From assembly GCA_024305405.1 (NCBI GenBank), contig JAKNDB010000087.1, positions 868,001 through 932,000 on the forward strand: DNA of 64,000 nt, written 5' to 3'. Positions 1 through 64,000 of this stretch are shown here, one piece after another. The DNA comes from Dirofilaria immitis. Its lineage: Eukaryota; Nematoda; Chromadorea; Rhabditida; Onchocercidae. The stretch's first letter is position 1; each line of letters starts with the position of its first letter. A program made the position numbers and the translations under genes. The notes beneath the pieces were generated by a model. That model was not told the DNA's origin, searched no databases, and saw only the letters and a list, made by a program, of their open reading frames with translations.

Positions 1-3000
1 TCTAAAATCAAACATAAAAAGTCTACATTTAGTTTCTGATAAAGAAGAAATAACGCATCAGTGCAAGAAGATAAAGCAGTTGCAGATACTTAGAAGAATA
101 AGATGAGATCGTCATTTGAATTATATTGATCTTCAACTTTCACTCAATATTTTGAAATGAGAAAACAGCGGGCTGTTTCTAGCTATTTTTAAGCTTCCAA
201 GGTGCCAACGTTTTCTTTCCGAACGTAACAAAACTTGGAGTGGATAATTACTTCTTTTCAGTCTCTATAGAATTCTTCGATTTCTTGTTTTTCGCACGAA
301 ACCTTTATATCGATAATATCTATAACACATCAACGAACGCAACAATTACAATATCAATGATACAATAAGACGCTTCTAATAACAAGAACGTGACTTTCTG
401 CATCCTAATGAACGATGCTTGTTGATATTTTTGTTCCAAATGCGGAAGCGAAGCCTACGTTTTCTCATCAGATTTCTTGGTTGAAACGCTCTTTTCATAG
501 CTTTTGCAAATATATTTAATTATTTTAGTTTTGGAATGACCCAAGGATGTCCGATATGCCATCCAATCGACTTCGTAAAGTATACCTAGCGTAATTGATG
601 TTGTTGATTAGGATCTTTCACATTATTCCGAAGTCAATTCTGCAGCTTACCAGAGTTATCGCCTGTATTTGGAGCGCATAAATATAATAACCAATATGAT
701 TTACAGCATCTTGATCTACATTTTAGTACATTTCTAGAAAATTACTTTATGAATTTTCATATTTTCTTTCACCAAGGGATTTCTTGCGATTTCAACGACA
801 CAAAGCATGCAGAAACTTCGAAATACCTTCTTAAATTTGTAATAAAAAAATAAACAGGCATGTTGATATTTTATTCCCATAAAAATATAAAGAAGCAACA
901 GTGAATCAATTTACCTGTGTGCCGTGACTATGTTTAGAATTTTATGCTGAAAAGAAAATTCTTTCGTTTTAGGAAAAATTTTTTGTTGAAAGTTTGTCTT
1001 TTATCGCTTCGCATTAGCAACATGGTTTGGTATTTATTATAGTTTTAGGAAACGATGAATTTCAGGCCGATTCTGATATCTTCCACTTTGGAATTATTAA
1101 TCAATGAAAATAAGCGGAAAGTGGTGAAATAGAGTAACCCAAAAAAGCATCATAATGAAACGAAGCCTAACTAGGCAACTTGGATTGAATTTAATAGAGA
1201 TCCTTGTTGACATTAAGTCGCACTTCTTCATCACTGCAATAGAAAAATAATGCAATGTAGCGAATGATCTTAAGACACTTCTGATGAATCGCTGTCAGTT
1301 TTTATTTAATGAATTCTTGATAGCCTTATAAAGCGCATGTTGTGATTCGAAATGCCATGATGCGAGAGGTAGAAGGCTGATATATTTTCATTGCCTGATA
1401 TCGAAGATTATCATTGCTATTTTCTATACCGATCAAAGTGATTGATAAGCACCTTTGTTCAAATTAGAGATAATATTAACTAGATAAATGGATTTCAACA
1501 ACTATTTTTTAATGACTTAATTCATCATAACAGTAAGTTAATGAGAAGGCTGTTGATAAATCGAAAAACTGTCGTACATAGATTTTGTATGCTAAAGTCA
1601 AGTCAGAGTGCAGCTCATCCGTTCTAGACATTTGTTTGAAAAATATCTTTTGAATCTCGACAAGTTTGCTTCGATCACACAATGTGGCATTGCTTGGGAA
1701 ATAAATCGTAAAAGATATAGTGATATAAAGCAGCATACAGTTTCTTTGTTCCAGAAATTGCACAACAACATTTTCCGAATCTTGACAAGTTTCCAAAATT
1801 GCATCTTTAAAGTGAATAATAGATTCTCAAGATATCTGCTATTTAATGCTACTGATATGTACCATTTCATGATTTCAAATCAACAATTGACTTTTACTTG
1901 TTAAAAATAAGGTGAATTTAGGTCGATTCATTCATTATCAATTAGATTGTGGTTATTTTCAAAAGATTATGTAAAGTTAATTTCACAGATGCATAATTCA
2001 ATAGTGCTTCAGAAATCCATTTTTGACCAATCATGCCGGAGGAAGGTCAGTTAGATGAAAATTACGCGATGAACCCTTGGGCAATATCATGATATTATCA
2101 TGGACGACATCTCAGAAAAACAAATTTTACTAGTATTCTATATATTTCCATAATATTTCTATTTCAAAACTATTTATAATTACATACATTTTTTAATATT
2201 AATCTATAATGACACTGTATGTTAATAAAATTTTCGAAAAAGTGATAATACGTTTACGTAATTTTAAATATGGAGATTCAGATTCACTCGTCAAATGAAA
2301 AATCAAGAGTTACTTATTGTCTATTCTCTTCATTCATTCCTCACATGAGAATAATTCAAAACTATCATTTATTCTGATGGAAAAATCTCTTTTCCTGTCA
2401 TCTCTTGTCTCCATATAAAGTTCGAGGCAAGATCTAAATTAATGCTGTAATCCATTAATATACAGGCTCTCATTTTAGCTATCTAATTCTTTTATTTTCA
2501 TATTGTTGAATGATTCAACATCTTCTGCTTATCGACTATTTCTCCTTTGAAATTCAAAGCTTCAAAGTTTAGCATCAAAAATTTATCGATTGAGAGAACC
2601 AAATATTTTCTAATTGCATGCAGAATAGACCATGAAAGAAAACTTTTCAGTAACATATGATGATGACTATCTTCATTTGTCAATTTCTGAATAACTTCTT
2701 ATTGATGATAATCATCACATGAAATTAGATATAATAAAAACGAATGGAAGAATACTGTGAATGACGGTAGTTACGATATCTGTCTTATTTTAGAGCAACT
2801 TATCTTATTTTTGATTTTAATATTGTCAAAATGCATTATCAGTGAATGATAACAACTTTCTGCTGGAACATAACTTTGAATTGCTTGGAAGAAAATATCC
2901 ATTTCATTGATCACAAACTATAATTATTTTTCAACATATTTCTTTCTACATTCGAAAATTCCTTTGAACATTTGATAGACAAATGTAAGCAAGATAACAC

Positions 3001-4086
3001 CTGTATTTTTCGTTCAAATTATATAAAAGTAAGAATGAGAAGAGGAAAAGTACAAACGATCCAAATCTATGAAAATGATCATGAAATATTGATTGCCTCA
3101 CTTTTAGTATTGTAAATGGAAGTATCAATCAAATTGAATATCGTATTTTCTAAATTAATACAATTATCTTTTTGAAGTTTACTGTTTGACCAATCGATAT
3201 CTTTTTTAGTTATATAGTAAAAAAAAGATATATAATGATAATAATTAAACACAATCAATTTTTAACAGATAATTCACAAATCATTTAATGGCAACATTCG
3301 TCTTTATAATGACTGAATGTTACCATTTTGTAGAACTTTGAAAATAAATTACTTAAATAGAAATAAAGTAGAAATTCCTTAAGTTCCAGGTAATAAACAG
3401 ATTAGTAGATTGATGAAGGAGAGATGTCCATTTATTCAATTATTTATAGACTATCCATTCTTACAGAAAAACAAGGCAAACTTCCATGATAATGTCAAGG
3501 TATTTGAAAGAATAATTTAATATGAACTATTGTTAATCAATTATTTCGACATTATATTTATACAAAAATTACTATTATAATTATCTTTGCTAATCAATTG
3601 GGCGATTTTATTCAGGAGATGCAAGCAATTTCATAAAAGTACAAATAATGATCAAGATATTTTATTTTACTCTTATAACAGATATACAATTTAACATTTA
3701 AATTAAATATATCAAAATTGAAATTTTTGATAAAATTACAAATATAATATCAATATTTGTTTCTTCATTAAACTTATTATTCTAGCATTAACAAATATAA
3801 ATAATTTCTGGAATGATTGAAACAATTTTATAGACTTAGAAAAAGCGATGAATCAAGTTTCAGCGTCCTATTAACAATTTCATAATCAAATTCATTATTT
3901 TTTCCCCGAAAAAATTTATGAAATTTTGATTTTAATAGCGACAATTCTAATCTATGATAATTTAAATTATTCAAAGATAAGATAATTGCTAATAAAATAT
4001 TACAAAAATATTCCAAATTATTTGTTAATAAATTAAAAATTCATAGCAAAAATAAGTTAATTTACTTATTTACCTATTATTATTAC

Positions 4087-4131
<45 letters not shown>

Positions 4132-4322
4132 TCAACGATATGAGAACATATTAAAGCATTAATGTTAATATATTGTACAATGTAACGAATATAACAATAA
4201 AATTATCATCTATAAAATTACAAATTAAAAGCTATGTCATGGATGAGAATGAGATGTAGCAGATAGAACCGTAGGATTCTTCTCCTCTTACATGATCTTT
4301 CATGAATATAAACAGTGCATAT
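1..4322. other. AT-rich intergenic region
   Basis: No supported gene. The few open frames of 60-98 codons here overlap on opposite strands, have no domain motif and no convincing splice context. The stretch ends with an (ATT)n microsatellite and runs into the 3' end of the Reeler/EGF gene, which is read leftward. Confidence 0.6.
4077..4131. repeat. (ATT)n microsatellite
   Basis: About 18 near-perfect TTA/ATT triplets with one C interruption near the left end. It lies just beyond the 3' end of the Reeler/EGF gene. Confidence 0.9.
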
Positions 4323-4455
4323 TTAAATGAACTGGATGTATCCTGAATTATGAAGAAATGAGAAGAGATCTCGGTAATAATTACAGATATTCAATATTAA
4401 CAATTTTATCATATCGCTTATTAATACTTCGATTTCTTCCATCTGCGTCTTTTTG

Positions 4456-7400
4456 TTAAACTTTGCACCAACTTTTATCGCTTCTCGAAAACGTTCGATG
4501 TAACTGAAAACAAATTCAATCATCTTGGATATTAATATCATTAATAATAGTTTCATTCCATCCAGATGGAGTATGTTCTCGGCTATTCAACAAAAATAAA
4601 CTAATAGTCCGCTATGGTGTAAATTTTGCATGACCTTTAAATGAACAGATTTCTGCTTCAATAAGAGAAATTATTGTTTATTAATATTTATTTACTAGGT
4701 TAAGCCACTGCTTTATCAGATTGAAATATTCTCGTAATTCTTGAATTAAATTTGTTTATTACCTCTAGTGGTAAATTGTTAGCTGTATATGGTAAAGCGG
4801 AACGATACATTGGAGTAAAATGAACACTTTTTGAATATAATTCACCTTCTTCGATCATTATTTGACCTATAATCAGAAGTTGATATCATGAAAACTGGTA
4901 ACCATAAAAAGCTTATTATATATCCTGTGTATATTCTGCATCGTAGATGCATATATGAACGCCTAATTCTGACCTTAATAAATAGAGAAGATCAAAAAAA
5001 TGTATCGTAAGATTATTTATTGAAGTCAGCGTCAACATCGTGAGAATATCTCAATAATGGAGAAATAGTCAAAAATTTGAAAGTTCGAATTTCGTCATCT
5101 TACCGAGATTACTTGATGTAACGAGTGCTATCAAAGGTTTGCCATCCCGATTCGGACCGACTGTAAGGAAACCGTAATGTATGTGCTGATCAGTTGTGTC
5201 ATTTCTATTTATTGCTATTGATCTGAATATTTTGAATGATCAATAAAAAATTTAAAGTAATTATAATTCAGGAAATTGATCAATATAACTGAACAAGCGA
5301 TGATTAACCAACAAATGGATTGATTGAATATGAGAATATTGTAAATAAGAAATCACGGTAAGAGAAGGATTCCTGTAAATGATAGTAACTGAAAGGCAAT
5401 AAATTATTATTCCTATTTAACGAATTTATCATTTTGATCAAACAATATCTTATTGTTATTTAAATTTTAGAGAAAGTTTTAAGTTGAATTAGAGCTAAAC
5501 TAAGTCATTACGTAAGTTACGTGAAAAATTAAATTTTGATATGAGTGATTATTGTTATTTCAACATACGTGAAATTGATACTCGGTTTACCAAACATTAA
5601 TACATCAGCAACTGTAATTGCAAGAATTTCTGTATAGGATATCCCTTCGAAATCTGTCACATAATCTATAGTACGTGAACGTGTACCTAAATAAATCATC
5701 AATTGATTATGTTCATTTACAGTTTCTAAATTTTTCTCCTGTTGATACGTCTGATCTGTGAAGTTGAAGCTAATGATGAATAATATCAAGATGACAGTGA
5801 TATTTTTTACTTTTCAGACAAATCATTATATCAGTTTATCATTATTTCTAATTAACCACTTACCATTTATTTCAGCTTTCCATATACCAATCATCCAAGC
5901 CAATGGAAGTAAAACTGGAGCAAGTGGTTTGTTTGTTTTTACTAAAATTCATTTCTTATCATGGCGAGAATTTTAAAATAAAACGTCAAAAAAAAAAAAA
6001 CAATGAACGATTTTCACTACTATTCATCAATTATAAATTATTCCATTCTGATGAATTATTCCTTCTTATCTTTTTCAAGATTCATTAGTTAAATGCTTAA
6101 TTGATTAATTATATGATAAAACAAACCAGTCTCATTTGAATAAACACATTGTCCACAAGATACGGCACAACCAACATCAAAAAATCGTGTATGATCACGC
6201 ATTTGTTCACATTGACCTTGTTTCTTCCATTCATTGCAACTACCATAAATATCTTGGCAAGGCCCTTAAGCATATCGTTATCAGCAGCAAAGAAACAAAA
6301 ATTAAATCTGCTTTCAATAGATAGGAAAAAAAAATCCTAGCGATCATTATTTATCCTCAAATAATACGATATGATATGTTGAACAAATTTTATTAAAACC
6401 AACGATCACAATCTTTTCCCATCCATCCTGTTGGGCAGATACATAAATAATCGTTCCATTTATCAATGCATTTTGCACCATTTTTACAACGTCGAAAGTT
6501 GCATTCATTTATTTCTGTAGGCAAATAAATTTTGTATATTTTAAATTTTCAAATTAGGCTAGATAAGGTTGAATTATGAGATTGTTTGCCTAATTGAACT
6601 ATCATAATTGATTTAAAAGGTATTCATCTTTTGCGCATAAAGAAATAAGATTGATACAATTCATTTTATGCTATTATTAGTTGATAATCAAATTTTCGAT
6701 CATTATAATTGAATTGCATGAGAATATATTGTCTTCTGGATGAGATGGAACGTAGGATTTTTTTTTTTTTAAGTAAAATTACCGCGTTCACAATATTTGC
6801 CAGAAGCACCAAGTGGACATTTACAGCCCAGCTCACCGTTACTTTTTTCCACACAGGTACCATTTCTTTGCATAAATTAGGATCACATTTTCCTGCAATT
6901 GTTGCTAACAGCCCTTTCACAGAGATTATAATATCAGCATTTAGAATTTATCAACTTATCATTTTGCATTGAAATTGTTCTCGGTCTCGAATTTATTGCT
7001 TACGTAATAGATGGGTGTAAAAAAAAAATGTTTATAATATGAAAAGTGAATATGCAATGAAAAAGATGTGCAACTTTTTCGAAATCATGATAATAATTTT
7101 AAACTAATTATGATATGATAGCATTTTTAGATTCTTCTACTAACAGAGTATAAATGATCGGAAAAATTCATCATCTTTCAAGTCGGGATAATTGCTTGCT
7201 ATAAATTTAAATAATTTTTATAAAAAGTATCATCAATTGTGGGAACGAAAAGATGAAAGAAATCGGGAAAAGATTTGAAAATGTTATGATTCATGGATTC
7301 AACTTTATAAAGTTTCCAAAAGCCTAATTTAAGATAAAATTGTGTACCATTTATTTCTTATCTTTTCCGTATAGAAATCCCTGTCAATGATTCATATCCT

Positions 7401-10297
7401 GATTGCTTTGCAACGTTTGAAATTCAAATTATACATACCTAATTAGGTAAATAAATATCAAGAAATGCGAAAACGCACGTGTGCAGAATTTACCGGCGTA
7501 ATCCTTCCAACATGAGCATTCATAAGAATCCTTTAAGCTAACACATTTTCCCGATACACAATTATGTCCGATACAATGATCCTTCACTGAAATAAATCAA
7601 GAAAAAAACTTCGTTGAAATTTTTTATTTATTTGATAAAATGTTACATTTGCTGAAATATAACAATTCATTCGGAATATTATTTGTGCTGCATTGATTGA
7701 TAGATTACGGGAAATGATCGATCGATCAATCTTTCGCTTCACAAACATTACTATTATTAAATCAGAGGAAAAGACGGATAAATTCGAACTTTGACAGAGC
7801 GGACCAATCCATCCTTCTTTGCAGAAGCAAATAAAACCCATAGCTGTAGTGCTATCCAAACGACATTGTCCATTATTTTGACATGGATTATCGATACATT
7901 TATCTAAAAATTTCTTATCTTTTATCAAATAAATCAGCATTCTCTAAAAATTTCCACACACACATACACATACACATACACACACATATACACACACATA
8001 CATACACACACACACACGCACACTTACCCATTTGTACCACAGATTTCATCTTCATTTTTGTTTTGATCGATTCATTGTTTAGATCAGTCATGAAAATTTT
8101 TGGGAAGCGACCTCATAAATTTGTTCAATTTCATTCATTTTTCCATTGTGTAATTGTTGCCACGATACGGTAGTACGAATCAACGGTAATTCGGTTGTTT
8201 TAGAATTTTCAGATTCCCATAATTCAGTTGCAAATGGTATAATGGTTGACCAGGCTTTCTTGTTCACTTCTTCTTCAATTTCATTTTCATGATGATAAGC
8301 CAAATCTCGTAATGTTTCCGGAATAGCTCTTGAAAGAATAAACTTTAATCAAATTGAATAGTTAGCTATAGAAGATGAAGAATTGTGGATAAATTAGAAT
8401 CAGGCAAGAGTAAGTGAAATTATATCATTCCTGTTAATCAAATAATTCATTACCCGTTGTGTTGCATACATCAATTTTCTGAACTTATGTTGATAATGTA
8501 AAGATCGCTAGTGCAAGAATCCACAAAAAAAAACAAAATTAGCCTTAGCATTATCATTTGCAGCAATCAAATAATTTTGGAAAAAAAGATGAAATTTGAA
8601 AATTCGAAATGTTGATGATGCATTCCAACAATTCTATAACATAGAGATGGCATTTAGAGGAAATCAAAGGAAATTTTTGATCAGATGAAAATAAAAATTA
8701 GCAGTTTTACTCCAGCATGTTTCTCCTGAATAGTTTTTACCTTTGTAGTAAATGCTTTTCATGAATTGTATTTTGAGTAATACTTGATCTGTCTTTCCTG
8801 TTAGGTGACGTTTGATCCATTTTTGATCTATCCTTCTTAGTGATAGTAGTGAAATTTTTGATATTATCAGCAGCAGACACAGATCGCAAATAATGGCCAC
8901 TGAGCACTGATTCAGCAGGTCCTCGCTTTTTAGCTATAAAAAAAAAAAAAAAGAATTATATGTTTATGAAAAAAGTTGAAAGTATCAAAATCTTTCTTAA
9001 CTTAGGCTTTGCTCTAAAAAAATTGCTGCAATAGTTATTAAACTGTCGAATGAATTGTTTTGATTCTTTCGTAAATTATCTCATATCTTTTATATATTAT
9101 TTTGAAACAATTCGAAAGATTATTTTACTCAGATAATTTTTTTTTTTTTACAAATTTCTATGATTTAGAAAGGAAAAAAATAAAATTATTAATTTAGAAA
9201 AAAAACAAACCGGTAATTTTCATGGCTAATCTTTCATTATTGGTAAGATTGAAATGTTTTCCTTTCCAGGCGATAGGAATGATAAAGCCACTTTCTGGTC
9301 GCCATCTTTCCCAATAAATTTCATCCTCTTCAGCGATTGTTAACCTAGCAACATTAATTTTTTTTTTTTAATAATACTTTAAATGAAAGCTTAAATTAGA
9401 AAATGAACTGAAATTTCATTTATTCATAATTCCTAAATTATAATTTTGAAAATCAATCAATTTAGGTCGGGTTTCGAAATCTCACATATCTTTTCAGTCT
9501 TAAATGAACAAACTGTAAAGTTCAAAGTTGAGAGACTATTTCTTGTTATGAGCCGCCATGAAACCATCAATCAAAATTAATTCGTACAAAAAAAAAGAAT
9601 TTTCAACATATTTTTGTCCTTATCAAATGGCCATCGGATACGTTGAATGATAGTACTGCATCTGACATGGAATTCATTTATCCGTCAATTTGTGTGAATC
9701 GAAACAAAAATTCGAATTTAAAATATTTGTAAAATTTACATAAATTGAACAGCTCCAATATCTTCATCAGCAACCCATTCCAATTGTACGATGAATTTTT
9801 GCGAATCATCAGCATGCGTCACTGAATCTTGCCAACTTGAACCACGTATATTGCAATTCTGCATTCGAATTCCAAAATTTTCCCAGTTTTTATTCTCGAT
9901 AAAACGACCACCTTTTAATGAACCAATCAGAAATCCATTTTCGTTCGCCAGTCGCGCTTGTAGCAGTAAACCACGAAAATGCACAAAACCAATTAGACGA
10001 ACTGTAATATGAAAATAATTTTTGATTTTGTTATTTCCAATTCAATGTTTGATAAAAAAAAATAAATAATACTTACTGGTATAAACTTTTCCTGGTTCAT
10101 AATATTGTGTCACTTGTCCTCCATCATCCATAAAACGAAATTCGAAAGGTGGAGATATTTCTTGTGGCTTTCCATGTATCATTCGATTCATCCGCATTGA
10201 ATGACGCATCATACAATGAAAACCACTGAATTCAGTAAGAGCTGCTTGAAGATAATTCCAAAAGTTGTAATGATTAGCAGAATGATCAGCATCGTAC
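4456..10297 (-). CDS. Reeler / EGF / ShKT / nitrobindin-like multidomain protein (5' end not found)
   Basis: Fifteen exons read right to left: 10297-10077, 10001-9740, 9344-9211, 8933-8741, 8328-8028, 7903-7790, 7586-7479, 6892-6783, 6514-6400, 6310-6127, 5941-5864, 5755-5569, 5222-5104, 4866-4763, 4503-4456. All phases join, giving about 759 residues. Exons 1-2 form a Reeler domain (FRGLLLQARL, then DSVTHADDSQKF). Exons 3-5 are a charged linker. Four EGF-like modules follow, each with six Cys; the first begins DKCIDNPCQNNGQC. Next comes a ShKT module (CQDIYGSC...CAVSCGQC). The last five exons form a THAP4/nitrobindin-like beta-barrel (LPLAWMIGIWK, FGKPSINFT, MIEEGEL). Secretion is inferred from the Cys-rich modules; no signal-peptide exon was fixed, though 10540-10487 starts ATG, is hydrophobic and ends at a GTAAGT donor, out of phase. 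Frames break at about 8093-8101, 6867-6869 and probably 6262-6265, each a one-base run-length change. The last exon is the least certain; another frame runs on to 4323. Function is unknown. Confidence 0.75.
7958..8023. repeat. (CA)n/(CATA)n microsatellite in an intron
   Basis: Imperfect CA dinucleotide run with TA interruptions. It lies in the intron between the linker exon (8328-8028) and the first EGF exon of the Reeler/EGF gene, directly 3' of a good GTAAGT donor on the minus strand. Confidence 0.9.
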
Positions 10298-13200
10298 CTG
10301 AAAAATGATTCGAATTTTAGAATTATACAAAAGAAAGTTTGAAAGATTGAGAATGATTGAACATCGTTAGATTCAGCAAGCAAATAAAATCTAATTATTG
10401 ATTTTCGAAAATATCGTTAAGCTACTATCATTTCAATAAGCAGCATCATTATAAAGTAATCAAGATATTGCTCTTTCTGAACTTACTTTCCCAAATGATT
10501 TCAGGTGAAGACGTTATCAAGCAAAATAGCAAAAGTTCATTTTAGTATCAACATACAACATACAAAGTTACGCATCTGAGAATGATATCTCTGCGAAGAG
10601 AATTTATTCTATAATTCTTAGTAAATTTTACCTAAATACTAGTTTGCTTATTGATGTTCGTAAAATCACATCTAATTTCTCATTTATCTTCAGAAATTAT
10701 GGATTAGATGAGAATGAACTTGAATAATTTGACTTCAATAAAACTATATACAAAAACAAAACTATACACAAAGACATGCAAAGAAGAGAGGAAGAATATA
10801 AATTTATTTCAAAACTTCTTAAAGCTATCTGAAAGACAATTTTTGATAGAGTAATTTGCTGTGGAATGAGTGATTCTTTCGTTTAATCTATCAAAATGTC
10901 ATTTAGATAATAAAAAGTTTGTTTAGAATCTCCTTCCTCTTTCTATAAAAACATCTTGCGCTTTTGTTGAGAAATTACAAGAAAACAGAAGCATTCAGAT
11001 TCAACTTTAACTAAGACGAATTTTTTTTTGCAAACTAAAGCAAATAAATAACGATACAAATGATTCAGTAGCTTTATTTAGAAAATATAGATCGAATTTC
11101 TTTTAGAAAATATGAATTAGCAGTATCATTTAAGATGAGTATGATAAATTATTTTACAACATTTATGCCTAAACAACTCGTAAGAAAGGCTAATTTCGAA
11201 ATATTATGCATAATTTACGAATTGAAATAGAATCAGAAGTACTACTATTTATTACTAAGTTTCTATCATTTTTTTCTTTATTTTTCTTTCTTTTCATAAG
11301 TCAACGATGAATATGTGAAAAATTGTATTACATAAATAATTTTCATTTATTAAATGAATTTGGAAAATTGCAATTTAATTATTTATCGTCGCGTAAAATT
11401 CGAAATAATAATACTGTAAATAATCAATCATATAACATATATTATTATTATTTCCAAAAAATAGGAAAAGACAAAATGTTGCAATAAAAGCAAACAATAA
11501 AACGACATGTTAGATAAGGTTGAATCAGGTTGAGTCGGGTCAGATTATCGGAGGATTACGTCATTGGAAATATGTCAAGAAAGAAAAAGAAAAAAATGGT
11601 TTTATGATTTAGAATGTTTTTTTCCTTTTTTTTGTCAGGCCTGAATTTCCTCAGAGAAATTAATTTTTCTCTCCGAATATATTGGATACAGATACATGAA
11701 AATGAGTAGTTTGTTCAAAATGGAACAAAAAAAAAAAATTTTGACTTTTTAATAAAACAATGAAAGCGCTATTGAAGAATGCACTCAAAAACCAGATTCT
11801 TCTCTCATCGATGAAACCTGATTCTCGAAATGGTCATATGCGAAAAACTGGAAATTTCAGGATGATGAGCAACAACCTTTATCAATTATCGTTGGATATT
11901 AATAAAGCAATTGTGAATTAATGGTAACAATGATGAATATATTTATTTTAATTTAAATAAGATGAATGATATTTAAAATGTTGATTTTATCTCCATCCAA
12001 ACCGCTCATCTCCTGTTCCATTCTTCTTTTAACGAACTTTTCTCACTTTCTCTTCTTTTTCGCATGCATCCTCATACCATAATTGGTTTCTAAATTCGCA
12101 TAATACGTTCGCTGTGCAAAATATTGAAGAACGAACTGATCGATGCATTCTGATTGCATTTATTTCAATTTTCCATCCTTGCTCGTATTTCGTCAACTTA
12201 TTCAATGATGGCAATTCATTTCAGTGCTTCTATCAACTAATCTATTATAACTAAAAAGATGCGAAATTCTCGTGATACAATTATCGCATGGATGGAACGG
12301 AAGAAGAGAAGAAGGTGAAGGATTTCCTTTGTTAATTAAAATTTTACAATTATTTTCCACGTTTATTGAAATTCAGTACATTACGCTAAAAATAACAATG
12401 CCATAGAAAACTCTTTAACATCATTATATACAGTCTGAAATATAAGTAAATGTTTTTGTTCTTCTAAATTTTGATAATTAATGATAATTCTGAAATTCCT
12501 TCTTCAGAGGTAAGTAGGAAAGAAAAACTATTGTAAGTTAATTCATAATAAATGATCATGAAAAAATGTTATATATTGGTGGCTTATAAATGTTCGAGCT
12601 TCATTTGATCGCTTAAAATTAATTGCCACAAATTAATTGAAAGTTATACCAAGTTAGTTCGCCAAACTTTTGCTAGCTAAATTTTATTGTTTAATCAATA
12701 AGCATTAATTATTTTGGAAATTTTTTCTTAAATTATTTTTAGCTTATTGTCAAGTATTCAAAAATGTTACATATTTTTTCAAATATTTGCATATGCATTA
12801 TATATTTACCTAAGAAATATGTTTATCTAAGATAAAGCCACGATTCGTATTTAAGCATAAATATATGAAAATAAGATGGAAATGAGAATGATGAAAGTTT
12901 CATCACGAGAGTATCAACTGGATGACAATGATTTTGTGACGGCCAATTGTTGGTCATCTCTTTATAAAGGCGGAGAAAATTTTCAAAGTTGTTCCAGTCT
13001 GATAATAGCCGGAAGAAGCATCGCTATGGGAAGCGCTTTTGATAAAGGAAAGAACTGTCAGAACTGGTAAGTTAACTGGTTTGAAATAATGGGGAAATGA
13101 TTGAAAGGAACAATTATTGGAAATGCTAATTTTGATAAAGAGGAAGGATATCTGATGATAACGGTGATTGAATTGATTTTGAATAACTTGTTGTAATTCA

Positions 13201-14129
13201 GATAGAAATAGGGAGAGCATGTAGAAGAAATTCAGGTCACAATAATTATTATCCCCTACTTCAAAAGAATTTAAGCGTATTACCAAAAACAAAGTTTTTG
13301 GTGTTAGACATAAAGAGTTATTTCAAAGCGAAAGTGCATTTTTCTTGATAGTAAAAGTGATATTGTCATTGTTATCACTATCACAATCACTATTACTACT
13401 ACCGGCTAATAGATCTTTGAGCATAAGCCCTCCGGGTTGGTGATTTGGTGATCAAGCGCAGAAATTTGTATCACAAAACCTGATATATAACCGGCACTTG
13501 CGGATATATCCGCAGGGAATCGTGTAATCTGCATATATGCATGTATTTATGAATTTTATTATGCATTTAACACTTTGCAAAAGTTGAAGTTGAAAAATTG
13601 AACAGTTTCAGAAGTAAAACTGCAATTTTTCTTTGGATTTAGCAATCATACAAGGATTGCACTATTTTAGATTCCTTTTCTTTTTTTTCGCTATTTGACT
13701 GAATTAGCATGACTTCAGAAGCCATCTATGCAACGAATTAAGTTTCAAAAGATTCTAAATGATTTTATCTGAAAGTATGAAAGTATGACAAATAAATTGT
13801 TTATACTGAAATTTGCAAAAACTTTGTTCCATATCTATTAAAAGTTAACTATAATTGATTTATTAAACTTTACTTATCTCTTGAAACGATTGATTAAGAT
13901 AAATAGAAGGAATGTTGAATTAGGGTGATAACGCTTGTAATATTTGAATGTTGTCACTTTTTAATTTACATTTTTCATTGGCTTGCTATAGTGCTATTGA
14001 CACACTTTTCTCGAGAAAATTTAATTGTTTGAGAAAAATAACAGTACGAACAGGCTGCTACTAGCAATGGATAGAACAAAGTGACAATGACCTTCACAGC
14101 AAAAGCATCTGCCCATTTTTATTCTCCAA
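10298..14129. other. Intergenic region, no supported gene
   Basis: AT-rich. It should hold the promoter and first exon(s) of the Reeler/EGF gene on the minus strand, but I could not fix them. Small open frames at 12029-12214 (-) and 12876-13292 (both strands) have no recognisable motif. A more GC-rich patch at about 13395-13520 includes a perfect 16-bp palindrome at 13499-13514. Confidence 0.5.
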
Positions 14130-14282
14130 TTAAGTAACCTCATTTTCTGAAACGAGAATAACAAAGTTTGCTGCGACTAAAGAGGTGTGACCAGGACATT
14201 CATCGTCTTTTGGGTCAACTTCTGCCATAGTAAAGGTACATTGTAAACCACTTTTTATTTCTATTACCTTATCACCATCCAT
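14130..14282 (-). CDS. Possible 50-residue ORF or exon, unrecognised
   Basis: An ATG-initiated frame of 50 codons ending in TAA, on the minus strand in a region otherwise without genes. The product is acidic with two Cys (QC near residue 14, DECPGH near 28-32) and an unbiased, protein-like composition. It could be a lone small gene or an exon: a GAG|GTTACT donor-like site lies just before the stop. No family is recognised and no neighbour explains it. Low confidence. Confidence 0.2.
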   Translation of the reverse strand: MDGDKVIEIKSGLQCTFTMAEVDPKDDECPGHTSLVAANFVILVSENEVT

Positions 14283-15953
14283 TTACCTGATTCACACGAT
14301 TCAACTACGCTATTAGGTTACTTCTGTTGTTTAGCTTATGTCCATTTCATGATTCCTTCGTCGTCTATTTTCGGCATCCTTGTTGGGAATCAAATTGACA
14401 TTTCTTTTCTTATTCCATAGCCGGTTCGCAAGTTGAAATATGTATATTTGTCGCAATTCGAATCTACTGTTTCTAAAGAAATGTTATGAGTGATACTAAT
14501 ATTAATAATCCAAAATTCTAAGTGCAAAATATTTGGTTTTCATTCAAAACAAGATCCTGTCACCTACTCTCGTAATAAATTTTTCATCGATATTCTCACT
14601 TGAAATATCAATTATTTGGAAGTTAACATTTAATGTTACTGCATCCTAATATTTAATTGGCAAACTTCGACAATGGATTCATAATTTTATTAATAGAAGA
14701 TTTTTGAGAATTTTAATTTTTAAGAAAAATAGAATTGCAATAATTTGTGATTCAAATAAATTATTTCATCCAAATTTGTTGGTACTTTTTGAATTTGTTG
14801 CCATTGTTTTTTAAATATATCGAATCACAAATCACTGTAATCGTCAAGATTACTTCTTATCCCAAGATAATTTTCTTCTTTTTATAACCGAAATAAATCA
14901 AAAGAATAACTGTTAATTAATTATAGGTTGATTAGTTTAATTAATTATAAGTTCTAATGATACATTTAACCTCGTCAAGATTATGTAATTCGCATTTTAG
15001 AAAACAAGGAAACGGTGAAGAAACAAACTATTTGAAAGAAGTATTAAGCGACTTCTCCTAGCGTATTTTAAATATTGTAGTTTAAATATGAAAGCTTTCG
15101 GGAAAGTAATTCTCGCAACATAATATCTTCATTAAAACCTAAGATTCAGGATTACTCTGTGATTATTTGATAAAAATCTTTACAGCACTTCAAAAACGCA
15201 TATATTATAGATTATTAATCCTTGAAGAATAAATTTAATCTTTCCTTGGCGAAAATTCTGAAAATGATGTATTACATGATGAAGGTGGAATTTTATGAAA
15301 AGTTTTGTCACCATGAAAATATGCAGTATATTAGGTTGCTAATAGATTAACCTAAAAGCATCAACTTCGCAGACAAAGCATAAGAGGAAGCGATTATTAT
15401 CAATGTAAATAAAACAAAAATTATGGTAACAATTGAAATTAAAATGTTACAAAAACGATGAAATATTGCAAGAAGCGAAGGAGCTGCACGCAATTAGTTT
15501 GATACTAACTTGGAAATCAAAATTGAATAAGTTTTTGCATTCAGTGAAATTGCATTGTTAACGAATTGATATCGCATCAAAATGCTTGATAGTTACCATA
15601 ACCACAGTAAGCTGAAAGCAGCGAACGTTGTTCATCCGATCTTGCTGTCGATCGTAAAACTTCACTTCTTGAATTTTTACCATACTACAATGTTAATGTT
15701 AAATTTAGTACAGCATTGAATAAATTTTAAATGCGTTCGTCTGAAATTATGACAAATATAACTTTAAGAGAAAATTGAATATTAGGAGTACTATTTCATT
15801 AAATTCTATTTTAAAATATATTTATGGAAATCTAATAATATTCCTATTAGTGATCTTATTTGCTTACTCTGATTTATGCATTTGTAAAATATTCAGTATG
15901 GATCAATCAATCTTGAATAACATTTGCACAAAAATCAAACAATATTAACTTAC

Positions 15954-18378
15954 CGGATCAAAATCATATCGAATAAGTAGACTGAGCAAAAGGATGTCGC
16001 AAGAAATATGTAAAGAAGCTGAAATTTTCGACAATAATTCATTAATAAAATTATAAAAATGAGACTTTTTCGAGAACGACGATTTTTTTTTCAACAACAG
16101 AAGTGTAACTGAATTGATTTTGCATTAATTAGGATGATATCTTACCGCTAGATCGATATATAATGTAGACGATTCATCGTCCTTCATTTGATAAGATGTA
16201 CAATATGTAGAAATAGGAACACATACGGCGGTAGAGATGGTCATCAGCAAATCATATATGTATAGCTGAAAATTTTAAACTAAACTATATAAAATTAAAC
16301 GATTGCTTATTCATGAATATTGAAGCATATAATTTGATTACAATGATAATGTAAGTCTAATGCAAATTATTTAAATGACAGAAATTTCGAATGTATTATG
16401 AAAATTTATATCTATCAGGCAGATTGCAACTAACGATTGCAGAAGATATGAGCAATTAATGTAATCATTCGAATCACTAGATTTAAAATTAAAATTATTT
16501 GGAGAAAGATTCTTAAAATTTATAGAATCCCAATAATTACCTACTGAAGAAATACTTTGTTACAAAAACGTGAAGCTCTAAATATGTCAAGGATATATAT
16601 ATATATGAGCTAAGCAAAAGAAGAAAAATATATAAAGAAGACGGCGTTGAATTGCCAAAATCAGTAATAATTCTATGGAAAAATTTGAGTAAAGTTGTTT
16701 ACGGTGAAGGAAAACTGCTGAGATAATTGTTTGAAAAGGAAAAAGAAATGTTGAAAAGAGATGGAAGAGGATACTAAATTCTATCCATCCTATTTAGTAG
16801 TAAAAGTTAAAAAGAGGAATTGAAGATATGGTGGCGATTTCATCAAAAATAATCTCTGTCAAATCATTTCTTTGCTAGTTCTTACATAATTCATTTGCAT
16901 TGTTAACACTGAAGGCAAATAATTGGCCAATTGCGCAAATATACTGCCACTGAGAGTCGCCAAAGCAACTAGCCATAATAAATTGTTCATTGGTACCGAA
17001 TGTGCTGAAGCCAAGAGAAGTAATATAAATAAAGCCAATCCCTAGAATGCAAATTGTTAATGAGTAATTTAACTCAGAAATTGGGCTAATTTAAAAAATC
17101 AAATGTAGAAACAATTTTTAGAATCGCAAACTGCTGAAATTTTCGGAAAATTTTTCAAAAATTTTATTGCGAGAAAACAGTTTTCAAAATGAAGTTATGT
17201 TCGTCTTTCAGATTCTTTCACTTTTTCATTCTGATAAATTATTTTTTTTATCATTTTTCTCTCCACAAAAATATAATGGAATGAAACCAACCATTTGCAG
17301 AAACCTGGAATAAAATATTATCTGCGACGAATAGTTTTCTCTTGTAGCGATAAGAGAGCGGTTATCCGTGATCATATTCTGAAAGTTACATTTTTCTTTA
17401 TTTCAAAACTTATCAGTTAGCAATGAATTTTTCCATTTATTTCGCATGCAGTTGTTTATGGGCGTCTAAAATTTTTTCTACCACTTAGTTTTTAGGTAGC
17501 ATATTGATAACTACGAGTTCTTTTTAATCAAATTTTGTTTCCACATTAATCAAAAACTGATACTGAAGTCATTCCCAGGAATACTCAAATCTTTCATTTC
17601 ATACTTTTGAAGACAAAGGTATTAGTTAAAAATCTATGGAGATTCCTCTAGTCAATAAAAAGTAAGAATCCATTTATCTTTTATTTTCTAAGATGAATTT
17701 TTCGGCTCATTTCATTGAATCTTCTAAAAACTAATTTCCAAAAATTTTCAGTAGTGCAAGTTTCGAAATGCAGATGTGTTAGTTCTCGTCAATTTTTCAT
17801 TGCTATGAATCAGAAACAGAACGAATGATTTAAATTGGAAGATTGTCCCACTTCCGAAAATGTAACGTCATTTAAATGATAGATTAGCGAATTTTTCAAT
17901 TTTCCTTAGAACTTAAAATTTGCTGGATAAAAAGAAAAAAATTTTTTTCAATTTTTAATATTATAGAAAGTCGGAGAGCAAAGCTTAGCATTCTTTTTCA
18001 TTAGGCTTATACTAACATATTTTTCTCGTGAAGATTGAGCTTTGACAAAATTTTGCGTATAAGAGTTAATTGAATTAAAAAAAATAAAGTTGGTGATGGA
18101 AGACTAAAAATATCGATTGAGTGAAATAAATAAATAATAGATGAAAGATTAGGAATTATTGATAAGCACATAGGAAAAGACAGTGATGACATCGACACTG
18201 ATATTTTCTTATCAGTGATTTGGTAACAATCCTGCGGCAAACCTAATACATATATGTGTCGAATATTGTTCTGCAACATAATTTCGAATGATACATTCAT
18301 CATATTTGAAACAAATGTCAACCACTGAATCACAGAAGTGTACAGTGATGAATTTGCAAAATATTGAACTGCGTTCAT
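15954..18378 (-). CDS. Equilibrative nucleoside transporter-like membrane protein, partial (ENT/SLC29)
   Basis: Five exons on the minus strand: 18378-18250, 17378-17292, 17041-16886, 16265-16146 and 16018-15954; the last four join in phase. The product is highly hydrophobic with several membrane spans. Exon 3 contains GSIFAQLANYLPSVLTMQM, which resembles the ENT segment that reads GSLFGLAGLLP in human ENT1. The next exons give a further span, a short acidic loop (MKDDESSTLYID) and another span ending LFDMILIR, as expected after that motif. ENT proteins carry nucleosides across membranes and have eleven spans; here only a middle part is visible. The C-terminal half is not found between 14.3 and 15.9 kb, so the gene may be truncated or its exons missed. 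The ENT call rests on partial similarity; another transporter class is possible. Confidence 0.5.
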
Positions 18379-19301
18379 ATCGAGAGCATGATGGAATAAA
18401 AATTAGTACAAAAGAGTGAGTTAAGAATGAACAATTCATCAAAATCTTAAAAGGTAGGAAAAATTAGCATTAAGGTAAGTCAGTCAACTTTCAATCAATG
18501 AGTTATAGCTTTCTGAATGTTCGGATAGAAGGGGTCAATATAGCATTCTTGTTGGATATTAAATCGAAGAAGCACACAAACAGTTGCAGTATGGCAAGTG
18601 GAATACTATCGCTTTTAAAGCGCTGAGAAGCAGCAAAGTGAAAATTGCGAAAATTTTGCTAACAAATTGAAATGGAAGAAGTAAGAGGATATTTGTTATT
18701 ATTAGAGCACCAGATCTAATAGTCTCAAGGTAGTTTTCATTCGGTATAGCCTTGAGACTTTATGCTATTGTGTAGTTTGGAATATCGAACTCTTCTCAAA
18801 ACAAGCATGTCAAAGTACTTTTAAATTAATTTTAAAATAGATAAATAGTAAAAGTATCAAAAATACATCTGCGCTTTGTTATCACATTGCTTTGGTCGAT
18901 TTGGAATGTAATAATTTCAACAAATTTTGTTTCATTTTTAAATTTGCATTAAATTATTTTGAACATTTTACGTGAATTTGATGTAGAAAACTAATCAATG
19001 ACGATAAACGGAGCATGTAACGGTAATAGTGATGGCAGTATTCGTCATTTCAAGAAATGTCTTAACTATAACCAGATCTAATTGTATATTTATCAGACAA
19101 AAATAATAATGAAAGGACTGACAATAGTATGCTTATCAGTGTTTCGGATGAGCTTTTTTTTGGAAAAAAGTGTTATAAAATTGTAAATCGCAACAATTAT
19201 TAAGTTAGCCGTCCTTTTTGCATGATTCATCATTCGGCATTACTGAATTTTACGATGTATAACGAATTTATCTATTCTCTCTTTGCCTATAACAAAGCTT
19301 A
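18379..19301. other. Intergenic region
   Basis: No gene seen. It ends at the left long terminal repeat; the last five bases, GCTTA (19297-19301), are the left copy of the target-site duplication. Confidence 0.5.
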
Positions 19302-19745
19302 TGTTGTTAATTTTTGATTAGACTGAACCTATGTTGTTAATTTTTGATTAGACTGGAAGTTGTATTGGTGGAGAAGGGTTCTTTGTGGACGAATTCGGGA
19401 TTTGTAAGGTTGTAACACAAGAAGAATGTAATAACAATTTATTTTAAAGAAAACAGGAACGTTGACCTTGGTAAAACTGTAGACAACTGCGTAAACACCA
19501 AAAAAATAAAATAAAAAAACTGATCCGATACAAAGTCATGGTCCTTTATATAAAGATTTTGTAAGGAGGAGATTTATAAGGATGGATATATTTAGACATA
19601 AGACAATCTTTTATGGAATGAGAACATCCGCCGGAAACGGCGCCATGAGAATGGTTTACATTTTATAAGCAATGAATGATTCATAGAAAAATAAAGATTT
19701 AGAAATATTTATAATTAAAAATTAGTTTCGAGAAAATTCTCAACA
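19302..19745 (-). repeat. 3' LTR of the BEL/Pao element (left copy)
   Basis: About 444 bp and nearly identical to the right copy. Differences are mostly indels: it keeps about 27 bp (around 19535-19565) that the right copy lacks. Its outer end has a 30-bp tandem duplication, with TGTTGTTAATTTTTGATTAG at 19302 and again at 19332. Confidence 0.92.
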
Positions 19746-22700
19746 TTCCCGAGAGGGGAAAAAACTAGCAAGAGGAAGGAACTGAGGTTGGTAACTTGAA
19801 GCATTCTCGATCACAGCTGGAGTTCGTTGCTCCTTTGTTGAACTTCGTGTTCTCCGTGCGATGAAGTTTTCATCCTTTGCATCCATTAATTCAGTTACAG
19901 AGTCTTCCGGTTGATCTCTTTGTTTCACTTCCAGAGGGTATAACATATTAACTAACTAGTCTATTAAGAAGTTTCCCAAAGCGCAATTCTATCTGAACAC
20001 TCCTGACATTTCCATCGCTACTCTTATTAAGTTTATTTATTTTTGCTAGTTTCCACATTCCGTGAGGTATATGTGGTTCATTTACCAGTACGACTTCTTC
20101 TAGGAAGATGGTCGTGACCTCTAGGAGATTTGTGTTCTATTTGTGTACGTTCCCTTAAACTATTTAAATACTCATCTTTCCAAATTTTCCAAAATACATC
20201 AAGAGTTTCAAGAGTTTTTGACCAATATTTAATAAGCTTATCATAAGTGGTTAACTCACGTGGAATAAATTCATCTTCGTCACTGTCACTACTCATCGGT
20301 ATATTTAATAAGGCATTGGAGGAAATAAAATTCACAGGACGCAAAATTATTGAATCATCAAAATTCACATAAGTTAATGGGCGAGTATTTATAATACTCT
20401 CTATTTCGATGACTAGGGTAACTAAATCCTTTTCCTTTAATAATTTTCTATCATCGTTATACCGACTATTCTTTCATAAATTCCTCCACTCCACGGTGTC
20501 TTCGTCGTTATATACCTCCAAATTATTCCTTTGCTTGTAAGGAAATTGCTTAATTTTTGATTCTTGTTTCTTGATCATTCGATAGACTAGGTGGAATTGG
20601 CTAGCATTATCTGATAGAATTAGTTCAGGACAGCCTCGTCGTGAAATCTTCTTAACGCAGTAAGAAAACTTTCTGCAGATAAATCATCTAGTTCTACATG
20701 CACTGTACAGGTTGTGAAACATGTAAGTAATACTACCCATCTTTTTGGTATTCCAACTTCAGTTTTAGCAGTGACAGGGCCTAAATAGTTCAATGCGATT
20801 CGAGCAATATTCCGTTTCGGGAGGCATGGTAGTCAGGCATGGGTGGCAGTTTAAACGATTTGGCTTTCCATCGTTTACATCCGTAACATTATTCAACACT
20901 CTCTTGACTTCGGCTCTTTAGGTATCCAATATAATCTTCTTAATTCAGAAATTGTATGAGGAATGCCATCATGATGAATTTTTTCATGGTATGTTTGAAT
21001 AATAATTTCTGTTATTCGATTATGTCTCGGGAGATATGTTAAATATGAGATACAAAACTACCACTGCTTGGAAATTGCAATCGGCCTTTAAACTTCCATA
21101 ATCCCATTACATAATACAAGTTGCGCTTCTTTATTTCCTCTGCTGATAGTCCTTCCGATTGAGTTTGTCTGAGTAACAATTCAACGACAAATTCATATTC
21201 ATATGGAATGATTTGAATTCCCTGTGATATATTGCTTAATAACCAGGGAAATTTATCTTTGGATATTAGTTTAAGAAATTTCAAAGCTCTTATGGTAGTT
21301 CTGACCATTCGTGACCAATTGCTGAACCGATTTGCATCGACAAATCTGATTGATGTTTCGGTAATAGCTTCTTGAATCGCTGTAACTACTACTTGTTCTC
21401 CTTCTTCGTCTATGGTTTCTTCGTTATCGCTTTCTTGTTTGATATCATATTCCCAATGGGACCAATTTGATTCTTCCTCCTTCAGCCATTCGAGCCCATT
21501 CCACCAAAGTGTGAGATTTGCCAGATCGCTTGGTGATATTCCTTTCGTAGCTATGTCTGCTGGATTACACTCACTTGGAATAAATCGATACGCAAATTTG
21601 GCCTTTCGTATCTCCTCGAGTCGATTTTGGATAAATCTTGGTAAGAGTCGAGAATGGTTTTGTATCCAGTGCAATGCGTACCGCGAATCTGACCATAAAA
21701 TCACCTGTACATTTTTCAAATTCCAATTGTTTGATGACAAATTGAGCTGCTCTTACCCCAATTAAGATTGCTAATAGTTCGAGTTTCGGTATCGTCATCG
21801 TTTTGATTGGAGATACTCTTGATTTGGCAAAAATCAAGGACGTTGTCGAACTCTGTTTCACATAAATTGCCACTGCATATGCTTTGGTGGACGCGTCAGT
21901 GAACACGTGGATACTTATATGTTGAAATACGCTGATAACGGCGCGTGGTATCTCCTTTACGTATGTTGGCCATAGAGTTATAAGGGAATTCCACGTTTGG
22001 CTTTCATGCTCGTTTAGTGGTTGATCCCATGGTAACTTCTTTTCCCAGAGATCTTGAAGAAATAGTTTGAAGGATATCATTGTTGGAACCAAGAAACCTA
22101 ATGGATCGAAATGAGAAGCTATAAACTGTAAAATTGTTCTTTTAGTTAGTTTCTTATCAGTCCATGGTTTTAATATTACCTCTATGACATCCTTGTGTGG
22201 ATTCCAACTAATGCCAAGAATTTTTTTGACTCGGCTTACCTCTGCAAGATCGTAATTGAGTAATTGAGCATTGAAACTTTTATCGTTCGAGAAGAATTCT
22301 CTTATATTCATCGAGGCCTCACTGAAAATTAATTTCACTTCTTCATATTTTTTCAGAGCTTCCTCTGTCCCTTCAGTCGGTATTATGATATTATCAACAT
22401 ATAGGTTTTTTCTGATTTCATAGGCGGTTTTGCGGTGGTGGTTTTCTAAATGGTAATTGAGCGTGGCCGACAACAAAAAGGGGACAATATTATTCCAAAT
22501 GGTACTCTTTGAAATCGATAACATATCAGGTTATCCTTTGTAGGTGGTTTCTCGATATCCTCTACTCATAGAAATCTTGTACTATTCCTTTCCGTTGGTA
22601 ACAACTCCAAATGTAAAAAAGTCTTTTCAATATCGGCAATTAACACATTTTTCGTTGCGCGAAACCGAAGTAAAACACCAGCTAAGTCGGGGAGTGTGAT

Positions 22701-23506
22701 CGGTCCTCTGTACAGGACATCGTTCAAACTCTTCATTCCTTTGAGGTGTGCTGAGGCATCATAAACGATTCTCAGTTTCGTTGTAGATTTGTTTGGAGTT
22801 ACGACTTCATGATGTGGTAGATAATGAATAATGCCGTCTTGATTTGTTTCGTTATTTACTTCTTCGATGACGTTAGATTGTAATCGTTCATTGATTGTTT
22901 CACTGTATTTTCGTGACAAATCTTTGTCATTTTGAAGTCGTCTGATCAATGACTGTAACCTACTTAGACAAAAACCAAAATTGTCGTTTAGTTTGAGGTT
23001 TGTTTCTTTCCATGGCCATGACACCTGGTACCGTCTATTGATTTCCGTAATGCTGTCCTTAAATTGGTTTAAGGCTTGTTCGTTATCTTCGTCATCAGGT
23101 TTGTCCTGTATTCCAATAACTTCTAATTTCCAGAAGCGGTCTATGTCGGCAATACTATTGACGGATACAGTTGCTGATGTTCTTTGTGGCAATTCGGATG
23201 TTGGCATAATATCTTAAAGTTTGATGTAGTTGTCACCCCAGTGAATTTAGCTGGCCTTATTGCTTCTCCACTGCCAACTAATATCGGACCAACTTTAGTA
23301 TTTATCAAGGAAAATCCTGATCTTATGACTTGGCATTGTTTAAATGGGATGAATTGAGAGAAGTAGTCAGCTCCGATGTGTATATCGGGGCGTTCTACGC
23401 ATCTTAAACTTCTGTCTAATTGAATTTGATTCGAGATACTTGGTAGGTCCCGTTGGTCTAATGGAATTACCGGCAGTGAGTTGGTTGAATATTCTCTCAC
23501 ATTCAC
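19740..23506 (-). pseudogene. BEL/Pao pol: reverse transcriptase, RNase H, integrase, broken
   Basis: Four or more open segments in different frames. 23506-23141 is the protease/linker part (HIGADYFSQFIPF). 23207-22566 and 22524-21571 carry reverse transcriptase: HHEVVTPNKSTTKLRIVYDA, SLNDVLYRGP, the catalytic YVDN near 22395 where YVDD is commoner, and MNIREFFSN. RNase H follows ([14 protein letters not shown]; then [12 protein letters not shown] in 21740-21039). About 21010-20640 holds integrase pieces (zinc-binding RRLYWIPKEP, then LSDNASQF), with no long frame. 20368-20078 and 19946-19740 are the Pao C-terminal domain ([18 protein letters not shown], then LYPLEV). Frameshifts and a lost integrase frame mark this copy as inactive, though some may be assembly errors as in the host genes. 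Confidence 0.85.
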
Positions 23507-23631
23507 TTTGAGGAATATGGTCTGGGAGTCAGTGGTTTTACTCCAATAACCGTTGTATAGTACGGAGATGAAGTTGGGTATTTGTTGCTGAATGAGGCGG
23601 TTTTATGACTTTACTTTCACATCCTCTAATT

Positions 23632-24375
23632 TCAATTTTTGGCCAATTTTTTTGAGACAAACAATGTTTGCGCACCAGTATCGAAGAGTGCTATAGCTCC
23701 GCTTTGAATCTCCTGATTAACTTGATTGATAACATTGACCTTTCTGCATAGAAGTAAAACTTCTTTTTCCCTTTGATCCATTTGGTTTTTGTTTGTAATA
23801 TTGACGTTCACGGACTTGGCTTCTTCTTTATTTGGTTCGTCGTACCCTCGATACTTCTTTTCGCATAGTGCTGTGTTGTGAGGGTCTTTGCAGTAAAAAC
23901 AGGAACGTTTTCTGCTTTTACAATCCGTCGTCTTGTGACTATTATCAAAACAGTTCAAACAGACCTTTAATTCCTTCAAATGTTCCGTTCATTGTTTTAC
24001 TGTTGAGTAAACCTGACACTCGTTATCCCAATGATCTTTATTACAAAATGTGCAGGGTCTTTTAATCCCTTTTGCCTTTGATTTGGTAATTGACACCATT
24101 TATGCTGAGGTTTCATTAGGGATAAATCGTGAAAATGGTTTTGACTTGAATATACTGCTTTCACTCTTTATTGGTCGTTTCGAGAGATTTCAGATATGAT
24201 TCGAGACGCATCATTTTTCCTCGATGATTCGTTTTCTTGTTTCGTGTTGCTCTTGGATTTCTTCTACAGTCATCATTGCATCCATTTTCTCCAAATCCAT
24301 TTTTTTGATTTCTTCCAGATGGCTTAACACCTTTTCTTTCACCGGTTGAACAGCTTTAACTATTATAGCTGACAT
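23632..24375 (-). pseudogene. BEL/Pao gag (shortened) and aspartic protease, broken
   Basis: An ATG at 24375, directly after the primer-binding site, opens a 54-codon charged, helical segment that stops at 24211 beside an A5 run. Further left are Cys-His knuckles: CTFCNKDHWDNEC near 24010-24055, then CLNCFDNSHKTTDC and CFYCKDPHNTALC in the frame 23979-23632. The protease motif LFDTGAQTLFV lies near 23655-23690. In-frame TAA and TGA codons before the second knuckle look like C-to-T changes (a CAA and a CGA codon). The segment before the knuckles is much shorter than in most BEL/Pao gag proteins, suggesting an internal deletion or a compact gag. Confidence 0.8.
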
Positions 24376-24393
24376 TCCCGGTTCGTTGCACCA
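24376..24393 (-). other. tRNA primer-binding site of the BEL/Pao element
   Basis: Ten bases inside the 5' LTR the minus strand reads TGGTGCAACGAACCGGGA. It starts with TGG, the complement of a tRNA CCA end, at the expected place for priming minus-strand DNA synthesis. The donor tRNA was not identified. Confidence 0.6.
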
Positions 24394-24403
24394 ATTTTAA
24401 ATT

Positions 24404-24811
24404 TGTTGTTAACTTTTTTATTAGACTGAACTGAGTTTGAATTTGGTGGAAGTTGTATTTGGTGGAGAAGGGTTCTTTGTGGACGAATTCGGGATTTGTA
24501 AGGTTGTAGCACAAGAAGAATGTAATAACAATTTATTTTAAAGAAAACGGGAACGTTGACCTTGGTATAACTGTAGACAACTGCGTAAACACCAAAAAAA
24601 TAAAATAAAAAAACTGATCCGATATTTGTAAGGAGGAGATTTATAAGGATGGATATATTTAGACATAAGAAAACTTTTCTGGAATGAGAACATCCGCCGG
24701 AAACGGCGCCATGAGAATGGTTTACATTTCATAAGCAATGAATGATTCATAGAAAAATAAGGATTTAGAAATATGTATAATTAAAAATTAATCTCGAGAA
24801 AATTCTCGACA
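24404..24811 (-). repeat. 5' LTR of the BEL/Pao element (right copy)
   Basis: 408 bp. Because the element is read leftward, this copy lies upstream of gag. It begins TGTCGAG and ends AACAACA in element orientation. Confidence 0.92.
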
Positions 24812-24816
24812 GCTTA

Positions 24817-27800
24817 TGTTCAATGTTTAAAATTTTAAAATCCATGCTAATTGTTTAAAAGGTTTTAGCGATCGAAGCTTCGTTCATGTTTGAATATTGT
24901 CCGTCTCTCATTCTTTGTTCTAATAACTAAACCGTTCGTATAACTAATGAGTCCTAAGCCATCACTTACAGCAAAGATCAAGGATCGTCGATACAAAAAT
25001 GAGGTTCTCTTGGTTAACTGGCATGTTTCAAGTAATCAATTTTTGGTTACTGAGCCAAACAACATCAGCAGTCATTTATCGTTTTCGTTCCTATATCACT
25101 GGGCTGCTAATCTTATTCTCATCCTTCATTTTAAACCTTGCGTTATTAAGGGCCCTTACGCTTACTTTGTTCAATCTATATTTATTACGGAATAAAATCA
25201 TCACGATAAATGCGTTTACGTTCAGAAGTTTAATTATCCAAGTTTAAGACTATAACAAAGCAAATTGTTACCTGCCGTGTCTCTCGGCAAGAAGAGAAAT
25301 TTTTCTATAATCGCTAAAACTAATTTTTAGTTTTGTCATTCACATCCCTTGAAATAAATTAATCGCTTTTAGGTAATTTATTTCGCGTTATTTCTATGGC
25401 ATTGTTGATGAGATATGAGCATTATTATGAAGTCATTGGTATGTGAAAATTATCCTTGACCTGCATTATTTTGTTCACTTTATTTTTGCATGTCAAAATT
25501 CGGCTATTTTGAAGCAAATCCTTTTTTTTTGTTATGGAAATGATTTTCGTTACTCTCAAATCTCACTTTTGTGACATTTATGCATCCATTTTGGATAAAT
25601 ACATTTTAACAGATGCTCTTCATTATTACCTTTGATAATGCTTGATTTTGATTTTAAGAAATACAACAGAGCTGGTTAATTAACTGCAGCGCATTTGCGA
25701 AATTAAATCATGTTAAAAGTAAATTGGAAAAAGAATATCAATTAATTTTTCCTTCGTTTTTTCTTTTCGTCCCCAAAACTTCCGAACTCCTTAAATTTTA
25801 CGTTTACCAACATTTATCAATTTCCAGCTGTCAAGTTTAGTGGCTCATTTATTTACTAATAGAGCAAATCAAATGAGCTATGAATATAATTTGCCATATT
25901 TGAAGACAAATTTCTCTAAGAAATAATATTGTAGAGGAAATATGATCATTTTATTTGTTGCTACCAAAAAATGGAACATTAAATTTCTTATATTGAAGAA
26001 CCAAGTTTTGATCAATTATATCATTGACATTAATTTTCACTACTAATTTCTCAATTTTGCAGAACATCAGTTTTATCTACTGGCTTCAGACATCGCGATA
26101 TTTAAACTAAGATATCGATTCTGAAGGCGACCATCAACTTCTCATCCAAATTTAAATTACTATTTCATCATTCTTTAAAAAATATTTTTTTAGAATACCT
26201 CATATATTCCATCCGGCTCTAAACTGAATCGTTATTTGGTCGCTTCAACAGATCAAAAAATTAATTTGAATGACAAGATGAATAAAAGGTTTATTTTTAT
26301 GGGATATTTAATGAAACAATGAGAGAAGAGATGATTGAGCGAAAATTAGTTATGTTTATCAATTTTTTTCTGATTTTTTGGTAATGATTTTGTTGTCAGC
26401 TGAAATTTTTGTGGAAACACAATTCGCGAAGTGGTAGTGCGAATTGATGAATTTTATTTATCCCTTTTACAAATTTTAATCCAGTTTCTTAAAGAATAAT
26501 TGAGACTAATAGACAAATTTGAAGCAAAAATCCATTCGTTGAAAATTCGGCACCGGTAACAAACAATTTCTTTCATGCCATTAATTTTTAGACAACCTGT
26601 GTAACAATAATTGTAATTAAGGAGTGCTTCAACACGATCTGCAAGAAGCATGAGTAATTTGGACGACGACAATTAATTGTGTTTTAATTTAACTAACGAC
26701 AACTATGCAAAAATTTTCCATTTGAACAACTTACTTCATCTTCCTTTTAGAGGTTGAAAATAATTCAAGACATAAGTCGCTAGAAATTCAAGACTACTAT
26801 GATATTTTTATTGTGACGTTTTTTTGTTCATCTTATCCATATAACTTTTAAAGAATATTTCCAAATTTCTGTTATAATTTTGCTCATCCTTCAGATTGCA
26901 CAAAAATTTTTTCAATGTATAAATTATACTTATGAAATTTCTTATTACGTCCGTTCAAATCCTTTACTTTTAATATAAAAGATGTCGGACATTTCAGCTG
27001 AGTTTCTCCTTTAGATATATTTTACGTGTATGTTCATCTTAGTCAATTCATGATATAGAGCTGATTAAGAAATTTGCAGATTTATACGACAAGAATGAGA
27101 TGGAAATCTTGATAATACTCCGCAAATTGTGAGAATTCCATGGTTCCGAGAAACTATAACATGTTATTATTATTCAGTCATCGTAATAAGACATTTTCAA
27201 ACTTCATACCAAAGTTAATATATTCTTGCCATATGATATTGCTTATCCTATTCCAAAAACAAACGAATCGATCTTGCGTATTTTACATGAGTAGTAAATT
27301 ATTCCAATTCAATTTGTTCAAAATCGAGAAATTTACGATGCACTGAATCTCATATTGCTTAACGCAGGAAAATGTGGAACTATGATTTGAATGATTTTTA
27401 AATTCCTCGTGATCAATCATTTGCAAACAGGGATAGAGAGAATCTAAATAATTCATTTTATAGATACATGAGTCGAAAAGTCATGGATAAGTATGGAATA
27501 AATAGCAACAGTAAGATATGATACTATAAACGATGAATCGTCCGATAAATTATAATAATCGTTAAAACTGAACTTAAAGATACTTCAAGTATCTCTCATG
27601 TCTAAATGCATTTCTAGATCTAAATGCATTTCCAGTAGTGCGGATAGAGGGCATATGAAATATAAACCTCAGATGTTTCTTAAAAATTATTTCTATTCTT
27701 CATTTATTATAATTAGCTGCAGTAATGTGATAAAGTTTGGTTTTCAAAAAGAGACATCATAAATCTGAAGTCTATTGTACAATTTTCAGAGTAAGTGGCA

Positions 27801-29818
27801 CAATATGGGATCTTATGACTCAGATGTTTCTTAAAAATGACTAAAATGAACAAGAAACCGTTTGGTTCTGAATTTCGATTTTTATATTCTACAAGTTAAA
27901 TACTATTTTATTTTTATTCCTTAACCAAATTATATGCAAAAAAGTGTAAGAAACTGATTATTTACATCTTTTCCATTCGGAAGATAAAACTGTTGAATCT
28001 TTCAAGCGACGAGGAATGCATAACGAGTTAAGACTTCATCATTTGCCCTTTGATATCCGGTGATAAACTAGTCAGCGAAAATTGGAAGTATATCGGGCTT
28101 AATTTCAAATTTCAATGCCATGCGATCTCATTTTAGGAACTCATAAAGAGGTCAACGAAAGAGACTAGAAAAGTTAGACAATAATTTGGAACCACTTGCA
28201 CGATACCAACAAGCATCAAATAATGTCTCCTTCAATTGTTCTGAAGTAGCACGATTCAGCAGTACTTGTGGCAGTTATCATTATAAAAGAATGGGACACA
28301 TGTTTACAAGACTGTTGTAATCACTTAGAAATTAACTGATACATATAACAATAATGCCAGTATCAGTGATTATAATGTTAGTGATAACAGCGATTACATA
28401 ATGCAAGTATGAATTAAAGCAATGAGAAATACAAATAGACATTTGTAGAGTAAAAATATTATTTAATATATACGTGCTTTCTTAAGGAATGAATAAAAAT
28501 TCTGCTTAGTTTCATTGTCTGTACTGCGCAAGATAGAACACTGAAGACTGAATTATGGTTTGGTGATACAAAAAGTGATACATCGTATCTTTCTATTCCT
28601 TTTTAGAAATAAATCTTTGGAGAAAATTCAATAGATTTATTGATCTTAATAACAGGTTTGAAAACTGCGTAATTTGTCCAAGAGAAACTTGAGAGCAACC
28701 TGAATTATTTGTGAGAATAGGAAGATCTAAATGTCACTCCAATCAGTGATAAGTTAATCGTCAGTGCAACTAGACAAAAACTAAAAACTTCCAGTCATGA
28801 AAAATACCGAAAAACAATGCAAGAAAAAAATATATCTATTCTTATTCGAATGAACACTAATCAGTAAGAATTTAACGAATATCAGTAGTGATAAAAATGA
28901 TTTCATTTGTTGATGCATGCCCTGATATAGATGCTTGAATTACAGAGTAAATTAGAATTAATTACAGCAAGAAATTACCTGCATGATGGAAATCGAATAA
29001 CATTACAGGCCAAAGAATTTTGACGGAAAGCACTATTAACTGCAAAGTTAAAAAGAATTATAATTGTATCAAACTTGATATCTATCATTTGCTGAAATTA
29101 GAAAAACTGAAGCTTCATGTACAACTTGGCTCATTAAATCTACTGGCTGCAATTTCAGTATACTCTACTTGGATTATAAGCGGACAGTCTGCTGCTACTT
29201 CTGTTGCTGTCTTTAAGGGTCGTCGATAAAGCGATTTTAGATATTGTTGCCTTACAATACAATATCATTTAATGCTGCTACTGTCGCCACTTCTGCTGCT
29301 ACTTCTGTTGCTGTCTTTAATGAGAAAGCAAGTCGGAGAAATGGAATTTCTTTGCTTTGCAGCACAAAAATAGTTATCATCGACTTTGATGATTAGTAGA
29401 TTAGTAGATTCTTTTCACTATGAAGGTAAAGATTGAAGATACCGGCAGCACCACTAAATCCACTTCCCACAGATATTCCCAAATCTTCTCGTAGTTCTAT
29501 CCTTTTTTCTTCATGCGAAATTCATCTACACAATTTAAAATTAGATTTGCCGCGCGCTTCCTTAGCGCACCACATATCATAAAGGGAGACATCTTTGTCA
29601 CGTTGGTTGCTTATCGTGGCATCTTTCTTCTTCAATATCCTGACTTCTGCATTGTTGGAACTCTCGTGGTCCGATCTCTTTTCTATTTTGAAATGTCTGC
29701 TAAAATGGATTTTAATTATCAATGGTTGTTGCTGCAATGAAACAAAAAACGAAAAGGAATGTGTAGTATTTATCGATTTATCTCGATTATGTTTTTTTAA
29801 GTTTCAACAATTTTTAGA
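24817..29818. other. Intergenic region, no supported gene
   Basis: Five kilobases without a convincing gene. Overlapping frames at 24947-25247 (+) encode hydrophobic stretches but overlap each other and lack splice support. Short sequence echoes occur: CTCAGATGTTTCTTAAAAAT at about 27668 and again at 27820, and CTGCTACTTCTGTTGCTGTC at about 29191 and 29297. Confidence 0.5.
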
Positions 29819-29819
29819 T

Positions 29820-29830
29820 TTCTTTTTCAG
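29820..29830 (+). promoter_or_regulatory. Likely spliced-leader trans-splice acceptor of the SLBP gene
   Basis: TTCTTTTTCAG, a strong nematode 3' splice site, lies 20 bases upstream of the SLBP ATG at 29851, with no matching upstream donor exon seen. This is the usual geometry for spliced-leader addition. Inference from sequence only. Confidence 0.5.
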
Positions 29831-29850
29831 AAGATAGAAACTGATTCGAA

Positions 29851-32483
29851 ATGAATCCGGTAAATGAAGAGTTCCAAGTATTGATGAATGAAGCTATAGA
29901 TGATATCTCGGATGGTGGTCGAAGCTCAAAGATAGCCGAATATCAGCCAATCGAAGGACAAACTCAAGAATATGATCCGGATCATTCAGCGATGGCAAAA
30001 GTTGGGTTAAGTGATATTGCTATGTCACTTCCTGTTAAGATGATTAGCAAAACATCAAAAACTGTTCGTTCGTATCTTCATTATCGTATTTTAACGCTAT
30101 CTTCTATTTTAATTAATAAGGGTAACATTCAGTCGTTGTATATATTTGATTTCAATCAAAAAGAAAATGTAAAAATGTTTTTATCGCCATATGTTATTTA
30201 TGAAATTCGTTTGGCAAGCTTCATAGCCACAAAATTCATTACGAAAATAATTTTAAAGAGAATATTCATTTTTTAAATTTTATATCTATGTTAATGTCTT
30301 TTTCGGAAGAATTTTCAAGAAAAAATTTTACAGCTAAAAGCACTTTTCGAACAGCAAGAATATGAAGATATGCGAAATACCTCATGGGCTGATCTGATGG
30401 AACAAGAAGTAACAAAATCGAGAAATAACTTACAGTTGAACGGGAATGAAGTTGCTGCACCAGATACACAATTGATGAAGAATCATTGTATCGTTTTAAG
30501 TTCTGACGAGGAATATTCAGTTCTCTCAGTTTCTGCAAAAGAGTCGGATATAGCTGGGAGTAAAACTAATACATCAAAGAAGAAACAGGGAATGAAATCG
30601 AGGTAAGAATGAGAGATTATCGTTAGAGGGCCAAGGCATACTTAGTTTCTATTTATTTATTCATTTTTGTATTTCAATTTATTTATGCAATATTAGGAGA
30701 TAGTAATATCTCTAACTCATTTCGGTTGTATTGCATAAACATATTTGTAGTTATTAATGACTCTTTAGTCCCTAAAAAAATAAAATAACGATGAAATCTA
30801 AAGATATGTCGTCGTTTATTATTTCCATGTTCTTTTCATTTTTTACTTTATTAGTTTGCATGAAAAATTTTGTTACTTATTGTGCGAAACAGGGTTCGGT
30901 TTCATAGCAACTGTTTCTGTTTTTCGAATTTATTTTAAGCTCTCTTCCAGTGTTTCAGGGTTAAATACAATTTAGACTTTACGGAAGCATTGCATGGTAA
31001 ATCATTAAAAACTGATGAGCAGAACTCTGGAAAATCGGTATTTCTGAACTTATTTCATATCAAACCTACATTTTTTCAAATTAGGAAATATTTTTAAAAA
31101 AGCTAATTATATTTCGATGTTAAAATGATTTTGTCGGTTTAGTTCCGTCGCGCTGTCAAGCGAGGCAAAGTTCAAAGGATTCGAGCATTGTCCGCGACGA
31201 GCACTGAGGATGACGAGGGTCCGGTATCTTCGAAATGTCAAAAAAAGAAGAAAAGACGTATATAAGCAAAAGACCATTTGTGAAGCTAAAAATTCGAGAT
31301 TTCTTCCCAGTGATTTATCTCTTAGTAAGATTAAACAACCGAGCAGAGAAAGGTTCCTTTTTCGCTATTAAAAATTTTTTTCTTTTGCTAAGGTTCCCAA
31401 GTTGCTAGTATTTCTTAAAATAAGTCACTAAATGATAGTAAATAAAATAAGTAAATGTATGTCGAACTATATAAAACTCTAATAATATAACAATTACAGT
31501 TCGCCTGGAAGTGCTAGTAGTACTTGTTCCACACTGCGAATTAAGAAGGATTGGTCAGAGCCAAAACTCGGTTGGTGTAGAGATGAAAGTACTCTTTTAA
31601 GACGTGCAAAGGTATTATTTCGAGGTCATTTTTCGAGCAAGTTTTATACTTGTTATTTGTTGAAGTGTCAAATTATTACAAATATAGATAAAATAACTAT
31701 ATAAATATACTACTGAAATTAGAAAGATAATTTTATTGAGGAAATTGAGAAGGCGAAGGAGAAACCAATCTACGCGAAATATCTTGCAAAAGTGCCACGA
31801 TATGCTCGAACGAAAGACATGCCAAAAACTCCCAACAAATATATCCAATATTCACGTAGATCATGGGACAAACTGGTTTTTTTGTTTTTTTTTCATTGTT
31901 CTGGAACTATTTTTCCTTATGGACAAAATTTACTTTATCTTTCAATACAATTAATAAAAAATCGGGATTTATGTGTCTTGAGCTTACAGATACGTCTGTG
32001 GAAGCGGCGATTATATGAATGGGCTGATGAAGAACCGACTCAAAGTTGCTTAAGTTTAAATGAATCCACATCTGATGAGATCTCCGACAGTGAGGCAGCA
32101 TCTTCATTTTCTTCTTTAATGTCAGATGAAAATAAATTATCTTTCGATGAAATCAAGGTTGTATTTGATAGCATAGGCTGTAAATTAAAAGTTAATTAAT
32201 ATTAATGTTTATTTGCCGATAGGTCATATTAAATGAAATCGGACAAATGGAAGCGTGTGTTGCATATGGAATTTTGCCTGTTTTGATGTTGAATAATTCA
32301 AATTATATTTATCACTATTCCATTTAACATCAGGTGGAACAGGATGCAGCAGCTTCTCTTCTTGGTTATCTTGATATCGATACGCGAACTAATACGGTAA
32401 CAGTGATGAAGACTGATGATGAATCAACACTGAAGGGAACGTCGCGAAGTACCCTCGGACCTCGCGATTTCAGCAAACTTTAG
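29851..32483 (+). CDS. cdl-1: Histone stem-loop-binding protein (SLBP)
   Basis: Exons 29851-30063, 30334-30602, 30959-31037, 31143-31352, 31500-31611, 31741-31875, 31990-32157, 32223-32279 (less sure) and 32334-32483. Phases agree and the total is about 463 residues, allowing one surplus A in the A7 run at 31240-31246. The RNA-binding domain spans exons 5-7: LLRRAK, then VPRYARTKDMPKTPNKYIQY, then YSRRSWDKL joined to IRLWKRRLYEWADEE. It carries the diagnostic TPNK and YSRRSWD motifs of SLBP, which binds the 3' hairpin of replication-dependent histone mRNAs for processing and translation. Around it are an acidic, Ser-rich N-terminal region (about 260 residues) and a C-terminal tail with a Ser/acidic patch (DEISDSEAASSFSSLMSDEN), likely phosphorylated. 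The exon 1 donor could instead be at 30034. The symbol is by homology to the single SLBP gene of C. elegans. Confidence 0.9.
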
Positions 32484-35400
32484 TCTCATATCAACTAATG
32501 CTTCTGCATTATCATATCGGACTTATCTAGTTTTTGAGAGGTCAAGTTTTCCGAGTGATATTTCAGAATGTATCAATTTCGCATTCTATAGAGGAAAAAA
32601 TTTTACTTTGAATCAATATACAGAAAGAATTTCTTGTGCAGTAGGATTTTTCAGTGACGCAGCAAAAGACGCACTATTGAAATGAATTTTGTTTGTCGTG
32701 AGATATTTTCTTAGTTATACGAATGATTTTATTAAACTAATGTGAGAATAGATATTTTTAAACTCATTCATGGCAAGATTATGTGATTTTTTTAACTGAA
32801 GTTTTGTTATGTTCTACTTAATTTTGTTATGCACAAATTAATTAGCTTATTACGATTGATTAATTATTCTCTGTGATCGTTCTTCTCATATTAGGATTTT
32901 ACTGCACCGCAATAATTCTTTTTGTCTGTAATTCAGTGAAACGCATGAAGAGATTACCCGAATGATATGTATTTTAAAATTATATGATTTATGGTTTCCG
33001 TTGAATTTGTTTTGTTTTGTCTTGCGTCATTATTATCTTTACTGTTATGAAGCCTATTTGTTTGCATGATTCAAATTGAAATAAAATTTTAAAATTCAGA
33101 AAAGAAAAAAATTACATGGATGTGACATCTTACGCTAATCAGGTATTATTCCGGTTGTCTTCCTGTTTTCCAAAAAAATTTTCTTGTCAATATCATTCGA
33201 AAATTGGAGAGAGACTTGCGCATCTTTCATTTCAATTATGCTAATACGAGGAGAAAGAGCTGTTTCATTTTTAATATTGGGTTTCTTTGGAATACAGTGA
33301 TTTCTACAGAAAGTGGAAACTGATATGGAACTGATATGCTTTAGTTGCAGCGTGACTGCATTCATTTTATCATTTTTAAACTCAATATTAAGGGAATCCA
33401 GGTGGATGTGACAAGAAGCGAATTTCGAAGAACGATTAGATCAAAAAAAAACATCCATGTGCAGTTGGATTTGATTTTGAACAGAGACAATGATTTATTT
33501 CTTATTTGTGATTGAAAATATATTTATATTTTAGATACAAACTATATGATTTATGACATTGAAAGTCAATTCACCTAGGCTTTCGAGACATTTCATAAAA
33601 TATTTTGAAAAGAAGCCGAACTCAATATCAGTCTTATATCGAGCCATTTACAATCATACATATTATTATGGCAAGGGTGTATGCAAATTTTTAATATTTA
33701 TATTTTTAGGATTTCTGCCTAATCAATTATGAAAAATTTTGCTATCTCAGTCGAAGTGATTGCAGTTCGAACATCGAGCATTTATATTTATTTTTTTTTA
33801 TTTCGAAATCCACTGAAAAATTTATCTTGATTTTCATGGATTTAAAAAAGCAGACTAGAAATTAATCTTAAACTTCTCCGAACCTGAAATATCCTCCAAA
33901 AGACTTATAGCGAATTGCTGGGACTGCTGTTACGTAAAATTTTATTTTCAAATGCATGTATGTTTATCGAACATATAATTTTCTATTGGATAGCTATTTC
34001 CGTATATCATTATATCAAGATAAAATAAATTAAAGATAAAATAAATAGATAACTAATAGTATTTTTTACTCTTACATCTTACAGCAATGATTTTTATCAA
34101 TCTTGGAATGATATTCTGAAATCTAAAAATAACTGTCGAAAAAATGTATAAATATTTCTTAATAAATTTTAAATTTCTTTCTATTTTGTTTTATCTTTAA
34201 TCCAAATTGCGATTACTTTTTCGACATTTTATTTTAGTAAAACTTCTTCAATTTGTCCCGAAAATACTCTCATACACTAGTATGAATTAAAAGGAAAAAA
34301 CAATAGTTCACATCTTTTTATCCATTATAAACTTAATCTTCAGGACGAAAATGATAAGCAGAATCAGAGCCTTACTTGAGTTGGAGAGATTTTTGAAATG
34401 ATAATATTACATAAGGTATCATTGATAAAATGACAAGATTTATATGAACAGATATTTTCGTACTTTGATTATTTTGAAAAAATGAAAAAAAGAAATTTTT
34501 TTTCAAATTTTTTCAAAGAGAAAAAAAGTTTTAATAAATAAAATGTTAAGAAAGTAATTGCAATTTAGATTAAAGAATAAAACAAAAATAGAAAGAAACT
34601 TAAAATTCATTAAGGAAGAAATACTTTTCTTTTTTTTCTTTCTTTTAGCTTTTTCATTTTCATTTAATTCTCGTTTAAGAGTAATTCTTATAGATTTTGT
34701 TGATTGTATGAGAATGCATAATAAAGGTCAAGGTAACAATTGTGACAAATATATGGAGTGGGCGAATTTAGTTGTTAGCTATATCTCATTTTCTACGCAA
34801 ACTAAAGGCAAATATTGTCAATTGACGAAATACTTCCTTTCTTCTTATTTTTATGAAAATCATTCAACGAAATGTCTTTCCTAAATTAGATACTCTAGTC
34901 TCGATTAATAATTATAGTTTATGGTCATATTTTTTTCTTTATCCCTTTCATTTCTTTCTTTGTCTGAATATAGCAAAACATATATTATAAATGTATAGCA
35001 TGTATCGGTCATCGAAATCTATATTTATAATAAAATTTTTATGTGACATGAGATGATTGATTATAGATAAATCAGTTGAGTATAACAAAACATTTCGTCA
35101 TGATCCTTTTCACTTAACGGTACTCAGTTATTTTACCTATAAATTATTCATATGAACCTCTGGGGGCAGGTCGATCATTCTTATATCGATTGAGTACGCT
35201 GAGAAGAAAAAAAAAGGTAAATAAATTTCTTGCGGTCAATGAGCTCTCTCTAATAATTAGTTCTAAAAACTTGTTGCGATGATTCAATTTGAAAACATCT
35301 GGTTTTTATGTCCTAAAAATAAGTCAATTCAGCTTTCTTTATGAACCTTTTTTTTTTTTCAATTTTATTATTTTGTTAACAGAAACAACGATATTTGAAA

Positions 35401-36072
35401 TAGGGCATCAAATTGAGCAGATTCTTTACGATTCGTATATTTCGCAATAATTCACATCATCAATAAAAGTTTTTCTTCGCTTTAATATTTAATTGAAATG
35501 CGATATTGTAAATTTGATAATGATGTGATAGTGGAAACGAAAGGAAAGATTAATTGATACACGATTGACTATATCACTAGAATGTTTTATGAGAAACAAA
35601 ACTTGAATATTATTGATTGATTAGGAATGGAAGTATACGTAAAGTTTCTTGCGAAATGACAAAGAAGAGATCATTTATAGGTTCGCTATTAATAATAACA
35701 CCAAATGAAAAAAAAAAAAAATCATTATGCTCTTTTTCGTTCTGCATCCTTCCTCATCTATTAATACATTAAATTAGTATAAATGATAATAATAGCTGAT
35801 TAAAGGGAAAGCGATTCTATCACCTGTTTCTTTTTATATCTTGTTTATGAAATTAAATGGACACGATATTCTGCTATCCCCCGTTAACTCTTTCGCTTCA
35901 TCTTTCTTCTCCAACAACTGGTAAAACAACTATTGAAGAATTCCTCAATATTAAATGGTAGAAATAAGTAGTAGAAGTATTGATGTTTACAGAATCAATT
36001 CGACTATACATAATAGAATTCCAAATATCTAATGATAGGTTTTGCAAGTAGAAAGTGAGAGACGAACGATGC
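32484..36072. other. Intergenic region, no supported gene
   Basis: AT-rich, with many A and T runs. A 76-codon frame at 33135-33365 (-) has a protein-like composition but no motif or splice context. The frame at 34558-34884 (+) is low-complexity F/K-rich and not credible. Confidence 0.5.
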
Positions 36073-36148
36073 CGACCCTGGTAGGACTTAAACCTGCCAG
36101 AGTTTTCGCTTTAGGATAGCAATGCCCTGTCCACTAGGCTACAGAGCT
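36073..36148 (-). tRNA. Degenerate tRNA-Arg(CCU)-like sequence, probably a pseudogene
   Basis: A 76-nt minus-strand sequence folds as a cloverleaf. The acceptor strands are AGCTCTG and CAGGGTC (A-C mismatch at 1-72, two G-T pairs). The D arm contains the box A-like TAGCCTAGTGG. The anticodon arm is TTGCT-ATCCTAA-AGCGA with anticodon CCT. The T arm has box B-like GGTTTAAGTCC in place of GGTTCGANTCC and one C-A mismatch. No intron, and no terminal CCA is encoded. The changed T loop and the 1-72 mismatch argue for a pseudogene or a tRNA-derived repeat. Confidence 0.55.
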
Positions 36149-36483
36149 ATGCACTAGCACTACTACGTTTATTATTATTTATTTTACCATTATGAAATGC
36201 AATAATTAAATTGACGTAGATTATTCTAATATCAGAAATGTTTAATCGTAGTCGTAGTGATAATCGTAGTAATGTCGTAGTCGCAGTCATAATCGCAGTT
36301 GCATTCATAATCATAATTGATGTGTGATGATTGTCATCTTAATGTTCTGTTAGCAAAGGGTGCACACACTTCTGATCATACCGTCATGTATGTTTATTTA
36401 TTAATTGCATATATATAAGTTGTGATTTTCTTGAAAAAGCTTCTTTACCTCCCTTACCGCTTGGGTGAAATAAATTTTTGGAG

Positions 36484-38213
36484 AATGAATGAATGGAATG
36501 GGATGAATGGAATGAATGAATGGAATGAATGAATGAATGGAATGAATGAATGAATGGAATGAACGGAATGAATGAATGAATGGAATGAATGAATGGAATG
36601 AATGAATGAATGGAATGAATGAATGAATGGAATGAATGAATGAATGGAATGAATGAATGAATGAATGGAATGAATGAATGAATGAATGGAATGAATGAAT
36701 GAATGGAATGAACGGAATGAATGAATGAATGGAATGAATGAATGGAATGAATGAATGAATGGAATGAATGAATGAATGGAATGAATGAATGAATGGAATG
36801 AATGAATGAATGGAATGAATGAATGAATGGAATGAACGGAATGAATGAATGAATGGAATGAATGAATGGAATGAATGAATGAATGGAATGAATGAATGAA
36901 TGGAATGAATGAATGGAATGGAATGAATGAATGAATGAATGGAATGAATGAATGGAATGGAATGAATGAATGAATGGAATGAATGAATGAATGGAATGAA
37001 TGAATGAATGAATGAATGAATGGAATGAATGAATGAATGGAATGAATGAATGAATGGAATGAATGAATGGAATGAATGAATGGAATGAATGAATGAATGG
37101 AATGGAATGAAATGGAATGAATGAATGGAATGAATGAATGAATGGAATGGAATGAAATGGAAATGGAATGGAATGAATGAATGGAATGAATGAATGGAAT
37201 GAATGAATGGAATGAATGAATGGAATGAATGAATGGAATGAATGAATGAATGGAATGGAATGAAATGGAATGAATGAATGAATGGAATGAATGAATGGAA
37301 TGAATGAATGGAATGAATGAATGGAATGGAATGGAATGAAATGGAATGAATGAATGAATGGAATGAATGAATGGAATGGAATGAATGAATGAAATGGAAT
37401 GAATGAATGGAATGAATGAATGGAATGAATGAATGAATGGAATGAATGAATGGAATGAATGAATGGAATGAATGAATGAATGGAATGGAATGAAATGGAA
37501 TGAATGAATGGAATGAATGAATGAATGGAATGGAATGAAATGGAATGAATGAATGAATGGAATGAATGAATGGAATGAATGAATGGAATGAATGAATGGA
37601 ATGAATGAATGGAATGAATGAATGGAATGAATGAATGAATGGAATGGAATGAAATGGAATGAATGAATGAATGGAATGAATGAATGGAATGAATGAATGG
37701 AATGAATGAATGGAATGGAATGGAATGAAATGGAATGAATGAATGAATGGAATGAATGAATGGAATGGAATGAATGAATGAAATGGAATGAATGAATGGA
37801 ATGAATGAATGGAATGAATGAATGGAATGAATGAATGAATGGAATGAATGAATGGAATGAATGAATGAATGGAATGAATGAATGGAATGAATGAATGGAA
37901 TGAATGAATGAATGGAATGGAATGAAATGGAATGAATGAATGGAATGAATGAATGAATGGAATGGAATGAAATGGAATGAATGAATGAATGGAATGAATG
38001 AATGGAATGAATGAATGGAATGAATGAATGGAATGAATGAATGGAATGAATGAATGGAATGAATGAATGAATGGAATGGAATGAAATGGAATGAATGAAT
38101 GAATGGAATGAATGAATGGAATGAATGAATGGAATGGAATGAATGAATGGAATGAATGAATGAATGGAATGGAATGGAATGAATGAATGAAATGGAATGA
38201 ATGGAATGAATCA
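36484..38213. repeat. 1.7-kb (GAAT)n/(GGAAT)n satellite-like array
   Basis: Continuous mixture of AATG tetramers and GGAAT pentamers with occasional GAAAT variants. A higher-order repeat is visible: the cluster TGGAATGGAATGGAATGAAA occurs at 37322 and at 37711, a period of about 389 bp, with the same order of units on both sides. The long His/Ser/Phe/Ile open frame on its minus strand is only the translation of the repeat. A clean start and end lie in unique sequence. Confidence 0.95.
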
Positions 38214-38556
38214 ATGCATGATTGGAACGAATGAATGAATCAATGGATGAAGAAAAGGAAGGACAGAAGAATGGGTGTTATAGCGAATTCAGGTCATCCA
38301 AAAGGGTGCTATTGCGAAATTGTCCAACTATACATCCCAAAAATAGTTTATCCCTGAACATTGTTACAAATTCATATATTTTTTTTATTCATCCTTTTAA
38401 TGAATGTTTTTATTATTTATTTCTCATTACTATTACTACTATTATGTTTACATTTTGGAGGATACAACATTTAGAATTGTTAGAAAATGGTAATCGTATA
38501 GAATCAGGTGACTAATCAATGAGGTATTTTCATTAAAATGAAAATATATGTTAGCA

Positions 38557-39364
38557 ATAGTAGTAGTAGTAATAGTAGTAGTAGTAATAGTGGTAGTAGT
38601 GGTAGTAGTAGTAGGCAGTGGTGGTAGCAGTAGTGGTAGTAGCGGTAGTAGTAGTGGTAGTGGTAGTGGTGGTAGTGCGTAGTGGTGGTAGTGGTGGTGG
38701 CTGCAGCGGTGGTAGTGGTGGTGCGTGGTGGTGGTGGTGGTGCGTGGTGGTGGTGCTGGTGGTGGTGCCGTGGTGCGTGGTGGCTGGTGGTGGCGGCAGC
38801 GGTAGCTGGTGGTGGTGGTGGTAGCTGCTGGTGCGCAGTGGTGCCGTTGCTGGTGGTGCCGCTGGTGGTGCGTGGCTGGTGTTGGTGGTGGTGGTGCTGG
38901 TGGTCGGTGGTGGCAGTGGTGGCTGGTGGTCGGTGGTGCGTGGTGGTGGCTGGTGGCTGGCGGTGCTGGTCGGTGGCTGCGTGCTGGTGGTGCTGGTGGT
39001 GGTGGTCGCGTGGTGTTGCTGGTGCGCCGGTGGTGGCTGGTGGTGGTGGCTATTGGTGGTGCTGCTGCTGCGTCGCCGCTGGTGGTAGTCGTTGCTGGTG
39101 GTGGTGGTGGCGGTGGTGGCTGCGTGGTGGTGGTGGCGGCTGGTAGCTGGTGGTGCGTGGCTGGTGGTGCTGCTGGTGGTGGTGCGCGGTGGCTGTTGGT
39201 GCGTGGCTGGCGGCTGGTGCTGCTGGTGGTGGTGGTGGTAGCTGGTGGTGGTGGTGCTGCTGCTGGTAGTGGCTGCGTAGCCGTGGCTGCTGCTGGTAGC
39301 AGTAGCTGCTGGTGGTGTAGTTGCGTAGCTGGTAGTGGTAGCAGTAGTGGTAGTTGCTAGCAGC

Positions 39365-39423
<59 letters not shown>
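38557..39423. repeat. (GTA)n / (GTG)n / (GCTGGTG) low-complexity array
   Basis: About 870 bp with almost no A or C beyond the triplets on the plus strand. It begins and ends with GTA/TAG runs (the last perfect run is about 39365-39422) and has a GTG/CTG/GCG-rich centre, so it is symmetric in layout. G-rich on one strand throughout. Open frames here (Trp/Val/Gly- or Gln/His-rich) are repeat artefacts. Confidence 0.93.
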
Positions 39424-39973
39424 AACTAGTCGAAAACTTTATATGTATGAGTAATGATAATAAATGACAATGATATTTATCAACTGTCAAAAGCAAGTTT
39501 AATTTTAAATCAAATAGAAAATTTTATTTAAGATACGCTGCTTTTATCATTTCATCTGGGTGTGTGTATTCATTCATTCCTTCTACAGAAAAAAAAAATT
39601 ATTTGAGGAATTAAATTTCCCGGGATTGTAAGAACCGGTTTGGAATGTTGATCAGATGGAATCAGCTAATTCCATTGAACGAGCATAATTGCAACTGGAG
39701 ATTTAATTCTTTTTAGTTTACTCTACCAGGTTCAATTCACTATTCATTTCTTTTTTTTTTTCACTTCATTTCATCAAGCATTTACAACAAATAATTTTTG
39801 CGTTTATTTTAAGTCTTAATTTCATCATTTTAATCATTATTGCTAATTTCATTGATTTTAAGAATAAGAAATTTGTTTGCAGTATCTCTTACAAAAATTA
39901 CCACATGTTTCAATAACTGATAATGTGTGTTGCGGGAATTTTGCATACTTTTTGTTATCATCCATCTTATCAT

Positions 39974-40119
39974 AAAGTGAAAGAAGAAGGAGAGGGATTA
40001 TCTTGAAGTATTTGAAAGAGTAATTAATGATACGATGATAAATTAAAAAGTGAAAGAAGAAGGAGAGGGATTATCTTGAAGTATTTGAAAGAGTAATTAA
40101 TGATACGATGATAAATTAA
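39974..40119. repeat. 73-bp perfect tandem duplication
   Basis: Two adjacent copies of a 73-bp unit beginning AAAGTGAAAGAAGAAGGAGA, at 39974 and 40047, with no differences seen. It is a recent duplication or an assembly duplication. Confidence 0.9.
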
Positions 40120-40656
40120 GCATTATTATACGATAAAAAAAAAGTGCAAGTCACTGATAAATTAAGATTATTGATCCAAAAGAAATCTAAAGAGATAATA
40201 TTTAGACGAAAGTATTTGAAATATTCCCACCTATTTTTGAATTAATGCATTCACATGATTTTTAGTCTATGAATAGTAAATTTTTCATCATCATTGTTGA
40301 AATCATTTTGCTTCATAAAGAAGATCAATGATCACTTTAACCTATACAATGTTAAAAGATTTATTATATAAAATGATATCTCATTTAATTCATTCAAGAT
40401 TTTTCATCTTTCCTTTGCATCAATTTTTTGAATTTGAAATTATGAAATAAGAAAATTTTCATAAATTTACAATTAACTATGGACTTTTTTTTTACTATTT
40501 ATCAATTAAACGTAACATTTATTAAATATTATCGGCTGTAATCCTTTTATATTCGAACATATTATAAATCTTATTATTCCTATATATCCATCTATCAATT
40601 CAATTGATTTTATTCTTTTGTCATTCATTTATTTATTCACTTATTTATCATCTTAT

Positions 40657-40863
40657 TCATTTATGGTGGATAGCTACTATCATAATGGCTAAAACGTAAC
40701 CGTAGCCTGCTTTTTCGACATTTGAGCTATCTCCACTGATTAGCCCATGAATTAATTTATTTATTAGATTAGCTATTTCTTTAAAATTCTCTGCTCCAAG
40801 CCCACGTGTTGTTTCAGCAGCAGTACCAAAACGCAGCCCTGAAGTAATGGTTGGTAGTATCAA
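40657..40863 (-). pseudogene. C-terminal fragment of bacterial-type serine hydroxymethyltransferase
   Basis: An open frame reads ITSGLRFGTAAETTRGLG and then NFKEIANLINKL. This is the conserved C-terminal block of SHMT, the PLP enzyme that moves a one-carbon unit from serine to tetrahydrofolate. TSG...GTAA.TTRG is the bacterial form; animal enzymes usually read SGLRLGTPALT(S/T)RG. No other SHMT exon is present, the block has no start codon of its own, and the 30 residues after it do not look like SHMT. It is therefore a fragment. Transfer from a bacterial endosymbiont such as Wolbachia is a plausible source but is inferred. An alternative reading, that a nematode exon begins at the in-frame acceptor ACTTCAG at about 40847, cannot be excluded. 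Confidence 0.5.
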
Positions 40864-41011
40864 GACAATTATTTACTTATCCTTTCGATATAAGATGACA
40901 CCTGCCTTGCACAAGAAATCATTTTATTAACCATATAATTTTCGTGATTATTATCTATTTTAGATCCTACGCTAGAATTTACATGGAATAATGATTTAGT
41001 TAATAGCCTCT

Positions 41012-41122
41012 CTAAGACAGATCATACTTTGCTACATTATCTAGAAAAGAAGCTAAATTACCTAATTCTCGTCCCTCCCATGCGGCGGCCCTTTGCAACA
41101 TATGAATCAGTTCTTTAAGCGA
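41012..41122 (-). other. Short GC-richer open patch, unrecognised
   Basis: Thirty-six codons open between two stops, reading LIHMLQRAAAWEGREL and then LASFLDNV. It is less AT-rich than its surroundings, on the same strand as and only 150 bp from the SHMT-like fragment. It may be part of the same inserted DNA, or an exon of an unrecognised gene. Confidence 0.25.
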
Positions 41123-41454
41123 CTATTTGAATTATTATTCATATAAATATAATTGTTGGTTGTTGGTTAGTTTAATTTAATCGTGGATTTAATCTTTCAT
41201 AATTCTAATAAACAATTGCGTGGATAATAATAATAATCTATTCTTTAACTTATATTTACTCTTAAAATGTATATCTGTTAATCTGTTAATCATTATTATT
41301 TTATTTTTTTCCGTTTATTTTCCTAATTTGTTCGATTCTGATCGTTTTATTCATATAGCATTAAATAATATTGAAATGAATTCAAGAAAACGATTAGATT
41401 GGAGGAAAAAAACTTGAAAACAATTTTGATGCCATCGATCTACTTTCAGCTGAT

Positions 41455-44400
41455 ATGTGGCAATCAATAATGATATCAGTATTATTTATTATATTGTTTC
41501 ATGCAGAAAGAAGTATCGGAGAGTTAAATAATTATAATGAAAAAATCGTATTCAATTTCATTAATGCCGTAGCAAAACACAATGTCAGCCAACTTTGTGG
41601 TGATAGCCTGACAAAGGTGAATACTGTTAATTGATAAGAGAGCCAGTAATTAAAAATTTTATAACTAAGTTGTAACTTTAAGATCGCGGAGTAGAATATT
41701 GAATTATTTCTCTCAATCATATCTCATCTTTTTAATCACTAACTTATCAGTTGTCTAGCAATAATAAAATTATCGAATCTAAATTATCAAATCTTAAAAA
41801 TTTTAGATTGGTCCATATTTATTAGATTATAATACGATTCCAGCTCAGAAGGAATTTTTATCACAGCTTATACATCCGGTGAAGCCGAGCAGTTTTTAGT
41901 AGAGATCAAGATCGCTGGGTATCTTTTGAGTATTTTTATTCTTGATAAATCAGGTTGGAAAATATGAATGAATTTTTCGCTTCCCGATCATTATTATGAA
42001 TTGATGCGATTGAAATGGAAGTTTTGAAAATAGAATTTTTGAAATCTACCTAGCTTCTGATTCCAGGTATTCCGAGCATATAAATGTATCCAAGCAGCTG
42101 GAGAGGCGCCTTATTCAAAATCTGAACATCCGTTACATTACTGCTTCGGCTATAATGAAAGGAAAATGAGAAGCGATGGAATGGCTTATGGAATATGCAT
42201 TCCATCTACCTGTTATAATGATCGAGACAAGGTGTAGTATAGTAACATAGAATATAATTAATTTATAATATGGTATCATTATCAATTTGTTTACTTACTC
42301 AAAACTATCTTATTCTGTGTTGCTTATTTAATTATTCCGTTCATATAGCATTATTTATATGCAGTTGCTGGATGAGTGGCGATTAATGATATCAACTGAT
42401 GCAACAACAATTGATTATATTTCTTGTACTAAGTCACGTCATGATCAACAATGGTATCAGAAACCAATAGCCGTCGCGGAATTTATCTTACATCAAAACT
42501 TCATGTTGCTTGTTGTAGTTGCCACTGTTTATCATATCAGAAAAGGAAAGCAAACCAGGTATGTGATACATTAATTTCTCGTATGATAAAACTACTGCTT
42601 AGTTGTAGTAGAATTTCATCTTAATTTAAATCCAAATTATTTTATTCATTATGAAATTTCTGTTGATTCAACATTTCATATCAGGAATAAATGGATGGAA
42701 TTTTTGTTAGCATTTTCCGCAAAAAAAATTTGTTGAAATTGGTCCAAATGCCAAAAGATTCACAATCAACGATCACTTGCATGTTCGGTATGCGTTTTCT
42801 ATCGATGGTTTGGACCGTTATTGGCCATTCATTTATTTTTGTGCAGGTATTAAATTTTAAAATTGAATATTAGTTTAGAAAAAGAAAAAAAACAGAGACA
42901 GATGAATTGTTCTGAATTCTGATCTATAGGCTTATTTGGATAATGTCGAAGAATACAAGAACGATATGGTCGATAATTTCTACAATCAATGGATTACAAA
43001 TTTTACACTTGGCGTTGATACTTTTCTGGTGCTCAGTGCTACACTAACTGCTTTTACTTGGTTTAGAAAAATTCACAGGAGTTTGTCAGGTGTGCTACCG
43101 TTTATCTCAAACTGTCAGAAGTGAGGATTCAAAAATATTTCTGAGATAATGGGAGCTAATGAGATGAAAATTGTTATCAGCAGGTATCGTATTCTTCGCA
43201 TCGTTTAGTTTTTTTATCACCTATTTTGATCCTTCAAATATCTCATTTCCAACTGACCTTTTCATAGTAACAATACTAATAATAATAATAATAATAAGAG
43301 CAATAATTTTTGAATAGTTCTAAAGTTTCGTTTCGTTTTTTTCTTCTTGGCAAAAAAAAGAAAAGAAAGAAAATAGAAATTTAAATTTCTTTTCAGAAAC
43401 GATACCAACATGGACATCATATGGTTACTGGTTACGTTTTTATCGTCATCGAATCATTCGTTTATGGCCAGCTTATATATATGTATTAGTTGATGTTGGA
43501 ATGCGTGCATCAATTCAGCATTTTCATCCGATGTGGCCTCCAACTGATCCAGCTATTCAATGTCCTAAACATTGGTGGGAAAATGTCCTCTTTGTGAATA
43601 GTTTATTTGAAAATCGTTGCATGCCATGGACATGGTTAGTTATGATAATTTTATCATTTTATATGTTTTAAAATGAAACGAATAATTTCTGATCATTCTA
43701 TAATTTCAGAGAAAAAGTATAAAGATAATTGAAGATATAGAAGTTTTACTTTGAAATATTATCGAAATTGATGATTGCTTAAAGGCTGATGAGATTGGTG
43801 ACCAATTCAGTAAATATTAATATTATATTTTAGCTAGAGAATTTTTTACTATGAAATAAGATGTTCAATAATGATAGATGAGATTATAGATCAAATTAAA
43901 TACTATGCCTGTAAATTGAATTTACTGTTAATAGAAGATAACAATTCACTAAATAATTTTAAATTTATTTATTACTAATACTAATTTCACACTACAACAA
44001 TATTCCATCTACTAGATGTAATATCAACTGATATCGATTTATAATCTTTATCGATTTACTAATTGCCTGATATTGAATCACCAACATAATAGCATGAATT
44101 TATCACTATAACTAGGCGGAAATGATTTGCCTAAAGAGAGTATGGATACGATATGAATTAATAATTAATTGCAGGTATATTGGTACCGAATTCATTTACT
44201 ATCTCGTATCACCTATATTCTTATTATTACTTCATAATGTACCGCGAATTGGATTTGCTATCTCATTGCTAACTATATTATTATCTAGTTTTCTAAATAT
44301 ATTTGGTATGATACATTGGAATTTCCCGCCAACTCAATTTCTTTGGAAACAACCGGAGATATTTAGTGCTGATTTTATTAAGGTAATTTTGAAAATATTC

Positions 44401-45976
44401 AATACAGTAATATATCAATTAAATATTAAAAGCAAAAATCATCATGATTGAAATTTTTGTAATTAATATTAAGTCCAAAATTTCCAATTAAAAAACCAAA
44501 GAATTTTGTCAGAATTGTTTTCCTAAAAATTCGTCAAAAAAGAAAGCGAACATTGGTTAGTGTTAAAAGTAAAATTTTGAATAAAATTTAAAATTGAAAT
44601 ATTAATTAACACATATTATTTTCTTTTTCAAATAATCAATGATAAGAAAAAATGGAAAGATGCTGTTAATAGATGAAATGATAATAATAATAATAATAAT
44701 AATGTTGTGATAGAATAATTAATATGAATAATTTATCCTTGCAGCACCATGTATTGATGTATATAAAGCCACAATATCGAATAGGGCCATATATTGTTGG
44801 TCTACTGTTGGGATATTATTTAGTGATAATTCAAAAATATATAAAACAAAAGCATCAACAAAATATAAAAATCCAAGTAATCGGTTGGATTTTTGCATTT
44901 ATTGCTTGCTTCTGGGCTATTTTTGGCTTATATCCAGCTTTACAGGTAAAAAAATTAACCAATTTTTCTACTAAAATTTCATAGCAACAAAATTTATGCA
45001 CAACTGAAATAATATTGTAATACAATTAAATATTTTTGATAATCCATAAAAATAAAAACTATTCACTACGGACTAGGCTCTGATGATGTAGTGCTAAGCA
45101 TGCAGCTATCTATGATTGATAGAGTGACGAAATGCATGATAATCATAATAATTGGCATATTTATTTGTTATTTCTTGTCCGAGAAATAAATTTTACAAAG
45201 CTTTATTATCATTTGTTAGGGTTGGAATTGGCGTATCTATCATCTTTTCTATGGCGGTTTTCATCGGACAATATTCTCCCTGGCCATGGCTTGGCTTATC
45301 TATGCTTGCCATACTGGTAATGGCGGGTTCATTAACAAAGTTCTCAGCATGAAACTACTCATACCATTATCATCGCTTTGCTATTCGGTAATTTATTACA
45401 CAACTCATTTATAATTTTTTAATTTTATTAAATTTTTTCTTAGCAAAATTTTTTTAATCAAAAATAGTACGATATACCATTACGATATTTTAGACCATTA
45501 CGATATTTTAGACCATTACGATATTTTAGACCATTACGATATTTTAGACCATTACGATATTTTAGACCATTACGATATTTTAGACCATTTACGATATTTT
45601 AGACCATTACGATATTTTAGACCATTACGATATTTTAGACCATTTACGATATTTTAGACCATTACGATATTTTAGTCCATTACGATATTTTAGACCATTT
45701 ACGGTATTATAATCAGAATATTTGAATTATATTAGTTAGAGAATTGAAGCTATTTTCACTATAAATGATGATTACATATAAAAAAAAGCTATATATATAT
45801 ATATATATATAACTGCGATTTAAGCAGTTTCCACCAAAGAATTTTCATCTGAAAGATATCAAAACAGCAGTCTCCGCTTTTCTCGAAATGGCTCAGTCCC
45901 GGGCAATGATAGGCGATGTGTACAAAGGGCAAGGATGTAATCAACGTGAACTGATGACTCACACATACTAGAAATT

Positions 45977-46016
<40 letters not shown>

Positions 46017-46306
46017 GCTTGTAGTATTTAAATATTTCAGGTATATTTAGTGCATATGGTATTAGTGGTATTCACATATTTGTTGGTACCATTTCCAATT
46101 GTTTATACAACAAAATGGCCAATATTTGGGCATTGCATAATACAGCTTATACTATCATACTTTTTGGTATTATATGTGCATTGCTTGCCGAATTACCAGC
46201 ATTGAATCTGGAAAGGATTATTTTTCAAGATAATTGTAAAAGTACTGCAGTACAATTAGCTAAAGATTACGGGCTGCAGCAATCTAAAACTGCTGATACT
46301 GGATGA
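41455..46306 (+). CDS. NRF-6/NDG-4-type acyltransferase-3 membrane protein
   Basis: Exons 41455-41616, 41807-41918, 42067-42233, 42349-42558, 42685-42846, 42930-43089, 43397-43634, 44175-44382, 44745-44945, 45220-45387 and 46041-46306. Phases agree throughout and give about 684 residues, typical of the family, provided three single-base run changes are allowed (T5 at 41893, A8 at 42721, A4 at 46112). An acceptor TACTTTCAG ends six bases before the ATG, suggesting trans-splicing. Order: signal peptide (MWQSIMISVLFIILFHA), Cys-containing NRF domain ending HYCFGYN...YGICIPSTC, then the acyltransferase-3 domain with about ten membrane spans: MFGMRFLSMVWTVIGHS, WLRFYRHRIIRLWPAYIYV, YRIGPYIVGLLLGYY, FHRTIFSLAMAWLIYACHTG, NGGFINKVLS, ending ALLAELPALNLERIIF. 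Relatives in C. elegans act in lipid and drug uptake between intestine and germ line; the substrate here is unknown. The exact member of this large family cannot be assigned. Confidence 0.88.
45479..45711. repeat. 18-19-bp intronic minisatellite, about 13 units
   Basis: Tandem copies of CCATTACGATATTTTAGA; a few units carry an extra T (CCATTTACG) and the last reads ACGGTATTAT. The array lies in the last intron of the acyltransferase gene, followed by two (TA)n runs near 45790 and 45983. Confidence 0.95.
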
Positions 46307-48003
46307 AATTATCATCGTATCATAGAAATAGTACAAGAATTCTAATTGCTTCTTCTGGTATTTTTTTTTCATATGTAAATTATATCGTATATAAAATTCG
46401 TATGTAAATTAGATTGTTATGTTGCATAAATAGATTTTCAAGCCTGCACTATTCGTAGAACTTATTTCACAAATAAGATAAGAGAATTAATTTGATAGTT
46501 TATTCATTCCTAATGCGCCATGAAAAAATAAATAGACAGTAAAATTATCGTTAGAAATTTGAAACAGATAATTCGCACAAATACTCTTTCATAACTTATT
46601 CTGTACTTCCCTACAATCATACAATTTCAAATTTTGCTGAGTCACATTGCACCAGCACCAGCCAAAGACTAGTTTAAGTTTAAGAATGATTTAGCTCGAT
46701 TAGGATAGCAGATCTTGCTTGCCTTTCTCGTTGTTATCATTTAGCAGCTAATTTTGGAATGAAATATTCCGTCACTATCACTTTGAACTAAGTGATAATG
46801 TGATCGATTGAATAAATTTTAAGTGATTAGAGAAATTTGCGTAACATTTCATGTTTCATGTCAACTTGTATTTGCAATTTTGTCCCAGTTAAATGATTGT
46901 TACATGGATATAGATAGAAGGGAAATGGTATTGAAAAGAAGTGAAATGTCTAGAATCCGATGCCCTCGAGAATTCGTGTGCACACTTCTTAGAGATTATC
47001 CTGAAGAAATTTTCATGTAGATAAATTCCTGAAGGATTGTGCGTTATGTCGTAAAATGGAAAAAATTTTCAAGACATAAGAAAGGAGTTTAAAGATTCTA
47101 GTACTATTTCGGATGAACACGTATGGAATTAATTATTATGATGAAAAGTGATTCGAAATCTAAAAAGTTGTCGGATTATCACCAAGTCTAAAAAGTCCCA
47201 ATAATTCAAGTCAACTATAAAAAGCACCACTTCCAATAATAAAGAAGTCCTGCTGGAAATGAAACCGTCATTGTTTGCTTTCCGCTACGAAAAGCTGAAT
47301 TCGAGATTATCAATTTAAAAAAATCCGAAGGAATTCCTATATTTAAAGAAAACCAACTTCCTAAATTAGCAAATATGACAAGTACATCAGTGCAATCGAA
47401 CATAATCGCATTTCTTATCTAACTTAATGATAGAATTCTTAACCTCCTTGTATCTTTAGGTTTGATCTGAATTTATATAATTTACGCATAAAATTTTTAA
47501 AGAAAAATGCAGCAGAATAAGATCATATTCCTTCAATTCATATAATTTAAAATGCTATGTTGAGAAATGAACTTCACAACTACTACTTGAGCAGAAGAAA
47601 AATAATCATATTATTTATATACGAATAGAGCATCTATATGATCAATAAAAATGAAGGTGTCGATATATCGTTTAAGATCGTTTAGAATAATCTACAATAT
47701 TTAGTGTTAAATTTTGACAGTAAGAAGAAAAATTATAATAGGTTAAGAACCAAAATTAGGAAAAGGAAGTTTTCCCATGGAATTATGTACATATAATTTA
47801 AAGGAAAAAAACATGTATTTTAACAAACAATTTATTTGATAAAAACTAGTAAGAAAATAGTACTGAATGGTGACAAAAAGCCTTTAGATAATATTGAAAG
47901 AATGCGATTTCAATGCATCAGAAAATTATACCCTCCTATAAGCTGTAGAGAAGGATATCCCCATTATAGGAGCAATTCAGTAACACTCCAAGCAGAGATC
48001 ATT
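46307..48003. other. Intergenic region between two convergent genes
   Basis: No gene seen between the stop of the acyltransferase gene (+) and the stop of cdc37 (-). A 65-codon frame at 46823-47020 (+) has no motif and no splice context. Confidence 0.5.
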
Positions 48004-49746
48004 TTAAGACTCTTCATTTTCGTTGATGTTTTCCTCTTTAGCTGCATTTGCATCTGGGATCCACAAACCACTATCAATACATCGTTGCAAATGATATGTA
48101 AATACTTCGCGATCCATCTTCTCGGCGACTTCCTGTAGGCGTGCCACTTCTTGACTATCAAAAGCGGCTCTCATATCCTAAAAAAAACATCAATTCTTTA
48201 ATTAAAATATGACGTGAAACGAACTTTCATCGAAATATTAAACAAGAAAATATGACACTATTTAATTTAAAAAGGAAAAAACCTCAGGCAAGCTTTCATA
48301 TACTTCTTGAGGATCTAAACCACCAGGCGATGTAGCAATACGTTTTGCCTTTTCTTCTGCTTCATATTCAGCAATCGCTGCATCACGCTTGTCTTTGCCT
48401 CGCTTACGAAGCCTATCGCAGAAAGCATCAACTTCCTGTCGAAACATTTTCGCATAGGAAGGATCGGCAGCACGAAACCTGCATATACATTGGTATGCTA
48501 AAATATGTTTAATGTAAAAATAAAAACTTTCGAATTTCTCAAATTCAACCAGTGTAAAAAGCTAATATCAGTCGACAATCAAAATAATTTGTGTTTGAAA
48601 AAGATATGAATAAGTATATGATAAATGTGGTAACATTTACTTTTTAAAGAAGTTCTTGATAACATTTGTGTTGGTTGCAAGTGCGTGAAGGGTTTTCGAT
48701 AATTCGAGCAAATACTGAATAATAATACACTGTTCCGCCATAATGCACATCTTCTTGTCCTGAATCACATAATATTACTAAAATAGACACTAAAGCAGCA
48801 AGTATAAAGAAGAACCAAAAACAGATTTTTCAAAAGATGCTTTCCACCTCGAATTCCATCGCAGAATTAAGCGCTTGAATAGTAAGCCAACTAGCAGTAA
48901 AATCGGATGCCAAATGAGGGTGCTCCAACAAATACTTTTCAGATTCTTCTAAGCCATGCAGAGCACCAAATGTTTTCAATAGCTCTTCATTCTTCGTGAA
49001 AAAATCAGACTGCAAAGTCATGTATCATAAAAAGAAAGGAAGATAAAGAGATAAAATAAAATTAATAAGCATCTTATCTATTTATACAATTAAAATTAAT
49101 TAACAAACCATGCGTTTGCTTTCTTCCTCCTCCGACAACTTCGGTACTTCAGGTTTTTATCTGATATTTTATTAATACGCTGAAAACCAGAAAAAGAACA
49201 AGAAATAGAAAAGAAAATTAAGAATTAAATAAGAAGAACAAGATATGGAAAAGTATAAAATAACAAAAAAACAAAAACAGATGAAGAGAGACCGATTTAC
49301 TGAAAGCTTCATGACCAATTGTATCGACATTCCATGGTTCATTTCTTTCTTTCTCATCCAATTCTTTTTCCTTTTTCTGATATTCCTCTTCCTGCTTCTT
49401 AACTTCCTCAATTTCAAGCTCCAATTTAATTCTTTCTTTATCGTCTAATTCACTATTTTTTAATTTCTCTTGCACCTCCTGCAAAATTTATGGAGTAAGC
49501 GACAGGAAAAAAACCCAATCTTAGCAAGATAGAAAAATAAAAATTTTCAAAGCTAACCAATATTCGCTTTTCCATATTTGACTTTCCTTCCATCAATTTT
49601 TCCTTTTCTTGTTTACGCTCAGCCATACGTTCTAAACGTGCCTGATGTCGCCATCGAAACAGCGACGGTGTATCAATGTTCGGATGTGTATCATCCTCAT
49701 CATCTGATACCTCAATAGTTTTCCACTTCGAATAATCCAATGGCAT
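48004..49746 (-). CDS. cdc-37: Hsp90 co-chaperone Cdc37
   Basis: Seven exons: 49746-49558, 49478-49293, 49179-49109, 49009-48848, 48759-48641, 48478-48283, 48177-48004. About 365 residues, the size of animal Cdc37. The N-terminus [20 protein letters not shown] matches the family: the Ser after VSD is the conserved CK2 site, and SKWK contacts client kinases. A coiled coil follows ([18 protein letters not shown] region), then [17 protein letters not shown], the Hsp90-binding middle domain with [14 protein letters not shown], and the C-terminal [12 protein letters not shown] with an acidic tail. Cdc37 loads protein kinases onto Hsp90 in the cytosol. Exon 3 is broken at the run at 49154-49158, one base short; restoring one base gives the conserved EEEESKRM ending and the correct total length. 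The start is the only ATG giving the conserved N-terminus. Confidence 0.95.
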
Positions 49747-51243
49747 CCTTTGAATGAAAATGATCAAAATAAAACAATCATTAATAGACACTCTATGAAT
49801 ACTTCATTTAATGTCGGGAAAAAGCACAGATAATTTTAAAAAAATAAAAAAGATAACTAGATAGAAAATAGGAGAAAACAGGGATTAAAGATAAGAAAAC
49901 ATTATCATAACTCGAGAAATCTATCAACCCCACATCCATTAAACACAAGAACTATCAATATCCCTGTATCCTTTCTCCTCGATCGGGTTTGTAGACAAAT
50001 TGCAAAGTTTATTGAACTGCAGCACAATTACATGAAAGAACCCTTATGTAGAATGCAGGTTACCGGAAGTGTAAGTACAGTTCTGCATATGTTTATTATC
50101 AGATGCTCTTTAGTACTATCGGGTGATACTTTTTAACTTATTCTCTCTCTCTTCTCTATCTTTCACATTTCACTTTAACATTCTTTGCGATTCATTTTAT
50201 AAAAGTAAAGTTTGAAAAGAAATTTTTGTTGATTAGATAGCAAATATTTGATAGGAATATGAAAGGAAATAAATTATGCTATTTCGAATGATTCATTCAA
50301 TAAAACTAAAGTGAAATTTAAACGATTATAAAACAAATCTTCCACTTATACTATCACTTTTATCATATTTTAATAATTATAAAATGATATTTATAATAGC
50401 GAGGCATAAATAATAATGTATCCTTCATTTTGGATATACGAATTCAAAGAATAGTAAATGTTGTGAGTTTAAATTTAAATGAATAAATTTAAGAAATATT
50501 TTAAATCTCCGTGAAAAAAATAAAAATTATAAGAAGGAATATTAAGCAGGAAAATGCCTGAAATGACTTTTCAATAAGCTGCAAGGAATATCCTAAATTA
50601 CTTTAATGCGTGGAAGTTAGTTACCTTTGAAAAGAAACCACCGCTTGTTAAAATATTTGGAAAGGTGTACAATTCAGAATGCAACGCTGAATAAGAAAAT
50701 TATCATTGAAGAAAATGAAATGCAAATTTATGAAGCAATATATAAATAAATTGATAAAATGCTCAATAACATTGTAGCAGTGTGATAAGTAAAATGTCAA
50801 CTTATCTTCGCTAAAAATATTCATAATTTATCATACTACTTTCGTAGTAGATGCTCTATATGATATCATGTGCTCCGTGGAATTCCTTTTTAAGGAATAT
50901 GAGCTTAATTGTGGAATTTGGTATATGGATAATTTATTATAGTATGAATATCAAAAGTAATGGTAATGAGGTATAGGAGAAATCTTACCGAAATGTTTGA
51001 TCGATAATGCATCGTTACTAGCTGAAGATGGCATTTCCTCCCATATTCCCGAAAAAGTTACAATCAAGAAAACACAATGTAAAAAAAAAAAAAACTGCCG
51101 TCTGCGGCTTAATCTGTACAAGCATGATCGTTCTTGTTCTTCTTTCGAAATAATTTACTGTATTTATCCAAATCTTTTGCTTTCTTATTTACCCAATTTA
51201 TCGAATATTATTTGATTTAAATAACAACAAAAAACAACAAAAT
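49747..51243. other. Intergenic region
   Basis: Spacer of 1.5 kb between the oligoribonuclease stop and the cdc37 start, both on the minus strand. It should contain the cdc37 promoter. No gene seen; the open frame at 50997-51215 (+) has no support. Confidence 0.5.
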
Positions 51244-52358
51244 TTATGTCTGTGGGATGAAAATATTCTTCTTATACCAATTCAGTTCTTGAATACTCTC
51301 ATAAATGTCACCAAGTGCTCGATGCTTATTTTCTTTTCGTGTTTTTCTTACATATAAATCTGGATACCATCGTTTTGCTAACTAAAATATATTTATCTAA
51401 TATAAAAGAAAACATACGAAATGGTATCACATATTCATAATGAAAAATACAAATTAATCATGACAAACAATAGAAATTTTTCCGGATTAGAGCATAATTT
51501 TACCTCTTTTATACTCGATACATCGATAATTCGATAGTGTAAATGCTTTTCAAGTGTGGGCATATATTTTTTAGAAAAACTCGATCAGAACCAACAGAAT
51601 TACCGCCAAGAGGACATATACCAGGATCAGTATGTCGTCGGACATATGCTAATATCTGAAAATTAATTTTCGATTCAAAATATGTTAAATAGAAAAATAC
51701 AAAAATATTAAATATGACAGGTTCATAATACAAGCCAGCTAACGTTCATTCCGTAACCCTATTTACTCTCTGGAATTTACAGCTTAATCTTTATATTTGC
51801 TTTTATCATTCAAAGTATTCATTAAAATAACATTAACCACCTCATTCTCAGCTTGCAGCATAGTTATTTTACTAGATTGTATTTCTTGCAGTAGGCCATT
51901 GGATGCAAATGTTGCTTTGCACCAATCATCCATTTGTTCAAGAATACCTTTCGGTTGTGATATGATCAAATCAAGTCCTTTTTCGACAATCTGAGAACTT
52001 ATATTTTTTGCCAACAATTCGAACCAAACTTTTAAATCACATCAATCCTCAATGCATCTATGGACAAATGTTATATAAAATAATTGAAATTCTGGATACT
52101 AATTTTAAAATAAATGGGAATTTCTTCTTTCTCAAATATAAAATTTTAAAATTAATGAGACTAGGAATTCTTTCTTTTCAAGGAAATCACAATTTCAAAT
52201 GTTCAAATGTGAATTTAAAAAAAAAAACCAGTGGTTACCGTCAAATCAGCTTCAGTAACAACACAAGCAATTTCAACGATTGTTTTACTGCTAACATCCA
52301 GACCTGTCATTTCACAATCCACCCAAACGATACGTCGAGCTCGACTAGATTCACTCAT
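51244..52358 (-). CDS. Oligoribonuclease (REXO2-type 3'-5' exonuclease)
   Basis: Four exons: 52358-52239, 51990-51841, 51655-51504, 51381-51244; about 186 residues. A DEDDh exonuclease that degrades 2-5-nt RNAs to mononucleotides. Motif I is IVWVDCEMTGLD, with the catalytic Asp and Glu, followed by IVEIACVVTEADL. The middle exon has GILEQMDDWCKATF. Exon 3 has CPLGGNSVGSDRVFL, then in the shifted frame the HYRIIDVSS motif. The last exon holds HRALGDIYESIQEL, with the His and Asp of the third motif, and ends KKNIFIPQT. Exon 3 breaks at the T6/A6 run 51567-51572, one base short. The frame stays open 5' of the ATG back to an acceptor at 52410 (IGIFRHLFTKSIIA), which looks like a mitochondrial presequence or may be 5' UTR; the human enzyme is both mitochondrial and cytosolic. 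Confidence 0.94.
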
Positions 52359-52775
52359 AGCAATAATGCTTTTGGTGAATAGATGACGGAAAATACCAAT
52401 AAGTGCCGTCCTAATAAAAGAAATATAAGTCCCAAAATTGGAAAAAAAAACGAAATATTCTCTGAAAACTCCACATCTTAATTTTTTGAAAGAGTACTCC
52501 CGATTCTATCGTTATTTTCTAAACAACAATATCCCAGTTATCATGATTATTATTTTTCTACTTGATACGAGATATGCAAATTGCAATTAATCTAGACGAG
52601 ATGTAGATAATCTAATACAAAATACATAAACAATTTGAATATCCATTTATAAAACCTGAATCATCCAATTTCACTAAATATTTACTACTTTACACAAACA
52701 TAATTCGAATTATCCTTTTACATCAATTATATTCTCCTTTATTCGAACCTTTTTTACATTCACTCAATCAATCAA

Positions 52776-55546
52776 TCAAATAAGATCATTACCAATTTGA
52801 TTAGCACTATTCCGAAATTCTGACACATTTTTAAGCAACTGATTGGAATAAAAATAATCAGCTGGCTGATATCTAAAACAAAACAAATAAAGTTCAATAT
52901 ATCTTATTATATATGGCTTTAAGAAGGAACAAAAACAGTAAAGAAACTAACAGGCAGACAAAATCATTCGAGAGATATGAAAAAATAAATACAAGAAAAT
53001 AACAAAAGATGCAAAGGAAAGTAATTCGCTTGCGTGATACGGCATTGAATAATTCAGAAAATCTGTAAATAGCTTAAATTTTAATTTAATTACAAAATGA
53101 AGCAAAAAAAGATCTCCAAAGATATGAAGTTTACAAGAGAATAAACTTGCAGAAAAATGGGAAAGTATTGAAATATGTCTTTCACTTCAATGCAGCTTAT
53201 GAAATAATTACATAATAACAATGACTTGAGTAAATTCTATTCAAGGATACTTTAAAGAGACAATGTTTTTAATTATTATAACAATTTTATATGTTCAAAA
53301 TTTTCATCGTATAAAATGCAATCACTATTTGGACTCAAACTGTATCTGTTGTGATAACCTAGAATTATCAAGCCAATTTTGAATTTGAGCCTTCGCGATT
53401 GTCCTAGCATGTTCCGGGAGTGCAAGCATATCGGCCGTTACACTTAATGCAAATGCTTTGTCACCATCAATAGCATTCATATCACGTTGTTGCAACGATA
53501 AACTTCTTGCGACTGTTGCTTGTTCTATTTCTCTGTGAGTACCTGGAAGTCATTTAAGTATATTACAAGTTTATTGTTTTTTCCATCGAATGTATCTTTT
53601 AACTATTAATTTATAATTAACAATTTTTAAGAATTATTTTTCGCAAAAAAGGATCTTAATGTTTCATACCATCCTATAAAACAAATTTACTTAGTAAGTT
53701 TGATTTACTCAATTTCTTATTTTAACAAACATAGATTTTATTATCCATTTCTCACTTTGCACTGCTTTAACGTTAGTCATTCCTCCTGGTAATAACATAG
53801 TAGAATATGGTGACTGATTTTGTGAGACATTATGTTGACCATGCGAATTATCTGTCAAATCATCTAAAAAGCCATCTTCGGATAACTCCTCACTGTCATG
53901 TTTTCGTTTGACGCTCCTTGAATAATGTCTAAAAATTTTAATTGTTTATTAATACATCATGATAAAACATTTCTTTAACCTAATTTATTACCTAAATGAA
54001 TTCCTTCAATTTTTATAAATTTTTCATTTGTAGAATGACTTTTACAAGAACATATTAAATACGTATTTTGAGAATCTTTTAACAAAATACTTAGTTTAGA
54101 AAAGAACTAAAATTGTTTATAAATATAACATACGTAGCCCGATCATCTAAAAACGGATCAATCCACACCATTTGCGGAAACAAATCCCACTGTGATTCTT
54201 CCACTTCACCACCATTTGCACTTGACATCCGTATTTTTCGTTTCTCTCTCACATAACGATCGCGCACCTTTTTCCATTGTTTATAAATAGAATTGATATC
54301 TCCTAGAAAAGAACTTAATTTAGTATGATCACAATGAAAGTTATTGCTGAAAATATATGATAATATCACAACTCCTACTCTTTTATTTATTTATAAAAGA
54401 AATCATGTTAAAATTAAAAAGAATTTGTGGAACCTGGAAAATCCAAGTTTTTGATAATTTCAGCCCATGCTTGATTTCGACATTCGGAATGCCTATATTT
54501 GGGATCTCTGATATCATACAGACATGGATGTTGTTGAACCTCTTGGATCAATGATAGCGAGAAGGTCGGATCGTTGATTACGATCTGATGCGGAGTCTGG
54601 AATTGGTCAATGAACGATCTCAAATAATTCACTTTCCATCTTAATCATATTAACTTATCTAACTTTCCATTTCCATCTTTTCCTTACTTTCTTTTGGCTC
54701 CTAATAGAAATTGATAAAGTAAAATATAAACTCCTCCGGGTGAAAGCATAACTCCTTTGCCATCCTTAGCTCGAGCAAACTGTTGCTGTTGTCGATCAAT
54801 CATATGTGGATCTAAAAGGTCAAATGTTTGAAATATTGCCATCCAGTATGTTCCGCACCATATTTCAATTTTTCTTTTCCTTCCCATACTTGTCACGCAG
54901 CTGTTTCCAACGATTATATAAGGTACGCGCATCACCTGAAAAACTACCAGCCCACAACATCCATTAATTTAATTATTTCCGTATGTTCAAACTGAGGTTG
55001 AAAGGAATTTTTTTTCTGATATTAACACGATAAAAATTATGATAATATTTCGAATAAACTAAAATAATAAAATATTTTCAAAAAATTACGAAGACAATTT
55101 TAAATTATAAATAGAATCATACCTATGTAAGAGAGAATCAAAAATTGTTTCATACTTTCAAATCATTTAATGTGATGATATTTGCAACAGGAATGAGTAA
55201 TATAGAAAATAAAAATGAAATATATGAATGAATTCAACAATACCATCGAATTGTAATATTTGCACGAGTCGATTCCAAACTTTGATTTTATGATCCGCTG
55301 AGCGATATAAGCGATCCTTTGCGTCATAGAGACATCGGCTGCTACGGACAGCTTCGATAAGACGTAAATTAAAGGAGCACGGTTCTGGCTCTTCCATCGA
55401 ATGACTTAGTACCCTCCTAAAATCAAAACAGTTCTTTTCTCTACTTTAGTCCGAAAAATCAGATCGTAATGGTATATAACTTACAAAGACAAATCTGCCT
55501 CACTCTCCTGCTCGTACACTGGTGACGGAGACTGACCACTCTCCAT
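52776..55546 (-). CDS. Double-MADF, BESS-domain DNA-binding protein
   Basis: Eight exons: 55546-55485, 55416-55244, 54935-54688, 54618-54434, 54302-54134, 53928-53756, 53542-53359, 52872-52776; about 430 residues, phases consistent. First MADF (Myb/SANT-like) domain: FNLRLIEAVRSSRCLYDAKD, then ARTLYNRWKQLRDKYGKE, then GWQYFKHLTF. Second MADF: LIQEVQQHPCLYDIRDPKYR, INSIYKQWKKVRDRYVREKR, WDLFPQMVWIDPFL. After a polar linker comes a BESS motif (DKAFALSVTADMLALPEHAR), which mediates protein-protein contacts. These proteins are sequence-specific transcription regulators; the target is unknown. Exon 3 breaks twice, at the T5 run 54869-54873 and the A4 run 54813-54816, each one base short. If the last intron is retained, a stop at 53325 ends the protein instead. 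The start overlaps no other gene and faces bL20m. Confidence 0.88.
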
Positions 55547-55720
55547 AAATCACTCCATTATGCATCAATTCATTAATGTCCATTCATTCATACTGACCAC
55601 TCATATCTACTACAATTTCACGCGGCCCCTAAATGATAATAGCTAATTGAGCATTAAACCTGATGTTGTATCATTTTACCAGAGATACTAAATGTTTGTG
55701 ATTGATTTCACTAAGATAGG
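55547..55720. promoter_or_regulatory. Shared divergent promoter region, MADF/BESS gene and bL20m
   Basis: Only 174 bp separate the two start codons, which point away from each other. Any promoter for both must lie here or within first exons. No specific element is recognised; runs of CATTCATTCAT and AATGTTTGTGATTGAT are present. Confidence 0.45.
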
Positions 55721-56786
55721 ATGAAGTTAAGTGGAATCAATTTCTTACGTCGCGTCATCAATAGTCCATATCATCCATTCCGTATCAAAGTTAAACCAGA
55801 CGTATGGCAAAAACGTGAACAGCTAAGAAGATTTGTTGCTGTATGTTTTGTACAAAAATTTTTCTATTCTAATAATACTGTAATAGTGTTTAAGTATGCT
55901 GAATTTATAGTAATATCAAAAAGATTATGGTAGCGATGAAATGCAACGAAGTTATCGTAATATTGAAATACGCTGGAATTGTAGTATTCTGTTATTGCTT
56001 AATTGACGATAGACAACGACACTTTATTGTAAGGATGGTTATGTAAAGGAATCTTATTACGATATCATCAGTTTTTGGATTTTTTTCAGTGGCAGTACGG
56101 TTTCCAAAGAACTACTGTACGAAGAGGTTTACGAAAATTAAATAAACTATTTATATATTTGAATATGCAACGTGAAGATGCTCCAAGATTGGAGAAATTT
56201 GTAAGTCCCTTTCATACAGCTATCAAGGAATTATCTTCCTATTTTGATATTTGATATATTATTTGCCTTAACTATAACTAGCGAAGATTATAGTATGCAG
56301 AAGAACGAGTGAAAGCAGCTCTCGCTGAATATCATTTCGATTATGCATATTTTCGGAATATGCTTGCAAAAGCACATATCCAATTAGATAATATTGTCAT
56401 CTCACAACTTGCAATTTACGAACCGGAATCCTTCAAGGTTATTCTGCTGTTTCTTGTAATAGTTTGATAAATATAGGTGGATACCTGAGCTACACCAATG
56501 CAAATATATTCCAAATTGCATTAGAGGAAGTAATTAATTTTAAATTCACAAATCGATTAATAACTGGCCTCATCAGAGTTTGGTTATGTTGACGATGCAA
56601 ATGGCACAGGAAGATGGATATTCAGTAATTACGCATGAAGATCAAAAAATGTGCACACCGACCAATCACTATTTGGTATTCCATTTGAGTACTCTAAAGT
56701 CTTCCCTCGAGGAGCTGCAGAAAATCATCGGAAACCTCCGAGGCCACTTAAGATTACGGAGTACTAAGTTCGCATTTAATGTCTAG
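55721..56786 (+). CDS. mrpl-20: Mitochondrial ribosomal protein bL20m
   Basis: Exons 55721-55840, 56090-56200, 56294-56437 and 56577 to 56767 or 56786. The N-terminus is basic and suits mitochondrial import (MKLSGINFLRRVINS). The bL20 core follows: FQRTTVRRGLRKLNKLFIYL, then AEERVKAALAEYHFDYAYF, then LDNIVISQLAIYEPESFK, which is the conserved C-terminal block (ELNRKVLADLAIYEP type). bL20m is a large-subunit assembly protein of the mitochondrial ribosome. The last exon has two possible ends. The uninterrupted frame stops at 56786. With one more T at 56672-56674 the frame reads FEYSKVFPRGAAENHRKPPR and stops at 56767, which is richer in basic residues and Pro and more like a real mitoribosomal tail. 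Confidence 0.85.
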
Positions 56787-57202
56787 TTTTTTATCTCTGT
56801 TATTTCCGTTCTTTTTGGCCGTATAAAATGATATTTTTAATATACTTTATGACTTCTTACATATCTTTGCTATATTCAAAGTTAATATTTATGACCCTTG
56901 AAAACTAAACATTATTTCCTTATTTTATGTTTTAATAAGAAAGCAGCGCAATTTACCGTAATGGTAGATAATGCGAAAGAATACAATGAAGTCATCAAAA
57001 GAAAAAAGCAACAAATTTCACAGTACACAAATAAAGGGAAGAATAATTGGAACATAGCTTTCATATTTTAATATTAGTTACTTAATTCCTTATATTTATA
57101 TTAAAGATCCAGAAGAACAAACAAAATTATCATCAAATAATCATATTTTAGAGTAATAAATATGATTGGTTACCCCTGAATGAATCTGCTAATACGATGA
57201 GG

Positions 57203-60200
57203 TCAGTGATCTGGATTCTGCAAATGATAATAACTAGTAAGCTCCTCTTCGAATTCGATTTCGGCTTGTCCCCGTCGCACTAATCCACCTCCAGGATGTT
57301 GATGTAGATAAGGCGAGTACTGCTGCTGATGGTGTTGAAGACGATCATCAAAATCACTAACGGGACAGTTGAATTCATAGCGCATTGGGATTGACTGACC
57401 GGGCCCAACCCTACCATCTCCGGTGTCATTCATATTCGGCATCCAAACACGTCGTCGAACTTGGTTACCATCAAAATGACTGTCAAAATCTTCATCCTAA
57501 ACATCACTTGAATTTTTCATACATTTTCCATAAATTTCAAGCTGTGATTGTATATCTGATACAGTCTTTAAATATATTCGAAATAAAGGCCATCTTGAAA
57601 GTAATGCTTTTAGAGTTGGAACAATAAATAGACCTGTTTGGTTGCAGCCGGCGCACGTGACAGTGGCTTCCTGCGAGGATCACGTACTTGAGTTCTGGAT
57701 ACAGGTCCGCCTGACCTATCGTCATCTCCATTTCTAGCTATACTTCCTCGAGATCCGCCTCTTCTTATTCGAGGATCATGTATTCTCATTTCACCTAAAA
57801 TGTACGTGATATAATATCTATAAAACCAGAACACAAATAATTCCGTTACCATTATTTTTCAAATGGAAATAGGTCACGTCGAACGGGAGAACTCAATTCA
57901 AATGATTATATATATACCCGTAAAAGAGGCAGTTCTTGATGTTTCGTCGTTGTTTATTGATTTACCATCTGATTGTGCATTAGATCGCCAACTCTGCGAT
58001 TGTGAAGATGATGTGGGTTGCTGATTTCTTAGATCCACATCATTAGATGTATTGGTGCTATTAGCTGACAAAAGTGATGGCAATGGAAGAGAAGGAGGGC
58101 CAGTACGATAGTCTACATCCTAAAAAAGAGTTGAAAAGGTCAATGAAATGACAATAACAACTGCTAATAGTTAAATTTAATTTTTTCACTTGACTTACAA
58201 TATTTTTATGAAGAGTTAATTTCAGAAAATATACCCTATTTTGGGCAGATGATGATGCAGCTGGTACAGATGTGAGATTAGTCGGAATTGGTGGTGGCCA
58301 AATAAGTGGACCAATAGTCGGTGGCATGGGTAATGCTGGCAAAGGTATACCAGTTGCTCCCATTTGAGCCACTGCCGTTAATGCTGCAAAAAATATATAT
58401 ATTCATCGGTAAAATGATATAAGATGAACAGACATGAGTTAAACAAAAATATTAAGTTCAAATTAAAAAAAAAAACGGAAAACAGCGTTGGACTAGCATC
58501 ACGGTAACATGGATTAGCATATCAGCAATATTGATAGATATATTAGGAACAAACAATTTGGAAGACGTAAAAGGAGATTCCAGCGGCAATGTAGAAGATG
58601 GAATACAAAATGTAGCAAAAGATAATTTTTAGATGATGAAAAGTTGAATATTCGAAAATCGGAAGAATTCAACTAAGTTATATTAATGGTTCTTCATTTA
58701 AATATTTCCCTACATGAACTGAATGCTTAAATGAAAACGCAATAGAAACTTCGCAATATTGCACGTTAACAATGCAACATACAAGCGTGAAAAATGCTAT
58801 GTTACTTTTCATAGAATGCAAGCTGACATGATTGAATATCTCATTAAATTATCAAACTAAGTGAAAAAAGACAAAAAAAAATACTTTGCATAGTTGGTAC
58901 CAAAATACTTGGCTGTGGAGTAATTTGTTTTATTACTGGTGGTTGAGACGCTACTGGATTTGGCCATTGCTGCACAACCGTTGCAGATGATAAAGGTGGT
59001 GGCATTTGTAAGGGTACCGAATCAACCTCCTGATCCGACACAATGGAATGAGCAGCATTTTTTTGGGAACGTCTATTCCTGTCCTGACCAGGGCTGGGTG
59101 ATCGAACTTCTGAAAATTTGATTATAAAAAAAAAACATTTGTTCGAAGACATTTATTTGGCATGCTGATAACTAATTTCAAATAACAATGTATCTAAAAA
59201 TGACGAATTTTTGCAAAGCTGAGACCAAAATAAATGGATAGTGCCGTCGATTCACTGACTGATTACCTTCTTCACGTTTCGAAGACAGTAATGAACGTGG
59301 TGGTGGCCCAAGCAAGGAAGTTTTGGACCTCCGGAATGTCCCTTCATCCGGCAGCTCGTCGGTATAATCATCGTTTCCGGATGCTCCGGGTTTCGCGACA
59401 TTCCACATCCGTTCAAACTGCCGCTGCGCCTTCTTTGGTGGGGTTGCTTGATCAAAGTTCTTTTTGCACCAATGTTTATCGTCTGAAGAAAGACAACACA
59501 GAATTGTGCATCGTCTTTAAACTGATTCATTTACTATCTTATTCTTCTAATCTAGGTTCCAGCAAGATGATATCTAATTAAGGGGTAATTCCGATTGTGA
59601 TATTTTGTTATTGTTGTAACCAAAAATAACTGAAGAGCCTATTTTACTACCAATTTTGCTATCATTTGAAATATTATCATATTTTAAGTATTTTTTAATA
59701 AAAGTGTTATATTCATCAAATTACCTGTTGACGTGCGTTTGGATCTTCTGGAAACAATAAAGGTCCCCAACCGGCGGACCGCCGACAGTTGTTCGCGCAT
59801 CTTTCTTTTGCATTCCTTGGAAAACATCATCATCCAGACCCATACCTTCAAAAAATACAAATAATTAATAGAAATTAAATTGAATCTGAATTCCTTTTGT
59901 TTGATATTTTTATTTCAGCATATTTTCGTTCGAGATTGTTTTATCTCTGCAAATAAATTTAAAAAAATTCAATATACCTGGAATGACAGCGGTAAACTTT
60001 TTATCTTCAGCAGTTTCAGTTTTTGTTTCCTTTGCTGGTGTCGATATGGACCCAGAAAACGATGCTAATCCATAAATATCATCCTGCGTATCACCTGGAC
60101 GATTTCGAGCCCAGAATTTCGTATTGTTATCATTAGAACCTCAAAAATATAACTACAAGACAAGAATTTGAAATTGAAGTTAGATTTCATGCTGGTTCCA

Positions 60201-63200
60201 AATTTTTTGAGCTAAAGGAAATTTTTATAATTGATAACACAGAATGTCTAAAGATTAAGCAATATTTGAATCATTACTTATTTCAAAAACTCTTCTCCAT
60301 TTATATAATAAATACAACTTTGGCTTAAGATATGAAGTACCTGATGCCAGAATATGACCCAAAGGATGCCATTCAAGTGTCCATATAGCTTGGTCATGAG
60401 CATGCTCCAAAAAACCAAGTTCTTTATCATTATTTACTAGCCAATATGCCAATGAACCATCACCACCACCACTTACAAACATACCTTCATGAACCGGGTG
60501 CCAAGCTAATGCTGCAAAAGAATATGATAAAACGTAAAAATCATGAAGTTAAATAAAGCAATAGATTATAGAGAGAATCGAAATCCTGAAAGAAATTGAA
60601 TTTGCAGAATAAAGAGTAATTATTGGCAACGAAACTAACCTGTAACTTCTTTTTGTGTCCCCTATAAGTATGCATTTCACGCATCATTCTGATATCATAC
60701 ATTTTAATCAAATGATCGCGGGATCCTGTCAACAACCAATTGCCATTTTTATTCCACTGCACAGCCATTACCGAATTTTTATGGTCATGTCTTAAGATCA
60801 GTGATTAAAAAAATTTTTCGAGTCTAGTCAACTTCACAAAAACTAAAAAAATTATTTACAGAATAGAAAAATCATCGGTTGTTTACCACATATTAATTGT
60901 GAGTTTACAGAACAGAACAGAAAATTTTCATAAGCGTTTGCAAAAATTATTTTTTAACTAAGTGCCGAAAAACTGAAAAAAAACTCACAAAGTTGACAAA
61001 CACTGTCCTGTCTTTGGATCCCATAACTTCACTGGCTGCTGTGAATCACGTGATCCAGTGCATATCAAACCCTTCTGAGGATGCCAATCAACGCTACGCA
61101 CATCTGATCCATGACCACGTAGAACTTTTTCCTCAGCACATCGAGCAAAATCCCAAATCCGAGCTGTAGCATCATCTGAGCCAGTTACCAATTTCACATC
61201 TGTGGGCGCAAAACTAAAAATGAGAAACTTAATAAATTAGAATCCACAGTCCAATACCAAACTTTTTAAAACAGAATTTGATACAATTTAAATAAAAACA
61301 TAACCAAGACCTAACAGATCGGATGGCTTCATCTTTATGCGCTTGATACATATGCACATTGTTCATATTTGGTTGCCAATATTTCACGAAACCGTCGTGA
61401 TCTGCTGATACAAGCCATTGATCGTTGTGCGACCATTTTAGAGCTCGAATCGCTGTATCGTGAGCCTGCAAGATCAACAATTATTTTCTTATTCAATTGA
61501 AACAAATTACATATAGTTAATTGCAAGTGATACCAATTATGTGGAAGTACTAAAACTATCCCATCCTTATTGATGAAAATATCGATAACTTATTTATTCA
61601 ACAGTTCACATTAAAAAAATAATTTTTTATTTTGAAATAAATTTTATTGCTTTGCGCGGCAAGTAAAAACATTCATTTGTTGCTTTTCTACGACTACAAA
61701 ATTTAAGTTTTGAAATTCCATTTTTTTGCTTAGATTAATAGATTCTAACTCTTAATAGAACTTCTCTTTCATGCTCCAATTAATATACAACCCCTCTCAA
61801 ATTTCCAAAAAAAAACGACAGTATCGTTAGTTTCGTATTCCAACTATATCGTTTTTCAATGACAGAAGATATCACAGAGTATATAATAACGATGCTATCT
61901 CAAATTTCCTATTCAATAAACTCTAAGTTTGATTCCGAACAAACTGATTGACATGAACAATTTTGGCCGAAGGAATAAAAAATTGTTTGCATATGAAGAA
62001 AGCATGAATATTTGAGTAATAAATTAATTATGAAATACTATATATCGATCTATATATATTGAATTTTTATTGATAAAAGATATACGGGTATATAGTGATG
62101 CTAGTGCTTACGACAGACAAAACAATTCATAGCAAATCTAACAATTCAGCATAATTCCTTTTTCGGAACAATTTATTCCCTTCCATTCAAATATAACAGA
62201 GCGTTTATCATACGGATGATTGTTGCTATGATATGCATTTACCGCGATATCAAGATAAAACTAAAACATATCACTTCTTGTGTTTATAATATTCCACATT
62301 TCTAATTACTATTCCAATTGTTACTTATCCATTCCGAATGACACCTTACTTCTTAGTTATAGTTTTTCAGGATGATTCATCTGTCATTTGTCGTTAATGA
62401 AGCTTATTTCATTAGTTACTAGCTTTCTTTTACTTATTACAGATGCAAGTCGATATATTTGGGTCAAATGTTCTAATCCTTTCATGAGACATGTCAAGAT
62501 AATCAAATGTTGTGCTATAAAAAGCCAAATTGCTAAAATGCTTTTGTTGAGAGATTATTCTTAAAAAAAAAGGCGAGATTGGCTATTAATAAATGCAAAC
62601 ATTAAGTATTATTAAAGAATATAAGTTGATGAATTTCCACGATTATTCAGTCGAAAAGCACAATGTTTTAAGAATTATGAACGAGTCATTTTAACTTATA
62701 CATCTTCAACATTCCGGAAAACATCTTTACAGTGTCATCCCGTTCCCAAGTAACACCGCGATCTTTTTCAACAAGACATCTAGCGCCCAAAAGAAATTGT
62801 TTTACAGTTCCACTATCTACTCTCTCATAACTGCAGCAATTTATCGGGCAGTTTATAATAATTCTAAATTGATCTGAACAAAGTTATGAATAAACATAAA
62901 TGTTCAACCAGTCATTTTACCTTTACAGTAATGCAAAAAAATCCAAGCAACCCATTTCTAAAACCAATTTCGAAAAAGTGTAGGAAGTCATAATGTATTT
63001 TGTCAATGGATAGTCAGCCAGAAAAAGAAAATTTAAAGTGGCTTACTTTAACTGTAAACTTATAGTTTTTATGTTTCATTATCCCACAGAATTTTAAAGA
63101 TCACTGATGATTCCTAATGTTTTGAAGAAGCCAGTCGTTTGACGCAACAGCCAATTATGAACGGATTTCACAAAATGCAGAAACAATGTAGGCAGTGGAG

Positions 63201-64000
63201 ATGGAGTCAATATTCTCGCTGATAACCACAATGCAAACTGTCAACAAGTAGCGCCTTATAAACTATTTATCTGCTTCATAATTATACAAAGCAGGAAAAC
63301 ATCGGCATATTTATAAAAAAAGGCACTGCCGACTGAATCATCTTTTATTTTCATTTAAGTTATAAATAAAAATAATTCTACTCACAAACTCTTTTCAGCC
63401 TTTTCTTTATTTCATTTTATTTAAGGCCGAATTAGTGACTTACGATGTATAACAAGGAGTAATGGATAACATATGGTGACGCATGGAAATGAATGAATGA
63501 GACAAATTGAACAAACGCGATACATTGAGAAAAAGACGATAAAAGCTGTCACAAATACCTGAAGAATTGTCTCGAAATTGAAAGCTGTACCATTCCACAG
63601 GGTGAATTCGCCCGTCGATGCACCCGTTATCAGTCGTTTACCCTCTGGTGTCCACTGAAACTTATAAATTACTGAGTAATGAAAGTCGGGTACAAGTGAA
63701 AAGATAGATCCGTTACATCTCGACGGACGGCTAAGATTAGAATGTGGCATCACTAAAATATTGTAATATACTGAGCAAAGATGTGTTAGACTTATTTCAT
63801 AGTTAATGTAAGGAAATCGAAATCATAATAATTTAATGAAATTGTAACTTCTGCAACTAAAAAAATATTGATAAAATATTAATAACTTACACAAATACTA
63901 TAAATAGGACATTTAACTTTATTCATTGCAGCTCGGACAAATTTATTTAAAACGCAGTCGATAGTTTTATCTATTGTAGTAGTTGGAGGAACTGCAGAAT
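57203..64000 (-). CDS. pfs-2: WDR33 / PFS-2, polyadenylation-signal reader, 5' end beyond window
   Basis: Exons in order: 64000(partial)-63891, 63654-63559, 61465-61311, 61213-60989, 60790-60640, 60511-60341, 60139-59978, 59845-59725, 59482-59267, 59109-58885, 58383-58235, 58119-57918, 57794-57634, 57496-57203. The gene starts inside the conserved [18 protein letters not shown] segment. WD40 repeats follow: [100 protein letters not shown] and [15 protein letters not shown]. This matches WDR33, the CPSF subunit that binds AAUAAA with CPSF30 in nuclear pre-mRNA cleavage. The C-terminal half is long and disordered: Pro-rich ([13 protein letters not shown]), Gln/Ser-rich, then an RDPR/RG-rich segment. 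Frames break at 60650-60654 (A5, one short) and about 59771-59774. The 59725/59482 junction is the one place where phase does not fit cleanly. Intron 2 is 2.1 kb. Confidence 0.93.

What the first reader, a model, noticed from the sequence alone, without database searches (positions are those of the whole stretch)
4456..10297. Reeler + four EGF + ShKT + nitrobindin-like barrel in one predicted protein
Seen: phase-compatible exons place a Reeler domain, four EGF-like modules and a ShKT module upstream of a beta-barrel aligning along its length with THAP4/nitrobindin (PLAW(M/I)xGxW, FGKPSINFT, YGFL, SSNLGxxMIEEGE). Known: Reeler, EGF and ShKT are extracellular modules, whereas nitrobindins are usually intracellular haem proteins. 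Inference: the barrel has been recruited to a secreted, Cys-rich scaffold, perhaps as a ligand-binding lipocalin-like domain. I do not know this arrangement from a described protein.
Basis: partly seen in the sequence, partly recalled or inferred. Interest (0 to 1): 0.75.

Follow-up and report, generated by a model that had tools for sequence, protein, structure and literature searches.

The report
Secreted worm protein with nitrobindin barrel
A heartworm gene, probably the counterpart of the worm tail-shaping gene mab-7, encodes a secreted multi-part protein ending in a barrel related to a haem protein but lacking the amino acid that normally holds the haem.

Summary

It is not unique. In two searches 25 proteins carry Reeler plus barrel; the 22 with a named source are all nematodes. 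The nearly identical Dirofilaria immitis one is called "Protein male abnormal", pointing to C. elegans mab-7, a gene already in print (title only).

What seems new: (1) where human nitrobindin has the haem-iron ligand His155, this protein has Ser; of 26 family rows with a normal last strand, 2 have His. (2) The two other nitrobindin genes found in this genome keep that His, also follow a ShKT-like exon, and share three intron phases with this gene: an inherited extracellular ShKT-nitrobindin unit.

The window copy has frame breaks in four exons against an intact D. immitis record; error or broken allele was not settled.

The parts
10077..10297 (-). exon 1: ATG at 10292, signal-peptide-like stretch, start of Reeler; contains a frame break
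   Evidence: acceptor TTTTCAG just upstream, possibly a spliced-leader site (inference)
9740..10001 (-). exon 2, Reeler
9211..9344 (-). exon 3, end of Reeler
8741..8933 (-). exon 4, linker
   Evidence: modelled as disordered (pLDDT under 50, P0005 residues 192-370)
8028..8328 (-). exon 5, linker; contains a frame break
7790..7903 (-). exon 6, EGF 1
7479..7586 (-). exon 7, EGF 2
6783..6892 (-). exon 8, EGF 3; contains a frame break
6404..6514 (-). exon 9, EGF 4
6127..6264 (-). exon 10, ShKT
   Evidence: ShK 22.4 bits, cut-off 20.9
5864..5941 (-). exon 11, barrel
5569..5686 (-). exon 12, barrel
5104..5222 (-). exon 13, barrel
4763..4866 (-). exon 14, barrel
4381..4503 (-). exon 15, last barrel strands and stop; Ser at the place of the haem-ligating His; a short stretch is out of frame

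Best explanation
This is the Dirofilaria immitis member of the nematode MAB-7 family: an extracellular protein made of signal peptide, Reeler, flexible linker, four EGF, ShKT and a nitrobindin-fold barrel. Shown: domain order, its conservation in nematodes, the predicted fold of an ortholog barrel, and Ser in place of the haem-ligating His. Inferred: it acts as a modular matrix or cell-surface protein of the epidermis, by analogy with mab-7 and male ray shape in C. elegans; Reeler, EGF and ShKT make contacts, and the barrel is a stable end module that binds a protein or a small hydrophobic ligand rather than doing standard haem-NO chemistry. The ShKT-barrel unit was probably inherited from an extracellular ShKT-nitrobindin gene; two relatives that still have the haem His remain in this genome.
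Against: The C. elegans MAB-7 sequence itself was not among the named hits, so the link to mab-7 rests on a record name. The mab-7 paper's title says transmembrane, not secreted; hydropathy alone does not decide. Steinernema P0017 and Ascaris P0021 have His at the ligand column, as has Toxocara P0019 by eye, so loss is not general; Caenorhabditis has a His one residue earlier, beside a gap. A second pocket His is present in 35 of 35 rows. The full-length model is weak (mean pLDDT 60.1), and the Reeler part has no significant match to a solved structure by sequence (best E 0.28).
Confidence: 0.7

Rival explanations
1. The barrel still binds haem by another ligand, for example the His of the DQH motif, and works as an extracellular haem or NO binder.
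For: Fold is that of nitrobindins; that second pocket His is in 35 of 35 rows; three relatives show His at the canonical column (P0017, P0021; P0019 by eye).
Against: Ser, Lys, Arg or Leu at the iron-ligand column in 24 of 26 family rows with a normal last strand; no match of P0005 to NCBIfam peroxynitrite isomerase, and P0001 scores 22.3 against a cut-off of 225.
Confidence: 0.15
2. MAB-7 is a membrane protein with an uncleaved N-terminal anchor, and the barrel hangs outside the cell as part of a receptor or adhesion molecule.
For: Published title calls mab-7 product transmembrane (title only); N-terminal hydrophobic segment (1.83 in P0005).
Against: The segment is short, at the very N-terminus and directly before Reeler, as in a cleaved signal peptide (inference); cleavage was not tested with a dedicated tool.
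Confidence: 0.25
3. The window copy is a pseudogene or broken allele.
For: Frame breaks in exons 1, 5, 8 and 15; the assembly's error rate could not be measured.
Against: A D. immitis record has an intact, otherwise nearly identical protein (P0005). The breaks lie at or beside short A or T runs (by eye), as in long-read errors.
Confidence: 0.1
4. Two separate genes wrongly joined at the linker.
For: Long poorly conserved linker (10% identity to C. brenneri).
Against: 25 proteins of two searches hold Reeler and barrel together; three unnamed ones lie on contigs of 2367-2492 bases, hardly longer than the ORF, which suggests transcripts (inference).
Confidence: 0.02

Closest known systems
MAB-7 of C. 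elegans (Tsang et al. 2007; only its title was seen, in a reference list)
   Same: The D. immitis near-identical record is named 'Protein male abnormal'; Caenorhabditis proteins of the same domain order were found
   Different: The C. elegans sequence was not compared; its published description could not be read
Human THAP4 nitrobindin domain (3ia8)
   Different: Ser instead of His155 in the window protein; extracellular modules instead of a THAP domain (THAP4 as nuclear protein: PMC6275384 passages)
ShKT-nitrobindin genes of the same genome (L004, L005)
   Same: ShKT-like exon directly before the barrel; intron phases 1, 2, 1 shared
   Different: Higher THAP4_heme-bd scores, 87.1 and 98.1 bits; haem His and FPTIPTFTYGE-type motif kept; no Reeler or EGF exon noticed by eye in the stretches read, which were not scanned for them

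Membership tests
Nitrobindin / THAP4_heme-bd (PF08768) | Pfam score above curated cut-off | tested here: met
   35.6-37.9 bits against 25 for window pieces; 34.3 for P0005
Nitrobindin / THAP4_heme-bd (PF08768) | Ten-stranded nitrobindin barrel | tested here: met
Nitrobindin / THAP4_heme-bd (PF08768) | Proximal His that holds the haem iron (human His155) | tested here: not met
   Ser in P0005 and in the window reading RNRSINKRY
Nitrobindin / THAP4_heme-bd (PF08768) | Binds haem and NO | not testable with these tools
   needs protein
Reeler (PF02014) | Pfam score above cut-off | tested here: met
   53.2 bits against 21
ShKT (PF01549) | Six-Cys ShK module above cut-off | tested here: met
   22.4 bits against 20.9; P0018 and P0017 fall just below, 18.0 and 20.3
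EGF-like (PF00008) | Four six-Cys EGF modules | tested here: met
   Two stretches in each of two pieces at max E 10; three stretches in P0005 at max E 1
MAB-7 | Orthology to the C. elegans mab-7 product | not tested
   C. elegans sequence not obtained; source name of P0005 only
Secreted protein | Cleaved signal peptide, no transmembrane segment | tested here: inconclusive
   Hydropathy: 1.83 at residue 1 and 1.44 at residue 570 of P0005; up to 1.65 inside the barrel of P0007

The most novel reading that the evidence does not exclude
Nematodes carry an old extracellular branch of nitrobindins built on ShKT modules. One branch (MAB-7) gained Reeler and EGF parts and, in several lineages, lost the haem-iron ligand, turning a haem/NO barrel into a structural or ligand-binding module of the apical matrix.
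Probability: 0.4. Interest if true: 0.65.

Novelty: new variant of a known kind. Interest (0 to 1): 0.5.

Why it matters
A gene family named for a C. elegans male-tail gene gets a concrete domain map whose last domain is a haem-protein barrel that in filariae lacks the usual iron ligand, so the barrel's role can be tested directly in a laboratory worm. It also places nitrobindins, whose function is called still obscure (PMC9599043, abstract in the listing), outside the cell and next to ShKT modules, with two related genes in this genome that still have the haem His.

Tried and rejected
Two-gene model: rejected, relatives are continuous. My first barrel exon start (5769) and a candidate last exon (4611-4516) were wrong; searches used the wrong start, and relatives corrected it. 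The full-length model was too weak to read contacts between domains. Reeler against solved structures by sequence gave only chance matches. NCBIfam gave nothing for P0005. A yardstick for the assembly's frame-break rate (HSP70 family in the own genome) could not be run: the genome search was busy. Paper searches listed nothing that I recognised as linking MAB-7 with nitrobindin or Reeler; I saw listings and a few passages only, and the library lacks most subscription papers, including the mab-7 paper. PMC12211885 (passages) describes a THAP4-like haem barrel in the rat flea, not ShKT-linked as far as the passages show. PMC4527844 was irrelevant.

Full report
WHAT IS THERE. Splice sites and phases on the minus strand give fifteen exons from 10297 to 4381: signal-peptide-like start and Reeler (exons 1-3), linker (4-5), four EGF (6-9), ShKT (10), barrel (11-15). 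Pfam passes its cut-offs: Reeler 53.2/21, EGF 29.9 and 39.8/21.5, ShK 22.4/20.9, THAP4_heme-bd 35.6 and 37.9/25. The ATG at 10292 lies five bases behind a TTTTCAG acceptor, perhaps a spliced-leader site (inference).

INTACT RELATIVES. A full-length search returned 27 proteins at E <= 1e-10 among 6507 candidates, and an alignment search 47 among 4708. By the precomputed Pfam column 25 distinct proteins have both Reeler and THAP4_heme-bd, 16 and nine new. Three have no source name; the other 22 are nematodes (filariae, Thelazia, Anisakis, Steinernema, Mesorhabditis, Caenorhabditis). No row named as a non-nematode lists Reeler or the barrel; those rows carry EGF-type domains and cover about 15-35% of the query. 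The search sees only relatives that share exact words with the query and have 0.55-1.75 times its length, so absence elsewhere is not shown. P0005 of Dirofilaria immitis, 'Protein male abnormal', is 97% or 98% identical to the window reading with X at the breaks, so the window is very probably D. immitis (inference). P0011, P0023 and P0032 are complete ORFs on contigs of 2367, 2456 and 2492 bases, hardly longer than the ORF, which suggests transcripts (inference).

FRAME BREAKS. Against P0005 the window is out of frame inside exons 1, 5 and 8 and over a short stretch of exon 15. An intact copy is in public records. Whether this is base-calling error or a broken allele was not settled, since the tool for the yardstick was busy.

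HAEM LIGAND. The proximal haem residue of human nitrobindin is His155 (PMC6275384, passages). In the profile alignment and in a MAFFT alignment of 32 family rows, human and two paralogs (P0003 and P0019 were dropped because the script did not find the barrel start) that column reads S 12, K 10, H 2, L 2, R 1, N 1, P 1, Q 1 and gap 2 in the 32. Six rows (P0002, P0004, P0035, P0036, P0038, P0039) have, by my judgement, a truncated or different end; in the other 26: S 12, K 10, H 2, L 1, R 1. The two H rows are Steinernema and Ascaris; of the dropped rows Toxocara P0019 reads H and P0003 reads S by eye. Several rows are near-duplicates, so these are not independent events. Caenorhabditis has a His one residue earlier beside a one-residue gap, so its loss is less sure. 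Human and both paralogs have H. A second pocket His is in 35 of 35 rows. The window protein fails the ligand test; this lowers 'haem nitrobindin', not 'nitrobindin-fold barrel'.

ORIGIN. Besides the window gene, which that search did not list, the own genome gave three PF08768 matches in two genes; only five candidates were scored, so this is a lower bound. Both genes have a six-Cys ShKT-like exon before the barrel: ShK 24.5 bits (above 20.9) and 12.9 bits (below). One has a signal-peptide-like exon upstream. In all three genes the ShKT/barrel intron is phase 1, the NFT/NYT intron phase 2 and the next phase 1; the last one is phase 0 in the window gene and L004 and was not placed in L005. In L004 one donor reads GC and one acceptor is unclear. 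Placing the introns as equivalent was done by eye. The pattern points to a common ShKT-barrel ancestor (inference).

FUNCTION. The C. [quoted passage not shown] elegans' (PMC11304992, passages); I saw only that title. A Heligmosomoides paper lists mab-7 under male tail development (PMC10225086, passage). P0005 has its strongest hydrophobic stretch at the N-terminus. Barrels of the family carry one to several N-glycosylation sequons, but human nitrobindin has one too, so this is weak support. Identity of P0005 to C. brenneri P0022: Reeler 48%, EGF 44%, ShKT 70%, barrel 34%, linker 10%; the modules are kept and the linker is not. A matrix or surface protein outside the cell is the best reading.

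VERDICT. Observation confirmed. The family is in databases and, through mab-7, known genetically. What seems new, within the searches named, is that its end domain is a nitrobindin barrel which in most family rows lacks the haem ligand, and that the nitrobindin genes found in this nematode are tied to ShKT modules.

Noticed in passing
L004:857-3382 (own genome C17, about 4.737-4.739 Mb): Second nitrobindin gene: signal-peptide-like exon, ShKT exon (24.5 bits), barrel (87.1 bits) with the haem His kept; one unclear acceptor.
   Followed up: partly
L005 reverse strand, about 1872-3380 of the reverse complement (own genome C61, about 0.79 Mb): Third nitrobindin gene: six-Cys ShKT-like exon (12.9 bits, below cut-off), barrel (98.1 bits) with the haem His kept.
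   Followed up: partly
window 4381-10297: Frame breaks in four exons of one gene; other genes of this assembly may need the same care. Rate not measured.
   Followed up: partly
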